NCBI GenBank assembly: GCA_022822545.1
Contig: JAJEBE010000032.1
Span: 62,001 to 126,000, forward strand
Length of the DNA stretch: 64,000 bases
Direction: 5' to 3'
Origin: Anaerolineae bacterium
Lineage (GTDB): Bacteria; Chloroflexota; Anaerolineae; Aggregatilineales; Phototrophicaceae
The notes under the pieces were generated by a model. That model did not search any database. It had not been told where the DNA came from and saw only the letters and a program-made list of their open reading frames with translations. Positions within the stretch are counted from its first letter, which is position 1; the number at the start of each line of letters is the position of its first letter. Of this stretch, positions 1-64,000 are shown in pieces. Made by a program: the position numbers and the translations under genes.

Positions 1-2
1 AG

Positions 3-113
3 CAGTATTTGTTGAATCTGGAGCGGGAGGCTTTCTTGAGCTTGATTATGGAGACGAAGACGCAAGAGCGGATCATGCACATGCTGCAGACGAACAAACC
101 GCTGCGGAATTAG
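3..113 (+). CDS. 3-hydroxyacyl-CoA dehydrogenase/enoyl-CoA hydratase C-terminus (5' truncated by window edge)
   Basis: Frame 3 reads [36 protein letters not shown] (TAG 111-113), resembling FadN/FadB-type C-termini; thiolase downstream on the same strand supports it. Not in the ORF track because it lacks a start in the window. Confidence 0.72.
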
Positions 114-120
114 GTGGTCA
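113..120 (+). repeat. Left arm of 8-bp inverted repeat (GGTGGTCA) flanking the ATPase/DUF4276 pair
   Basis: GGTGGTCA at 113-120, reverse complement TGACCACC at 2036-2043. Confidence 0.5.
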
Positions 121-134
121 GTCAAGCGGAAATC

Positions 135-737
135 CTATAGTTCTACGCCCGCAACCTTAAGTGCGAAACGGCGGAAAGTGTCCACTCTCTTCAATCTATT
201 AAGATCTGGCATGGCTCTTACGATCTGCTCAGCATGAATCCGATCAACATAGCGACGACCTCTGTGCTCTTTGAAGGTATTATTGAGGACAGACTTCGGA
301 TTTGGTATCTGATCCACTTTCCTGCGTCGTTGTATTGTGACCGGATGCGTTGGCCTTGACAACACGGATTCTATCGCTCTTTCATCCGCTAGAAGCCATG
401 CTTCAAGTTCCTGTTGAATACAGACAAGGTAAACTTCCTCGTTTTGCACATTAGCGCCGCGTAGCGAATCGTGTATTGCCTGTCGCTCCTCTTTCAGACA
501 TGGCTTGGATTTCGTGTTTGGCCAGGCTGGGCGTATATCCCAGATAATGACAACCCTGTCGCAGCAGTCTTCAAGCAGTTGAGCCGCTGCGCTCCCACAA
601 CCTGCGATCAGATTCGGCTTGTCGTCTAGCGTCCTAGCCTCGATCTGTATATCGGGATTGATTCGTTTAGCGAGTTGCATACATACTGTCTTGTCGGCAC
701 CGTCCGGTCCGCATTCGAAAATCATGCCGACCTTCAT
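135..737 (-). CDS. DUF4276/TOPRIM-like protein, partner of upstream ATPase
   Basis: 200 aa; FECGPDGADKT, VVIIWDIRP and CIQQELEAWLLAD acidic motifs, C-terminal HAEQIVRAMPDLNRLKRVDTFRRFA; ATGA overlap with the ATPase gene. Confidence 0.6.
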   Translation of the reverse strand: MKVGMIFECGPDGADKTVCMQLAKRINPDIQIEARTLDDKPNLIAGCGSAAAQLLEDCCDRVVIIWDIRPAWPNTKSKPCLKEERQAIHDSLRGANVQNEEVYLVCIQQELEAWLLADERAIESVLSRPTHPVTIQRRRKVDQIPNPKSVLNNTFKEHRGRRYVDRIHAEQIVRAMPDLNRLKRVDTFRRFALKVAGVEL

Positions 738-1981
738 GCGCCATCCTCGCGGCTTAGCACGCCCATAGTGTACAAGCGCCCCGGGCTGAATCGCCGTGAC
801 CAGCCTTCAAGCTCCGCCATGTCGGCCGGGCGTGAGAAAGTCGGTTCACCGTCTACCCGTTCCACAAGCACAATCGAAGATAATGGCAACAGATCCAGCA
901 AGTAAGGAGAATGTGTTGTGACAATCACTTGCGAGCGCCCACTTTCGACCAGATCTTGTATTTCGTCGACGATCAGATGAATCGTTCGCGGGTCAAGTCC
1001 GTTTTCGATTTCTTCGATAACAATCAGCGGCGGTGGCTCAGGATGACGGAAAAGCGCGAGCAAAGCAAGAACGCGCAAAGTACCTGTTGATAAGAGCCAG
1101 CCCATCACTTTGAAATCCTCTTCGGTCATTTCCAAGTGCATGCGCCGACCCAGCACACCAGTAAGAGCGGGCTTCAAGTCGCGCATGTAGGGCAAGACAT
1201 ACTGGACGGCTTCTAGTATGCCGTCGAAGACTCCGGGATAATGTTGAAGGATGTCGTCAAGGTATTCGGCGATGTTGGATCCGTCGCTCTTTAAGCGAAA
1301 GCTTCGACGACTGCGCCTTTGTGAGAGAGGAAACCTCATAGTATATGGATTGAGTGTCAGTAACTGCCAACCAGCAACCCAATCCTTCGCATGATAATTC
1401 AGTGCAAGGTCTCGGATGAATGACCTTCCGCGAGGAATCCGTTCGGGATCAATCATGCCTGGTAAACTAAGCTGCAAAGTGAAACCGCCCTCAATGCGGT
1501 TCCCATGGTTGTCCAATACCTCTCCCTCGCTGTTTCTAATAGCAGTTATCTTGCCACCTAACTTCAAAAACTCTTCAAAAACGAATACCGCGCTACCATC
1601 GAAGTTGGAAGTAACCGATAGTTTGTGAGAAAGTGAGCGGAATGTCTTTTCTATTCGAGAAGAACTAGACGTACTTATATGGTGGTCAACGCGGAATTCT
1701 ATGGGATTGACATGGTATTCCATTCGGTCGTCAGCCCCGTTGTCCAAAGATGGCATAGCTCCGTGTCGAATGTACTCAAATCCGAGCCAATCGTTCATCG
1801 CTTCGTCCAACCCGTCTGTCACGATGCGCTGGTAAGTCTGCAAGCCTTCGACCAAGCTGCTCTTGCCAGACCCGTTGTCCCCAATCAGCACCGTCAGCGG
1901 CGTGAACTTGACGTCACCGCTGTCTTTGATAGCCTTGAAATTCTTCAGCCGAAAGGACTTCAGCGCCAGCTTGTTCGCCAT
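734..1981 (-). CDS. AAA (AAA_21/OLD-like, SMC-type) ATPase without TOPRIM domain
   Basis: Walker A LIGDNGSGKSSL, signature-like LSTGTLR, Walker B LIVIEEIENGLDP, H-loop VTTHSPYLLD. Likely start is MANKLALKSF at 1981; the ORF extension to 2413 is antisense to the thiolase gene. Confidence 0.8.
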   Translation of the reverse strand: MANKLALKSFRLKNFKAIKDSGDVKFTPLTVLIGDNGSGKSSLVEGLQTYQRIVTDGLDEAMNDWLGFEYIRHGAMPSLDNGADDRMEYHVNPIEFRVDHHISTSSSSRIEKTFRSLSHKLSVTSNFDGSAVFVFEEFLKLGGKITAIRNSEGEVLDNHGNRIEGGFTLQLSLPGMIDPERIPRGRSFIRDLALNYHAKDWVAGWQLLTLNPYTMRFPLSQRRSRRSFRLKSDGSNIAEYLDDILQHYPGVFDGILEAVQYVLPYMRDLKPALTGVLGRRMHLEMTEEDFKVMGWLLSTGTLRVLALLALFRHPEPPPLIVIEEIENGLDPRTIHLIVDEIQDLVESGRSQVIVTTHSPYLLDLLPLSSIVLVERVDGEPTFSRPADMAELEGWSRRFSPGRLYTMGVLSREDGA

Positions 1982-2034
1982 CTCAATACTCCATTCCCCG
2001 CTCGCGTCCATAATACCACAGTGGACATAATGCA

Positions 2035-2062
2035 TTGACCACCCGCCCATATTCGCTAAGAT
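2035..2062 (+). promoter_or_regulatory. Candidate sigma70 promoter TTGACC-N16-TAAGAT for the thiolase gene
   Basis: Hexamers at 2035-2040 and 2057-2062, about 30 nt upstream of ATG 2094. Confidence 0.4.
2036..2043 (-). repeat. Right arm of 8-bp inverted repeat (TGACCACC)
   Basis: Perfect inverted match to 113-120; overlaps the TTGACC -35 candidate for the thiolase gene. Confidence 0.5.
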
Positions 2063-2093
2063 ACAGCTACGAAGACCTGAAAGGACTAATCCT

Positions 2094-3278
2094 ATGCGCC
2101 AAGCAGTGATCGTAGCGGCAGCGCGCACGGCCGTGGGCAAGGCGGTCCGCGGCAATACCAAGAACGCGCGTTCGGATGATATGGCGGCGACGGTCATCGC
2201 TGATCTTATCCGCAAGACCGACGGCGCGCTTGACCCGCAAGACATCGACGATGTCATCATGGGCTGCGCCATGCCGGAGGGATCGCAGGGCATGAATTTC
2301 GCTCGCGTCATCGCCTTGCGCGCCGGCTTGCCGGTGGATACGCCGGGGCAGACTGTCAACCGGTTTTGCTCGAGCGGCTTGCAGACGATTGCGCTGGCGG
2401 CCAACAGCATCATCGCCGACCAAGCTGATGTCGTGATCGCCGGGGGCGCCGAGTCGATGTCCTCCGTGCCGATGACCGGGCATCACCTCAGCCCCAACCC
2501 GCACATGGCGGCGCAGGACCCCAATGTCTATATGAGCATGGGACTGACGGCGGAGCGCGTCGTTTCTGAATTCGGAATCAGCCGCGAAGATATGGACGAA
2601 TTTGCCTATAACAGTCATCGCAAGGCTGCCGCCGCCACTGACGCCGGCTACTTCGCCGAGGAGATTGTGCCATTCGAATGGGAGGAGGCGGTGGTCGGCG
2701 AAGACGGGATGCCGGCTGCTGTCCGCAAAGCGCTGGTCCATGACGAGCATTTGCGGCGCGAGACCACCATTGAGGCGCTCGCCGGTCTCAAGCCGGTCTT
2801 CAAGCCAAATGGGTCGGTGACGGCAGGTAATTCCAGCCCCTTGAGCGATGGGGCGGCGGCCGTGATTGTGATGGAGCGGGGGAAAGCGGAGCAACTGGGG
2901 CTAAAGCCGCTGGCGCGCTTCGTCGGCTTTGCTGTGGCCGGCGTCCGCCCGGAGATCATGGGCGTGGGACCTATCAAAGCGGCGCCGAAAGCGCTGGAGC
3001 GCTGCGGCATGTCGTTGGAGGACATCGACATCATTGAATTGAATGAAGCTTTCGCCTCTCAGTCGCTGGCGGTCATGCGCGAGTTGGAGTTGAATCCGGA
3101 GATTGTGAATGTCAATGGCGGCGCCATCGCGTTGGGGCATCCCCTGGGTTGTACCGGCGCCAAGCTGACCGTGCAAATCATCAACGAGATGAGACGCCGC
3201 GACAGCAACTATGGCATGGTGACGATGTGTATCGGCGGCGGGATGGGCGCGGCGGGCATCTTCCAGAACCTTAACTAG
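2094..3278 (+). CDS. fadA: Acetyl-CoA acyltransferase (thiolase)
   Basis: 394 aa; [16 protein letters not shown] active-site region, [35 protein letters not shown] motifs. Confidence 0.93.
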
Positions 3279-3286
3279 CGGATGCT

Positions 3287-4699
3287 CTAAGGCAACTGGC
3301 TGTCCGCCTGCAGGGGCAACCTGAATTCTACAGTTGTTCCGCGTCCGATGCCCTCGCTCTTGACGGCAATAGCGCCACCGTGCGCCTCAATGATCGCCCG
3401 AGCGATATCCAGTCCCAACCCCCTTCCAGGACTGCGGGATTGCTCCGCCCGGTAGAAGCGATCAAAGATATGCGGCAAATCAGCCGGCTCAATTCCCGCG
3501 CCATCATCTGCGACCGAAATTTCCACGTATTTGTCCTGTTCCAATGTTGCCGCGATAATTACCTGCCCTCCTTCTGAGTGTTGCAGTGCGTTGTGTATGA
3601 TATTCCCAAGAGCTTGACGAACTCGCGCCGGGTCAAGTTGGAATGTTGGCAATTGAGAACCGGAGTTTAGCGATAGGCTAATGCGGCGGGCCTGTGCTTG
3701 TGGTTGCCAACGTTCAACTTCGCTAATCAATAGTTGCCCGAGATCGCATTGTTCAAGGCGGAGTTGCAGCTCGCCGGAGTCGGTTTCAGCCAGCCAATTC
3801 AAGTCGTTGACCAGATTGCGCAGCATAGTCACTTCTTGAATGATGTGTTGCGCCGCCGGCCCGGGCTCTTGCAGGTCATCCAGCAGTCCTTTGGCTTCCA
3901 GTTGAATCACGGTCAAGGGGGTGTTGAGTTCATGGGAGACGTCATTTATCAAGCGTTTGCGCAAGTCACGCTGTCTTTGCAGGGCGGTCGTCATTTGATT
4001 AAACGTGGCGCTCATCTGCCCCAGTTCATCATTCGATGTGATTGGCAGCAAAGTCGCGTCATCGCGCTGGGCTACCGCTTGGGCGGCGCTTATCAAAGCG
4101 GAGATCGGCGCGGTAATCCGTCTCGATAGCGAAGTCGCCAGTAATAAAGCGATGATCAAAATGAACAATCCGCTCGCGATGAAACTGAGGAGCAGTTCAC
4201 GCAGAAAACCGCTCGATTCCGTCTCCAGAAAATTCTGGTTGACATCCAAGTAGACAAAGCCCACAACCTGCCCCGTCTGCAAATCCTGGATCTCCCTACG
4301 CTGGCCAGACAGGACCCGAGCCATCTCGCCGATTTCAAGTTCAGAAAAATTATCGCGGATACTCCGTCCCGCCAGATCAACAATGACAACACGGAGCCTG
4401 TCGATATGAAAACCTTCATCGTCTTCGCCGTTGCTTTCATGCCCTTCCCGATGCTCGGTTTCAGATTCATAAAGGTAGCCCGCAGTCGATAATGCCATAT
4501 CGACAGTGTCCCAGCCTTTAACCGCCGTGTAGGCTCGGCTCAATTGCCGCGCCAGATTGCTCGCTTCTATGCGACCCAATCCGCTCACGAAGGCATCGAG
4601 CTGCCGCTGGATCGTGTAATAACTCGCTGCCCAATTCCATGCGATCGTCAGGACAATAACGATGATCAATACACGCGTGATGCGCCAGCGCAATGACAT
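3287..4699 (-). CDS. Membrane sensor histidine kinase (HAMP, HisKA, HATPase)
   Basis: Two TM segments, HAMP, NDVSHELNTPLTVIQLEAK, NIIHNALQHSEGG, GRGLGLDIARAIIEAHGG. Confidence 0.93.
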   Translation of the reverse strand: MSLRWRITRVLIIVIVLTIAWNWAASYYTIQRQLDAFVSGLGRIEASNLARQLSRAYTAVKGWDTVDMALSTAGYLYESETEHREGHESNGEDDEGFHIDRLRVVIVDLAGRSIRDNFSELEIGEMARVLSGQRREIQDLQTGQVVGFVYLDVNQNFLETESSGFLRELLLSFIASGLFILIIALLLATSLSRRITAPISALISAAQAVAQRDDATLLPITSNDELGQMSATFNQMTTALQRQRDLRKRLINDVSHELNTPLTVIQLEAKGLLDDLQEPGPAAQHIIQEVTMLRNLVNDLNWLAETDSGELQLRLEQCDLGQLLISEVERWQPQAQARRISLSLNSGSQLPTFQLDPARVRQALGNIIHNALQHSEGGQVIIAATLEQDKYVEISVADDGAGIEPADLPHIFDRFYRAEQSRSPGRGLGLDIARAIIEAHGGAIAVKSEGIGRGTTVEFRLPLQADSQLP

Positions 4700-4701
4700 T
4701 G

Positions 4702-5388
4702 TCAGTCCTCTACGATAAATCGGTAGCCCGCGCCGTAAACGGTCTGAATCGGCTGATGGCCCCCGCTTGCCAGTTGTTTGCGCAAGCGAAGGATGTGATT
4801 GTCTACGGCCCGGTCAAAGCCATCATAGTCGTTGTCGAACGCCAGTGTGATGAGTTGGTCCCGTGTGAGCAGTTGATTGGGATGACGCATGAAAGCAGCC
4901 AGCAGGGCAAACTGCGTCTGGCTCAAGGCGATCGGTCGCTCGTCGATCGTCACGCTCTGAGTCGTCAAATTCAGGCTGATTTTCCCGCCGGTCAGGACTT
5001 GCTGGACTTCGCTATGAACACGGCGCAGCACAGCCTTGGCCCGGGCGACCACTTCATCAGGATTAAAGGGTTTGACGATATAGTCATCCGCGCCAGTGTC
5101 CAGCCCCTTGATACGATCAGTATGCGTTTCTTTCGCTGTCAGCATGATGATCGGAACATCAGACTCGCGGCGCAAGATATTGCAAACTTCAATGCCGTCA
5201 CGGCGCGGAAGCATTAAATCCAGCAGGATTAATTCGGGCGACAGTCTGCGAGCAGCGGAAAGCCCGGCCTCGCCATCATAAGCGATCTCGGCGCTGAAGC
5301 CGGCTCGTTCGAAATATACCTTTATCCAGTTGGCGATACGTCTGTCGTCTTCAATGATCAGAACGGTTTGGCTCATGACACCTCTCAA
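4702..5388 (-). CDS. OmpR/PhoB-family response regulator
   Basis: LILLDLMLPRRDG phosphoacceptor, GADDYIVKPF, winged-helix C-terminus; adjacent to the kinase. Confidence 0.95.
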   Translation of the reverse strand: MRGVMSQTVLIIEDDRRIANWIKVYFERAGFSAEIAYDGEAGLSAARRLSPELILLDLMLPRRDGIEVCNILRRESDVPIIMLTAKETHTDRIKGLDTGADDYIVKPFNPDEVVARAKAVLRRVHSEVQQVLTGGKISLNLTTQSVTIDERPIALSQTQFALLAAFMRHPNQLLTRDQLITLAFDNDYDGFDRAVDNHILRLRKQLASGGHQPIQTVYGAGYRFIVED

Positions 5389-5449
5389 AAGGGAGAACTC
5401 AGGCGCGCTGTCACTATTTTACAACGCGCCCGAGTATCGGACTTATTTG

Positions 5450-5478
5450 GGAACTGCTTCTACCTTGAAGCAGTCCCC
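5450..5478 (-). terminator. Strong hairpin just 3' of the repeat-protein gene (possible terminator or 3' stabiliser, no T tract)
   Basis: GGG-A-ACTGCTTC TACCTT GAAGCAGT-CCC. Confidence 0.4.
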
Positions 5479-5497
5479 GCTGTTAGGGCTTGGCCGA

Positions 5498-6955
5498 TCA
5501 GCCGCTGCCGCCCTCACTTCCGCGGCCATGTTCGCCGCTGCTTTCACGTCCGCCGTGCTCGCCGGCGCCTTCGCTGCCGCCGCGTCCGCCATGCTCGCCG
5601 CTGTTTTCACCGCTGCCGCTGCCTTCGCCCATGCCGAATTCCGCATGGGGCGCCCAGGTATCAAAGGCTTGGCTTGTGGCTGGGATGGTGACTGACAACT
5701 GGTAGCCGGGCGGCACATCAGTCGGGGTCGTTGGTCCCAGTTCTACGCCATTGGACAGGTGGATCTCCACCCGCGCCCGCGTCAGCGTAGCGTTGCTCAT
5801 GTTGACGACCTTGCCGATGAAGCGATTGTTGGTCTCATCGTAGCGCATGACCAGGCGCGCGCCATTGCGGGTGACATCGTAGATTTGATTCAGCGCCAGG
5901 GCATTGGCGCCGCTGCCTTCGGTCGCATCGCCGCTGCTGCTTTCAAGTCCTTCGCCGCCGCGTCCGCCGTGCTCGCCAGCGCCTTCACCCGAGCCTTCGC
6001 CGGACCCTTCAGTATTCACCGGTCCGGGCCCGCCGCAGTCGAAGACTTCGGGATGAATCTCCCAGGCGTCGAAAGCGACGCCAGCGGCCAGGGGTTCGTC
6101 AGCGACCAGCAACTCGACAGGCATGCGCGCGCCGGGCGCCAGGTCGCCAACCGGCTGCGGTCCCAGTTCCACTACTGTTTGCGCGCCTTGCTTCAGGTTC
6201 AGCTCGATCTGAACAAAGCACAGGGTCGTGTCGCCGGGGTTCTCGACGAAGCCGGTGAATGCGCCGCGGGCCGCATCGTAGGCCATAGACGTTCTGACGC
6301 CGTTGACGATGCCGTCCCAGCTTTCATCCAGGGCCAGGATGGGGCTGGAGGGGTCGCCGCTTTCGCCAGCGCCTTCGCCGCCGCTGCCTTCAAGTCCTTC
6401 GCCGCCGCGTCCGCCGTGTTCGCCGGCGCCTTCGCCGCCGCTGCCTTCGCTCATGCCAACCTCGGCATGGGGCGTCCAGGAATCAAAGGGTTGCGTGCCG
6501 GCATCCAGGACGATAGCCAGGATTTCGCCAGCCGGCAGATCGGTGGGGGTGGTCGGCCCCAGTTCTACGCCGTTGGACAGGTGGATTTCCACCCGCACCC
6601 GCGTCAGCATCGCGCTGGTCGTGTTTTCGACCGTGCCGATGAACTGATTGTTGGCGGCATCGTAGCTCAGGATCAAGCGAGCGCCGTTGCGGGTGACATC
6701 GTAGATTTCGTCCAGGGCCAGGGCATTCGCGCCAGCGCGTTCGGCCGCATCGCCGCCGCTGCCGCTGCTTCCGCTGTGCTCGCCGGCACCTTCGCTGCCG
6801 CTACCGCCTTCGCTGGATTCGGTCCGATGTTCGCCGCCTCCTTCGGACGATCCGGACTCCTGACCCAGCGCTAGTCCGAACATACTATATGCGCTGATTA
6901 TAACGATGATGAGGATCATCGTGATGCTCGCGCTCCACAGCTTGCTCCGCTTCAT
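5498..6955 (-). CDS. Secreted or membrane-anchored protein with three FxLYD-like domains and Gly/Ser/Glu/His linkers
   Basis: N-terminal hydrophobic segment; three repeats (ALDEIYDVTRNGARLILSYDAANNQFIG..., ILALDESWDGIVNGVRTSMAYDAARGAFTG..., ALNQIYDVTRNGARLVMRYDETNNRFIG...) separated by EGSGGEGAGEHGGRGGEG-type linkers. Confidence 0.75.
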   Translation of the reverse strand: MKRSKLWSASITMILIIVIISAYSMFGLALGQESGSSEGGGEHRTESSEGGSGSEGAGEHSGSSGSGGDAAERAGANALALDEIYDVTRNGARLILSYDAANNQFIGTVENTTSAMLTRVRVEIHLSNGVELGPTTPTDLPAGEILAIVLDAGTQPFDSWTPHAEVGMSEGSGGEGAGEHGGRGGEGLEGSGGEGAGESGDPSSPILALDESWDGIVNGVRTSMAYDAARGAFTGFVENPGDTTLCFVQIELNLKQGAQTVVELGPQPVGDLAPGARMPVELLVADEPLAAGVAFDAWEIHPEVFDCGGPGPVNTEGSGEGSGEGAGEHGGRGGEGLESSSGDATEGSGANALALNQIYDVTRNGARLVMRYDETNNRFIGKVVNMSNATLTRARVEIHLSNGVELGPTTPTDVPPGYQLSVTIPATSQAFDTWAPHAEFGMGEGSGSGENSGEHGGRGGSEGAGEHGGRESSGEHGRGSEGGSG

Positions 6956-7166
6956 GTGTACACCTCTTTCTGAACTCTGCTGATTGGCTTTGCTGAGGAT
7001 TTCTCCTCATTACCCGCAGATTAGCGATGAATTGTCGTACAATTATCTCAATTGCAGACCAATTCGATCCGCTTCAGGCGTATCTTATTTTCCTTATCAT
7101 CTACACTGGGAGGCATGACATTTTGACAAGCGTTATCCTGTCTGAGAATGATTCCAGGGGCTGAGG

Positions 7167-7934
7167 ATGTCCGCGTTTTATACGGCAGTGGCGCGCTACT
7201 ATGATGCCGAGAACAGCGACAAGACTGACGATCTCGCCATGTACAGCAGGCTGGCGGCGGAGGCAACGGGAGGCATCCTTGATGTTGGCTGCGGCACGGG
7301 GCGGGTGTTAATTCATCTGGCGCAAGGGGGACACAGGACGCATGGCATCGAAAAGGACCGCGCGATGCTGGACCGGTTGGAACTCAAACTGAATTTGCTG
7401 CCAGAGCTTCGCGAGCATATTACCTACGTGTATGGCGACGTCCTGACCCATCGATGGTCCTGCAATTTCGGTTTGATTCTGCTGACCTACAACGCATTGA
7501 TGCACTTCCATGAACTGGAAGAGCAGATCACGCTGCTGCGGAATCTGCGGGGCTGCCTCGCTGCTAATGGTCTTCTGGTAATCGACTTGCCAAACGCCGG
7601 CCTCGCTTTTGCCTCGGAGGACAGCGATGGGCTAAACCTTGAGCGCAGCTTCCTCGAACCTGATACGGGCCACTTGATCATGTTGCAGTCGGTCAACTAT
7701 ATTGACCGCGCGGAGCAGATCTTGAGCGTGGAATGGATATACGATGAGGTAGATGGCGATGGCGCGGTCAAGCGTCTAATTGCGCCGCATCGACTGCGCT
7801 ATTTCTTCCTGCCGGAATTGCGGCTGCTGCTGGAGCGTTGCGGTTTCGCCCTGCGAACGGCGCAAGGCGACGCAGATGGCGGCCCTTATAATGCCGAGAG
7901 CGAGCGTATGATCGTATATGCGGTCGGCATTTGA
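7167..7934 (+). CDS. Class I SAM-dependent methyltransferase
   Basis: GGILDVGCGTGRVLIHLAQGG motif I, LILLTYNALMHF, LLVIDLPN. Confidence 0.88.
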   Translation: MSAFYTAVARYYDAENSDKTDDLAMYSRLAAEATGGILDVGCGTGRVLIHLAQGGHRTHGIEKDRAMLDRLELKLNLLPELREHITYVYGDVLTHRWSCNFGLILLTYNALMHFHELEEQITLLRNLRGCLAANGLLVIDLPNAGLAFASEDSDGLNLERSFLEPDTGHLIMLQSVNYIDRAEQILSVEWIYDEVDGDGAVKRLIAPHRLRYFFLPELRLLLERCGFALRTAQGDADGGPYNAESERMIVYAVGI

Positions 7935-7944
7935 CTTGCGAAGT

Positions 7945-8811
7945 ATGCGCAGCGCCCGGCGAAAATTTGCACATCCGCGGCGACATCTCTTTGGCGCCAT
8001 GCTTTGCGTGATGCTTCTGGCCGGCTGTCGCATGCCTGCGGAGGCCGAGGCCACCGCAACGCAAGCAGCCACCTTCGCGCCGCGCTTGAACCTGACACCG
8101 ACGATCGCGATAATCAGTTCGGATGAACTCTACGGCGAGGACAGCCGCGCCATCGGCGAAACCAGTCCGCGCCTGGCATCGCTGCCAGCGGGCGCCGTCT
8201 TGCCGCCTGGGCGCGTCGGCGATTCGAAGCGTGCGGTGACAGTATTGCTGAATGCCGCGACCTCGATTGGCGGCGAGCTTTACCAGGCGGATGAGCTGCG
8301 ACAGCCTGGCGTTCTGCTCCTCAGCGAGGACTTGAGCGCCTGGAGCAATTTTCCTCAGAGATTATCGCAAGCCGGTTATGTTGCGCTTGTCTTGCAGACC
8401 GATGCGACGACGCAAGCGCGGCAGGTCGAAACGATGTTGCAATCGTTGATCGCCTTGCCGAGCGTCGATGCCGGCGTGATCGGCGTCGTCGGCGCGGGCC
8501 GGGCGGCCGACTTGGCATTGTTGGGTTGCGCCGTGAATTCTCTCTGCGATGCGCTGGCGTTGCTCAGCCCGCTTTCACGCGACACGCTGCTGAACATTTT
8601 GCCGTCATACGGGGCGCGGCCGCTTTGGCTGGCCGCCGCCAACAATGACGCGGAAGCCCAGAACACGGCCGCGGCCTTGGCAGAGGCAGCGCAAGGCCAG
8701 ACGAGAACCGTACTTGTTGCCGAGGGACGGGGCGCGGATATGCTGCGGCTACAGCCCGCGCTACAGGATGAATTGCTCGTCTGGCTGCAAAGCCAGTTGG
8801 TTTCACGATAA
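7945..8811 (+). CDS. Lipoprotein with degenerate alpha/beta-hydrolase-like fold
   Basis: CVMLLAGCRMPAE lipobox; IGVVGAGRAADLALLGC nucleophile-elbow-like segment. Upstream ATG at 7918 also possible. Confidence 0.55.
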   Translation: MRSARRKFAHPRRHLFGAMLCVMLLAGCRMPAEAEATATQAATFAPRLNLTPTIAIISSDELYGEDSRAIGETSPRLASLPAGAVLPPGRVGDSKRAVTVLLNAATSIGGELYQADELRQPGVLLLSEDLSAWSNFPQRLSQAGYVALVLQTDATTQARQVETMLQSLIALPSVDAGVIGVVGAGRAADLALLGCAVNSLCDALALLSPLSRDTLLNILPSYGARPLWLAAANNDAEAQNTAAALAEAAQGQTRTVLVAEGRGADMLRLQPALQDELLVWLQSQLVSR

Positions 8812-8838
8812 GCCGAGGATAGACCGTAGAGGCTGATT

Positions 8839-9966
8839 ATGTCTGAACTATTGGAGTACTTTCGGGGTAGACAAGACGAAATGCTCGAGCTCTTGACCGA
8901 GATGGTAAAGCGGGAATCTTTCACGCGGGATAAAGCCATGGTCGACCGGCTGGTCGATTTTTTGGAGCGACAGCTCAATTCGCTCGGCGCTGATGCTGTT
9001 CAGCGCTTTCCGCAGGACGAAGCGGGGGACTTCTTAAAGGCGACCTGGAACATCAATTCGTCGGGCCAGCCATACCTGTTTATGGTCCACATTGATACGG
9101 TACATCCAATCGGCAGCTTGTCGTCAATGCCGATTCGCCGGGAAGGCAGGCGCTACTACGGGCCTGGAGCGCTGGATATGAAGGCCGGTTTGGTCATCGT
9201 CCTGGAGGCGATCCAAGCGCTGCGCGAACGCGATCAACTGCCAGACCGGCCCATTCATCTGCTGATCACCACTGATGAAGAGATCGGCAGCCCACAAAGC
9301 GAGGCGCTGATCAAAGCGTTGGCGGCGGATTGCGCCTTGGTGCTGGTGACCGAGCCGGCGACGAAAGAAGGCGCGATCAAGACCTGGCGCAAAGGTGGCG
9401 GCAAGTACGAACTGATCGTCGAGGGCCGCGCCTCGCACGCCGGCATCGCGCCGCAAGAAGGCATCAACGCGATCATCGAGTTCGCTCAGCAGGCGCTGGA
9501 GATTAACCGGCTAAACGACCTCAAATACGGCACGTCAGTATCGGTCACGATGGTCGAAGGCGGTTCCGCCGGCAACGTGATACCCGCTCATGTTCGGGCG
9601 CATATTGATACGCGGGTGCTGACGCTGGAAGCGATGGACAATCTGCACGCGGCATTGACCGCCCTCTATCCCAAGATGCCCGGAGCGACGGTGACATGCG
9701 CGCGTCAGCACGGTCGTCCGCCGATGGAAAGGCGCCCCGGCTTGTTCGAGAAGGCGGCCGCGATCGGCGAGCGCTACGGCGTGACCATATACGAAGCTGG
9801 CACTGGCGGCGGCTCCGATGGCAACTTCACCGCCGCCATGGGCATACCGACGCTGGATGGCCTGGGCGCGCACGGCGATGGCGCTCACGCTAGCCATGAG
9901 CATGTGATCATCGACAGTATGCCCCGCCAAGCGACGCTCGTAGCCGCCATCTTGCTGGAATGGTAA
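8839..9966 (+). CDS. M20 family metallopeptidase (glutamate carboxypeptidase-like)
   Basis: FMVHIDTVHPIG, GPGALDMKAGLV, TTDEEIGS, GTGGGSDGNF motifs. Confidence 0.9.
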   Translation: MSELLEYFRGRQDEMLELLTEMVKRESFTRDKAMVDRLVDFLERQLNSLGADAVQRFPQDEAGDFLKATWNINSSGQPYLFMVHIDTVHPIGSLSSMPIRREGRRYYGPGALDMKAGLVIVLEAIQALRERDQLPDRPIHLLITTDEEIGSPQSEALIKALAADCALVLVTEPATKEGAIKTWRKGGGKYELIVEGRASHAGIAPQEGINAIIEFAQQALEINRLNDLKYGTSVSVTMVEGGSAGNVIPAHVRAHIDTRVLTLEAMDNLHAALTALYPKMPGATVTCARQHGRPPMERRPGLFEKAAAIGERYGVTIYEAGTGGGSDGNFTAAMGIPTLDGLGAHGDGAHASHEHVIIDSMPRQATLVAAILLEW

Positions 9967-10134
9967 GCTAACGCGCTCCGCGCTATTTTGGTGAAATTTA
10001 TCATAACACTTCCTCAGCCTTGTCAAGTTCGTACAATTCACTGTTGCAAGACTTGGCGGATATATCCCTTTTATCGAGCATTTGACTCATTATCATCGTT
10101 AGTATATGGTTTCTACGCTCATGAGTACCGTCAG

Positions 10135-10770
10135 ATGGAAGTGCTCTTTGTTTCGGCATTTGTCATGGCGATCACATTTGCCGTTCAGCCCGGTCCCATC
10201 GGCTTTGAAGCATTGCGCCGTGGTATCTCCCATGGCTGGGGCGCGGCGCTGCGCGTCGAACTGGGATCGCTTTTGGGTGATGGCGTCTGGGCGATACTGG
10301 CGCTGCTCGGCGCATCGGTCCTGTTTCAGAATCGGCTGATCACCATAGTTCTGGGGCTATTCGGCTGCGGGCTGCTGCTGCGATTCGCTTGGGATGCCTG
10401 GCGCTCCTCCCGCGCCGATGTGGCCTTCGCCGGCGGGCAAGACAGGCGGAGCAATCACCTGGTCGCCGGCGCCACGCTCTCGTTGTCGAATCCACAGAAC
10501 ATCACATTTTGGGTCGGCATGAGCGGCACGATCATCGGCATCGGCTTTCTGGATCCGGAGCCGGTACATCTGTTGGTCTTCTTCGCCGGCTTCATGATCG
10601 CGCAAGTCTGCTGGTGTTTCTTCTTCGCGACGGTCGTTGAGATTGGCCGGCGGCGCTTGCTTAATCAGCGTCTGTTTCGCTGGATAAATCTGGCCTGCGC
10701 CGCGTTCCTCGCTTATACGGGTTTCAGACTTTTACTGCAAACTGCGCAGATGGCACTTGGAATACTCTAG
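10135..10770 (+). CDS. LysE-family transporter
   Basis: MEVLFVSAFVMAITFAVQPGPIGFEALRRGISHGWGAALRVELGSLLGD; NPQNITFWVG. Start trimmed from 9988. Confidence 0.8.
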   Translation: MEVLFVSAFVMAITFAVQPGPIGFEALRRGISHGWGAALRVELGSLLGDGVWAILALLGASVLFQNRLITIVLGLFGCGLLLRFAWDAWRSSRADVAFAGGQDRRSNHLVAGATLSLSNPQNITFWVGMSGTIIGIGFLDPEPVHLLVFFAGFMIAQVCWCFFFATVVEIGRRRLLNQRLFRWINLACAAFLAYTGFRLLLQTAQMALGIL

Positions 10771-10888
10771 CTAGATTTCCTTAACATAAGTTCTGTCCCC
10801 TTCTCGGCGCGCGTCAGCCAACTGAATATGAGCGGGTATGCTGTATTGGCAGCCACCAGCATAAGATACTGTGATGGGCGGGCCGTCG

Positions 10889-11437
10889 TTATATCTCGAC
10901 GTAGCGTTTCCAGACTTCGGGACCTGACCCGAGCGCGATGACGAGGTAGCTGGTCCGCGGGGTTTTGGGCTCCCATAGAAGGCGCATACCGGCGACATTA
11001 TGCAAGCGGTTGCCCTTGCGATGATTGCATTTGGCGCAGGCGCAGGCGGTATTGGACCAGGTGTCTTTGCCGCCTTTGCAGCGCGGGATAATATGGTCGA
11101 TTGTGAAGTCCCGCTTGCTGAGGACTTTGCCGCGGACTTGGGCGCCGAGTCTAAGTCCACAGTAGATGCAAGTGTAATTGTCCCGCACCAGCACACCCTT
11201 GCGGCTCCAGTGCGACTTGCGGCGCGGCACGTTCACGTAAGACTTCAAGGCGATGACCGACGGAACTTCGAATTTGCTGCGGACGGTCCTGAGATACAAG
11301 CCGGTCATCTCGACAGCGATCGCCTTGCCACCCAGAAGCAGATTGATGGCGCGCTGAACCGTGATGACCGAGAGCGGTTCCCAAGTACTGCCGTTAAGGA
11401 GCAGGACACGCTGCTGCAAAACTCTAACACTCGACAC
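10889..11437 (-). CDS. HNH endonuclease
   Basis: RDNYTCIYCG, FTIDHIIPRCKGGKDTWSNTACACAKCNHRKGN. Confidence 0.92.
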   Translation of the reverse strand: MSSVRVLQQRVLLLNGSTWEPLSVITVQRAINLLLGGKAIAVEMTGLYLRTVRSKFEVPSVIALKSYVNVPRRKSHWSRKGVLVRDNYTCIYCGLRLGAQVRGKVLSKRDFTIDHIIPRCKGGKDTWSNTACACAKCNHRKGNRLHNVAGMRLLWEPKTPRTSYLVIALGSGPEVWKRYVEI

Positions 11438-11679
11438 TGTTTTCCCAACCTCAGAACTCGGTTGACAGATGCCTTCCAGCTACTCGCACCTATTATATAC
11501 CACGAATCGACGCGTTTGCCGATTGCGGCAAGTCGATAAGGTTGGCTTCACAAAGCCTTTATATGATTGGTCATAGGCGACTATCGTTTAATCCGCGGCG
11601 GTCAAGTAACCTTGTTGCATCCCGCTGCGATCTCGCAGTGGATGACGCGCAAGGCACAACCGCCGTAAAGAGGGTGCGC

Positions 11680-12711
11680 ATGCTGGAAAAACCGAATTTT
11701 CCGGACGAAGACATTATCGAGCTGCTTGAGTCGAATTATCGTCTTAACATAGACGCGCTCGAATTCTTGCCTATCGGCAACGATCAGCGCGCCTGGGCCT
11801 ATCGCGCTTTTGCCAATTCCGGCGATTGTTTCCTTAAATTACGGAAAGGCGGCACGCGACAGGCGGCTTTAGTCGCCCCTCACGAATTGCGGCGTATGGG
11901 CATAGACCAGGCGCTGGCGCCGCTGTCCACAATCTCGGGAGATCTGCGTGTCTCATGCGAGGACTTCGACTTGATACTTTATCCCTATATTGATGGCAGA
12001 TCGGCCTGGGGCATGTCTCTTGCTCCGGCGCAAGCGCGCCGATGGGGCGAGATCATGCGTCGAATTCACAGCGCTGCGCTCAGCCCGGCTATTATCGGTG
12101 CGACGCCGCGTGAGGTCTTTGGGGTCAAGTGGCTGCCCAAAATTGCGCGCGTAGAGGAGGTCATTACATCCGGCGACTTCAATGGTGATGTCGCCGCCGC
12201 CACGGCACAAGAATGGCGCGAACAGGAAGCCGAGATCGAGTTGTGTCGCAATCGATACCTTGAATTAGGGGCGCAACTTTCGGGGCAGCCGCCGCCATTT
12301 GCGCTCTGTCATGCCGATATTCACACAGCCAACATCATTATCGACGCGGACGAGAGGATATGGATTGTCGACTGGGACGAAACAGTGATCGCGCCCAGGG
12401 AACGCGATCTGATGTTCTTTGTGCTTGACGGGCATGCCAGCGACTTCACCGAGGCATTCTTTGCGGGCTACGGCGACGATGACATCAACTGGCTGGCTCT
12501 GGCCTATTACAAGTACGATTGGGTCATACAGGAATTCGGCGACTACGGCGAACGTGTCTTTCTCTCGACTGAACTTGGGGAGCAGGATTTGCAGGCATCG
12601 CTGCGTGAATTCAAGCGCCTGTTCGCGTCCGATGATGTGATAGCGCGCGCGCACCGGGCCTTTGCCATTTTCCAGAAGGTCACGGCAGAAGCCGATGCGG
12701 ACATAGGTTAA
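11680..12711 (+). CDS. Aminoglycoside phosphotransferase/choline kinase-like protein
   Basis: LCHADIHTANIIIDADERIWIVDWDETVIAPRERDLMF. Start trimmed from 11542 to MLEKPNF. Confidence 0.85.
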   Translation: MLEKPNFPDEDIIELLESNYRLNIDALEFLPIGNDQRAWAYRAFANSGDCFLKLRKGGTRQAALVAPHELRRMGIDQALAPLSTISGDLRVSCEDFDLILYPYIDGRSAWGMSLAPAQARRWGEIMRRIHSAALSPAIIGATPREVFGVKWLPKIARVEEVITSGDFNGDVAAATAQEWREQEAEIELCRNRYLELGAQLSGQPPPFALCHADIHTANIIIDADERIWIVDWDETVIAPRERDLMFFVLDGHASDFTEAFFAGYGDDDINWLALAYYKYDWVIQEFGDYGERVFLSTELGEQDLQASLREFKRLFASDDVIARAHRAFAIFQKVTAEADADIG

Positions 12712-12792
12712 GCGTTGGCTGGAACAGCCGCTTGCCGCTTCAATACGCCTTATAATTGAAGTTGATACGCTCGCGAGTCAAAGGCAAAGATC

Positions 12793-15700
12793 ATGCGCCG
12801 CCGGTATGTTTCGCTCCTCCTTGTGTTTGCCGCGCTGGTCTTTGGTGGCTTCCTGCAATCTGACGCGCAAGTCAATCGCGTCGCCTTTCTGCAGGTCTTT
12901 GACGCGCTTCCGGCGCCGGTCGCTTCGCTGGCGCTGGATCAGGCGGTCACCATCTTGTTCAATCGACGGGTGGACTGCCAGGAGGCAGAGGCGGCTTTTC
13001 GCTGGACACCGGCGATAAACGGGGATCTGACCTGTGACGAATTCAGCTTGACGTTCTCGCCTCGGAGTGAGTACCAGCGGGAGACGACATACACTTTCGC
13101 GCTGATGCCGCCCTTGCAGGCAAAAGATGGCGCCATTCTCGTTGATCCTTATCAAGTGAGCTATCTCACCGCCGGCTACCTGCAGGCGGCGGAGGTCTTG
13201 CCGAGCCCGGATGGAGGACCCGTGCCGACAGATTCGGCAATCACAGTCGTGTTTGATCGCCCCGTCGTGCCGCTGACCGCCTTGATGGATGCGGGAGATT
13301 TGCCGCAGCCGTTAAAAATTTCGCCCTCAGTTGCAGGCACGGGGGAATGGATCAACAGCGCGATATACGAGTTCAAGCCGGCGGCGCCCCTGGAGAGTGA
13401 TAGCCGGTATACGGCCATCATCGACGAAGATTTGACGGCAGTGGACGGCGCGGTTTTGCAGAGGGCTTATTCCTGGACATTTCAAACGGCGGCGCCATCG
13501 CTTGTTTCGATTGATCCGCCGCCGGGCACACTTGACCTGGTCCTCGACCCCATCTTGCAGTTGCGTTTCAATCAAGCGCTGGACCGCGGCGCCATCGAGC
13601 GCGCTTTCTATCTGCGCGTGCTGCCGGACGAAGGCGGCGCTGACATAAGCGGCGTCTTTACCTGGTCCGACGATGGCATGGGATTTGCTTTTGCGCCAGA
13701 GGAGCGCTTGCAGCTGGATTCGGTATATGAGGCGGGCTTTTCCACGGAATCGCCGCCGGACCTGCGATTCAGCAATTTGCCGGGCGGGGCATGGACTTAC
13801 AATACCGTGCCCCCGCCCGCCATCACCGCAACCGAGCCGGTCGATGGCGCCGAAACTGCTGACCGGGGCGGCTTCTCGCTGTTCTTCGCATCAATGATGA
13901 ACATCGAAACCTTGCCCGATCGGATCACGATTGAGCCCGGGCCTGAGCTGAGTCCGCGTTACTACTTCAGCGAATGGAGCAAACGCTATACCGTGTCTTT
14001 TGACGCGCAGCCTTCCACCTCTTATAGCATCCGCATCGCGCCGGGCATGGAAGATATTTACGGCAACGCGATCAGCGAAGCGCTGACCTTCAGTTACAGG
14101 ACCGGCCCACGCTCGCCCGAGCTGGGATTAAATGTGCCCGGCCCGATCGGCTTCTATAACGCCTACCGCGCGCGGACTCAACTCTATCTCTACCATCGTG
14201 GCGTGAGACATGTCGATCTCGAACTAAGCCGCGTGCCGCTGGCGGACTTCGTCGGCCGTCTCACGCAGGAGGAGCATTACGATCCCGCGACGGGTTTTGA
14301 GCCGGCGGACGATCAAGTGATCCGGCGTTGGCGCATCGAATCCGATACGCCGGAAAATGTCACGCGCTATGAGTTGCTTTCGCTGAGCGAAGAAGACTTC
14401 CTCAAGCCAAACGCTGAAGAGGATACCGGCGCAGGCTTGCTAGAGAGGGCGGGCTTGGGGCCGGGCGTCTATTTCCTCGAAGCGCAGTCGCCCGGGCTGG
14501 AGCGCTTCGCCTGGCGGAATAAGCATTTTCTGAATATCGCCACCACCGTCCTGACGGTCAAGCAGGCGACCGATCGCTTGACAATCTGGGCGATCGATGT
14601 GGAGAGCGGCGAAGCAGTCAGGGACGAAAACATCGCCGTATACGGCGCGAACGGCGCGCTCGTTGGCGGCGGCGCAACTGACGAAGACGGCATCGCAATA
14701 GTGGATATCCCCTACACGCGCGATCTCTATTCGCCCTTTGTCGCGGTGCTTTCCACAGCGGATCATTTCGGAATCGGCTATACCAACTGGTCCGGCGGCG
14801 CTGAGCCCTGGAACTTCGGTTATCGTTTTTCCTGGTCGCCCCGCGCCTATCAGACCTATCTCTATACCGATCGTCCGGTTTACCGCACGGGGCAGCCGGT
14901 TTACTTTCGTGGTATCTTGCGCAGCAAGGACGATGTCGTATACATGCCGGCGCCCCATGAGACGGCGCCCGTGACTATCCGGGACGCGCAGGGCGAAGCC
15001 GTCTTTCAGCGCGATATTCCGCTGAACGACTTCGGCAGCTTCAGCGGCAAATTTGACATCGCTGAGGAGGCATCGCTGGGCGCCTATACATTGGAGGTCA
15101 GCCTGCCGCGTGAAGGCGACTTTATTCAAGAAGGCGGGGCTATTACATTCTTGGTCGCGGAATATCGCCTGCCGGAATACCAAGTGACGCTTGCCACCGA
15201 TTCGCCAGAAATCGTGGGGGGCGCCTCCGCCAGCTTTGACCTGGAAGGGCAGTACTTCTTTGGCGGGCCGGTAACGGATGCCGAAGCCGAATATGCCGTC
15301 TATGCTGCGCCTTATGAATTCAACTATACCGGTGATGGTCGCTACGATTTTTCTGACAGGGACATTTATGTACTCGACGGCGAAGGTTACGACTTCAACC
15401 GTGTCATTGACGAAGGCAGCCTTTCCACCGACAGCGACGGTATCGCGAGCTTCGCCCTTGTCGGTGATTTAGCGGGCGAGGCGCGCAGCCAACGATGGCG
15501 GGTAGAAGCGGCGATCCGCGATGAAGCGGGGCAGACGATTTATGACAGCGCGAACCTGATTGTGCATCAGGCGATGCTCTATGTCGGCGCGCGGGCCGCG
15601 AACACAGTCAGCGTCGCCGGTGAGGACAGCCGGATTGATCTCATCGCGGTTGATTGGGATAGCCAACCGATAGCGGACCAGCCGATTGATATTCGTGTCC

Positions 15701-18700
15701 TTGAGCGCCGCTGGATAAGCCTGCAAGAGCAAGACCCGGATACCGGCGCGATCGCCTGGACCTGGGATGTCGAAGAGATTCCAGTGGCGGCCGGCAGCGT
15801 GACAACCGCCGACGATGGCAAGGCAAGATTCGTCTATCAGCCGCCGAATGGGGGCATCTTCAAGATAATTGTGTCCACGCGTGATAAAGCTGGTCACTTC
15901 GCGCGCGCTGCTACCTATGCGTGGGTCTCCGGGCCGGATTATGTAAGTTGGCGGCAGGAAAATAACAACACAATTCAGCTCGTGCTGGAATCGACGAATT
16001 ACAGCGTAGGCGACCGCGCGAAAATCTTGATTGCCTCGCCGTTTCAAGGGCGGGCGGAGGCGTTGATCAGCATCGAGCGCGGAGATGTCCTCAGCGCCGA
16101 GCGGGTCAGCCTAAGCAGCAATTCGCATATCTACGAATTCGAGATTCTGCCACAGCACGCGCCCAATATCTTTGTCAGCGTTTTTCTCGTGAAGCCCCGC
16201 GACGAGAATCATGCGACGGCGTCCTGGCGCGTGGGCATGACGCAACTGCTGGTTGATATTGAGCAGAAAGCGCTGAATATCGACATCAGCGCCGATACCG
16301 ATGTCGCCGCGCCCCAAGACCATGTCGAATATCGGCTGCGAGTTACCGACTATCGCGGCGATCCGGTGGCGGCCGAGGTCGGCATAGGCGTGACTGACCT
16401 GGCGGCGCTTTCGGTGGGCGAGCGCAATAGCGAGTTGCTTCTGGAGTCCTTTTATGGCCCGCAGGAACTCAGCGTGCGCACCTCAAGCGCATTGATCGTA
16501 AACGCCGAAACCCTCACGGCCAGCTTGTCGGAGCGGAAGGGCGGCGGCGGCGGTATTTTTGAAGCCGGAATTGTTGATCTGCGCGGAGAGTTCATCGATA
16601 CGGCCTACTGGAATCCAAGCGTGATTACCGACGCGGACGGTGAAGCGGCGGTTGAGTTGCGGCTGCCGGACAATCTGACAACCTGGCGGCTGGACGCGCG
16701 CGCCTTGACAGAGGGGCGCGACGGCAGGCTGCTGGTTGGCGAAAAGACCTTCGACCTGCTCAGCACACGTCCGCTGCTCATTCGACCGGTGACGCCGCGT
16801 TTCTTTGTCGTCGGCGACAGCGCGCAATTGGCGGCGGTGGTGAACAACAACACCGGTCAAGATATTAACGCGATTGTTTCGATTGAAAACTTCTCCGGGC
16901 TGGAACTGTCGGCGTCGGTTGATCAAGTCCAGACAGTGGCGATACCGGCTGGCGGCCGTCAGCGCGTGACCTGGACGGCGAGAGTGGCGGATGTCGCTAC
17001 GGTCGCGCCAGTTTTTGTCGCGCGCAGCGTGGATGGCGTATTCGCTGACGCGAGCATTTCTCCCGTGAGCAGCGATGACGAGGGCAGGCTGCCGGTCTAC
17101 CGATATGATGTGCGGGAGACAGTTGGCGCGGCTGGTCAACTTGTTCAAGCGGGCTCGCGTTCGGAAGCGGTCAGGCTGCCGCGCGTTTTTGATGTGGCCG
17201 CCGGCCGTCTTGATATCCGTCTCGATAAGTCGCTTGCTGGCGTGACCAACCAGAGCCTAACCTTCCTGGACGCGGAATCTCGACGATTCAGCGAATGCAA
17301 CTCGGCAGTCGTCAGCCGCTTCTTGCCGAACATCGTTTCATACCGCGCCCTTAAGGAATTGGCGCTTTCGCGGCCGACGCTCAAGAACAGGCTGGATGAG
17401 TTGGTATCGGAGGGCTTGCAGACATTGTACGGGCGGCAACTCGCGAACGGAGGTTGGAGTTGGTGCGCTTATCCGGAGGCGGATGCCATGACCTCCGCTT
17501 ATGCCCTTATCGGTTTGGCTGTAGCGGAGGCACAAGGCTATCCAGTCGATGCTAGGGTCATCCGGCGGGCGCGGCGTTTCCTCCGGGAGCAGCTCATCAG
17601 GCCTTCGCTGGAGGTTGAGCAGTGGCAATTGAATCGGCAGGCTTTTCTCTTGTACGCCCTTGCTGAATCGGGCGCGCCCGATATCGCCCGCAGCACGACA
17701 CTCTACGAAAGTCGCGATCGCCTGAATCTGGACGCGACTGCCTTTCTGGCTTTGGCGCTTCACCGTATCAATCCGGCAGATCACTTGCGGCTGGACGCGC
17801 TGACACAGCTTATGCTCAATCGGGCGGTCCTGCGTGCGAGCGGCGCCTACTTTGAAGAGCCCTACGAAGACCGCTGGAATTGGTCGACTGATATCCGCTC
17901 GACGGCGCTGGTGCTGAATGCGCTGCTCAAGCTTCGCCCGGAGAGCGACCTTTTGCCGAATATCGCCAGGCGCTTGGTCACGGTGCGCGACGGGAATGGC
18001 TATTGGCCGTCATCACAGGAGAATACCTGGTCAATAATCGCCTTGACCAACTGGATGCTGTTCAGTGGCGAACTCAATCCCGATTATGTCTATAGCATCG
18101 CTGTGAACGATGCCGAGCTCTTGCGGGACCTTGCCATACCCGACAATGCGCTGGCGACCGAAGCGCTTGGCATCGACCTGGCTGACTTGAAGGAGCGCGA
18201 GAGCAATATCGTCGAATTCCAGCGCGATGAAGGCGCGGGTGTTCTCTACTACACGGCGCATCTGAATCTCGATGTTCCGGTTGACCAGGTAGAAGCCTAC
18301 AGTCATGGCATCAAAGTATCGCGGACCTATAGCCTGCCGGAGGATGAATCGGGCAGGGCAGTGACCGGCGCTTCCATTGGAGACACCGTTCAGGCGCGCC
18401 TGCGGATTACCGTGCCGAACAGCCTGCGCTATGTCGTGATCGAAGACTTCTTCCCCGCTGGCGCCGAAGCGGTGAATCCGGACTTGGCGACAAGCCCGCA
18501 GCTAGGCGCAATGCCGCGCGGCCAGCGTATTGATCCGCGCGAACAAGGCTGGGGCTGGTGGCACTTTGATCATATCGAATTTCACGACGAGCGGGCTGTC
18601 ATTTACGCCAGCGGGCTGCCAGCGGGTGTTTACGAATTCATCTATACAATCCGCCCGACCATCGCCGGCGAGTTCAATGTGATCCCGCCGATCGCCCAAG

Positions 18701-18762
18701 CGCTCTATTTCCCGGAAGTGTATGGGCGCGGCGACGGGGCTAGATTTACCGTTACTGAATAA
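12793..18762 (+). CDS. Alpha-2-macroglobulin family protein (thioester motif degenerate)
   Basis: 1989 aa; Sec-type signal, Ig-like domains, MG segments (YTDRPVYRTGQPVYFRGILR), A2M domain (DNLTTWRLDARALT), terpenoid-cyclase-like region after FSECNSAVVSRFLPN. Confidence 0.9.
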   Translation: MRRRYVSLLLVFAALVFGGFLQSDAQVNRVAFLQVFDALPAPVASLALDQAVTILFNRRVDCQEAEAAFRWTPAINGDLTCDEFSLTFSPRSEYQRETTYTFALMPPLQAKDGAILVDPYQVSYLTAGYLQAAEVLPSPDGGPVPTDSAITVVFDRPVVPLTALMDAGDLPQPLKISPSVAGTGEWINSAIYEFKPAAPLESDSRYTAIIDEDLTAVDGAVLQRAYSWTFQTAAPSLVSIDPPPGTLDLVLDPILQLRFNQALDRGAIERAFYLRVLPDEGGADISGVFTWSDDGMGFAFAPEERLQLDSVYEAGFSTESPPDLRFSNLPGGAWTYNTVPPPAITATEPVDGAETADRGGFSLFFASMMNIETLPDRITIEPGPELSPRYYFSEWSKRYTVSFDAQPSTSYSIRIAPGMEDIYGNAISEALTFSYRTGPRSPELGLNVPGPIGFYNAYRARTQLYLYHRGVRHVDLELSRVPLADFVGRLTQEEHYDPATGFEPADDQVIRRWRIESDTPENVTRYELLSLSEEDFLKPNAEEDTGAGLLERAGLGPGVYFLEAQSPGLERFAWRNKHFLNIATTVLTVKQATDRLTIWAIDVESGEAVRDENIAVYGANGALVGGGATDEDGIAIVDIPYTRDLYSPFVAVLSTADHFGIGYTNWSGGAEPWNFGYRFSWSPRAYQTYLYTDRPVYRTGQPVYFRGILRSKDDVVYMPAPHETAPVTIRDAQGEAVFQRDIPLNDFGSFSGKFDIAEEASLGAYTLEVSLPREGDFIQEGGAITFLVAEYRLPEYQVTLATDSPEIVGGASASFDLEGQYFFGGPVTDAEAEYAVYAAPYEFNYTGDGRYDFSDRDIYVLDGEGYDFNRVIDEGSLSTDSDGIASFALVGDLAGEARSQRWRVEAAIRDEAGQTIYDSANLIVHQAMLYVGARAANTVSVAGEDSRIDLIAVDWDSQPIADQPIDIRVLERRWISLQEQDPDTGAIAWTWDVEEIPVAAGSVTTADDGKARFVYQPPNGGIFKIIVSTRDKAGHFARAATYAWVSGPDYVSWRQENNNTIQLVLESTNYSVGDRAKILIASPFQGRAEALISIERGDVLSAERVSLSSNSHIYEFEILPQHAPNIFVSVFLVKPRDENHATASWRVGMTQLLVDIEQKALNIDISADTDVAAPQDHVEYRLRVTDYRGDPVAAEVGIGVTDLAALSVGERNSELLLESFYGPQELSVRTSSALIVNAETLTASLSERKGGGGGIFEAGIVDLRGEFIDTAYWNPSVITDADGEAAVELRLPDNLTTWRLDARALTEGRDGRLLVGEKTFDLLSTRPLLIRPVTPRFFVVGDSAQLAAVVNNNTGQDINAIVSIENFSGLELSASVDQVQTVAIPAGGRQRVTWTARVADVATVAPVFVARSVDGVFADASISPVSSDDEGRLPVYRYDVRETVGAAGQLVQAGSRSEAVRLPRVFDVAAGRLDIRLDKSLAGVTNQSLTFLDAESRRFSECNSAVVSRFLPNIVSYRALKELALSRPTLKNRLDELVSEGLQTLYGRQLANGGWSWCAYPEADAMTSAYALIGLAVAEAQGYPVDARVIRRARRFLREQLIRPSLEVEQWQLNRQAFLLYALAESGAPDIARSTTLYESRDRLNLDATAFLALALHRINPADHLRLDALTQLMLNRAVLRASGAYFEEPYEDRWNWSTDIRSTALVLNALLKLRPESDLLPNIARRLVTVRDGNGYWPSSQENTWSIIALTNWMLFSGELNPDYVYSIAVNDAELLRDLAIPDNALATEALGIDLADLKERESNIVEFQRDEGAGVLYYTAHLNLDVPVDQVEAYSHGIKVSRTYSLPEDESGRAVTGASIGDTVQARLRITVPNSLRYVVIEDFFPAGAEAVNPDLATSPQLGAMPRGQRIDPREQGWGWWHFDHIEFHDERAVIYASGLPAGVYEFIYTIRPTIAGEFNVIPPIAQALYFPEVYGRGDGARFTVTE

Positions 18763-18769
18763 GTCGTCC

Positions 18770-19582
18770 TTAAGCGGGATCAACCATCTTAACCGCGGAA
18801 ATGCCCTCATCAACGAAGATGCCACAGGGGCCGCCTTTGTCGCTCACTTGTAGCTCCGCCATTTCGCCGTCAAATGTCAGCAACGGGTGATAGAACTCGG
18901 CGACCTTCTCCGCTTCGCCGACGACATAATGGGCGATGAGGGCGCGACGGAAGCGGGTCGCGCTGGTATTGGCATAGCTGCCGTGGATGACTTGGCCGTT
19001 GAAGAAGACGACATCGCCGGCTCGCATGATGACCGGCATGGCTTCGCTGCCCGGCGGCAGCGGCACGGTTGAGCTGCTGAAGCTCTGCGTAGTATCGGCG
19101 TCGATCGTGCAAAGCCTTGGCAAGTCATGCGTTCGGGGAACGATTTGCAAGCAGCCATTCTCTTCGTCGCAGTCGTCCACGGCCATCCAGGCTGCTAGGC
19201 AGGTGCCCGGATGCACTCTCAGCGGCGTCTGATCCTGGTGCAGCGCTTGGCCACGCGCGCCCGGCGGCTTGTAGTAGAACATCGTCTGCGCGGCATAAGG
19301 CTCGCGGCCGAGCAGGGCGGTCGTCCAGCGGCGCAGGCGCTCATCCAGCAGCCAGTCCAGCGAGAAGCTGTCGAAGCGATGCGGATGCACGAGCCGCGGG
19401 TAGGCCTTCAGCGGGTCATCATTGCCCAGCAGTGTATTCCGATCGCCTTCGTAGCCATGACCGGCGCGGTTCAGCGCCATGAAGTGCGACTTGATGCGCT
19501 CGATTTCGTCCGGCGCAAATACACCACGCGCCACCACGTAACCGACATCATGAAATTCTTTGACCAGCGCGTCTTCAACCAT
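18770..19582 (-). CDS. Phytanoyl-CoA dioxygenase (PhyH) family Fe(II)/2OG oxygenase
   Basis: ALHQDQTPLRVHPGT (HxD), GDVVFFNGQVIHGSYANTSATRFRRALIAHYV (H and R). Confidence 0.9.
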   Translation of the reverse strand: MVEDALVKEFHDVGYVVARGVFAPDEIERIKSHFMALNRAGHGYEGDRNTLLGNDDPLKAYPRLVHPHRFDSFSLDWLLDERLRRWTTALLGREPYAAQTMFYYKPPGARGQALHQDQTPLRVHPGTCLAAWMAVDDCDEENGCLQIVPRTHDLPRLCTIDADTTQSFSSSTVPLPPGSEAMPVIMRAGDVVFFNGQVIHGSYANTSATRFRRALIAHYVVGEAEKVAEFYHPLLTFDGEMAELQVSDKGGPCGIFVDEGISAVKMVDPA

Positions 19583-19592
19583 TTTACATCTC

Positions 19593-20657
19593 CTAGTGCC
19601 TCATCAAGCTCAACAGCCGCGGCATGACGCCAGCATAAGTATGATACAGCCAGGGCTGGGGCGCAAAATCCCAAGCGCCGATGTGCCGCACCAGTTGTCC
19701 GCGAAAGCCGCGCTTGAATTGATAGACGCCCCACATTCTATCGCTTTCGTCAAAGATATCGGGCGCGCCCCACATGTCGTAGACGGCGTAACCTTGCGTC
19801 TTGGCCCACTTTATCGCCGCCCATTGCAGGGCGTAATTGGGCATTCGTTCGCGCTCTTCATTTGAAGAGGCGCCGTAGAAGTACCAACACTTGCGCCCGA
19901 AGTGAAACAGGATGACATGGGCTAAAGCCTGGCCGCGGTATTCCGCGATCAAGCCATGCGCCAGCCCGGCCGACATGAACTCCCGCCAGGCGCGCTGATA
20001 ATATTCGAGCGGTCGAATCAAGAACTTGTCGCGCTCGCCAGTGACGCGGTACAGTTGATAGAGGAGGGGAAGATCCTCGATGGTCGCCGGGCGGATCTCG
20101 ACACCCTTCTTATAGGCGACGCGTACCTTGCGGCGGGTGTTGCCGCTCATGGCCGCGAGCAACTCGTCCTCGCTGCGGCTCAAATCGATCGTCAGTGTAT
20201 TGCGAAACTGCACCTGGGAATCGGAAAAGCGCCAACCCTCCGTCTTGAGCAAATCAATCACCTCGCTGCCGCGTTTGTCTTGGCGGTCGTCGGCGCTTGC
20301 CGGCAGACCGGTCGCGGCGATGACATCGGGGTCAATCTTAAGCCAGATGACGCCAAAGCCTTTTGCGCGCCGCGCCAGTTCGTTCCATACTTCGCGGGCC
20401 AGATCGATATCGCTGTAATCGAGCGCGGGCCCCTTGCTGACCACCATCACTTGCAGCGGTCCCATCGTGCGCGTCGCCAGGCTCGCCAGCGCGACGACGG
20501 TCCCTCCGCGCTCAAATGCCAGCCGCTCGATACTCCAGCCGCCGGTCACGCGTTTGAATTCGCCCCATTCCCAGGATTGTAGAATGTGGGCGTAGGGCAG
20601 GCGCCGCAGCGTGTCATTCCAGCGATCGCGCTGATGAATCTCATAGATCTTCAGGAT
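19593..20657 (-). CDS. FemAB-like peptidyltransferase/GNAT (non-canonical start likely)
   Basis: ORF track begins at GTG 20549, but the conserved N-terminus LPYAHILQSWEWGEFKRVTGG lies upstream in frame; the frame is open to near 20680 with no ATG/GTG/TTG. Confidence 0.75.
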   Translation of the reverse strand: MLKIYEIHQRDRWNDTLRRLPYAHILQSWEWGEFKRVTGGWSIERLAFERGGTVVALASLATRTMGPLQVMVVSKGPALDYSDIDLAREVWNELARRAKGFGVIWLKIDPDVIAATGLPASADDRQDKRGSEVIDLLKTEGWRFSDSQVQFRNTLTIDLSRSEDELLAAMSGNTRRKVRVAYKKGVEIRPATIEDLPLLYQLYRVTGERDKFLIRPLEYYQRAWREFMSAGLAHGLIAEYRGQALAHVILFHFGRKCWYFYGASSNEERERMPNYALQWAAIKWAKTQGYAVYDMWGAPDIFDESDRMWGVYQFKRGFRGQLVRHIGAWDFAPQPWLYHTYAGVMPRLLSLMRH

Positions 20658-20676
20658 GTCGGCGTCCTTCTTCAGG

Positions 20677-21747
20677 CTAGCGCTTCAGCTTCAGGGCGGC
20701 GCGATATGCCGTATAGACGATGGGATTCCAGGGCAGGTCCCAGGCGCCGAGCGTACGCATGACCTCGCCGCCCCAGCCGCGTTTGAATCCATATACGCCC
20801 CAGAGACCATCATTGCGGTTTTTGAACTCGGCTTCAAGCGTCGCCTCATCATGGTCGGGCACGCCCCACAAATCATAATAGCGGCAGCCGCGGCGCTTCG
20901 CCCACTGTATCGCCTTCCATTGAATGCCGTAAGTGGCGTATAAATTGCTCTTTGAGCGTGAAGACGCGCCGTAGAGGTACCAGGCTGTGTCCCCCACAGC
21001 GAAGACCATGATAGCAGCCAGCAATTCGCCCTCATGCCGCGCGAGCAGCAGCGCGCCGCGCTCGGGCATGAAGAGATCGCAGACCGCGGCAAAATAGGCG
21101 GCGTTGTGCACGCCGAATGCGTTGCGCGCGCCTGTCTGTTGCATGAGCCGGTTGAACTCGGGCAAGTCCGCGCGGCTGCTTTCCTTATATACGATACCGC
21201 CGGCGAGGCTTTTGCGAATCTTGCGGCGCGTGCCTTGATTCATTCGCCGCATTATCGTGTTGTCATCCGCGTCGATGTCGATGGTAATGGTCGCGGCCGG
21301 CTGTATTGATTGCGGGCTCTTCAGAAATCCCGCGCCAGCCAGATCGGGCGACTCACCGACGGGAAAGTGTCCAGGCTCGATTTTGAGGAAGGCGGCGCCG
21401 GTTTCGCGGCGGATAGCGCTCCAGAGCGATGCGTAACTCCTTGAACCCGAAACGTAACCGCCCATCGGGACATAGGCCATCTTGCCGGCCATGAAGGGCA
21501 AGGGCTTTAGCAAAACCAGTGCGCCGGCCTGAATCTCGTTCCTTTCAGTCAAGGCGACGATTTGCGCATCCCAGCCAAAACGCGCCTTTAAGATACCCCA
21601 GCTCGAAAGCTGCAGCAGGTGCGCCCGCGGCTGAGCCATGACGAATTCGTCCCAAGCGACGATGTCCGCCGAGCCTGCCGCGCCGCCGGAAGGAGCCGAT
21701 GCCTTTATAACTGCCATAAGGCAATTTTGGGTTAGCTTTAGTGGCAT
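20677..21747 (-). CDS. FemAB-like peptidyltransferase/GNAT
   Basis: PRAHLLQLSSWGILKARFGWDAQ, INQGTRRKIRKSL-like RMNQGTRRKIRKSL, CRYYDLWGVPDHD. Alternative start at 21717. Confidence 0.85.
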   Translation of the reverse strand: MPLKLTQNCLMAVIKASAPSGGAAGSADIVAWDEFVMAQPRAHLLQLSSWGILKARFGWDAQIVALTERNEIQAGALVLLKPLPFMAGKMAYVPMGGYVSGSRSYASLWSAIRRETGAAFLKIEPGHFPVGESPDLAGAGFLKSPQSIQPAATITIDIDADDNTIMRRMNQGTRRKIRKSLAGGIVYKESSRADLPEFNRLMQQTGARNAFGVHNAAYFAAVCDLFMPERGALLLARHEGELLAAIMVFAVGDTAWYLYGASSRSKSNLYATYGIQWKAIQWAKRRGCRYYDLWGVPDHDEATLEAEFKNRNDGLWGVYGFKRGWGGEVMRTLGAWDLPWNPIVYTAYRAALKLKR

Positions 21748-21869
21748 TCATAGTGCCAGTTTGCGCTGTCCAATCCGCAATCACAGTTAACCCGGCATAG
21801 GCGTAGGAAGGGCAGGGCAGCTATGCTGGAGTGCCAGCTTTGTAGTGAAAATCGGAATGCAAAAGTCCG

Positions 21870-21898
21870 TTGCATTACAAAACCCCCCCTGCTATACT
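21870..21898 (+). promoter_or_regulatory. Candidate sigma70 promoter for nuo operon, TTGCAT-N17-TATACT
   Basis: Hexamers at 21870-21875 and 21893-21898; about 165 nt upstream of nuoA. Confidence 0.5.
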
Positions 21899-22065
21899 TA
21901 TCCCGTTTGTGATAAATGGCGCAAACACCGTAGTTGCGACCTGGTTTGTATGTGCGGAAATTGACGCGATCGCCTTGGCGTTAGTGCAGAATCAGGACGT
22001 TTAGAGTGCCGAGCGGAACTGGCCGGTAACGGTTGTTTTGTGGCAGGATCTAGGATACGGCTCCG

Positions 22066-22428
22066 ATGAACGTACTTAACGAGTGGGCATTTATCGGCGT
22101 GTTTGCCGTCATGGCGCCCGTCTTCCCGGCGCTGCCGATCGTCATAGCCTGGCTCTTTCGTCCGCGCAAACCGAATGTGCTCAAGAGTTCCACGTATGAG
22201 TGCGGCGTCGAAACCATCGGCGATACCTGGGTTCAGTTTCGGGTGCAGTATTACATTTATGGTCTGATCTTTCTTGTATTCGATGTCGAAATGGTATTCC
22301 TTTTCCCATGGGCCGTCGCTTACAACGAGATGAGTTTGTTCGGCTTTGTAGCCGGTTTCCTGTTCATCTTCCTGCTGACGGACGCGTTGTTTTACGCTTG
22401 GAAGAAGAACGCGCTGGATTGGAAATAG
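22066..22428 (+). CDS. nuoA: NADH-quinone oxidoreductase subunit A
   Basis: KSSTYECGVETIGDTWVQFRVQYYIYGLIFLVFDVEMVFLFPWA. Confidence 0.97.
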   Translation: MNVLNEWAFIGVFAVMAPVFPALPIVIAWLFRPRKPNVLKSSTYECGVETIGDTWVQFRVQYYIYGLIFLVFDVEMVFLFPWAVAYNEMSLFGFVAGFLFIFLLTDALFYAWKKNALDWK

Positions 22429-22457
22429 GCAGGAGTTGAAGCGGGCGGGAGACGACT

Positions 22458-23675
22458 ATGGACGAACTTTGTACAGGCTTGTGCCAACTGCTCGTCGAGT
22501 CCGGCGCCGATGCCGGTCTTGCACATTTTCTGTCCTTGTTGGTCGGCGTTTTGCTGGTCAGCGGCATCCCGCTTGTCACCGTAATCGTATTGATTTGGGT
22601 GGAGCGGAAGGTCGCCGCGCGCATTCAGGACCGCATCGGACCTAATCGGGTCGGTCCGGTCGGCTTGCTGCAGACCATTGCCGATATGATCAAGCTGCTC
22701 AGCAAAGAAGACATCACGCCGACAGCCGCCGACCGCGTGCTTTACAATGCGGCGCCCCTGGTTTCCTTCGCTTCCGTTGTGCTCATCTGGGCGGTGATTC
22801 CCTTCACACCCTTCCACTTCGGCGTCGACTTGGAAATTGGCGCGCTTTTCTTTGTGGCGGTCGCTTCTTTCGGGACGCTGGCGATAATGGTGGCCGGCTG
22901 GGCGAGCAACAACAAATATGCGCTGCTGGGCGCATTCCGTGTTGTATCGCTGCTGGTGAGTTATGAGGTGCCGCTGGTATTCGCCTTGCTGGCGCCGGTC
23001 TTGCTGGCTGGCAGCATGAGCTTGCTTGATATCGTAAACGCGCAGACGGGCATGTGGTTCGTAGTGCTGTCGCCGCTGGCTTTTGTGATCTTCTATGTCT
23101 CATCACAAGCCGAGACCGGTCGCGCACCCTTCGACCTCATCGAAGCGGAGTCCGAGTTGGTGGCGGGCTTCAACATCGAATATTCGGGCATGAAGTTTGG
23201 CATGTTCTTCGCTGCCGAATTCTTGCATGTCTTTACGAATGGCATCTTGATGGCTTTGTTATTCTTTGGCGGCTGGATGGGGCCGCTGTATTACGAATCG
23301 CCGCTGATCGCGTTCGCCTGGTTGGGCGCGAAGGGTGGTCTCATATATTTCACGACGCTATGGCTGCGCAACACCGTGCCGCGCTTGCGCATCGATCAGA
23401 TCATGGCTTTCAACTGGAAGTTCTTGGTGCCGCTGTCGATCGCGAACCTGGTCTTCATTTCGCTGGCCTTGAAAGTGATGCAAGAGTTGGGCGTCTCACC
23501 GCGTAACCTGGCTGAAGCAGGTTTCGTGGAGCTATTGCCGACCACGGTGGTTCTCTTGGTGATTAACGGCGCGATGACGGTCTACCTGCTGGGCCTCCTG
23601 CGCAAGCGCGGGCAAGAAGCCCGGCGCGAATCGATGGCGGCGCGGGCCGCGCTGGCGCAAGCGGTGGCGGACTAG
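22458..23675 (+). CDS. nuoH: NADH-quinone oxidoreductase subunit H
   Basis: VWVERKVAARIQDRIGPNRVGP-type motif, ETGRAPFDLIEAESELVAGFNIEYSGMKF. Confidence 0.98.
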   Translation: MDELCTGLCQLLVESGADAGLAHFLSLLVGVLLVSGIPLVTVIVLIWVERKVAARIQDRIGPNRVGPVGLLQTIADMIKLLSKEDITPTAADRVLYNAAPLVSFASVVLIWAVIPFTPFHFGVDLEIGALFFVAVASFGTLAIMVAGWASNNKYALLGAFRVVSLLVSYEVPLVFALLAPVLLAGSMSLLDIVNAQTGMWFVVLSPLAFVIFYVSSQAETGRAPFDLIEAESELVAGFNIEYSGMKFGMFFAAEFLHVFTNGILMALLFFGGWMGPLYYESPLIAFAWLGAKGGLIYFTTLWLRNTVPRLRIDQIMAFNWKFLVPLSIANLVFISLALKVMQELGVSPRNLAEAGFVELLPTTVVLLVINGAMTVYLLGLLRKRGQEARRESMAARAALAQAVAD

Positions 23676-23685
23676 GGAGAATGGG

Positions 23686-24210
23686 GTGATGGAATTGAAC
23701 GCGATCACAATCGGTTTCGTCGTCTTCACAATCTTCACGCTGGGCGGCGGCTTCGGCGTAGTGACCACGCGCAACCTTTTTCAAGGCACCATCTGGCTCA
23801 TGGTCAGTTTGTTTGGCGTGGCCGGCTATTTTATCTTGTTGAGCGCGCCTTTCCTGGCGGCGGTTCAGATTCTTGTCTACATCGGCGCTATTGCCATTCT
23901 GATTACCTTTGCCGTGATGCTCACGCGCAGCGTCACGCGCATCAAGGAGCGCTATATCCGCATCGTGCCGAGTTTCATCGGCTCGCTTCTGCTTTTCCTC
24001 ATTCTTCTATTTGGCGTTACCGTACCGATATTTGGCGGTCATTTGCCTGAGTCGGCGCCGCAGTATGTGGCATCCACGCGCGATCTTGGCATCGCGCTGG
24101 TTGACGAGAATGGCTATGTCGTGCCCTTCCTGCTGGCGTCGGTATTGCTGACGGCCGCGATGATCGGCGCGATCGTCATCGCCCGCGACGAAAAGGCGAA
24201 GGGAGGATAA
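23686..24210 (+). CDS. nuoJ: NADH-quinone oxidoreductase subunit J
   Basis: Position, TM pattern, AVQILVYIGAIAILITFAVMLT. Confidence 0.95.
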   Translation: MMELNAITIGFVVFTIFTLGGGFGVVTTRNLFQGTIWLMVSLFGVAGYFILLSAPFLAAVQILVYIGAIAILITFAVMLTRSVTRIKERYIRIVPSFIGSLLLFLILLFGVTVPIFGGHLPESAPQYVASTRDLGIALVDENGYVVPFLLASVLLTAAMIGAIVIARDEKAKGG

Positions 24211-24213
24211 GGC

Positions 24214-24531
24214 ATGGTGCCTCTCTGGATGTATCTGGCGGTCGCCGCAGCCTTGTTCTCGCTGGGCGTATTTGGTGTGCTGGCGCGCCGTAACGCTGTT
24301 GCGATCCTGATGAGCGTCGAATTGATGCTGAACGCGGTCAATATCAACCTGGTCGCTTTCTGGCGCTACAGTGAGACGAGTACCGACTTGCTGCTTAACG
24401 GCTACGCCTTCACCGCTTTTGTGCTTATAGTAGCGGCGGCGGAAGCGGCAGTCGGCCTGGCGATTATCATCACGGTTTATCGCAATCGGCGTTCGGTGAT
24501 ACCGGAAGAAGCCGTCGCGCTTAAAGGATAA
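24214..24531 (+). CDS. nuoK: NADH-quinone oxidoreductase subunit K
   Basis: [40 protein letters not shown]. Confidence 0.97.
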
Positions 24532-24539
24532 GGACCGCT

Positions 24540-26861
24540 ATGGATTTCCTCAACGATCCGAACGCCTTGCCCTGGCTGATACCGGCTGGCCCGCTGCTGG
24601 CTTTCCTGATCATCACGCTTATCACCAACAAGTCGAAGCTGGTTCCCGCCACCGATCAGCACGAGTACGGCGGGCATCATCCGGATTATGACGGCATGAT
24701 GGTTCCCGTGGTCCATCCGGCAAGCCGTGTCATCAGTGTCATTGTCGGCATGGCGGGTGTCATCGTCGCCTTGTTGATTAGCTGGCAGACGCTCTCCAAC
24801 GCCTCCCAATTGCATCACATCGGCGAGGAGGTGCTCGCGAGCAGCATCGCCTGGATGGACACGGGCGAGACCGCCTTCCACATGGGCGTCCTGGTCGACC
24901 CGGCGACCGTGATCATGCTGGTCATGGTGCCGATCGCCGTGCTAATGATTTTCATCTATTCCATCGGGTACATGGCGCACGATCCGCGGCAGGCGCGCTT
25001 CTTCGCCTTGATTTCGCTTTTCGCCGGCGCCATGCTGACGTTGGTCGTGGCGGATAATGTTTTGCTGCTTTTCGTCGGCTGGGAGATCATGGGTGTCTGT
25101 TCCTACATGCTCATCGGCTTCTGGTTCGAGAAGGAAAGCGCCTACAAGGCGGCCATCAAAGCCTTCACCACCACGCGCATCGCCGATGTCGTCATGCTTC
25201 TCGGCATCGCCTACCTATATAGCATCACCGGCACGCTCAGCTATCGCGAAATCATGTACAGCCCGGAGGCGCTCGATTTGCTGGCGACGACGACGCCGAT
25301 CATCTTCGGCGGCTGGACGGTCAGCGCGGCGAGCATCATCGGCATCTTTCTCATCATCGGCACGGTGGGCAAGTCGGCGCAATTCCCGCTGCACGTCTGG
25401 CTGCCGGACGCGATGGAAGGCCCCACCCCTGTCAGCGCCATGATTCACGCCGCGGCGATGGTCTCTGCTGGTATCTTTTCGCTGATACGCCTATATCCGC
25501 TTTTCGCCGCCGGTGGTGATCCGCATCACGGCATTATGACCGAGCCTCTGGCATTTATGGCGGTGGTCGGCGCATTTACTGCCCTGCTAGCGGCGACAAT
25601 GGCGGTGGCGCAGAATGATGTCAAAGCGGTGCTGGCTTATTCAACGATCTCACAACTCGGCTTTATGATGGCGGCGTTGGGCATCGGCGCTTATATCGCG
25701 GCTGCCTTCCATCTCATCACGCACGGCTTCTTCAAGGCGCTGCTCTTCATGGCGGCCGGCTCGGTGATACACGGTATGGAGCATGGCGAGCACCATGCGC
25801 ACGAGCACGGCGATCATGGTCATGACGACCATGGCCACCACTTCGATCCGCAAGATATGCTCAATATGGGCGGGCTGCGCAAGACCATGCCGGTCACCTT
25901 CTGGACCTTCTTGATCGGCGGTTTGTCGTTATCCGGTTTGCCTATTATCACGGCCGGTTTCTGGTCCAAAGATGAAATCTTGGCGGATGCCTGGCTGGTG
26001 CTGAGTGAATATGGCAGCGGCGCTCATGCGCTCGTATTCGTTCTGCTGGCGCTGGCGGCATTCATGACCGCTTTCTATACCATGCGGCAAATCTCGCTGA
26101 CCTTCGGTGGCGAGCCGCGCAGTGAAGCGGCGAAACATGCCAACCTGGGGCAGGGCATCATCAGCTTCACGATGACGCTGCCGCTTCTGATTCTGGCTGT
26201 ATTCGCCATCGGCGCCGGTTTCGTCGGCGTACCGACTGATTTCCCGGTCCTGGGTCCGATATTCTCGCCCGAGCACAACGCCTTCCATCACCTGGTGATT
26301 GAAGCGCTGCCGCTGCCCGAGACAACGGCCGCCTTCGCATCGCTGCCGGATTATCATCCAAAAGCGCCGCCCTTCAATATCGTCCCGGTCGCGACCTCGT
26401 TCATCGTGGCGCTTCTCGGTCTCTGGCTCGGATACAGGATGTATTGGCGCAAGCCTTTAAAAGCCGGGCAGCCGGACCCGCTGGTCGACAGGCTTGGTCC
26501 CTTGCACACGCTCTTCCAGAATCGCTATTATCTTGATGACATCTACGGACAGGTCTTCGTCAAGCCATCGCAATGGCTGGCGGCGCAAGTCATCATCTTG
26601 CTTGATCGCGGCATCATCGACGCGCTTTTGCATATCATCGCGCGGATAGCCACTTGGCTGGGCGATCTGACCAAAGTCTTGAATCTCTGGTTGATTGATG
26701 GCGTTGGCGATGGCATCCCCATCGCGATATTCTACATCGGCGGCTGGCTCCGACGGATGCAGACCGGGCGTGTGCAGCTGTATATGCTGCTCGTCCTGGC
26801 GGCGGCGGTTCTGATTGGCATCGTCCTGGTTCTGTCGGCGGACGCGGCGCTGGCGCTATAG
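24540..26861 (+). CDS. nuoL: NADH-quinone oxidoreductase subunit L, with His-rich insertion and extended C-terminal lateral-helix region
   Basis: 773 aa; LLLFVGWEIMGVCSYMLIGFWFEK, GKSAQFPLHVWLPDAMEGPTPVSAMIHAAAMVSAG; insertion MEHGEHHAHEHGDHGHDDHGHHFDPQDM. Confidence 0.97.
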   Translation: MDFLNDPNALPWLIPAGPLLAFLIITLITNKSKLVPATDQHEYGGHHPDYDGMMVPVVHPASRVISVIVGMAGVIVALLISWQTLSNASQLHHIGEEVLASSIAWMDTGETAFHMGVLVDPATVIMLVMVPIAVLMIFIYSIGYMAHDPRQARFFALISLFAGAMLTLVVADNVLLLFVGWEIMGVCSYMLIGFWFEKESAYKAAIKAFTTTRIADVVMLLGIAYLYSITGTLSYREIMYSPEALDLLATTTPIIFGGWTVSAASIIGIFLIIGTVGKSAQFPLHVWLPDAMEGPTPVSAMIHAAAMVSAGIFSLIRLYPLFAAGGDPHHGIMTEPLAFMAVVGAFTALLAATMAVAQNDVKAVLAYSTISQLGFMMAALGIGAYIAAAFHLITHGFFKALLFMAAGSVIHGMEHGEHHAHEHGDHGHDDHGHHFDPQDMLNMGGLRKTMPVTFWTFLIGGLSLSGLPIITAGFWSKDEILADAWLVLSEYGSGAHALVFVLLALAAFMTAFYTMRQISLTFGGEPRSEAAKHANLGQGIISFTMTLPLLILAVFAIGAGFVGVPTDFPVLGPIFSPEHNAFHHLVIEALPLPETTAAFASLPDYHPKAPPFNIVPVATSFIVALLGLWLGYRMYWRKPLKAGQPDPLVDRLGPLHTLFQNRYYLDDIYGQVFVKPSQWLAAQVIILLDRGIIDALLHIIARIATWLGDLTKVLNLWLIDGVGDGIPIAIFYIGGWLRRMQTGRVQLYMLLVLAAAVLIGIVLVLSADAALAL

Positions 26862-26873
26862 GGAGACGCATTC

Positions 26874-28508
26874 ATGATCGATGTGTTTGGGATAGACGCG
26901 CTCTCGGTTCTGGTCTTCGGTCCGGTGCTCAGCGCTTTCATCGTGGCGTCACTGGCCTCCCTGGGTCCCAGCAAGCAAGTCGGGCGTTGGGTGGCTTTAA
27001 TCCTTTCGCTATTGTTGGCGCTGCTGTCGATCAAGGTCTTCTTCGATTATCAGGCGGCCGGGTTGGCGATCGGCGATGATCAATTTATCGTCACGCAAGA
27101 CTCGCCCTGGTTCGAGGCGCTTGGCTCCCGCTGGACGCTCGGCGTTGATGGCATCAGCGTGGTCATGGTTTTGCTCACCGGCATCTTGACGCCGCTGGCC
27201 ATTCTAGCGAGCTGGAATATCGAAGACCGCTCTAATATGCACCTGGCGCTGCTGCTCTTCTTCGAAACCGGCAGCATGGGCGTCTTTGTGGCGATGGACC
27301 TGATGGTCTTCTTCCTCTTTTATGAGCTAACGCTCGTGCCGATGTACTTCCTCATCAATCAGTGGGGCAGCTTGCCGAAAGCCGGCGTCAAATTCAGCGG
27401 ACGCTTTTACGCCTCTACCAAGTTCATGATTTATTCCTTCGGCGGCACCTTGGGCATGTTGCTGGCGACGCAGCTCATCGGCTGGTCGGCCGGCACGTAT
27501 AACATCGCGGAATTAACTCAGAGCTGGCCGCTATTCCGTCAAGGCGAGGCTCTGCTCGGCGTTGACGTCAGCACGGTCAAGGCATTGGCTTTCGCCGGTT
27601 TCTTCGTCGCTTTCAGCATAAAAGTGCCGATCTGGCCCTTCCATACCTGGCTGCCCGATGCCCACGGCGAAGCGCCGACAGCCGGCTCCATGCTGCTGGC
27701 GGGCATCATGCTGAAGTTGGGCGCTTACGGATTCATCCGCTTGGTCATTCCTTTCTTCCCTGATGTCTGGCTGACCGAGGTCGTCATTATCGGCGTCAAC
27801 GTGGCGACGCTCTTCGCCATACTTTCGGTGGTTGGCATCGTGCTCGGCGCATTCGCTGCTTTTGGCCAGACCGATATCAAGCGCTTGGTCGCTTACAGTT
27901 CGGTCAATCACATGGGCTTCGTCGGCATCGGCATCGCCGTCATGGCGCAGGCCTATGCCCAACTCTGGACCGGCGCGAATCCGGCGGCCGATACGCAGAC
28001 GGCGATCCTCGCCGCCAACGGCACTGTCTTGCAGATGTTCAATCACGGGCTCAGCTCGGCTGGCATGTTTTTGCTGGCCGGCGCGCTTTATCACAAGACG
28101 CATACCCGCGAGCTATCGGACTACGGCGGGCTGTGGGTTAAGGCGCCGGTGATGGGCGCGATCCTGCTCTTCACCAGTTTCGCCAGTTTGGGCTTGCCCG
28201 GCTTGAATGGCTTCGTCAGCGAATTCTTAATTGTCCGCGGCGCTTGGCCTGTCTTCACCGCGCTGACCGCCATCGCCATGATTGGCTTGCTCTTCACCGG
28301 CGGCTATATCCTCAAAGGCATCCGCGCCGTCTTGCACGGTCCCTTCAACCTGCGCTGGAAGGATTACAGCCTGGAACTGACACCGGCAGAATTGCTGGGC
28401 ATGGCGCCGCTGATTGTGCTTATGCTATTGACCGGCGTCTATCCCAACTGGATTCTGCCGCTGATCAATACGACGGTTTCGTCCATATTCGCCGGCTTGG
28501 CGAGCTAG
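26874..28508 (+). CDS. nuoM: NADH-quinone oxidoreductase subunit M (copy 1)
   Basis: FLFYELTLVPMYFLI, AFSIKVPIWPFHTWLPDAHGEAPTAGSMLLAGIMLKLGAYG. Confidence 0.96.
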   Translation: MIDVFGIDALSVLVFGPVLSAFIVASLASLGPSKQVGRWVALILSLLLALLSIKVFFDYQAAGLAIGDDQFIVTQDSPWFEALGSRWTLGVDGISVVMVLLTGILTPLAILASWNIEDRSNMHLALLLFFETGSMGVFVAMDLMVFFLFYELTLVPMYFLINQWGSLPKAGVKFSGRFYASTKFMIYSFGGTLGMLLATQLIGWSAGTYNIAELTQSWPLFRQGEALLGVDVSTVKALAFAGFFVAFSIKVPIWPFHTWLPDAHGEAPTAGSMLLAGIMLKLGAYGFIRLVIPFFPDVWLTEVVIIGVNVATLFAILSVVGIVLGAFAAFGQTDIKRLVAYSSVNHMGFVGIGIAVMAQAYAQLWTGANPAADTQTAILAANGTVLQMFNHGLSSAGMFLLAGALYHKTHTRELSDYGGLWVKAPVMGAILLFTSFASLGLPGLNGFVSEFLIVRGAWPVFTALTAIAMIGLLFTGGYILKGIRAVLHGPFNLRWKDYSLELTPAELLGMAPLIVLMLLTGVYPNWILPLINTTVSSIFAGLAS

Positions 28509-28518
28509 GATTGCCTCT

Positions 28519-30240
28519 ATGGAAGCCACGGGATTCTCCGTCCTCACTGCGATCATCTTCATCCCGATCATTGCGGGCGTCGTCATCCTCTTCCTGGATC
28601 GCAAGAATCGTGATCTGGTCCGTGGCGTCGGCGTCACGGCGGCGGCGGCGGTCCTGGCGCTTTCACTCGCTGTCTATTTCGGTTATGACAACTTCGTCAA
28701 ATCTGACGGGGGCTTGATCGAAAACCAGCGTGCGCTGCTCGAATCCGGCGCCGAGCTAAGCGGCGCGCAGATGTTCGCTGACGCGCTGGCTTTTGAGCAG
28801 CGGATCGTTTGGGTTGAGTCGCTCGGCATCGCCTATCATGTCGGCGTTGACGGCGTCTCCGCGCCAATGGTGCTACTCACCGGCATGGTCGCGGTGGCTG
28901 GCGTCTTGATCTCCTGGAAAATCCAGGACCGCCTGCGCGAGTTCATGGCCTTCTTCATGTTTTTGGTTGCCGGTGTCTACGGTGTTTTCATCGCCGTCGA
29001 TCTCTTTATGTTGTTCTTTTTCTACGAGCTGGCGATCTTCCCGATGTACTTGCTCATCGCCGGTTGGGGTTGGGTCAAGCTGCGCGAATACGCCGCTATG
29101 AAGTTGACACTGTATATACTGGTCGGGTCGGTTTTCGCGCTGGTCGCCGCCGTGGCGATGTACTTCGCCGCCGGCGCCTACTTCGCCGGTAGCGGCGCTG
29201 ATGTTTTCAGCGCTGCAGTCGAAAGCGGCCTGTTGCCGGCTGATAGCGGCCCCTACAGTTGGAGCATCGTGCAATTGACGTTGGCAGCCGAGAACGGCGC
29301 TTTCGCCATCGAAATACTCGGCATCGACGGCTTGAACTTCGAGCGCTTCTGGTTCCCCTTCATGTTCATGGGCTTCGGCGTCCTTGCTGGCGTCTTCCCT
29401 TTCCACAACTGGTCCCCCGATGGTCACGTCGCGGCGCCCACCGCCGTCTCGATGATTCACGCCGGTGTCTTGATGAAAGTTGGCGCCTTCGCCGCTTTGC
29501 GTTCCGGGGTCCAGCTTCTGCCCGATGGCGCTGATACACATCTGCCCTGGATCGTTTTCCTGACGCTGATCAACGTGGTCTACGGCGCGCTGATCGCCTT
29601 CCGCCAGCGCGACTTTAAATATGTCATCGGCTTTTCCTCAGTCAGCCACATGGGTCTGGTCAGCATGGGGTGGGCGACGATGAACCTGACCGGCATGACC
29701 GGCGCCGGCATCCAGATGTTCAGCCACGGCGCGATGACGGCACTCTTCTTCGGCGTCGTCGGCATGGTCTATGACCGCTCGCACACGCGCGATATCCCGA
29801 GCCTGGGCGGTTTCATCAAGGTGATGCCCTGGGTCGGCGTCGCCTTTGTCATCGGTGGTTTGACCAGCATGGGAATGCCCGGCTTGAGCGGCTTCATCGC
29901 CGAGTTCCCCATTTTCCAAGGCATGTGGGCCGCCTCCGAGCAGATCACCCTTCAACTCGGCGCCTTTCAGTTGAGCAATTATTACAGCGCGCTCGTAATC
30001 ATCGCGGCGCTTGGCATCGTCATCACCGCCGCCTACGTGCTGCGTGTGGCGGGGCAGGTCTTCTTCGGCGAATTTGACGCCGAGCGCTTCCACGATGTCG
30101 GCAATATCGAAATGACCGACCGCATCGTCTTGATAATCTTGGGCTCGCCTCTGATAATCCTGGGCTTGTACCCGCCGATTATGGCGCCGATGATTGAATC
30201 CGGTATCCGACCCCTTATCGCTCTGCTGGGAGGTGGCTAG
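28519..30240 (+). CDS. nuoM: NADH-quinone oxidoreductase subunit M paralogue (copy 2)
   Basis: LFFFYELAIFPMYLLIAGWGW, GFGVLAGVFPFHNWSPDGHVAAPTAVSMIHAGVLMKVGAFA; TM7 Lys replaced. Confidence 0.94.
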   Translation: MEATGFSVLTAIIFIPIIAGVVILFLDRKNRDLVRGVGVTAAAAVLALSLAVYFGYDNFVKSDGGLIENQRALLESGAELSGAQMFADALAFEQRIVWVESLGIAYHVGVDGVSAPMVLLTGMVAVAGVLISWKIQDRLREFMAFFMFLVAGVYGVFIAVDLFMLFFFYELAIFPMYLLIAGWGWVKLREYAAMKLTLYILVGSVFALVAAVAMYFAAGAYFAGSGADVFSAAVESGLLPADSGPYSWSIVQLTLAAENGAFAIEILGIDGLNFERFWFPFMFMGFGVLAGVFPFHNWSPDGHVAAPTAVSMIHAGVLMKVGAFAALRSGVQLLPDGADTHLPWIVFLTLINVVYGALIAFRQRDFKYVIGFSSVSHMGLVSMGWATMNLTGMTGAGIQMFSHGAMTALFFGVVGMVYDRSHTRDIPSLGGFIKVMPWVGVAFVIGGLTSMGMPGLSGFIAEFPIFQGMWAASEQITLQLGAFQLSNYYSALVIIAALGIVITAAYVLRVAGQVFFGEFDAERFHDVGNIEMTDRIVLIILGSPLIILGLYPPIMAPMIESGIRPLIALLGGG

Positions 30241-31737
30241 ATGGAATTTGATCTCTGGGCGCAGTTGCCATCCGTCTTGCCGGAGGTCGGCCTGACCGCG
30301 TTGGCCATCGTCGTGCTTTTCGCTGATATCTATGGATCGCCATCGGCGCGGCGCAATGTCGTGTTTATCTCTGCGGTGGGTATGGCGCTGCTCGCGCTGA
30401 TACCTTTGATCTGGCTGCCCGACCCCAGCCTGTTTGAAAATGGAACGTTGCTCTGGGGCGGCATGGTCAATTACGACCCGCTATCACAGATCTTCAAGGT
30501 GATGCTCTTGCTTGCCGGGGCGGTTACCTGCTTGATGGCAACCGGCGACAAAGGCGTCGGCGACAAAGGCGAGTTCTATCTCATCGTCATCATCGCCACG
30601 CTCGGGGGCGTTATGATGTCCAGCGCCAGCGACTTGATCCTGGTCTTCGTCGCACTGGAGACGCTCTCGATTCCGCTTTATATGCTGGCGAGCTTCCGCC
30701 GCGGAGACAAGCGCTCGGCGGAAAGCGGCATGAAATACTTCCTTTATGGCGCCTTTGCCTCGGCGATCATGCTTTTCGGCTTCAGCTTGCTTTATGGCTT
30801 CACTGGCACGACCAGTCTCAGTGGCATCGCCGATGCCATGAGCGCCGGCCTTGGCGACAATGTGGTCGCTGTCATGACCGCGCTGGTGATGGTCGTAGTC
30901 GGCTTCGGCTTCAAAATCAGCGCCGTGCCCTTCCATTTCTGGACGCCCGATGTCTATGAGGGCGCGCCAACTCCCGTGACCGCCTTCGTCAGCGTATCCA
31001 GCAAGGCGGCCAGCTTCGCGCTGCTTTTGCGATTTCTTACCGCCACCTTCCCGGCTGAACTGGTAATCGGCGGGGTGGTCATTCAGGATTTCTGGGTAAA
31101 TCTTCTCATCGTGATTTCGATAGTCAGCATGACCTTGGGCAACGTGGTCGCCCTGCGCCAGAGCAATATCAAGCGCCTGTTGGCTTATTCGTCTATCGCG
31201 CAAGCCGGGTACACACTCATCGGCGTAGTCGCCCTGCAGGGAGCGAACGACAGCCTGGCAGTCGCTTCAGTGTCGTTCTACATGTTTATGTACATCTTCA
31301 CGAACTTGCTCGTCTTCGGCGGCGTTATTTTGTTCATTGCGGCGACTGACACGGAAGAGATCAGCGACCTCGCCGGTTTGAATCGTCGCAGCCCCTGGCT
31401 GGCGCTGTTCATTACGATCGGTTTGCTCTCCTTGGGCGGGATTCCACCGGCGGCCGGCTTCTTCGGCAAGTTCTTCCTTTTCCAGGCGGCGGTAAACGCT
31501 AACCTTGTTGGCCTGGCGCTGATCGCGGTCACCAACGCCATCATCGCGCTCTATTATTACTTGGTGGTCATCAAGGTTATGTACGTTGATTCAGGCCCGG
31601 ACGACGATGTGTCAATTGCCATTCCGCGGGCTTATGCCTGGTCGTTGGGCATCACTGCGCTAGTCGTCATCTTGCTCGGGACTATTGCGGTCACGCCGGT
31701 TTATGATTGGGCAGCAATGGGGGCGCGCGGCTTATAG
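30241..31737 (+). CDS. nuoN: NADH-quinone oxidoreductase subunit N
   Basis: VFVALETLSIPLYMLASFRRGDKRSAESGMKYFLYGAFASA, GFKISAVPFHFWTPDVYEGAPTPVTAF. Confidence 0.97.
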   Translation: MEFDLWAQLPSVLPEVGLTALAIVVLFADIYGSPSARRNVVFISAVGMALLALIPLIWLPDPSLFENGTLLWGGMVNYDPLSQIFKVMLLLAGAVTCLMATGDKGVGDKGEFYLIVIIATLGGVMMSSASDLILVFVALETLSIPLYMLASFRRGDKRSAESGMKYFLYGAFASAIMLFGFSLLYGFTGTTSLSGIADAMSAGLGDNVVAVMTALVMVVVGFGFKISAVPFHFWTPDVYEGAPTPVTAFVSVSSKAASFALLLRFLTATFPAELVIGGVVIQDFWVNLLIVISIVSMTLGNVVALRQSNIKRLLAYSSIAQAGYTLIGVVALQGANDSLAVASVSFYMFMYIFTNLLVFGGVILFIAATDTEEISDLAGLNRRSPWLALFITIGLLSLGGIPPAAGFFGKFFLFQAAVNANLVGLALIAVTNAIIALYYYLVVIKVMYVDSGPDDDVSIAIPRAYAWSLGITALVVILLGTIAVTPVYDWAAMGARGL

Positions 31738-31827
31738 TCGCGGTAGCCATACATTTTTGATTGTGATAAAATTCTCGAAGTCTGTCCGCATGGCGGATGG
31801 GACGGCCGATGACAAGATATGCAGGTC

Positions 31828-32097
31828 ATGGCGAACAATAACAATCCCCTGTCTACATATGGTTTGGTAGCCGGGGTGGTTGGGCAAGTAGGCTGTATCG
31901 TCCTGCTTGTTATTTTGGGAACACTGTTGCTTGGCCTGGCTTTGGATGAAGCCTTTGGGACGCGTCCAACTTTCATCTTCGTGATGTTGCTGGCGAGTGT
32001 CCCGCTGAATCTCGCGGCGCTATTCTTTTATACGCGTCACAAAGCCAGGCAGTTACAAGGCGCCACAAAACAGAAGGAGGAAGATATAAGTGAATAG
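31828..32097 (+). CDS. AtpZ/AtpI-like small membrane protein
   Basis: Two TM segments, directly upstream of atpB with overlapping stop/start. Confidence 0.65.
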   Translation: MANNNNPLSTYGLVAGVVGQVGCIVLLVILGTLLLGLALDEAFGTRPTFIFVMLLASVPLNLAALFFYTRHKARQLQGATKQKEEDISE

Positions 32098-33514
32098 TTT
32101 CTGGAACGGGAAACGCCGTTTCGTCGCTTTGCTGATGTTCCTGGCTGGTGTGTTTGTAGCGCTGCGGGTCCCGCCTGCGATTCCGTTCATCCAATTGCCG
32201 GGCGAGAACTTCCCTGAGGGCTACAACTTCCCAATCACCGATATCCGCTTGACGAATACCATGGTCGGCGCGGTCATCGTATGGGTTCTTTTGCTTCTCT
32301 TCGTGGTTTACGTCTCGCGGCGCAGACCCAAAGATGGCAATGAAGTCCCGCCCGGTGGCTTCTACAACATGTTTGAGATGCTCTTTGAAGGGCTGATGGG
32401 CTTTGTCGGCGGCATCGCTGGCGGACGCCACTTCCGCCTCATCTTCAATATGTTCATGACCATCTTCCTGGTCGTTTTGCTAGCCAACTGGATGGAGCTT
32501 GTCCCCGGCGTCGATACCATCGGCTTTATCCATCCGCACGTCAAGGAAAAGTACGATCCTGTAGCGGACGAATACAAGGCAGTTACTACTGATGGTTTCG
32601 AGATCTATCAGGGTTTCCTCGGCTTCTCCTACGTCAACGCGCAATGTGACTGGATCAGCCCGGCGGATGAAGCGACTGCGGATGAAATGGCCTTGGCCAA
32701 CGCTGAGGTTGCCGCCATGGCTGCGCGGCAAACTCTGATAGAGGACGAAGCCTACGAGCGTTACAAAGCGGAACACGGTGGTCATGACGATGTAGAACAT
32801 GCGGAGGACGACCATGCCGGCGAGGCTGGCGATGACCATGGCGACCGCGCGGAAGATGCGGGCGATACCGGCGCGGTGGCCGTCGCCAGGCAAGAAGCGC
32901 TGGATGCGCGCACAGCCGAAAAGCAAGCGCGCCGCGATCGCGGCTGCTACACCGGCGTCGCTGTCTCCTCCTGGGAAGACGGCTATGAACCCGCCGATAA
33001 AGAGAAGAAGAAAGAACCGATTCCACTGCATCCCGATCCCGCGAGCGAAGAAGCGAAGCGGGTGCCCTGGGTTGTTCTGCCCTTCGTGCGCGTGCCATCA
33101 ACTGATTTGAACATGACGCTGACGCTGGCGCTGATCTCCTTCGTGATGATTCAGTACATCGGCTTCAAGGCGTTGGGCATTGGCTATCTGACCAAGTTCT
33201 TCAACTTTGGAACGCTATTCAAATCGCCGCTCGGCGGTATTGATGTGGCGGTCGGCTTGCTTGAGTTGATCGGAGACTTCGCCAAGATTCTCTCGTTCAG
33301 CTTCCGTCTTCTGGGCAATATCTTCGCGGGATCAATCCTGCTCTTCGTGATGAGCTTCCTGATTCCAATCCTGCCCTGGCCTTTCTTCATCCTCGAGTTT
33401 TTCGTTGGTGTCATACAGGCGCTGGTCTTCGCCCTGTTGACCGCGATCTTCATGAACCTGGCGACGGTCAGCCATCATCACGATGATGACCATGACCATG
33501 CCGAAGCACATTAG
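32090..33514 (+). CDS. atpB: F0F1 ATP synthase subunit a with a ~180-aa hydrophilic insertion and His/Asp-rich C-terminus
   Basis: ANWMELVPGVDTIG, VRVPSTDLNMTLTLALISF, SFRLLGNIFAGSILL; 474 aa. GTG start. Confidence 0.95.
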   Translation: MNSFWNGKRRFVALLMFLAGVFVALRVPPAIPFIQLPGENFPEGYNFPITDIRLTNTMVGAVIVWVLLLLFVVYVSRRRPKDGNEVPPGGFYNMFEMLFEGLMGFVGGIAGGRHFRLIFNMFMTIFLVVLLANWMELVPGVDTIGFIHPHVKEKYDPVADEYKAVTTDGFEIYQGFLGFSYVNAQCDWISPADEATADEMALANAEVAAMAARQTLIEDEAYERYKAEHGGHDDVEHAEDDHAGEAGDDHGDRAEDAGDTGAVAVARQEALDARTAEKQARRDRGCYTGVAVSSWEDGYEPADKEKKKEPIPLHPDPASEEAKRVPWVVLPFVRVPSTDLNMTLTLALISFVMIQYIGFKALGIGYLTKFFNFGTLFKSPLGGIDVAVGLLELIGDFAKILSFSFRLLGNIFAGSILLFVMSFLIPILPWPFFILEFFVGVIQALVFALLTAIFMNLATVSHHHDDDHDHAEAH

Positions 33515-33554
33515 CAGATTGACATCCCTTAGAGCACAACCGGAGGAAATCTAA

Positions 33555-33797
33555 ATGGATCCACAATCAACGATTATCATGGGCAAAGCGATCGGCGCGG
33601 GCTTGGCGATGATTGGCGCGGCCGGTGGTGGTATCGGCATCGGCCTCGCCGTTGGCGGCGCGGTTATGGCGATGGGACGGAACCCCGATCACACCGCCAC
33701 GATTCAAACGAACATGATTCTGGGCGTCGCCTTCGCGGAAGCGGTCGCCATCTACGCGCTCGTTGTTTCGCTGATTATCCTCTTCGTACTCAGCTAA
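33555..33797 (+). CDS. atpE: F0F1 ATP synthase subunit c
   Basis: 80 aa; GAAGGGIGIGLAVGGAV...GRNP...GVAFAEAVAIYALVV. Confidence 0.97.
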   Translation: MDPQSTIIMGKAIGAGLAMIGAAGGGIGIGLAVGGAVMAMGRNPDHTATIQTNMILGVAFAEAVAIYALVVSLIILFVLS

Positions 33798-33826
33798 CTG
33801 GCGCCGAAGACGAAAAGGAGGACATT

Positions 33827-34543
33827 ATGGGTGGTGATGTATTAGCAAACTTGGGCATAAACCCCGGTCTGTTGTTGATCTGGGCAATCGCGTTCGTCGT
33901 GCTCTACACAGTAATGACGCGCTTCATCTATGATCCGCTGACCAATGTTTTGAATCAGCGGCGCAACCGTATCGCCAAAGGCCTGGAAGATGCGGCGGCG
34001 GCGGCGCGGGCCCGCGAAAACGCCGAGGCTGAGGCGGACAAGATCCTGGCGCAAGCGCGCAGCGAAGCGCAGAAGGTTATCGACGAAGCGCGCGGACGTG
34101 GTGAAGAGGTCGCCTCGTCCATTGAGCAAGACGCGCGTCAAGAAGCCGCCAGAATCCAGTATGACGCGCAGAATGAGGCAGTCGCGATTCGCAACCAGGA
34201 ATTGGGCAACTTGCGCGAGCAAGTGCTGAATATCTCGGTAGCGGTTGCCAGCCGCATCCTCGATGAGAGCATCAGCAAAACCAAGCAGAAATCGCTGGTC
34301 AACAGCTTCATCGCCGATCTGCCGGAAGGCGCAAAAGGCCTGGGCGGCAGCGTCGAGATCCTCAGCGCCATGCCATTGACCGCGGCGGAACAGAAGCAAG
34401 TCCAGGCGGAAGTGGGCGCCGACGAAGCCGAATTCTCGGTGGACCCCTCCATTCTGGGCGGACTCATCGTTCGTTGGTCCGGCGGCATGGTGGACGGCAG
34501 CGTCCGCTCGCAGTTAAATCAACTTGCGCGCAGCTTGAGCTAA
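33827..34543 (+). CDS. atpF: F0F1 ATP synthase subunit b with delta-like C-terminal segment
   Basis: N-terminal TM plus coiled coil; C-terminal VEILSAMPLTAAEQKQVQAEVGADEAEFSVDPSILGGLIVRWSGGMVDGSVRSQLNQLARSLS resembles subunit delta C-terminus. Confidence 0.92.
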   Translation: MGGDVLANLGINPGLLLIWAIAFVVLYTVMTRFIYDPLTNVLNQRRNRIAKGLEDAAAAARARENAEAEADKILAQARSEAQKVIDEARGRGEEVASSIEQDARQEAARIQYDAQNEAVAIRNQELGNLREQVLNISVAVASRILDESISKTKQKSLVNSFIADLPEGAKGLGGSVEILSAMPLTAAEQKQVQAEVGADEAEFSVDPSILGGLIVRWSGGMVDGSVRSQLNQLARSLS

Positions 34544-34573
34544 GCTCAAACCTCGCATCATCGATATTTCTCA

Positions 34574-34612
34574 AGCGCGTCGGCTCGTATCCGGCGCGTT
34601 TGTATTTGTCAT
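34574..34612 (+). terminator. Intrinsic terminator after atpF
   Basis: AGCGCGTCGG CTCGTAT CCGGCGCGTT (10 bp, two G.U) then TGTATTTGT. Confidence 0.7.
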
Positions 34613-34674
34613 CGCCGGGCAAAGGTGCTTGAATTAGACTGTGAACATTCGACAGAGAGGAATGCCAGTTCGTC

Positions 34675-36228
34675 ATGGTGGCCACGCTGGGACAATTGCT
34701 TTCCGCCATTCCTGCTGATCAAATACTTACGATGACCGGCGACCTTGCCACCGAGATCCCCGCCGAGGTAGTCGAATCAAGCGGGGATGTTCGTCCCGGT
34801 GGCCTATTTGTAGCTCGCGCCGGACAATCTGCCGACGGCCACAGCTTCATCTCAGATGCCATAGCTGCCGCCGCCGCCGCGATTGTCGGTGAAATCGAAC
34901 AGCCTGACTTGCCCATCCCCTATGTTCGCGTCAAGAGTGCACAGCAAGTTCTGGGTCCGCTGTCCGCTGCTTGGCACAGTTTCCCCTCACGCAAGCTTGT
35001 CATCATCGGTGTCACCGGCACGGACGGCAAGACAACGACCTGCCATTTGCTGCACAGCATATTGAAACGAGCGCCGGGCGTCCGCGCCGGCTACATCAGC
35101 ACAATCTCTGCCGATTTCGGTGATGAAACCGCGCCCACCGGTCTGCACGTCACCACGCCGGGCGCGCCGCGCGTCCAGGCTTACCTCGCCAAAATGGTGG
35201 AGGCCGGCCTCACGCACTGCATTTTGGAAATGACCAGCCACGGCCTGGCGCAAAGCCGGCTCAATGGCGTCGATATTGATATCGCTGTATTAACGAATGT
35301 CATGCACGAGCATCTCGATTATCACGGCAGTTGGGAGAATTACCGCAACGCCAAGGCGATCATGTTTCAAATGCTGGGTCAAACTCGCCGCAAGCCAAAT
35401 CTGCCGAAGACGGCAGTCATCAACGCCGATGATCCTTCCGCCGAGTTCTTCTGCGCGATTCCCGCTGACCGTACCTTGTTGTACAGCATCAAAAGCGATT
35501 CGGATTTCCGCGCCACCGCGATCGTTCATCGCGCGGCCAGGACGTCCTTCAATGTTGCTGATCAGCGGATCGCCATGAGCTTGATGGGAGACTTCAACAT
35601 CTCCAACACTCTGGCGGCGGTCAGCGCGGCGCAGGCCCTCGGTGTGGATTGGGAGGTCATCAAGCGGGGTATAGCCGCGGCGGAGCTGATTCCGGGACGA
35701 ATGGAAGTTATCGACGAAGGGCAAGAATTCATCGCCATGGTTGATTTCGCGCATACCCCCAATGCGCTCAAGCGGGCGCTGGAAGCGGGACGAAGCATGT
35801 TGAAGCCCGGCAAGCGCTTGATCGCCGTCTTCGGCAGCGCTGGCCTGCGCGATGTCGAAAAGCGTCGGCTTATGGCGGAGACAGCGGCGCGGCTTGCAGA
35901 CATCATTGTGCTCACAGCGGAAGATCCGCGGACCGAATCGCTGGACGATATCCTTGATATGATGGCAGTTGGCTGCCTGGCGCAGGGTGGCGTCGAAGGA
36001 GAGACTTTCTTCCGCGTGCCCGACCGCGGCGACGCGATATTCCGCGCCTGCCAATTAGCGGAGCCGGGTGATCTGGTGATGGCTTGCGGCAAGGGCCACG
36101 AGCAAAGCATGTGCTTCGGCAAGACTGAACATCCCTGGGATGACCGCGAGGCGATGCGGGCGGCCTTGCGTGGCGCGCCCCTTTCCACTCTGCCAACCGC
36201 TGAGAGAGAATCGTATGCGCCGGATTGA
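34675..36228 (+). CDS. murE: Mur ligase (UDP-N-acetylmuramyl tripeptide synthetase-like)
   Basis: GVTGTDGKTTTCHLL, LEMTSHGLAQSR, AHTPNALKRAL, TAEDPRTESLDDI, GKGHEQSMCFG. Confidence 0.88.
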   Translation: MVATLGQLLSAIPADQILTMTGDLATEIPAEVVESSGDVRPGGLFVARAGQSADGHSFISDAIAAAAAAIVGEIEQPDLPIPYVRVKSAQQVLGPLSAAWHSFPSRKLVIIGVTGTDGKTTTCHLLHSILKRAPGVRAGYISTISADFGDETAPTGLHVTTPGAPRVQAYLAKMVEAGLTHCILEMTSHGLAQSRLNGVDIDIAVLTNVMHEHLDYHGSWENYRNAKAIMFQMLGQTRRKPNLPKTAVINADDPSAEFFCAIPADRTLLYSIKSDSDFRATAIVHRAARTSFNVADQRIAMSLMGDFNISNTLAAVSAAQALGVDWEVIKRGIAAAELIPGRMEVIDEGQEFIAMVDFAHTPNALKRALEAGRSMLKPGKRLIAVFGSAGLRDVEKRRLMAETAARLADIIVLTAEDPRTESLDDILDMMAVGCLAQGGVEGETFFRVPDRGDAIFRACQLAEPGDLVMACGKGHEQSMCFGKTEHPWDDREAMRAALRGAPLSTLPTAERESYAPD

Positions 36229-37903
36229 CTGGCTGGCGGTGACCGTCTTGCTGCTCTTCGCCGCGGGCTTGCGCATCCTCGGCATCAGCTTCGGACGCTT
36301 GGATCCGGTCTACTTTCCGTCATACGCGCCCTTCGGCATGGTGCACGAACAAATCCCGATTCATCCGGACGAATTCTTCAGTGTTGGCGTGCCAGTGAAT
36401 ATGGCGCTGCGGAATCGCTTGAATCCAGAAGTCTTCTATTATCCCTCGTTCATAATAAACACGAATTTTGTTTTGATTCAACTCACTGGGGCGCTCGAGG
36501 GGCAATCCCTGGCGGATCGTGAAGGCAAATCTCTGCGAGCTTTTGCCGATTTCCCACTGTATGTATTCTCGCGGATGTATTCTGTTTTTGGCGGGATGCT
36601 GCAAGTTGCCTGTGCCTATGCCATAACAAGAATGATGGCAAATCGCTTTGCCGCTCTTAGCGCAGGTTTGTTGGTAGCTGTTTCTTACACGCTGGTGCAG
36701 CATGCGCACTATATCAAACCCGGCTCACTAGCGACCGGCTGGATGATGTTCGCCGCCTGGGCTTGCTTCGCTGCCTTACACGCGCGCGGACAAGGCAGGC
36801 GCAAACTTCTACTCCTGCTTGCCGGCGTTGTAACCGGTTTGGCAGCAACCACGCGTTACAATGCCCTCGCGGTGTCGCCGCTGCTTTTTTGCACCGGCCT
36901 TCTTCTGATGTATCGCCATCGCTCAGCTCGGACCGCGCGCCAAGTCATGCTCAGTTGGCTGTTGGTCCCGATCTTCTTCGTGATCGGCAGCCCATATGTC
37001 CTGCGCGACTTTGAGCACTTCTCGCGAGAGTTCACTTATGTCGTAGGCTCATATACGAATGCGGCCGACGATAGCGTCGACTACTTTGTGGTAGATCATA
37101 CAAGCGGTCTTGCGCATCTGATATTGTACGCCGGGCTTATGTCCCTGGGCATATGGGCGTTGGCAATGGCCGCGTTGTCACTTTTCGCCGCGTGGAAAGA
37201 ACGGCCACAAAAAGACCGCCTCAATCGCAATTCGCTGAGTCTTGGAGTAATCCTGATCTGCTCCGTGATCCTGCCATACGCCTTGGTCGCTCTGCGTACG
37301 ATTCGACTGCGGAGCGACACTCTGCTTTTGCTCATTCTGCCTTTTGTCGCTATCCTTTCCGGTATTGGCGCTGATTGGCTTTTGCGTCGCATCCATTTGC
37401 CAACGCGATTGACTATGCCTGTCATGGCCCTCATCCTGATCGTTCAGCCGCTTGTCTTTTCGGTCCAGGTGGTGAGAATGTTCAAGCAGCCCGATACGCG
37501 GAATATCATGCTGCAGTGGATTCACGAGAACATCCCACGCGGCTCGAGATTCTTTCTGAATGGGCCCTATAATGTGCCGCTTGACGAAGCGATATACCCC
37601 AGCGATCAGCAATTCCTCATTTATGCCGCAACTTTGCCCGCGGCAACCGACTATGACTATATGATCTTCTCGGACGTCTTGGCTTTCGACATCCTGCGCT
37701 CACAAGCTATCGTGCCTCCCGAAGTTGTCGAGCAGCAACGTAAATATCTGCTGCTTCTCGACCAGACCTATCGACGCGTCGCAGAAATCCAGCGCCCCGC
37801 CTGGCCAGGTTCCGAAGTAATGGTAAACATGGCGGCTCATTGGCACAATCCGACGCTTATACTCTACTGCGTCAATCCCTCGCTCTGTGAGCCAGGGCAA
37901 TAA
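36215..37903 (+). CDS. GT39/ArnT-like membrane glycosyltransferase
   Basis: Multi-TM; early IHPDEFF motif; start trimmed to MRRIDWLAV, overlapping the Mur ligase end. Confidence 0.75.
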   Translation: MRRIDWLAVTVLLLFAAGLRILGISFGRLDPVYFPSYAPFGMVHEQIPIHPDEFFSVGVPVNMALRNRLNPEVFYYPSFIINTNFVLIQLTGALEGQSLADREGKSLRAFADFPLYVFSRMYSVFGGMLQVACAYAITRMMANRFAALSAGLLVAVSYTLVQHAHYIKPGSLATGWMMFAAWACFAALHARGQGRRKLLLLLAGVVTGLAATTRYNALAVSPLLFCTGLLLMYRHRSARTARQVMLSWLLVPIFFVIGSPYVLRDFEHFSREFTYVVGSYTNAADDSVDYFVVDHTSGLAHLILYAGLMSLGIWALAMAALSLFAAWKERPQKDRLNRNSLSLGVILICSVILPYALVALRTIRLRSDTLLLLILPFVAILSGIGADWLLRRIHLPTRLTMPVMALILIVQPLVFSVQVVRMFKQPDTRNIMLQWIHENIPRGSRFFLNGPYNVPLDEAIYPSDQQFLIYAATLPAATDYDYMIFSDVLAFDILRSQAIVPPEVVEQQRKYLLLLDQTYRRVAEIQRPAWPGSEVMVNMAAHWHNPTLILYCVNPSLCEPGQ

Positions 37904-37942
37904 TCTGGCTGTACAAAGAAGTAAAATGTCATCATCGCTTCT

Positions 37943-38887
37943 ATGGTAAAATCGTTACAAGACAGTGGTACCGAGGCAAACGTGCGCGATCTCGGCATAG
38001 TTATCGTCAACTGGAATACCTGCGAATTGCTACGTCGCTGTTTGGACACAGTCTTTGCCAGCGCCGGCGACATCACGTTCCGCGCGGTTGTCGTCGATAA
38101 CGCGTCTGACGATGATAGCGTCGCCATGGTCAAGCGGTTCTTCCCGCAGGTTGAACTCATCGCCAACTGTGAAAATGTGGGCTATCCTCGTGGCAACAAC
38201 ATCGGATTGCGCCACTTGGGTTATCGGGCGGCAGGCGATGTTGAGGCATCGGCCCCCCGTTACGCCCTGCTCCTGAATCCTGATACCGAGCTGCCGTCCA
38301 ACGCCTTGGCCGGGATGGTACAATTCATGGATTCTCGAACGGAAGTCGGGGTCGCAGGCCCCAAACTTGTTCTGGCGGATGGCAGTCTGGATAAAGCCTG
38401 CCGCCGTGGTTTCCCGACGCCCATGGTCAGCTTTTATCACTACTCCGGTCTTGCGAAGCGCTTCCCACGAAATCCTCGCTTTGGCCGTTACAACATGACA
38501 TTCGCGGACGAAGACGAGGAACTCGAGGTCGATTCTGTCGTCGGCGCCTATATGCAAGTGCGCGCATCGGCCATAAAGAAAGTCGGCCTCCTGGACGAAT
38601 CCTTCTTTATGTACGGCGAGGATATCGATTGGGCTTTCCGCGTCAAACAAGCGGGCTACAAGGTCTGGTATCATCCGGCCGTCACCGTGCGGCATGTCAA
38701 ACGCGCCGCCAGCCGCATGAACCCCAGAGCGCAATTTGAATTCTGGCGCGCCATGCTCATCTTTTATCGCAAGCACTTCCGGCGTTCGACTGTCCTGCCC
38801 GTCCACCTGATGATTCTGGCAGCGCTCTTGCTTAAGGGAGGTCCTGGTTTATGGCAGGAAATCCGCAATCCGACAGCTACACAATAA
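37943..38887 (+). CDS. Glycosyltransferase family 2
   Basis: LGIVIVNWNTCELLRRCLDTV, LLLNPDTELP, FFMYGEDIDWAFRVKQAGYKVWYHP. Confidence 0.93.
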   Translation: MVKSLQDSGTEANVRDLGIVIVNWNTCELLRRCLDTVFASAGDITFRAVVVDNASDDDSVAMVKRFFPQVELIANCENVGYPRGNNIGLRHLGYRAAGDVEASAPRYALLLNPDTELPSNALAGMVQFMDSRTEVGVAGPKLVLADGSLDKACRRGFPTPMVSFYHYSGLAKRFPRNPRFGRYNMTFADEDEELEVDSVVGAYMQVRASAIKKVGLLDESFFMYGEDIDWAFRVKQAGYKVWYHPAVTVRHVKRAASRMNPRAQFEFWRAMLIFYRKHFRRSTVLPVHLMILAALLLKGGPGLWQEIRNPTATQ

Positions 38888-40323
38888 ATCCTCGGCCGAT
38901 ACGCTTGAGCGTGGATCATCTCAAGGCGACTTCCACGCTGACGCTCCTGCTATCGGACCTCTTCATGCTCGTGGTCGCTTTCATCGTGAGCTACCAGGCG
39001 CGCGAAGTCTTGCCATTTTTCCCACGACCAGAAGAGCAGCCGCCGCTGCCGACATATTTGCCGACAATCGTCCTGCACAGCGTGACCGTGATCGTGATGT
39101 TTTATTTCTCTCAACTCTATCATCTGAAACGCGCTTTCAGCCGCATCGACCAATTGCGCCGTGTTGTCGGTGTGGTCACGCTAGGTACGCTGCTTGCGAG
39201 CGGCACCCAGGAATTCCTGCTGCAGAATACAACCTTGGACACGCTCTACCCGCGGAGCCTGCTCTTCTACGTCTGGTTCTTCAGCCTGATGTTCATGGTG
39301 GCCGGGCGGGAACTCCATCGCCGCTTCTGGACCTTCATGCGCCGGCGCGGGGTCATCAGGGATAACCTGCTCGTCGTCGGCGAAGGTGACATCGCGCACA
39401 AAATTATTGACCACGTGCGCAACAACCCGGAGCTCGGCTATCACATTGTTGGCATCGTCACCGCGGAAGAGAAGCAGGGCGATATGCTTGGCTTTCCGTA
39501 TATCGGCGCTTACTATGATATCCCGCGCCTCATTGACGATATGCAAGTCGAGCAAGTCATTGTCGCCCTTTCCGATTACCGCCGCGGTGAACTGGTCAAT
39601 CTGATCAATCTCTGCCAGCGCGGCAAAGTCGATATCAAAGTCTATCCCGATCTCTTTTCCTATATGGCGGGCGATCTTAATGTTGACGATCTCGGCGGCA
39701 CTCCGCTGCTCACCGTGCGTGATATTGCACTGCGTGGCTGGAAGCTCAGCCTCAAGCGCGCCCTGGATCTCTGTGGCGCAACTATCGGCTTGATCCTGCT
39801 TTCGCCATTCATGCTGGTCACAGCGCTCCTGATTCGCTTGGAATCGAGTGGCTCCGTCTTCTATTGGCAGACGCGCATGGGCCTGGATGGCCGGTCCTTT
39901 CCCATGATCAAGTTCCGGTCAATGCGCGCGGATGCCGAATCCAGCGGGCGGACCTGGACGGTGGAGAATGATGAGCGGGTGACGCGCTTGGGTCACCACA
40001 TGCGGCGGAGCAATTGGGATGAGATTCCACAACTGATCAACGTTCTCCTGGGCCACATGAGTCTGGTCGGTCCACGCCCGGAGCGGCCTATGTACGTCCA
40101 GCAATTCCGCCAGCAAATCCCGGACTACATGGTGCGCCACCGCGAGAAGTCTGGCATGACTGGCTGGGCGCAGATCAATGGACTGCGCGGCGATACTTCA
40201 ATCGCGGAGCGCACGGAAGCCGATCGCTTCTACGTCGAAAACTGGTCGCTCTGGCTGGATATCGTCATCATCATTCGCACGATCTGGCAGTCAATCACTC
40301 GCTCCAATCCCAACGCCTACTGA
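38851..40323 (+). CDS. Polyprenyl glycosylphosphotransferase (exopolysaccharide sugar transferase)
   Basis: N-terminal TMs, CoA-binding-like domain, KRALDLCGATIGLILLSPFMLVTALLIRLES, KFRSMRADAE, GPRPERP. Confidence 0.93.
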   Translation: MAGNPQSDSYTINPRPIRLSVDHLKATSTLTLLLSDLFMLVVAFIVSYQAREVLPFFPRPEEQPPLPTYLPTIVLHSVTVIVMFYFSQLYHLKRAFSRIDQLRRVVGVVTLGTLLASGTQEFLLQNTTLDTLYPRSLLFYVWFFSLMFMVAGRELHRRFWTFMRRRGVIRDNLLVVGEGDIAHKIIDHVRNNPELGYHIVGIVTAEEKQGDMLGFPYIGAYYDIPRLIDDMQVEQVIVALSDYRRGELVNLINLCQRGKVDIKVYPDLFSYMAGDLNVDDLGGTPLLTVRDIALRGWKLSLKRALDLCGATIGLILLSPFMLVTALLIRLESSGSVFYWQTRMGLDGRSFPMIKFRSMRADAESSGRTWTVENDERVTRLGHHMRRSNWDEIPQLINVLLGHMSLVGPRPERPMYVQQFRQQIPDYMVRHREKSGMTGWAQINGLRGDTSIAERTEADRFYVENWSLWLDIVIIIRTIWQSITRSNPNAY

Positions 40324-40337
40324 ACAGGAACACGGCA

Positions 40338-40667
40338 ATGGATCTCCACACTCTCACACAAGCTATGTATGACTTTGTGGAAAGCAAGGGCTGGCTCGCT
40401 GAAGATTCTCCCAAACAGCAAACGCAAAGGAATCTGGCGATTTCGCTCGTATTGGAAGCTTCCGAAGTACTCGAGCATTTTCAGTGGCGCGAAGAGACTG
40501 ATAACCCTGAGGAATTGGCAGAGGAACTGGCGGACGTCATGCTCTATCTAATGCAGTTGGCGAGCTTCAATGGCATTGACCTGGGCCAAGCCGTAATGGC
40601 CAAGCTGGATAAGAACTACGCGCGCGATTGGCAAGACGGCTCGAATTCGCCCGCATCATCGCCTTGA
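40338..40667 (+). CDS. MazG-like nucleotide pyrophosphohydrolase
   Basis: LAISLVLEASEVLEHFQW, EELADVMLYLMQLA. Confidence 0.88.
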   Translation: MDLHTLTQAMYDFVESKGWLAEDSPKQQTQRNLAISLVLEASEVLEHFQWREETDNPEELAEELADVMLYLMQLASFNGIDLGQAVMAKLDKNYARDWQDGSNSPASSP

Positions 40668-40850
40668 CCCGTCTCTGTCCAACGAAATGGGCAACTTCTG
40701 CGCCCATTTCTGTACGGTCTATTATTCTGCGTAACCCGAACTATAATACCTTGCGCTTTGCGAAGAGGCCGTCGTCTGCCTTAGACAGATGGCAGTATAA
40801 TTCGCGGCCGCTGTATTTCAGCAGAGAATCACCGAAGAGGAATTCCATAT

Positions 40851-42293
40851 ATGTCTGAACAGGCTGTCACCGCCCAAAGCGAAGATTTCTCCCGCTGGTA
40901 CAACGAGATTGTCTACCGGGCTGATCTCGCCGCGCCCAGCCCGGTCCGCGGCTGTGTCATCATCAAGCCCTATGGCTATGAAATCTGGGAAGGCATCAAA
41001 GCTGGCTTGGACCGCCGCTTCAAAGTCACCGGTCATCAGAATGCATACTTTCCTCTCTTCATCCCGGAAAGTTATATCCAGCGCGAAGCGCAACACGTCG
41101 AAGGCTTCAGCCCCGAATTGGCTGTCGTCACTCATGCCGGCGGCAAAGAATTGGAGGAGCCGCTCGTCGTCCGCCCCACATCGGAAACGGTCATCGGTGA
41201 AGCCTTTAGCGACTGGATCCAATCCTATCGCGATTTACCGCTGTTGATCAACCAATGGGCAAATGTTGTGCGCTGGGAGTTGCGGACGCGTCCCTTCCTG
41301 CGCACGGCCGAATTCCTCTGGCAGGAAGGCCACACCGCTCACGCCACCCATGATGAAGCCGAAGAAGAAACCATGCAGATGCTAGATATCTACGCCGATT
41401 TCGCTATCAACGACGCCGCTATTCCGGTCATTAAGGGCGAGAAAAGCCGCCTGGAACGCTTCGCCGGCGCCCTGCGCACCTACACCATTGAAGCCATGAT
41501 GCGCGATCGGCGCGCTCTGCAATGCGGCACGAGCCATAATCTTGGCCAGAACTTCGCCAAAGCCTTTGATATTCGTTACCTGGCGGAGAGCAACAATCAG
41601 GAATACTGCTGGACTACTTCCTGGGGTTTGAGCACCAGAATGGTCGGCGCCGTCGTCATGACCCACGGTGACGACAAGGGGCTGCGCTTGCCGCCGAAGC
41701 TGGCGCCATATCAAGTCGTCATCGTGCCCATCTACAAAAATGACAGTCAACGTAGCGCCGTTATGGAGGCGGTCGAACGTCTGCAAGGAACGCTGGATGG
41801 CGCGGGCATTCGTGTGCACGTCGATAACAGAGAAGGGCAGTCGCCCGGCTTCAAATTCAACGACTGGGAAATGCGCGGCGTACCGGTGCGGATGGAAATT
41901 GGTCCAAAAGATGTGCAAAACAATAACGCGGTATTGGCGCGGCGCGATGTCCTGGGCCGTCAAGGCAAGCAATTCATCTCGCAAGATGGAATACTCGAGG
42001 CCGCGCAATCACTCTTGGCGGACATTCAAGCCAGTCTGCTGGAGGATGCCCGCGCTTTTCGCGACGCTCATATCACGGATGTTTCCACGTATGACGAACT
42101 GCGCGCTGTCATTGAAGAAGGGGATTGGGCGCGCGCTCACTGGGATGGTTCAGACGCCGATGAACTGGCTGTGAAAGACGACACCGGCGCCACGATCCGC
42201 TGTTTCCCCTTTGAGCAACAACCCGCGCCAGGCGTCTGTGTGATGACCGGACGCAAGACAGGACGTGTGGCGCTCTTCGCTAAAGCTTATTGA
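40851..42293 (+). CDS. proS: Prolyl-tRNA synthetase (short, eukaryote/archaeal-type)
   Basis: VVRPTSETVIGEAFSDWIQSYRDLPLLINQWANVVRWE, FLRTAEFLWQEGHTAHA, CGTSHNLGQNFAKAFDI. Confidence 0.97.
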   Translation: MSEQAVTAQSEDFSRWYNEIVYRADLAAPSPVRGCVIIKPYGYEIWEGIKAGLDRRFKVTGHQNAYFPLFIPESYIQREAQHVEGFSPELAVVTHAGGKELEEPLVVRPTSETVIGEAFSDWIQSYRDLPLLINQWANVVRWELRTRPFLRTAEFLWQEGHTAHATHDEAEEETMQMLDIYADFAINDAAIPVIKGEKSRLERFAGALRTYTIEAMMRDRRALQCGTSHNLGQNFAKAFDIRYLAESNNQEYCWTTSWGLSTRMVGAVVMTHGDDKGLRLPPKLAPYQVVIVPIYKNDSQRSAVMEAVERLQGTLDGAGIRVHVDNREGQSPGFKFNDWEMRGVPVRMEIGPKDVQNNNAVLARRDVLGRQGKQFISQDGILEAAQSLLADIQASLLEDARAFRDAHITDVSTYDELRAVIEEGDWARAHWDGSDADELAVKDDTGATIRCFPFEQQPAPGVCVMTGRKTGRVALFAKAY

Positions 42294-42421
42294 GTTTATC
42301 GTGTCCAATCTATTCCGGTCCCAAGCTCAACTCGGCTGGCCTCATAGAGCGCTTGTTATTCGGCGCCATTGGGAACGCTACCGCGCAATAAGTCAGAACG
42401 AGAATCAATATATTGTGAAAA

Positions 42422-42450
42422 TTGACACAATTGCATTTCTCCTGTACAAT
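42422..42450 (+). promoter_or_regulatory. Sigma70 promoter TTGACA-N17-TACAAT upstream of NYN gene
   Basis: TTGACA 42422-42427, TACAAT 42445-42450. Confidence 0.7.
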
Positions 42451-42497
42451 AGTTGGTGGTAGTCATAGTATGTACAAAAGTGTCACCTAATGTACAA
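42443..42497. repeat. Three TGTACAA copies, each containing palindromic TGTACA
   Basis: TGTACAA at 42443, 42471 and 42491, overlapping and following the -10. Confidence 0.5.
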
Positions 42498-42713
42498 TTC
42501 ATTTGCCGCAGGGTTGCGATCATGTGACTCATGCAAGTTGAAAACCCGCGCGGAGGAAAGACACGCTACTACTTAATCGTTCTTGAAAGATGATATGACA
42601 TTTTGCCAAAGCATATATCGTAAACTGATCACCCATGCGCATCCATGGAAGCATCTAGATGTGCGTCTTCGCGCGTTTCTGCGATTTGGCGCTGCATCTC
42701 TTCGGACAAAATT

Positions 42714-44861
42714 ATGGCCGCTTACTTGATAATTGACGTTGATGACTTGTTGAGATTCGCGTCTCAAAATGGGATAGACCTGCATGAACTGGCCGTCGCC
42801 CTCCGCGGCAACGCCGCCTTGGCGGCTGGCTTGTTTGACACCAGCAATCTTCGCGCGGTCGCCTTTGCCGATTGGCGCTCACATTCGGTGGACGAAAATC
42901 AGGTTGAGCCGGAGGCGCTCTTTCGTAATGCCGGCTATGACATCATTGAAGTCGACGACCGCTCCACATTGCCGCAGGACCTGATCACGCGCTATTTCAG
43001 CATACCGCCGGCCAGCAATGATGAACTCATCCTGACAACAACTGCGGCGGACATGTTGCCGCTGATCTGCCAAATCCGCAAGATTAGCGACATGCGCTTG
43101 CGTGTCTGGGGCGCCGACGGCAATATCCTCGCCGGCAGCGAATGCGAAAATGAAATCATCTTTCAGCCCTTTGAAGCTTTGGCCGGCATCCGCATCAAGA
43201 ATGTTTGGGTCTACATAGATTTCGAAAACATCTCCATTAGCCTCAACGAACAAGGATTTGTCGTCAACCTCGACCACTTGATCGAGCGCATGGTCTCGCA
43301 AGCGCAGGCGCATGGCAAGCTGGTTAAAATGGCGGCTTACGCCCCCTGGGGCCAGCGCGGCGCCCTCCCGCCGCTGGTGGATTCCTCCGGCCGCGAAATC
43401 GCCGGCGACGCCCCCGCCCGCCTGATGATGGCGAATATTGACCCTGTCTTCCACTTGCCCGGCAAGCAAAGCGCGGATATTCGCATCGCCCGCGATGTCT
43501 TGACCGACGCGGGCCATCCCGAAGCTGGCGATGTCATCATCCTCGCCACCGGCGACCGCGATTTTAACGATGTCATCAACCCGCTCCTGCAACGCAACAA
43601 GACCGTCATTGTCTGGGGTGTGCGCGGCAGCACGGGCCGCCTCCTGCAGAGCCATCCCTCCTTGCAGCTGGAGTACATTGATGACTTCACCGAGTTGCAA
43701 ACGCACCAATCGCTCAGCACGGTCGAGACCCAGCACGATACCGAGAGTTTCATTCCCTCGCAGTGGTCCAGCGTCATCATCCAATGTTCCCGCCTGTCTT
43801 CGGCAAAAGGCGCGGCGGAAGTCTCCGAGGCGAGTCTCATTCGCCAAATGATAGACGCCGGCGATGTCATTTCATCCGAGCGCGGCGCTGATCTGGTTTC
43901 GCAGGCGGTTTCTTTGGGCATACTCAAACAACTGAGCGCCGGTGTAATCAAGCTAAACTTGCAGCACCCTATCGTCGAAAAAACCCTGCTCATCGTCAAT
44001 CGCCTGGTTCGTCGCGTCGCCAACACGCTGAGCACGCGCAATTGGGAATACGTCAATTACGGCTTCCTGCTAAAGGGACTGGCGATGGAGCGTGACCTTG
44101 ACCGCCCGGGCATGAATGAGGATGATCAGTGGCGCTCCCACTGGATCGATTGCCTGGTGCGGGAGCGAGTGTTGCAACGCGACCTGGTGCCGCATCGCCA
44201 CAACCCCGAGGATTTGGTGCCGGTCATTCGAATCCCTACCGATGACGCCGATCGTATGTTGCAGCAGGCGGAAGAAGAAACGGCCGTCGTGGTCGACGCC
44301 GCGCAAAACTGGAAGGACATCCCTCCGCATCAACTCTTCGAAACCGAACCCGAAGTCGCGCGAATGGTCACGCGGATTGTTGTCAGTGTGCAGCAATTCA
44401 CCAGCTTCCGCAATTTCGCCTGGTGCCCCCTGGGCAGCTTGCATCGGCGTTTGCGCGAGTTTGATAGCGGCGTGATCTTTCAGCAGGCCGTCGAATATCT
44501 GCTGATCAATGATATGGTCACCGTCAACGAATACGCCAACCCGCGCAGCGATTTCAACACCAAAGGCATTGAGCTCGACGAAAACCATCCCTTCGTTGCT
44601 GTCTTGCTGGCCGAGCGCGACGAATTTGTCCGCGCTCTGCTGGAGATGTATCACAACAACGTCACCATTTCTCAGCCCAGCATCGAGCAGCATTTGACCG
44701 GCAACTGGGATGTGCCGCTGTGGATATCCACGATGAGGATAGAGAACGTGCTTAATCCCTTGCCGGGGCGCGCCGATCACTATAGTCTGTTCCGCACCCA
44801 CCATTCGGTGAAAGTGGTGGCCAATGACGATGTCGACGAGGTGGCGACCGCGAATAGCTAG
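42714..44861 (+). CDS. Tandem NYN-domain protein with winged-helix-like C-terminal segments
   Basis: [13 protein letters not shown]...[16 protein letters not shown] (degenerate NYN) followed by [14 protein letters not shown]...[27 protein letters not shown] (intact NYN). Start trimmed from 42645. Confidence 0.8.
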
Positions 44862-44868
44862 CTGGCTA

Positions 44869-44897
44869 TTGTCCAGCCGCTTTTCTGCTGATACAAT
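44869..44897 (+). promoter_or_regulatory. Candidate sigma70 promoter of rpsO, TTGTCC-N17-TACAAT
   Basis: Hexamers 44869-44874 and 44892-44897; dyad GCTGAT-ACA-ATCAGC (44887-44901) over the -10. Confidence 0.55.
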
Positions 44898-44915
44898 CAG
44901 CCCGTTGTTTTGACC

Positions 44916-44939
44916 GACAGGCAACCGCTCCTGCCTGTC
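44916..44939 (+). promoter_or_regulatory. rpsO leader hairpin
   Basis: GACAGGCA ACCGCTCC TGCCTGTC, perfect 8-bp stem extendable with one bulge. Confidence 0.55.
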
Positions 44940-44965
44940 CGGTGGCTAGCGAAGGGACGGAATTC

Positions 44966-45235
44966 ATGCCATTGGATAGAGCGACAAAAGACCGGATAAT
45001 TAAAGACTTCGCGCGCGAAGAAGGGGATACCGGCTCGCCGGAAGTGCAAATCGCATTGCTTACCGCCCGCATCACACAATTGACTGAACATCTGAAGATC
45101 CATAGCCATGATGAGCATTCCCGCCGCGGGCTGCTCAAATTGGTTGGTCAACGCCGCCGCCACCTGCGGTACATCTCGCGCAAGAAGCCGGAAGTCTATC
45201 GTGAATTGCTTCAACGCCTTGGCTTGCGCCGCTAA
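44966..45235 (+). CDS. rpsO: 30S ribosomal protein S15
   Basis: [53 protein letters not shown]. Confidence 0.98.
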
Positions 45236-45418
45236 TTGCCGGCGCGTGGCTGGACAAGCCCGCCGATGATTTCGGGTAACCAGCCAATTCTGATCTGCAG
45301 CCATCCGCTGCTTGCCATCAATCTATCGAAAAAAGTTGCGTCCTCTGTGACCGGCGCCTGCGATCTTTCTTCGCCGATCGCCGGAGTTTGGGCGCGCTTC
45401 AATTAAACGGAGAACTCT

Positions 45419-47677
45419 ATGACACTCGACATTCGTGAATATCGCTGTCTGGTCGCTGGCAAAGAAGTCATCATCGAGACCGGACGCTTTGCCCAACAAG
45501 CCGGCGGCGCCGTCACCGTGCGCATGGGCGATACCATGCTTTTCTGCTCCACAACCATGGGCTCCCCCCGAGCTCACTTGGACTTTTTCCCGCTGAGTGT
45601 GGACTACGAAGAAAAGATGTACGCGGGCGGGCGCGTCCCGGGTGGCTTCTTCCGTCGCGAAGGCAGGCCATCGGAAGGCGCCATTCTGACCTCCCGCGTC
45701 ATCGACCGCACCTTGCGCCCCCTCTTCCCGAAGAATATGCGCAACGATGTACAAGTCATTCTCATGTCGCTTTCGCATGACAAAGAGCACCATGTCGATA
45801 TGCTGGGCATCATCGCCGCGAGCACCGCGCTCATGATTTCCGATATCCCCTGGAACGGTCCGGTCGCCGGCGCGCGCATCGGCCTGGTGGATGGCGCGCT
45901 AACCGCTAATCCTACCTACAGCGAGATGCAATCGAGCAAGCTGGACCTGCGTGTCTCCGGCACGGCTGACGCTATCAACATGGTTGAATGCAATGCCGAT
46001 CAAGTCGACGAAGATACCATGCTTGAGGCGCTTTTCATGGCGCACGACTCCCTGCAAGACGTCATCGCCTTGCAGCATCGCATACGCGCTGAAATCGGCA
46101 AGGAAAAGCAAGGACCCTCCGTCGACAATCTCGAGGACGCCTTGCTTGCGGAAGTTGAAGCGGAGGTCGAAGCGCCGATCCGCGATATCATGACCGCCCA
46201 CAGTGACCGTACCGCGCGCCGCGCCCCCCTGCAAGAAATAAAGGAAGGCCTGTTGGCCGAATACACGGCGCGGAACGCCGCCGTCGACAGCGAGGAGCCG
46301 GTTAATCTGGCTCATGTCGAACGCGCCTACGACCAAGTCATGAAGGATGTTGTCCGAGGCCGCATCGTCAACGACGGCGTCCGCCCCGATGGTAGAGGCT
46401 ACGCCGCAATGCGGCCCTTGGCGGCCGAAGTTGGTCTCGTCCCGCGTGTGCATGGCTCCGGTATGTTCCTGCGCGGCGAGACGCAAGTCTTGACGATCGC
46501 CACCCTCGGCACCCCGCGTGAAGCGCAGTTCATGGATGGCTTAAGCCCCGAGGACGACAAACGCTACATGCACCATTACAACTTCCCGCCCTATAGCACC
46601 GGCGAGACCTATCCTCTGCGCGGGCCACGCCGCCGCGAGATCGGCCATGGCGCGCTGGCGGAAAAGGCCCTGCTGGCGATGATGCCCTCGGAAGAAGAAT
46701 TTCCCTACGTCCTGCGCCTCGTCAGCGAAGTGATGAGTTCCAACGGCAGCACATCCATGGCCAGCGTCTGCGGCAGCACGCTGGCTCTGCTTGATGCAGG
46801 CGTTCCGATCAAGAATCCGGTCGGCGGCATCGCTATGGGGCTGATCAAAGAGGGCGAGAAAATCGCTGTACTGACCGATATTCAAGGCATGGAAGATCAC
46901 CTCGGTGATATGGACTTCAAAGTAGCCGGCACCGTTGACGGCATCACCGCCTTGCAGATGGACATCAAGATTGCTGGCGTTACCCGCGACATCATGCGGC
47001 AGGCGCTGGCGCAAGCCAAAGACGCCCGCCTGCAGATACTGGACGTCATCAACGCCGCCATGCCGCAACCGCGCGGATCCTTGAGCGACTTCGCGCCACG
47101 CATGGAGTCTGTCAAAATCGAAGTCGACAAGATCGGCGCTGTCATCGGGCCCGGCGGCAAGAATGTCCGCGCGCTGCAAGACGAGCACAATGTCAAAGTT
47201 GATATTCAAGAAGACGGCTTGGTCTACGTCGCCGGCGAATCCGGCGCGGAAGTGGAGCAGGCGCTCGACAAGATCCGCGCGATGGTGGAGGAGCCGGAAA
47301 TCGGCCAGATCTACACCGGTCGCGTCACCCGCACGGAAAATTATGGCGCCTTCGTCGAATTCCTCCCCAATACCGAAGGTATGGTCCACGTGTCGCAACT
47401 GGCCGACTACCATGTCAAGAGCGTCGAGGAAGAGGTCAGCGTCGGCGACGAGATCATGGTCATGGTTATCAATATCGATGGCACCGGTCGCGTCCGCCTA
47501 AGCCGGCAAGCCGTGCTCGAAGGCTGGGATGTCGAAGAAGCTATGCGCCGGGATGCCGCTGGCGGCGGCCGCCGAGGCGGCGATAGGCGCGGTGGCGGAG
47601 ACCGGCGCGGTCCCCGGCGAGATGGCAATCGCCGCGGTGGCGACAGGCGCGGCGGCCAGCGCGACCGCCGCAACTAA
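45419..47677 (+). CDS. pnp: Polyribonucleotide nucleotidyltransferase with Arg/Gly-rich tail
   Basis: [18 protein letters not shown] ([12 protein letters not shown]) and S1 domains; tail [38 protein letters not shown]. Confidence 0.98.
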
Positions 47678-47700
47678 CATGCTGGAGAGATCTTTGCTCG

Positions 47701-47737
47701 AACGTGCTGCGCTTCCTGCGTGGCGCGTTTTTCTTTT
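47701..47737 (+). terminator. Intrinsic terminator after pnp
   Basis: AACGTGCTGCGC TTCCT GCGTGGCGCGTT (12 bp, three G.U) followed by TTTCTTTT. Confidence 0.75.
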
Positions 47738-47765
47738 GGACCGCGCGATCTGAGGAGCTTGGGGT

Positions 47766-47945
47766 ATGACTGATGCGCCAAACAACGCCATTGCCGAAAC
47801 CGAGAATTATCTCGTCTGGGAAGTGCGCGAGCCGGACGATGAAGTTACCTATCATGTTGAGCTGGGAACGGTGACTCTGCACTTCTTGCGTGAAGAATGG
47901 AACGAATTCTTGCAGCTGATCAAGGTGGCGGCCAGCAACAGTTGA
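47766..47945 (+). CDS. Small acidic protein, 59 aa (absent from ORF track)
   Basis: MTDAPNNAIAETENYLVWEVREPDDEVTYHVELGTVTLHFLREEWNEFLQLIKVAASNS*; TGATG overlap with the next gene. Confidence 0.65.
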   Translation: MTDAPNNAIAETENYLVWEVREPDDEVTYHVELGTVTLHFLREEWNEFLQLIKVAASNS

Positions 47946-48772
47946 TGGACGCGAGACAAGTCCAAAGGTATTTTGTTGCCGTCATGGCGAAGCACCTGCC
48001 GCCGAGCGCCTCAACCTTGCGTCTGCTTGATCTGGACGGCTCCTCCGGCGAAATGCTCGCCGATCTGCGCGCCGATCTGCGCAGCTTCCATCTTGAGCCC
48101 GCCAGTCTCATCTCTTCCGCCATCAAGCCCAATTCGGTCGACGCCGTTGTCGCTTACGATATCGACCTGAACGATACCGTCCTGCGGCGCCTGCTGGCCG
48201 CCTTGCGCCCGGGCGGCAGACTGATCGCTCTGCAATCGAGCGGCTCGGTCAGCGAAGAACATCCGCGTCTGCTAACTGAAAATGGCTATATTCGCATTCT
48301 GGTGGAGCCGGCCCTCGACGGACTTGGTGTCCTGCTGCGCGGCGAAAAACCTCACCTCACAGCCGACACGGTCGAGCGGGTTCAATCGGTAGCGCGAGCG
48401 GACGAAGACGCGCTTGGCCTCGAGCAATACCGTGGCCGTTACCTTCACTTGCTCATTCAGCAATATCCCAACAAGCCAGCCTGGAAGTTGACATCGTCGG
48501 ATACGATAACCTGGCGCGCTGTCGCCATCGAACGCGCAAAGTCGCCTGTGTTGCTCGTGTTCAGCAGCTTGCCAAAAGCGGTCGGTTTCATGCAGCCGAT
48601 CGTGCTGGCCGGTCGTCTGGCCGATATCAACAAGGTCGGCAAATTCAGACGCGCAACTGCCGCCGCCTGGGCTTGGGATGCGATCCTGAACCCGACGCTG
48701 ACATCGCTGGCGTCTGCGCGCTTCACAGCAGTCGAGATTGATCCCGCGACTGCCGAAGCGCCCGATGAGTAG
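47945..48772 (+). CDS. Degenerate methyltransferase-like protein
   Basis: LRLLDLDGSSGEML, LLAALRPGGRLIALQSSG; start trimmed from 47897 to the ATG coupled with the small ORF. Confidence 0.45.
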   Translation: MDARQVQRYFVAVMAKHLPPSASTLRLLDLDGSSGEMLADLRADLRSFHLEPASLISSAIKPNSVDAVVAYDIDLNDTVLRRLLAALRPGGRLIALQSSGSVSEEHPRLLTENGYIRILVEPALDGLGVLLRGEKPHLTADTVERVQSVARADEDALGLEQYRGRYLHLLIQQYPNKPAWKLTSSDTITWRAVAIERAKSPVLLVFSSLPKAVGFMQPIVLAGRLADINKVGKFRRATAAAWAWDAILNPTLTSLASARFTAVEIDPATAEAPDE

Positions 48773-48778
48773 CGCGCG

Positions 48779-49957
48779 ATGGCGCTCAGCCTTGATGACA
48801 TCAGCTTCTTGCGTTCCCAACGCGCCAACGGCGTCTTGGCCGCCTATGCTGACGCTGACCTGTCTGACGAGAACACGCTGCCCCTTCTCACAGAATTGAG
48901 AAAGTCTCTGACCGCGGCGGAAGCAGGCGCCCTGCTGACGACCTTGCGCCTGCGCCGGAAAGCCCGGTTCAAGTTCCCGCGCTGGGCCGCCGACATGCTC
49001 TTCACCGAGGACGCCTTGCAACAAGCCAGCCATCCGCTCGCGCGCAAGTACCGCGCTGGTCTGGTCGAGTCGGATGAACTGCTCGATCTCTGCTGCGGTA
49101 TCGGCGCGGACAGCCTGGCTTTTGTCGCCAGCGGACGCCAGGTTCTCGGGCTGGATATCGACCCCGCGCGCATCGCCATCGCCCGCCACAATTCCGCTGT
49201 AATGAGGCTGAACGCAATGTTTCAAGTGGAGGACATTCGCGCCTCAATCCCAACTGGTTACGGCTGCATCTTCTTTGATCCCAGCCGTCGCGACGAGCGG
49301 GGCAGGCGAATCCATCACGTTGAGCGCTATCAGCCGCCGCTCTCGCTGGTACGTGATTTTGCGGCGAGGGAAGTCATCGTCAAGCTCTCACCCGGCGTCG
49401 ATCTGCGCCAGCTTGCGGCTTACGGCGGACAAGTCGAATTCGTCTCAGTGGCGCGCCAGTTGACCGAGGCCCTTCTCTGGCTGCATCGCCCAAGCGCGCC
49501 GCCGAAAGCGACTTTGCTCACTGAGAGCGGCGATTATCACATGATGTATCGGGACATTGACCCTGTAACAGTCACCACGCCCAAAGACTGGCTGATCGAG
49601 CCCGACCCTGCGATCCTGCGTGCCGGACTCGTGCAACAACTGGCGCGCGATCTGAATGCCGCCATGCTCGATAAGAGCATCGCCTATCTCACAGCCGAGA
49701 ACCCAGTACGGACGCCTTGGGCGCGGTCCTGGCGCATCCTGGATTGGATGCCTTTCCAACTGAAGCGGTTGCGGCGCTACCTGGCGGATCGCGGCGTCGG
49801 CTCTGTCACGGTCAAGAAACGTGGTTTTGCGCTGACGCCGCAAGAACTGATTGCCCGATTGCGACTGAAAGGCGGCTCGGAATCGCGCCTCCTGGTGATG
49901 ACCCGCCACTTTGCCAAACCGATCGCTATCATCTGTGATGATGCGCCATTTGGGTAA
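48779..49957 (+). CDS. Class I SAM methyltransferase, THUMP-like type
   Basis: DLCCGIGADSLAFVASGRQVLGLDIDP, CIFFDPSRRDERGRR. Confidence 0.85.
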   Translation: MALSLDDISFLRSQRANGVLAAYADADLSDENTLPLLTELRKSLTAAEAGALLTTLRLRRKARFKFPRWAADMLFTEDALQQASHPLARKYRAGLVESDELLDLCCGIGADSLAFVASGRQVLGLDIDPARIAIARHNSAVMRLNAMFQVEDIRASIPTGYGCIFFDPSRRDERGRRIHHVERYQPPLSLVRDFAAREVIVKLSPGVDLRQLAAYGGQVEFVSVARQLTEALLWLHRPSAPPKATLLTESGDYHMMYRDIDPVTVTTPKDWLIEPDPAILRAGLVQQLARDLNAAMLDKSIAYLTAENPVRTPWARSWRILDWMPFQLKRLRRYLADRGVGSVTVKKRGFALTPQELIARLRLKGGSESRLLVMTRHFAKPIAIICDDAPFG

Positions 49958-50022
49958 ATTGAACGAATCTTCTATAATGGACGGCATGTGTTTTTGCCGA
50001 TCGAAACAAAGAGGATCAACCG

Positions 50023-50553
50023 ATGCTGATGCGTCCGGATGAACCGCGTCAGCCTCGCCTGATAACTTGGGACGAGGTCGATCAACTGATTGACGGGCTT
50101 GTCCCGCGTATACAGCACCTTGGCCCCTTCGGCGCGATGGTGATGATCACGCGAGGCGGTGTTATCCCCGGCGGCTTGCTGGCCGAGGCGCTGAGCATTC
50201 AACATTTGCTGACGGCATCGGTGGACTTCGTATCGACTCGGCAATCGGGCATGATGGCTTGGCCCACCTTCCTGCAATTCCCCGATCCGGACTTGCTGCG
50301 CGGGCGCCGCACGCTGATTGTCGATGATGTTTGGGGCAGCGGCCGGACGAGCATCTCAGTGCGCGAACGGGTCAACTCCGCCGGCGGTACGCCTTACAAC
50401 TGCGTACTCCACTACAACCCTTATCGGACTATGTTTTCCAACCTGACCCCCGACCTCTACGGCGATGTTACCGATACTTATGTAGTTTATCCCTGGGAGA
50501 TTGATCGTGGCTTGCTCGGGCGTCCATTCGGCGACGCTCAGCCTGAAATCTGA
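50023..50553 (+). CDS. Phosphoribosyltransferase-domain protein
   Basis: MITRGGVIPGGLLAEAL, RTLIVDDVWGSGRTSISVRE. Confidence 0.85.
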   Translation: MLMRPDEPRQPRLITWDEVDQLIDGLVPRIQHLGPFGAMVMITRGGVIPGGLLAEALSIQHLLTASVDFVSTRQSGMMAWPTFLQFPDPDLLRGRRTLIVDDVWGSGRTSISVRERVNSAGGTPYNCVLHYNPYRTMFSNLTPDLYGDVTDTYVVYPWEIDRGLLGRPFGDAQPEI

Positions 50554-50813
50554 ATGCTCTTCAAGGTTAAGTTTTGGAGAACTAGTACCAATCTAAGATT
50601 TATGGGTTATAATGGCGATTGCGTCGCGTTCTGAACCTGCGGGGCGCATCGGGAGGATCGTTGAGCTTTGCCCACAATTCCTCCAGCATCGCATTGGGTT
50701 CTATGACTCGAAAACGCTACGGAATATTGTGCTTGTTCTTTTTGAGGCTTTTACCAGCTTAAACATTGCAGTCGATAGTGCTAACGAGCCTCGCGCTCGC
50801 GGCACGATAATGA

Positions 50814-50830
50814 CCTGCTCAAGCAGGAGG
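50814..50830 (+). promoter_or_regulatory. Hairpin overlapping the Shine-Dalgarno of the first S1-domain gene
   Basis: CCTGCT-CA-AGCAGG followed by AGG; SD AGGAGG at 50825-50830. Confidence 0.45.
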
Positions 50831-50843
50831 CAAATCGTTCCCT

Positions 50844-52076
50844 ATGAGTGAAACGCTAGACCCGAATACGCAGCACGATGAAAGCTTCGAGGAAATGCTC
50901 GCCTCGTCTTTCGACTTTTCATACACGCCGCCGCGGCGCGGTGAAATCCGCGAAGCCACAATTCTCCAAATCGATGAGCGCGAGATCATTGTCGATCTCG
51001 GAGCGAAACAAGATGGCATTGTGCCATCACAAGATCTGGAACGGATGGATGACGCCTTTCGAGAAAGTTTGGCGACCGGCGCCAGTGTTCCCGTCTACGT
51101 CGTCAACCCGCGCGACCAAAACGAAAATCTCATCGTTTCGATTAACATGGGTTTGCAGCGCTATGATTGGGAGAAAGCGCGCGAGCTCCTGTCTTCGCAA
51201 GACGCGGTGGATGTCAAAGTCAGCGGTTACAACAAGGGCGGCGCGCTCGTCCGCTGGAACCGGCTTGAAGGATTCATTCCAAGTTCTCATCTCGTGTCCA
51301 CCAATCTATCCGTGGATCGCAAAGAAGCGATGACACAGTTGATTGGCAATACCCTCGGCGTAAAAGTTATCGAGGTGGACCAGGATCGGCGTCGGCTGAT
51401 CTTCAGTGAACGCGAAGCCCAAAGGGAATGGCGCGCGCGCCGCAAGGCAAAGCTGCTGGCCGAGCTTAACGTTGGCGATGTGGTCAACGGCGTGGTGACC
51501 GGCTTGCGCGATTTCGGCGCTTTCGTCAACATCGGCGGCGCTGATGGCCTGATTCACGTCAGCGAATTGGCTTGGCACCGCGTCGATCATCCCCGCGATA
51601 TCTTGCATATCGGCGAGGAGATCGAAGTCTACGTGCTGAACCTTGATCGGCAAACCAACCGCATTGCGCTCAGCCGCAAGCGCTTGCTCAGCGATCCCTG
51701 GGATGATGCGCAGTATCGCTACCACGAAGGTCAATTGGTCGCAGGTTACGTCACCAATGTAGTCGATTTTGGCGCCTTTGTTGCCTTGGAAGACGGCCTA
51801 GAAGGTTTGCTCCACCTCAGCGAAATGGGCGATGGCGCCTTGAAAGAACCCTATTCCTACGTGCAAAAGGGTGATCACCTGTCCTTGCGCATCAGCCACC
51901 TTGAGCCGGAAAAGCGGCGCGTCGGTTTCACCCAGCGCTGGGGCACCGAGCTTGGTGAAGACGGCGAGGACGAAGCCGGCGTCGTCACTGCCTCCGGCGA
52001 CGATGCCGCCGCAGAAGCGCAAACTGAAGAAGCGCCGACGAACGAAGCTGAACCGGACGTCAAAGACGCGCCGTAG
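50844..52076 (+). CDS. rpsA: Ribosomal protein S1-like, four S1 domains (copy 1)
   Basis: Four S1 motifs including VVNGVVTGLRDFGAFVNIGGADGLIHVSELAW. Confidence 0.9.
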   Translation: MSETLDPNTQHDESFEEMLASSFDFSYTPPRRGEIREATILQIDEREIIVDLGAKQDGIVPSQDLERMDDAFRESLATGASVPVYVVNPRDQNENLIVSINMGLQRYDWEKARELLSSQDAVDVKVSGYNKGGALVRWNRLEGFIPSSHLVSTNLSVDRKEAMTQLIGNTLGVKVIEVDQDRRRLIFSEREAQREWRARRKAKLLAELNVGDVVNGVVTGLRDFGAFVNIGGADGLIHVSELAWHRVDHPRDILHIGEEIEVYVLNLDRQTNRIALSRKRLLSDPWDDAQYRYHEGQLVAGYVTNVVDFGAFVALEDGLEGLLHLSEMGDGALKEPYSYVQKGDHLSLRISHLEPEKRRVGFTQRWGTELGEDGEDEAGVVTASGDDAAAEAQTEEAPTNEAEPDVKDAP

Positions 52077-52169
52077 ACGTATCCGAAGCCGACTAGATCG
52101 CCGCAAAAGCGCAGCACTTTTACGCCTGCCTGAAAGGTGGGCGCCGTGTCTTTTTCTCTAGCTGCTATG

Positions 52170-52198
52170 TTGACAGTCGTGTACAGCGACAGTATAAT
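52170..52198 (+). promoter_or_regulatory. Consensus sigma70 promoter TTGACA-N17-TATAAT
   Basis: TTGACA 52170-52175, TATAAT 52193-52198. Confidence 0.85.
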
Positions 52199-52270
52199 TC
52201 GCCGCGTGTTTTGGTGAGGTCATTTCGTCCGTTTGAAGGTTGTAATCGTAGACGAGCCGGGAATACCAAG

Positions 52271-52309
52271 CCTGGATGTTCAGTTAAGACTGAAGCCGGG
52301 TTTTATTTT
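52271..52309 (+). terminator. Intrinsic terminator in leader of second S1 gene (attenuator candidate)
   Basis: CCTGG-ATG-TTCAGT-TAAG-ACTGAA-G-CCGGG then TTTTATTTT. Confidence 0.7.
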
Positions 52310-52438
52310 GCCTGGAGAACGATAGTGTACTCGCGGCAATTTCGCCCGGCTCCATAGAATCCAGCGCTTATTATCACGCCCGACGAATACGCGCTCGCCA
52401 GAATGCGATGGTCATTCGTAAGGAGAGAGCAATTGCTT

Positions 52439-53713
52439 ATGCACACAGAATCTGTAGCAAGTGAGTCGGTGGAAGAGCTGGATTTCGCGGCGCTTTTGGA
52501 AGAGTCGCTCGCCGAGAGTCAACTCGAGCGAGGCGATATCGTTAACGGAACCGTGCTGTCTATAGACGGCCAAGGCTTGATTGTTGATATCGGCTGGAAG
52601 CAAGACGGAATCGTCACCCGCGGCGATATCGAACGCATGGGCATGAGTACCATGGACTTCCAGGTGAACGCGGAAATCGCCGTTGCGGTTGTCAATCTTA
52701 GCGACCACGATGGCAACTTGATCCTTTCCGCCGCTCAAGCCCGCCAAAACGAAGACTGGAAACGCGCCGAAGAACTCATGAACGACGAGACGCTTTGGAC
52801 CGGCGAAATCATTGATACCAACCGGGGCGGCGTGATTATGGCCTTTGGACACCTCCGTGGATTTGTTCCCGCCAGCCACGTTCTGGATCTGCCGCGCGGC
52901 CTAAGAGAAGAAGAGCGCACCGCTTTCTTGCAGAAACTGGTGGGGAACGAGGTCACAGTCAAGGTCATCGAAGTGAATCGCAAGCGGCGCCGCCTGGTCT
53001 TCAGCCAATTGGAAGCGGAGCAGGAAAACCGTACCGCGCGCAAGGAGGCCTTGCTCAGCGAACTTTCAGAAGGGGCTACGCGTAAAGGTGTTGTCAGCGG
53101 CCTTTGTGATTTCGGCGCCTTTGTCGATCTCGGCGGCGCTGATGGCTTGGTTCATATTTCGGAATTGGCTTGGCATCGCGTGCGCCATCCCAGCCAGGTA
53201 TTAGCCGTCGGCGACGAAGTGGATGTATTCATTCTCAATCTCGATGAACAGGGCAAACGCATCGGCCTTAGTTTGAAGCGGCTTCTGCCCAATCCCTGGA
53301 CCCTGGTCGATGACATGTACCACATCGGCCAATTGGTCGAAGGTGTCATCAGCCGCCTCGAATCTTTTGGCGCATTCATCAGCCTTGATCCCGGAATCGA
53401 AGCCCTGCTGCACGTCAGCCAGATGTCCAACAATCCCGATGAGAACCCTCTGCGCCATCTCTACGAAGGGCAGAAACTGCTGATGCGTATCATCAGCATC
53501 GAGGCCGACCGGCAGCGCCTCGGCTTGAGCCTCACCGAAGTGACCGCCGCTGAAAAATCCCAATGGGATGAACGCCAGCTTGAGCTGGTGGCTGCCGCCT
53601 CAGAAGCGGCGCAGCTTGAGGCGGAACAAGCGGAAACCGCCGCGCAAGAAGCGGCCCAAGCCGCGGACGAGACTGAGTTGGAGACTGTCCAGAGCGACGG
53701 CGATGAGAGTTAG
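52439..53713 (+). CDS. rpsA: Ribosomal protein S1-like, four S1 domains (copy 2)
   Basis: GDIVNGTVLSIDGQGLIVDIGWKQDGIV, GFVPASHVL, GVVSGLCDFGAFVDLGGADGLVHISELAW. Start trimmed from 52403. Confidence 0.9.
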   Translation: MHTESVASESVEELDFAALLEESLAESQLERGDIVNGTVLSIDGQGLIVDIGWKQDGIVTRGDIERMGMSTMDFQVNAEIAVAVVNLSDHDGNLILSAAQARQNEDWKRAEELMNDETLWTGEIIDTNRGGVIMAFGHLRGFVPASHVLDLPRGLREEERTAFLQKLVGNEVTVKVIEVNRKRRRLVFSQLEAEQENRTARKEALLSELSEGATRKGVVSGLCDFGAFVDLGGADGLVHISELAWHRVRHPSQVLAVGDEVDVFILNLDEQGKRIGLSLKRLLPNPWTLVDDMYHIGQLVEGVISRLESFGAFISLDPGIEALLHVSQMSNNPDENPLRHLYEGQKLLMRIISIEADRQRLGLSLTEVTAAEKSQWDERQLELVAAASEAAQLEAEQAETAAQEAAQAADETELETVQSDGDES

Positions 53714-53750
53714 CCTGTTGCTCGCGCAAGTTCTACGTTATACTGCAAAC

Positions 53751-53764
53751 CCTGCTCATGCAGG
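53751..53764 (+). promoter_or_regulatory. Hairpin in rpsU leader, near-identical to that of the first S1 gene
   Basis: CCTGCTCATGCAGG versus CCTGCTCAAGCAGG at 50814. Confidence 0.4.
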
Positions 53765-53802
53765 CTCTCGGATGAATTAGCATAAAAGGTGGTGATTACG
53801 GC

Positions 53803-53994
53803 ATGGCTTCGGTCAAACTAAAGCCAGGCGAAAGTCAGGAACAATTACTGCGCCGTTTCCGCAAGCGCGTGACAAATGCCGGTATCTTGAGCACGGTTCG
53901 GCGCAAACGCTGGCATATCTCCAAGAGCGAATTGCGGCGCATCGAAAAGAAAAAGGCGATTCGGCGTTCGCGCCGGCGCCAGCGCAAAGTCTGA
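53803..53994 (+). CDS. rpsU: 30S ribosomal protein S21
   Basis: 63 aa basic; VKLKPGESQEQLLRRFRKRVTNAGILSTVRRKRWHISKSELRR. Confidence 0.93.
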   Translation: MASVKLKPGESQEQLLRRFRKRVTNAGILSTVRRKRWHISKSELRRIEKKKAIRRSRRRQRKV

Positions 53995-54124
53995 TTGACT
54001 CGTTCCTCGCGTTGATCGTCTTTCAGAAATTCCGGCTCGAAAGTGAAGAATTCCGCTGTATACCTGGATTGCAGCGGCTCTTTGCGTTATACTGAGCGTC
54101 CAATCGTCTGTAAACAGGAGGCAT

Positions 54125-54361
54125 ATGGCTAAGAAAGAAGAAAAGATAGAAGTGGAAGGTACGGTTATCGAAGCCCTGCCCAATACGCAGTTCATGGTGG
54201 AGCTTGATAACGAACACCGGGTCTTGGCTTATTTGTCGGGCAAGATGCGTAAATTCTACATTCGTATTTTGTTGGGAGACCGCGTTAAAGTGGAAATGAG
54301 CCCCTACGATATGAACCGTGGGCGCATCATTTATCGTCATAAGGACAATGTGCGCACCTAG
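54125..54361 (+). CDS. infA: Translation initiation factor IF-1
   Basis: [56 protein letters not shown]. Confidence 0.98.
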
Positions 54362-54444
54362 CTTTGGCGCCGCCCATCGTCGCTGAGAGACGACGGCGCG
54401 GCCACACAACGGGAGCAATCGCATGTTTCCGCTAAAGACTTGAG

Positions 54445-54480
54445 AAACGGGCCATCAATCGCTGGCTCGTTTGTTTTGTA
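54445..54480. terminator. Intrinsic terminator between convergent infA and menG/ubiE
   Basis: AAACGGGCCA TCAATCGC TGGCTCGTTT then GTTTTGT. Confidence 0.75.
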
Positions 54481-54487
54481 TCCATGC

Positions 54488-55204
54488 CTAAGGAGGCCTG
54501 ACGCCCCAATGCACTGCCATCGTGCCGAACATCATTGACTTGAAGCCGACGTCTTTGAACCCGACTGCCTCGACCAGCCGCGCCAGCTCCAGCGGCGTCT
54601 TAAACGCTGCCGTCGATTCCGGCAAGTAGCGATAGGCCTCCGAAGCCGCTTTGCCGCCGATGACTCGGCCAATCAAGGGGATGCCATAGCGCAAGTGCAG
54701 CATGATCAGCGGCTTCAGCGGATTGTCCGACGGCGGCGAGGTATCCAGGATGACAATGCGTCCGCCGGGCTTGAGCACTCGCTTCTGCTCGGTGAGCGCC
54801 CTCGGAATATCGACGACATTCCGCATCAGATAACCCGAGACCACCGCGTCAAAGCTGCCGTCGGCGTAGGGCAGGCGCAGCGCGTCCGCGCCCGTCCAGG
54901 CGACTCGCGGCCCGTATGGCGCGCGCCGTCGTCCGACCCGCATCATTTGCAGGGCGAAATCGGCGCCGACGACTTGCGCGTCCGGCGCTTTTTTCAGCGC
55001 TTCAAAGGCGATGTCACCGGTGCCCGCCGCGATATCAAGCAAACGCCCCGCCTGCGGGAGCGCCGCCATCTCTACTACGAATCGCCGCCATTTCTGATCC
55101 TGCCCGCCGCTGATCAGCCGGTTGATCAGATCGTAACGCGCGGCGATCCCATCAAACATCGCCTGCACGTACTCTGAGCGCGCATCGCCGCGGAGTTCCG
55201 CCAT
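54488..55204 (-). CDS. UbiE/MenG-family quinone methyltransferase
   Basis: MFDGIAARYDLINRLISGGQDQKWRR, LLDIAAGTGDIAFEAL, VVSGYLMRNVVDIPRAL. Confidence 0.93.
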   Translation of the reverse strand: MAELRGDARSEYVQAMFDGIAARYDLINRLISGGQDQKWRRFVVEMAALPQAGRLLDIAAGTGDIAFEALKKAPDAQVVGADFALQMMRVGRRRAPYGPRVAWTGADALRLPYADGSFDAVVSGYLMRNVVDIPRALTEQKRVLKPGGRIVILDTSPPSDNPLKPLIMLHLRYGIPLIGRVIGGKAASEAYRYLPESTAAFKTPLELARLVEAVGFKDVGFKSMMFGTMAVHWGVRPP

Positions 55205-55208
55205 ACGC

Positions 55209-56135
55209 TTACTCGCTGGGCCGCCGGGCTTCTATCAGGATCCAGTCGCCACGCTGCCGCCTGACGAAATCTCGCAAGCCCGCCCGGCGCAGCGCCGCTT
55301 CGACATCGTCTGCTTGCGAATCAATGATGCCGCTGAAGATGGCTACCCCGCCCGGCCGCGGAATCTCGCCCAACCCAGCCTCCGTCATTTCGATGATGAT
55401 CCGCGCCAGGATATTAACAGCGACCAGATCGAATCGACGCGCGGAACCGCGCACACATTCCAGGCTGCCTTGCTCAGCCGCGATCTTGCCAGCCACGCCA
55501 TTAGCTTCGGCGTTGGCTCTCGTCGCCGCAACCGCGATGGGGTCGTTATCCAGCGCCAGGATAGGCCCCGCGCCCAGTTTCGCCGCCGCTATCGACAAGA
55601 CGCCGCTGCCTGAGCCCAGGTCCAGCACCATTTGCCCTGGCTGAACCAGGTCCTCCAGCGCTTCCAGGCAGAGTTGCGTACTGGGGTGGGTGCCCGTGCC
55701 GAAGGCCATGCCGGGGTCAAGGGCGATCTCGATGTCGTCCGCCGCCAGTTCTACTTCTGTCCAAAGCGGACGGATGACCAGCCGCAGCCCGATGCGTATC
55801 GGCTTGTAATGCGCCTTCCATGCCTCTGCCCAGTTGTCCGCTCGCACAGGCTGATACACCGGCCTAGGCATCGGATACATCAGCCGCATATGTCCAAGCG
55901 CCGTCTCCAGCTCGTTCTTCTTCTGGTCGAAACTATCGTCCGCGGGAAAATAGGCGCGCAGGACGAGATCTTCCGCCGGCGGCGCATCTCCTTCATCCCA
56001 GGTGTCCGGCGGGATATCGTCTCGCTCGATCGAGACGCCTTGATGGCCGAAACGGCCGAGCACTTCCGCAACCGCTTCCGCACTCTCGCCATCGACTCGC
56101 AAGCTAACTTCGATCCAGTCGCCGCCCTTATTCAT
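55209..56135 (-). CDS. prmA: Ribosomal protein L11 methyltransferase
   Basis: ALDPGMAFGTGTHPSTQLCLEALE, VLDLGSGSGVLSIAAAKLGA, VAVNILARIIIEM. Confidence 0.95.
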   Translation of the reverse strand: MNKGGDWIEVSLRVDGESAEAVAEVLGRFGHQGVSIERDDIPPDTWDEGDAPPAEDLVLRAYFPADDSFDQKKNELETALGHMRLMYPMPRPVYQPVRADNWAEAWKAHYKPIRIGLRLVIRPLWTEVELAADDIEIALDPGMAFGTGTHPSTQLCLEALEDLVQPGQMVLDLGSGSGVLSIAAAKLGAGPILALDNDPIAVAATRANAEANGVAGKIAAEQGSLECVRGSARRFDLVAVNILARIIIEMTEAGLGEIPRPGGVAIFSGIIDSQADDVEAALRRAGLRDFVRRQRGDWILIEARRPSE

Positions 56136-57276
56136 CGCCAGCGAGGAAGTCCATCACCTTGTCAAAGAATCCGCGACCGCCGGTCTGCGGACTTATCTCG
56201 CGCCCGAAGGTCTCGGCCAATTGCTCAAACAACTCGCGCTGCTTCTCGTTTAATTGAATCGGCGTCATGACCTGCACATATACCAGTTGATCGCCGCGGC
56301 CCGAATTGCTGCCATCGGGGCGCAAACGCGGGAAGCCCTTGCCGCGAAGACGGAAGACCTTGCCCGTTTGCGTCCCGGGCGGTATCGAAAGCTCTTGCGG
56401 GCCATCGACCGAGTCCACTTGAATCCGGTCGCCCAAGGTCGCCTGCGCGATGTTGATGCTGATGTCCAGGACGATGTCATTCTCTTTGCGCTTGAAATAG
56501 GCGTGGTCCTTGACATGCACCACAACAAAGAGATTGCCGGGCGGCGCGCCCCGCTCGCCCGCATCGCCATCGCCGCGCACCTGAATCTGTATGCCTTCAC
56601 TGACGCCGGCCGGAATCTTGACATTCAGCACCGCCCGCTTGCGCCGGCGCCCGGAGCCGTCGCAATTGCGGCAGGGATTGGTGATGACTTGCCCCTTGCC
56701 GCCGCAATTGGGGCAGGTGTGCGACTGCACCATCGAGCCGAGAAATGTCTGCCGCACGACGCGCTCCTCGCCACTGCCATTGCAGCGCGAGCAAGTCGTC
56801 GGTCGCGTGCCCTCGGCGGCGCCCAGGCCATCACAAGAATCGCAGACTTCCAGCCGCTGAAACTCGATCTCCTTCTCGACGCCGAAGACCGACTCAACAA
56901 AGTCGATCGTCACATCAACACGGCGATCGCGTCCCCTGGCCGCGCCCCGCCGGCCCGCTCCCCTGCTGCCCCCAAATGCGCTGTTGAAGACCTCAAAGAT
57001 ATCGCCGAAGTCTTCAAAGCCGATGCCGCCCATGCCCTGACCGAATCCGCCCGCGCCATTGACGCCGGCATGACCAAAGCGGTCATAACGCGCCCGCTTG
57101 TCGTCATCGGAGAGCACTTCATAAGCTTCGTTGATCTCTTTGAATTTTTCTTCCGCGTCCGCCTCAGCGCTGACATCGGGGTGATATTGCCGCGCCAAAC
57201 GCCGGAACGCGCCTTTGATCTCGCTTGAATCCGCGCCCCGCGCGACGCCGAGCACATCGTAATAATCTCTTGGCAT
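56128..57276 (-). CDS. dnaJ: Chaperone DnaJ
   Basis: J domain with HPD, Gly/Phe region, four CxxCxGxG-type repeats. Confidence 0.98.
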   Translation of the reverse strand: MPRDYYDVLGVARGADSSEIKGAFRRLARQYHPDVSAEADAEEKFKEINEAYEVLSDDDKRARYDRFGHAGVNGAGGFGQGMGGIGFEDFGDIFEVFNSAFGGSRGAGRRGAARGRDRRVDVTIDFVESVFGVEKEIEFQRLEVCDSCDGLGAAEGTRPTTCSRCNGSGEERVVRQTFLGSMVQSHTCPNCGGKGQVITNPCRNCDGSGRRRKRAVLNVKIPAGVSEGIQIQVRGDGDAGERGAPPGNLFVVVHVKDHAYFKRKENDIVLDISINIAQATLGDRIQVDSVDGPQELSIPPGTQTGKVFRLRGKGFPRLRPDGSNSGRGDQLVYVQVMTPIQLNEKQRELFEQLAETFGREISPQTGGRGFFDKVMDFLAGDE

Positions 57277-57526
57277 GGAGTTGGTCCTGTAATTTCACTC
57301 TCGGCTTGGCGCTACTCAATTAGAATCGTGTGAAACGGCGTATATGTCAATACGGCGACAGTTTTTGCTGATGCAGGTGGCGCTATTGTTTTTACGAGCC
57401 CGCGCTAATCGCCGAGGTTCGTGCAAAGGCGTCCCAATGAGTAGCGATGCAGCGGTAAAACGCCGCAAAATACGCGGAAAATGCCTATAAAACCCCAAGA
57501 TTCTCCAGGAATTCCGACAAAATGAT

Positions 57527-57552
57527 ATACCGTATTGATACAGTATGTATAC
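57527..57552. repeat. Two ATACNGTAT palindromes at 11-bp period followed by GTATAC
   Basis: ATACCGTAT 57527-57535, ATACAGTAT 57538-57546, GTATAC 57547-57552. Confidence 0.45.
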
Positions 57553-57564
57553 CAGGACGTTGGC

Positions 57565-57581
57565 GGGTGGGGGGGGTGGGG
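57565..57581 (+). other. G-quadruplex-capable motif GGGTGGGGGGGGTGGGG
   Basis: Four G3 tracts possible within 17 nt. Confidence 0.55.
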
Positions 57582-57748
57582 TAGTTCAGGGCTGGCGCGC
57601 ATATCTACTCAAACTCAGCAAGGGACATGGGATGCCGGGGCGACTCGGTGAGCCGCCCACATAACATTGATTTCACCATCGGCAAGATCTGACCGGAGAA
57701 TGCCCGCTCCTCAGCCTAGGTTTTGGGGAAGGGAGCGGGTGTTGCGGC

Positions 57749-59626
57749 CTAAGTCTCCGTGAACTCGGCATCGATGACATCTTCATCTTCCGGCGTGGCC
57801 GCCCCCTGTCCATCAGTCGCCGCCTCCTGATACATCTGCGCGCCCAATGTCTGCAACTGCGCCATCAGCGCTTCGGTCGCCGCTTTGATCTCGCTGACGT
57901 TGCCGCTCTCCTTCGCTTGACGCGCGGCTTCAATCTTCTCTTCCGTCTGCGTCACAGCATCGGCCGGCAGCTTGTCCCGATTCTCATTGATCAACTTCTC
58001 GGCTTGGAATATCGCGCCCTCAGCCTGATTGTTGACCTCCACCTGCTCCTTGCGCTCGGCATCCTGCCCCGCGAATTTCTCGGCTTCAGCCACCATCTTG
58101 TCGACTTCCTCGTCCGAGAGACCGCTGCTCGCCGTGATCGTGATCGCCTGTTCGCGCCCGGTCGCTTTGTCCTTGGCGCTGACGTTCAGAATGCCATTGG
58201 CGTCGATATCAAAGGTCACTTCGATCTGCGGCAGGCCGCGCGGCGCCGGCGGGATGCCGTCGAGCATGAATTTGCCCAGAGACTTGTTGTCGGCCGCCAT
58301 TGGCCGCTCGCCTTGCACGATGTGAATCTCAACGGAGGTCTGGTTGTCCGCCGCGGTCGAATAGACCTGCGATTTTTTGCTCGGGATGGTGGTGTTGCGG
58401 TCGATCATCGGCGTCGCCACCGCGCCCAAGGTCTCCACGCTCAGCGTCAAGGGCGTCACATCCAGCAGCAGAATATCCTTGACATCGCCACCGAGAACAC
58501 CCGCTTGTATCGCCGCGCCCAGCGCCACCACTTCGTCCGGGTTGACGCCCTTGGTCGGCTCCTTGCCGAAGAATTGCTTGACCGCTTCTTGTATCGCCGG
58601 CATCCGCGTCATGCCGCCGACCAGCAGCACCGCATCCACATCGCTCATGGACAAGCCCGCGTCTTTCAAAGCCTGGCGGCAAGGCTCGATCGACTTCCGC
58701 ACCAATTCATCCACCAGGCTCTCCAGCTTGGCGCGCGTCAGCGTCATGTTGAGATGCTTGGGCCCGCTCGCGTCGGCCGTGATGAAGGGCAGGTTGACCT
58801 CCGCGCTCAGCGTGGACGAAAGCTCGATCTTGGCTTTCTCGGCCGCCTCTTTCAAACGTTGCAGCGCCTGCCGATCCTGCCGCAGATCAATGCCGTTCTC
58901 CTGCTTGAATTGCTCGGCGATCCAGTTGATGACGCGGTTATCAAAATTATCGCCGCCCAGATAGGTATCGCCATTGGTCGATTTCACCTCGAAGACGCCA
59001 TCGGCCACCTCGAGTATCGAAATATCGAAGGTGCCGCCGCCCAGGTCATACACGGCGATGATGCCTTCGTTGCGGTCGCCCAGGCCGAAAGACAAACTTG
59101 ATGCCGTCGGCTCGTTGATGATGCGCAAGACTTCAAGCCCGGCGATTTTGCCGGCGTCCTTGGTGGCGTTGCGCTGGGCATCGTTGAAGTAAGCCGGCAC
59201 TGTGATCACCGCCTGATCGACTGTCTCGCCCAGGTAGGCTTCCGCGTCCGCCTTGATCTTCTGCAAGACCATCGCCGAAATCTCCGGCGCGCTGTAGTCG
59301 CGGTCGTTCAGCCGAATCCGCACATCGCCATTCGACGCCGCCGATATCTTGTACGGCACCAGCTTGGCCGCATCGGCGACTTCCGGATCGCTGAACTTGC
59401 GCCCGATGAAGCGCTTGACCGAAAACACCGTGTTCTCCGGGTTGACCACCGCTTGATTGCGCGCCACCCGGCCCACCAGCCGCTCGCCAGTCTTGCTGTT
59501 GATCGCCACCACGGACGGTATCAGATTGCCGCCCTCGGATGATGGAATCACGGTGGGTTCGCCGCCTTCCATCACAGCGACGACCGAATTGGTTGTGCCC
59601 AGGTCAATGCCAATTATTCTTCCCAT
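57749..59626 (-). CDS. dnaK: Chaperone DnaK
   Basis: [49 protein letters not shown]. Confidence 0.99.
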
Positions 59627-59673
59627 TTCGTTTTCTCCTCGTTAGGTTCTCTGTCGCAGCTAGGGCGCCGCTA

Positions 59674-60288
59674 TTAACTCGCCACCTTGACCAGCGCGAG
59701 CCGCAGCACATTGCCGCCGGCGCGGTAGCCCTTTTGCAGAGTCTCGATCACATGCCCGCTTTCCACTTCATCGCTTTCTTCAGCGCCGATTGCCTGATGC
59801 AGGACTGGGTCAAAGGGACCGCCGGTCGGGTCTATCGCCTCGACTTCGTATTGCTCCAGCAGTGTCATGAACTTGCGCTGAATCATCGAGACGCCGCCGA
59901 TCCAGGGATCCTCGCCGATCGCCTCCGGCACATTCTCAAAGGCGCGATCGAAATCGTCGATGATCGGCAGCAAACCTTTTAGAGTATCGAGCGCCGCCCG
60001 CTGAAACAGCTCGCTCTTTTCCCGCTCGGTCCGCTTCCTGTAATTGGCAAACTCGGCGCGGGCGCGCTGCCAGCCATCTTCGTTGGTCTTGGCTTCCTTC
60101 TGCGCTTCGATCAACAGTTGCATCAGATTCGCGCCTTCGGGCAAGTCAATCTCGGCTTCCGGCGCTTCTCCCGCTGAATTAGCCGGCTCAGTCATGCCTC
60201 CGGCACCGGGGTTTTCAGCGCCTGTCTCATCGTTTGGGGTCTCGTCTTCGCGCTCCAACTCTTCGGCCGGGCTCTTGACATCGCTCAT
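59674..60288 (-). CDS. grpE: Nucleotide exchange factor GrpE
   Basis: RARAEFANYRKRTEREK, LLPIIDDFDRAFENVPE, GGPFDPVLHQAIGAEESDEVESGHVIETLQKGYR. Confidence 0.95.
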   Translation of the reverse strand: MSDVKSPAEELEREDETPNDETGAENPGAGGMTEPANSAGEAPEAEIDLPEGANLMQLLIEAQKEAKTNEDGWQRARAEFANYRKRTEREKSELFQRAALDTLKGLLPIIDDFDRAFENVPEAIGEDPWIGGVSMIQRKFMTLLEQYEVEAIDPTGGPFDPVLHQAIGAEESDEVESGHVIETLQKGYRAGGNVLRLALVKVAS

Positions 60289-60309
60289 GCATTATCCCTC
60301 TGCTAGACA

Positions 60310-60349
60310 GGTCAAACTTGTCTCAATTATGCCAGGCGACTGTTTGACC
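60310..60349. promoter_or_regulatory. Dyad GGTCAAAC-N24-GTTTGACC between hrcA and grpE
   Basis: GGTCAAAC 60310-60317, GTTTGACC 60342-60349. Confidence 0.45.
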
Positions 60350-60422
60350 AATATCAGAATCGGCACGATTATAGGCGGGAAAAACGCGCTTTTCGAGGCA
60401 ACTCAAAGAAGTCTTACGAAGT

Positions 60423-61514
60423 TTATATACTGGGATGTCCAACATCTTCGGCGCCGTCTTGATAGAGCGTCGCCAGCACATTCGTCATCAAGTTCGACAC
60501 ATAACGCACCGTGCTGATGGCGCGCCCGTAATTGATATGCGTCGGGCCCAATACGCCGATCGCCCCGCTCATTTTCTCCGGATCGCCATAGCGGCTTAGC
60601 ACCATGCTCGTGCGGCTCAAGTTCTCATAACGGCCGTCGCCGGCGATCACCACTTGCACATCGCTTTCGACGCCAGCCGCCTGCGGCAAGCGCTCCAACA
60701 ATTCGCTCAGCAGCGCGTTGAGAACCGTATGCTCTTCCAGGATGCGCATTGCCTGCTGCGCGCCTTCTTCGTCCGCGAAGCTGTTCATAAGCCGGCTCAG
60801 ACCATCGCGATAAATAAAGCGCGACCGATTGTTATCGACATTGTCGATCAGTTCCGCCGTCAACTCTGCCACTTCCCGCTCCAGCATAGGCAGGTTAATG
60901 CTGCGCAATCGCACCTGCTGCGCGCCCATATCGGCGCAGGTTTCGTTGATGCGTTTGGCCGCTTCGCCCAATTTGCTCTGGGGCACCGGCTCCGCCAGCG
61001 TCAACATGCGCTGATGCACGCTGCCGCTGTTAAGGACCAGCACCATCAGCGCCAGCCGACCCTGAATCGCTATCAGCTCGACATGCTTAAAAGAATTGGC
61101 CTGGGAAACCGGCGGCGTCACGATTGAAGCGGTCTGCACCGAACGCGCCAGCAGGGCCGCTGTCCGCCGCATCCATTGCTCCATCCCGCTCTGCAACGTC
61201 CCCACTCGCTCGGAAATATGGCTCTGCTCGCCCAACGTCAGGCTGCGCGTTTGCAGCAAGCGCCGCACAAAGTAGCGGAATCCGGCCGCGGTCGGCACGC
61301 GCCCGGCCGAGGTATGCGGCGCCGCGATGTAACCCATCTCCTCCAACTGCGACATCTCATTGCGCACGGTCGCCGAGCTGATATTAAGCTGATAATTCTC
61401 CACCAGATAGCGCGAACCCACCGGCTCCGGCTTCTCCGAATAGGCTTGCACGATGCAAGTGAGAATGTCTTCCTGGCGGCTGCTCAAGCCGGGCAATTGC
61501 CGTTCGTCGCTCAT
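60423..61514 (-). CDS. hrcA: Heat-inducible transcription repressor HrcA
   Basis: SSATVRNEMSQLEEMGYIAAPHTSAGRVPTAAGFRYFV; GAIGVLGPTHINYGRAISTV. Confidence 0.96.
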   Translation of the reverse strand: MSDERQLPGLSSRQEDILTCIVQAYSEKPEPVGSRYLVENYQLNISSATVRNEMSQLEEMGYIAAPHTSAGRVPTAAGFRYFVRRLLQTRSLTLGEQSHISERVGTLQSGMEQWMRRTAALLARSVQTASIVTPPVSQANSFKHVELIAIQGRLALMVLVLNSGSVHQRMLTLAEPVPQSKLGEAAKRINETCADMGAQQVRLRSINLPMLEREVAELTAELIDNVDNNRSRFIYRDGLSRLMNSFADEEGAQQAMRILEEHTVLNALLSELLERLPQAAGVESDVQVVIAGDGRYENLSRTSMVLSRYGDPEKMSGAIGVLGPTHINYGRAISTVRYVSNLMTNVLATLYQDGAEDVGHPSI

Positions 61515-61550
61515 CGCTGCCTGCTGGCCGATATGGCGAGTGTTCCCTGA

Positions 61551-61579
61551 ATGCTATCATGCGCCAATGACTATGACAA
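61551..61579 (-). promoter_or_regulatory. Candidate hrcA promoter TTGTCA-N17-TAGCAT (minus strand)
   Basis: Plus-strand TGACAA 61574-61579 and ATGCTA 61551-61556. Confidence 0.5.
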
Positions 61580-61827
61580 ACGGTGGAATCTGCGGATTCG
61601 CTCGGTTATTCTTGCCCGGCCGGCCATTGTCAGACCCCCACGGCTCGGCCGCAACCGATTCCGCCGCCCCTCGCCAACCGGCAAATTACGGTTTCATTAC
61701 CATGATGGGATTAGCGAGATTTCGATGTAAGAAGTTCATACGGCTTTTCGTCTAGGGGATAGATAATCGAAAGAAGCGAACGCGGAAACGAGTCCGTGCC
61801 GCTAAATAACAGAGGAGACAAATTAAC

Positions 61828-62154
61828 ATGGGCGCCAAGACAATCGCAGTCAGCGGAGAAGAATTCCAGAGCCAGGTCCTCGATAGCAGCACTCCGGTAT
61901 TGGTCGATTTCTGGGCCGAGTGGTGCGGTCCCTGCAAGATGATCGCCCCCATCGTCGATGAGATCGCCATCGAATACGAAGGCAAGCTGCGGGTCGCCAA
62001 AGTCGATGCCGATGAGAATCAGGAAATCTTGATGAACTACGGCATCATGAGCATCCCGACACTGATCTTGTTCAAAGGCGGCGACGCTGTCGAACGCATC
62101 ACCGGCTTCAAGCCAAAGGGCAAAATCGTCAGCAAGCTCGTCTCCCACATTTAG
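61828..62154 (+). CDS. trxA: Thioredoxin
   Basis: VDFWAEWCGPCKMIAPIVDEIA. Confidence 0.98.
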   Translation: MGAKTIAVSGEEFQSQVLDSSTPVLVDFWAEWCGPCKMIAPIVDEIAIEYEGKLRVAKVDADENQEILMNYGIMSIPTLILFKGGDAVERITGFKPKGKIVSKLVSHI

Positions 62155-62178
62155 CCGCCCGCTAACCAGGAATCCCGG

Positions 62179-62210
62179 CGCCCATCGGTATACGGTGGGC
62201 GTTTCGCGTT
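62179..62210 (+). terminator. Intrinsic terminator after trxA
   Basis: CGCCCATCG GTATA CGGTGGGCG then TTTCGCGTT. Confidence 0.6.
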
Positions 62211-62355
62211 CTAAGCCGGCGCGCCTCAAAGAAACCAGCGCCTACAAGCCTTTGACTCTTTCAGGCCTGACGAACTTGCTGGTATCATCAAACCTGTAGA
62301 CGCCTTGCTCGCCAAGCATAGTTTCAGCCGCAGGTAGCGGCGCCTTGGAGTTATC

Positions 62356-63435
62356 GTGAAGCAGATGCAAATGACAGATCTGGTGAAAGTGCCGGGCGCG
62401 AAATTCTACCCCGAGCCGCCCGCCGACGAACAGGAGGAGCCACAGTTGTCATCGACCATGCGCTTTGGTTCAATGAAAGTGTTTTGTGGCAGCGCTTCGC
62501 AAGGCTTGGGCAACGAGATAGTCGATTACATTTGCAGCATCTCCGAATACAACATCAAGCCGGGCGCTTATGCCCGCGCCGTCTTTTCCAACGAGAACAT
62601 CTTCATCAAGCTCGAAGAGAGCGTCCGCGGCAAAGATGTTTATCTCGTGCAGACCATGGCCTCGCCCGTACACGACAACTTCATGGAAATGCTGATCATG
62701 ATCGATGCCCTCAAGCGAGATTCCGCCTGGCGCATCAACCTGGTCGTGCCCTATATGAGCTACACTCGCTCAGATCAGAAAGACCAGCCCCGCGTGCCTA
62801 TCTCCGCCCGGCTCGTGGCAAACATGATCGAAACCGCCGGCGTCGATCGCTACATGACCGTTGATCTGCACTCGGGCCAAATTCAGGGCTTCTTCAATAT
62901 CCCCGGCGATGCGCTCACCGCCCTGCACCTCTTGAGCGACTATGTCTTGCAGAAGCTGCGAGAAGGCGAATTGAGCGATTTGGTCGTGGTGGCGACTGAC
63001 CTGGGCTTCGCCAAGAAGGGCCGCAACTGGGCGCAAACCCTGGGCGTGCCTCTGGCTTTCGTGGAAAAACGCCGCGTCGACAACGCCGAAAATCCACGGG
63101 CTCTCTCTCTCATCGGCGATGTTGAAGGCAAGAATGTCTTGCTCGTCGATGACGAAGTAAACACCGCCGGCAGCATCGTCGAAGCCGTTAATGTTGTCCG
63201 CCAACACGGCGCGCGCGATGTTCTCTTCGCCTTCACCCATCCCTTTTTCTCCGAAGCCGCTTATGAGCGCTTCGCCTCCCTCGATCTAAGCGAGATCATC
63301 TTCACCAATACCCTGCCCATTCCAAGCGAAAAGAAGCTGCCCAATATGACCGTGCTCTCCATCGCGCCCCTGCTGGGCGAAGTGATCCTGCGCGCGCATG
63401 AAGGCAGAAGCGTCGGCGCCCTCTTCAATGAATGA
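62356..63435 (+). CDS. prs: Ribose-phosphate pyrophosphokinase
   Basis: RDSAWRINLVVPYMSYTRSDQKDQPRVPISARLVANMIETAGVDRYMTVDLHSGQIQGFF; VLLVDDEVNTAGSIVEA. Confidence 0.94.
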   Translation: MKQMQMTDLVKVPGAKFYPEPPADEQEEPQLSSTMRFGSMKVFCGSASQGLGNEIVDYICSISEYNIKPGAYARAVFSNENIFIKLEESVRGKDVYLVQTMASPVHDNFMEMLIMIDALKRDSAWRINLVVPYMSYTRSDQKDQPRVPISARLVANMIETAGVDRYMTVDLHSGQIQGFFNIPGDALTALHLLSDYVLQKLREGELSDLVVVATDLGFAKKGRNWAQTLGVPLAFVEKRRVDNAENPRALSLIGDVEGKNVLLVDDEVNTAGSIVEAVNVVRQHGARDVLFAFTHPFFSEAAYERFASLDLSEIIFTNTLPIPSEKKLPNMTVLSIAPLLGEVILRAHEGRSVGALFNE

Positions 63436-64000
63436 CAAGCCCAGTCCTATAAACGACGAAGATACTGCGCCGGAACAAGAATTATCCACCCGAACTCTGT
63501 TCATTGCCGGGGCCGGTTTCCTGGCGATGCTCACAGCGCTTTACGGATTCACCCTGGCAATTGACATAGAGCAACTGCGGCTAATAGTCGCCGGCGCGGG
63601 CTTATGGGGACCCTTCCTCTATGTCGGCATCAAGGCGCTGACCTTCACCTTCGCGCCACTGTCGGCCGGTCCCATCCAATTCGCCTCGGGTTTGCTCTTT
63701 GGCGTCATCCCCGGTACATTTTATTCTGTCCTGGGCGAAGTTGTCGGGGGCACGGTCAGCGTCATTATCGCTCGTCTTTTCGGCCGCCGTATCGTGAAAA
63801 CACTGGTGGGCGAGTCGGCGCTGTCGCGGGTCGATGCCTTCTACGAAAAATACGTTGACGACTGGCGCTCACTCCTGGCGGCGCGGCTCTTGCTATTTTC
63901 GGTATACGACTTCATCAGTTACGCCGTTGGCTTGGGCAAGATTCGATATTCAACGTACATTCTGGTTTCGTTTTTTGGCGGCCTGATCCCGACATACATC
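63428..64000 (+). CDS. TVP38/TMEM64 (SNARE-associated/DedA-like) membrane protein, 3' truncated
   Basis: MNDKPSPINDEDT...FASGLLFGVIPGTFYSVLGEVVGGTVSVIIARLFGRRIVK, open to the window end. Confidence 0.8.
   Translation, partial: MNDKPSPINDEDTAPEQELSTRTLFIAGAGFLAMLTALYGFTLAIDIEQLRLIVAGAGLWGPFLYVGIKALTFTFAPLSAGPIQFASGLLFGVIPGTFYSVLGEVVGGTVSVIIARLFGRRIVKTLVGESALSRVDAFYEKYVDDWRSLLAARLLLFSVYDFISYAVGLGKIRYSTYILVSFFGGLIPTYI

Follow-up and report, generated by a model that had tools for sequence, protein, structure and literature searches.

A conserved putative transcription attenuator with a structured read-through leader upstream of an S1-like gene of Anaerolineae

In the literature that was searched, autoregulation of ribosomal protein S1 is described solely as a translational mechanism of gamma-proteobacteria. 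In this group it is established that S1 regulates its own synthesis and has a preference for U/AU-rich RNA; the autoregulated Escherichia coli protein prefers U- and AU-rich single strands (PMC10931766). Transcription attenuation is known from another ribosomal protein operon, and the available part of the report on the Bacillus subtilis rplJL leader describes attenuation by L10(L12)4 (PMC4538822). A survey of bacterial premature terminators mentions neither rpsA nor Chloroflexi (PMC2965389). Neither an S1 leader in Chloroflexota nor transcription attenuation of S1 was found in the searched literature, which consisted mostly of the main text of freely accessible papers. An S1 attenuator with a structured leader that is distributed throughout an order of Chloroflexota would represent an independent way of controlling S1.

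The window, i.e., the whole stretch of 64,000 nucleotides that was analysed, contains two tandem genes that each encode a protein with four S1 domains (copy 1 at 50844-52076, copy 2 in Table 1), with rpsU and infA located downstream of the pair. The nearest named records of the host genome are Anaerolineae/Chloroflexi MAGs. For both proteins the NCBIfam models of ribosomal protein S1 were the top matches, yet the scores were below the cut-offs, and we therefore prefer the cautious name "S1-like". The same genome has another S1-like gene elsewhere, the third, with 38% identity (contig C27:104249-105388, L003), and the combination of tandem copies with a third gene looks unusual for ribosomal protein S1. 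The start of copy 2 was assigned to the ATG at 52439, because this codon and the upstream AAGGAGAG are kept in relatives. The ATG at 52403, which opens the longest reading frame, was rejected as start codon; it is situated inside one strand of a long-range helix (P0, see below) and is not kept in relatives. The leader of copy 1 has features of its own: a hairpin CCTGC-TCAA-GCAGG (50814-50830) that abuts the Shine-Dalgarno AGG and is kept in most members of the genus, and a TATAAT about 230-270 nt upstream of the ATG. This hairpin is possibly a separate translational control element.

Table 1. Features of the S1 copy 2 leader and its surroundings (positions in the window).
Feature	Position	Strand	Characteristics and evidence
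Terminator-like hairpin with T-rich tail	52123..52150	+	3' of S1 copy 1, before the promoter; terminator scan
Consensus promoter TTGACA-N17-TATAAT	52170..52198	+	11-12/12 in all genus members; 10-12/12 elsewhere in the family where detected
Predicted transcription start	52205	+	About 7 nt past the -10 (+/- 2 nt); P0 of relatives begins here
P0 5' strand	52205..52226	+	Includes the purine-rich SD-like tract TTGGTGAGG (52211-52219)
P3 5' strand GAGCCGGG	52254..52261	+	Directly upstream of the terminator
P2 terminator hairpin CCTGG-ATG-TTCAGT-TAAG-ACTGAA-G-CCGGG	52270..52300	+	CCTGG 52271-52275, TTCAGT 52279-52284, loop TAAG, ACTGAA 52289-52294, CCGGG 52296-52300; sequence, fold, covariation
U tract TTTTATTTT	52301..52309	+	Predicted 3' end of the approximately 105-nt attenuated RNA
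P3 3' strand CCCGGCTC	52345..52352	+	
P0 3' strand CGAATACGCGCTCGCCAGAATGCGA	52384..52408	+	3' end 30 nt upstream of the ATG
Shine-Dalgarno AAGGAGAG of S1 copy 2	52420..52427	+	Position kept in relatives
S1 copy 2	52439..53713	+	Four-S1-domain protein, 424 aa

A first-pass annotation of the window had reported a perfect consensus promoter upstream of copy 2, followed by a hairpin with a T tract about 130 nt before the gene. The coordinates of the promoter were exact, the hairpin and TTTTATTTT are located at the given places, and the ATG lies 129 nt past the T tract. Only 10 perfect promoters of this type exist in the 4.27-Mb genome, and the reversed pattern does not occur (0 cases). When promoters scoring at least 11/12 were collected from the related loci (808 kb, both strands), a terminator followed in 32 of 38 cases at S1 and in 0 of 3 cases elsewhere. 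Start sites were predicted from the promoter spacing, and the distance from the predicted start (about 52205) to the end of the T tract is 105 nt. The hairpin has a predicted energy of -14.9 kcal/mol (RNAfold); a simple terminator scan did not detect it because of its internal loop. Its pattern occurs once in the window and 0 times in shuffled sequences. The 121-nt leader up to the terminator as a whole is not unusually stable (z -0.49).

The annotation had proposed covariation analysis as a check, and it was found that the hairpin covaries. In alignment A1, 97.8% of the P2 cells are paired, 8 double-change cells were observed vs 1.2 in shuffles (0/500), and the covariation score was 0.180 vs a maximum of 0.072 in slid registers. 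No other helix of the leader covaried as strongly as the upper stem. The terminator arms also gave a strong signal in a swap test (see below), but this result is biased, since hairpins had been chosen for pairing, and the covariation in alignment A1 was relied on. The terminator stems are GC-rich, with -13 to -28 kcal/mol, and are followed immediately by 4-9 U; outside of the genus their sequence differs (ACTCGGTAGC...GCCGAGTTTTATTTTG, ACCGGC...GCCGGTTTTTTG).

The element is present in a single copy in its own genome. A covariance model built from 27 leaders had one match per genome in 34/34 genomes of the genus, exclusively at the S1 copy 2 gene. Promoter, leader and terminator precede the orthologous S1 gene in 33 of the 34 leaders examined in the genus. 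The exception, L054, a natural terminator knock-out, has kept the promoter and the core of the hairpin and has lost the T tract (CCGGGCGGTATAAAGG). The geometry is stereotyped: from the start to the T tract there are 102-113 nt throughout the genus except for L054 (100 nt), and the distance from the T tract to the ATG varies between 47 and 130 nt. The 5' part of the leader is conserved (67% mean column identity), and conservation continues past the U tract (GCC). A hairpin with a T tract between promoter and S1 ATG was found in most genera of the family. In the sister families, for which the start codons were assigned by a script, the terminator precedes S1 in 12/12 (f3), 5/5 (f8), 2/2 (f6) and 3/5 cases (f4), and it is scarce in f7 (2/11) and f2 (0/4). 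No terminator was recognised in the lineages g2, g16-g21, f2 and most of f7, many of which retain the promoter and P0, and therefore the terminator is not indispensable. Outside of the order, the arrangement was absent at about 40 more distant Chloroflexota S1 genes. The arrangement of promoter, leader and terminator before S1 is not a product of chance, and its conservation throughout the order supports the proposal of an attenuator in the S1 leader.

Expression of copy 2 is expected to require that polymerase passes this terminator, because copy 1 itself ends in a terminator-like hairpin (Table 1). A similar hairpin, GCCTGCC..GGCGGGC followed by TTTT, is visible in most long-spacer members of the genus. 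Between the terminator and the ATG no promoter scoring above 9/12 was found in the genus, which again makes read-through a likely requirement for S1.

Some of the leader structures proposed in the first-pass annotation are supported by conservation, but the dominant long-range helix, P0, had been missed. In the window, its two strands pair with -22.4 kcal/mol. P0 was analysed with a swap test, in which each 5' strand is combined with the downstream region of every other species; shared ancestry works against the signal. The 5' 22 nt were compared with the region [-62,-22]. The self pairs were better than the swapped pairs with z values of -4.6 (33 genus leaders), -7.7 (35 other leaders of the family) and -11.3 (68 pooled leaders), and the self value was reached by 0 of 10,000 permutations. 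None of the four control region pairs gave a signal with the pooled leaders, and the lowest p value of a control in a subset was 0.039. The signal was also present in the sister families f3 (p 6e-4), f7 (p < 1e-4) and f4/f6 (p 0.01), and it was absent in f8, despite the terminator there. The permutation p values ignore phylogeny, although the test is conservative in that the swaps are made between relatives. Overall, about 40 region pairs were tested; P0 survives any correction, and the second helix described below, P3 (1e-4), survives a modest correction.

Examples for P0 strand pairs of relatives are GAUUUCACGGGA/UCUCGUGAAAUC and GAUCUUUAAGGAA/UUCCAAAGAGAUC. In most leaders the last nucleotide of the 3' strand is 23-37 nt upstream of the ATG, irrespective of the length of the spacer between terminator and ATG. 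When the partner was initially sought in the genus within a short region measured from the terminator, there was no signal, because the P0 partner is located at a fixed distance from the ATG and not from the terminator. An SD-like motif is present within the first 26 nt of 67/71 leaders vs 24% of control windows. P0 also occurs in lineages without terminator, and therefore the distribution of the structured read-through leader is no narrower than that of the stop. Four leaders of the sister family f7 (L226, L221, L229, L220) have a P0 that extends to about 20 bp (an example is GGUUCGGGCUAGGACGCGUUUGCC with UGCAAGCGCGCCUGACGCGAAUC). Since a terminator is mostly not recognised in them, they are well suited by nature for studying P0 in isolation. 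With its variable sequence and its fixed geometry about 30 nt before the ATG, P0 allows direct mutational tests of whether a 5' end can signal the fate of the transcript to the ribosome-binding site.

The complementarity of GAGCCGGG and CCCGGCTC, noticed already in the first-pass annotation, has support as a conserved long-range helix (P3), an equivalent pairing being kept in the 19 genus members with long spacers (p = 1e-4 in the swap test; p 0.004 when the window and its two closest relatives were left out). The view that P3 is confined to the nearest relatives was overturned by this test. P3 is absent from the short-spacer members of the genus (p = 0.33). The partners of P0 and P3 are made only after the terminator, and therefore both helices are no classical antiterminators and describe the read-through RNA.

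The leader has the promoter and the terminator of an intrinsic attenuator, upstream of S1 and oriented towards it. A mutually exclusive antiterminator upstream of the 3' arm was rejected, as in family-wide swap tests the region upstream of the hairpin had no conserved complementarity to either arm. A weak signal for the P0 5' strand vs the foot of the terminator was restricted to the genus (z -3.1) and absent in other genera. Leader-peptide attenuation was also discarded; a short reading frame preceded by a Shine-Dalgarno motif exists in 15/73 leaders, and none is shared beyond very close relatives. Masking of the Shine-Dalgarno sequence by the P0 3' strand was rejected as well, the complementarity not being above that of shuffled sequences, and a putative hairpin P1 (about 52225-52229 with 52251-52255) was weak and not significant in the swap test. 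In a comparison with Rfam 15, neither the window nor any of 12 relatives had a match at the gathering score, in agreement with the earlier statement that no known riboswitch class is present; the best sub-threshold match was a miRNA model (E 0.42). The consistent location in the 5'-UTR of a ribosomal protein gene and a structure that is supported by covariation are both features of r-leaders. Two further observations were made. The GGTCATTTCGT near the 5' end (52218-52228) is repeated as GGTCATTCGT just before the Shine-Dalgarno sequence (52410-52419), with GTCAGATCGTTCG and GTCAATCGTACG in relatives; an RNA-binding protein might recognise both repeats. Outside of the genus, CCC-N3-GGGGG is found at the Shine-Dalgarno sequence before the ATG in L163, L170, L176, L180 and other leaders of the family (e.g., ACCCGTGGGGGA), and it could form a small hairpin that masks the Shine-Dalgarno sequence.

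The region 52170-52438 is therefore best read, with good though not full confidence, as a cis-acting leader of the S1 mRNA that combines a transcription attenuator with a structured 5'-UTR of the read-through transcript. Transcription would start near 52205 from the consensus promoter, insulated from S1 copy 1, and RNA polymerase would meet the intrinsic terminator at about +65 to +105. Some transcripts would end near 52309 as an RNA of about 105 nt, and the remainder would be extended into S1. Once the RNA extends past about 52408, its 5' terminus is predicted to pair with the segment that ends about 30 nt before the ATG (P0), and in long-spacer relatives P3 would be a second helix that encloses the terminator hairpin. 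The entire leader could thus close into a rod-like domain next to which the ribosome-binding site stays open. We infer that termination takes place in vivo and that the extent of read-through is controlled, and S1 production is probably throttled by ending many transcripts early.

It is tempting to speculate that S1 itself is the regulator and tunes termination or initiation. This tentative but reasonable guess is based on the analogy with r-leaders (PMC7247131) and on the U/AU preference and autoregulation of gamma-proteobacterial S1 (PMC10931766). The lack of a conserved antiterminator, leader peptide or anti-SD pairing in the searches described above favours either a direct protein effector or an unregulated brake. 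A more speculative and rather unlikely extension would be a two-stage sensor of a hitherto undescribed type, in which free S1 sets termination on the nascent leader and P0 then sets translation or stability of the transcripts that have escaped. If this were true, the SD-like 5' strand would be free only in the terminated RNA and paired only in the mRNA, and the same 20 nt would report which fate the transcript took.

The unregulated brake would mean that the terminator constitutively fixes the ratio of read-through, while P0 buries the 5' end and stabilises the mRNA. That neither an antiterminator nor a leader peptide is conserved fits this explanation, and so does the beginning of P0 at the predicted +1, as would be expected for a 5'-protecting stem. 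However, to keep a very strong promoter together with a conserved stop during the time span of an order would be expensive if only a fixed ratio were to be set. Regulation is the usual reason for such a coupling, and the brake is considered unlikely. Somewhat more doubtful is the explanation that the hairpin and the U tract serve mainly translational control, offering a U-rich single strand to S1 or the 30S subunit within a leader closed by P0. The persistence of P0 without the terminator, the fixed distance of its 3' strand from the ATG and the conservation beyond the U tract (GCC) are in line with this possibility, as is the preference of S1 for U/AU-rich RNA upstream of the Shine-Dalgarno sequence (PMC10931766). 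In contrast, the GC-rich stems of -13 to -28 kcal/mol with their 4-9 U are textbook intrinsic terminators, terminators recur with changed sequence in sister families, and the complementarity of the P0 3' strand to the Shine-Dalgarno sequence that is expected for an anti-SD switch did not exceed the shuffled controls.

It is very improbable that the approximately 105-nt RNA is a free-standing small RNA that acts in trans, with S1 being expressed from leaky read-through. In favour of such an RNA, the transcription unit is complete and its 5' part conserved, and its 5' end, complementary to the S1 mRNA just before the ribosome-binding site, could pair in trans. However, the element is found always and only before S1 in 34 genomes, its 5' part coevolves with the mRNA of the same species downstream of the terminator, as for a cis leader, and lineages without terminator retain P0. 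The terminator/antiterminator switch of the first-pass annotation, in which CCCGGCTC alternates between GAGCCGGG and the 3' arm of the terminator, can practically be dismissed: although P3 is conserved in long-spacer relatives and the full-leader minimum free energy structure of the window pairs the 3' arm with CCCGGCT, this alternative pairing is not conserved (p = 0.36), short-spacer members lack P3, and CCCGGCTC, made 36 nt past the U tract, is not yet available at the moment of termination.

Taken together, the element is best filed as a cis-regulatory leader or attenuator of a ribosomal protein gene, with S1 binding as a hypothetical part, and its leader is a candidate for a new RNA family that has no Rfam match. 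With the r-leaders it shares that it is a lineage-limited, covarying RNA in the 5'-UTR of a ribosomal protein gene, and some r-leaders act via a conditional terminator, comparable to the putative terminator in the S1 leader (PMC7247131). It differs in that the ligands given there for 20 new r-leaders do not include S1, and the text of this source does not mention Chloroflexi; moreover, no rRNA mimicry was shown for the S1 leader, and S1 is only a candidate ligand. The B. subtilis rplJL leader, as described in the available part of the source, is similar in that transcription of a ribosomal protein operon is attenuated in the leader, but gene and RNA are different, and in the S1 leader no antiterminator was detected (PMC4538822). 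Ribosome standby 5'-UTRs such as that of tisB, again according to the available part of the source, likewise have a structure close to the 5' end and well upstream of the ribosome-binding site; gene and RNA are different here as well, and a standby role of the S1 leader is hypothetical (PMC7708055). The initiation region of gamma-proteobacterial rpsA also controls S1 and has a conserved fold directly upstream of the start, but it acts on translation and lacks a canonical Shine-Dalgarno sequence (PMC10931766). In contrast, the S1 leader described here has a Shine-Dalgarno sequence (GGAG/GGGGG; AAGGAGAG), which is kept in relatives, and carries a terminator.
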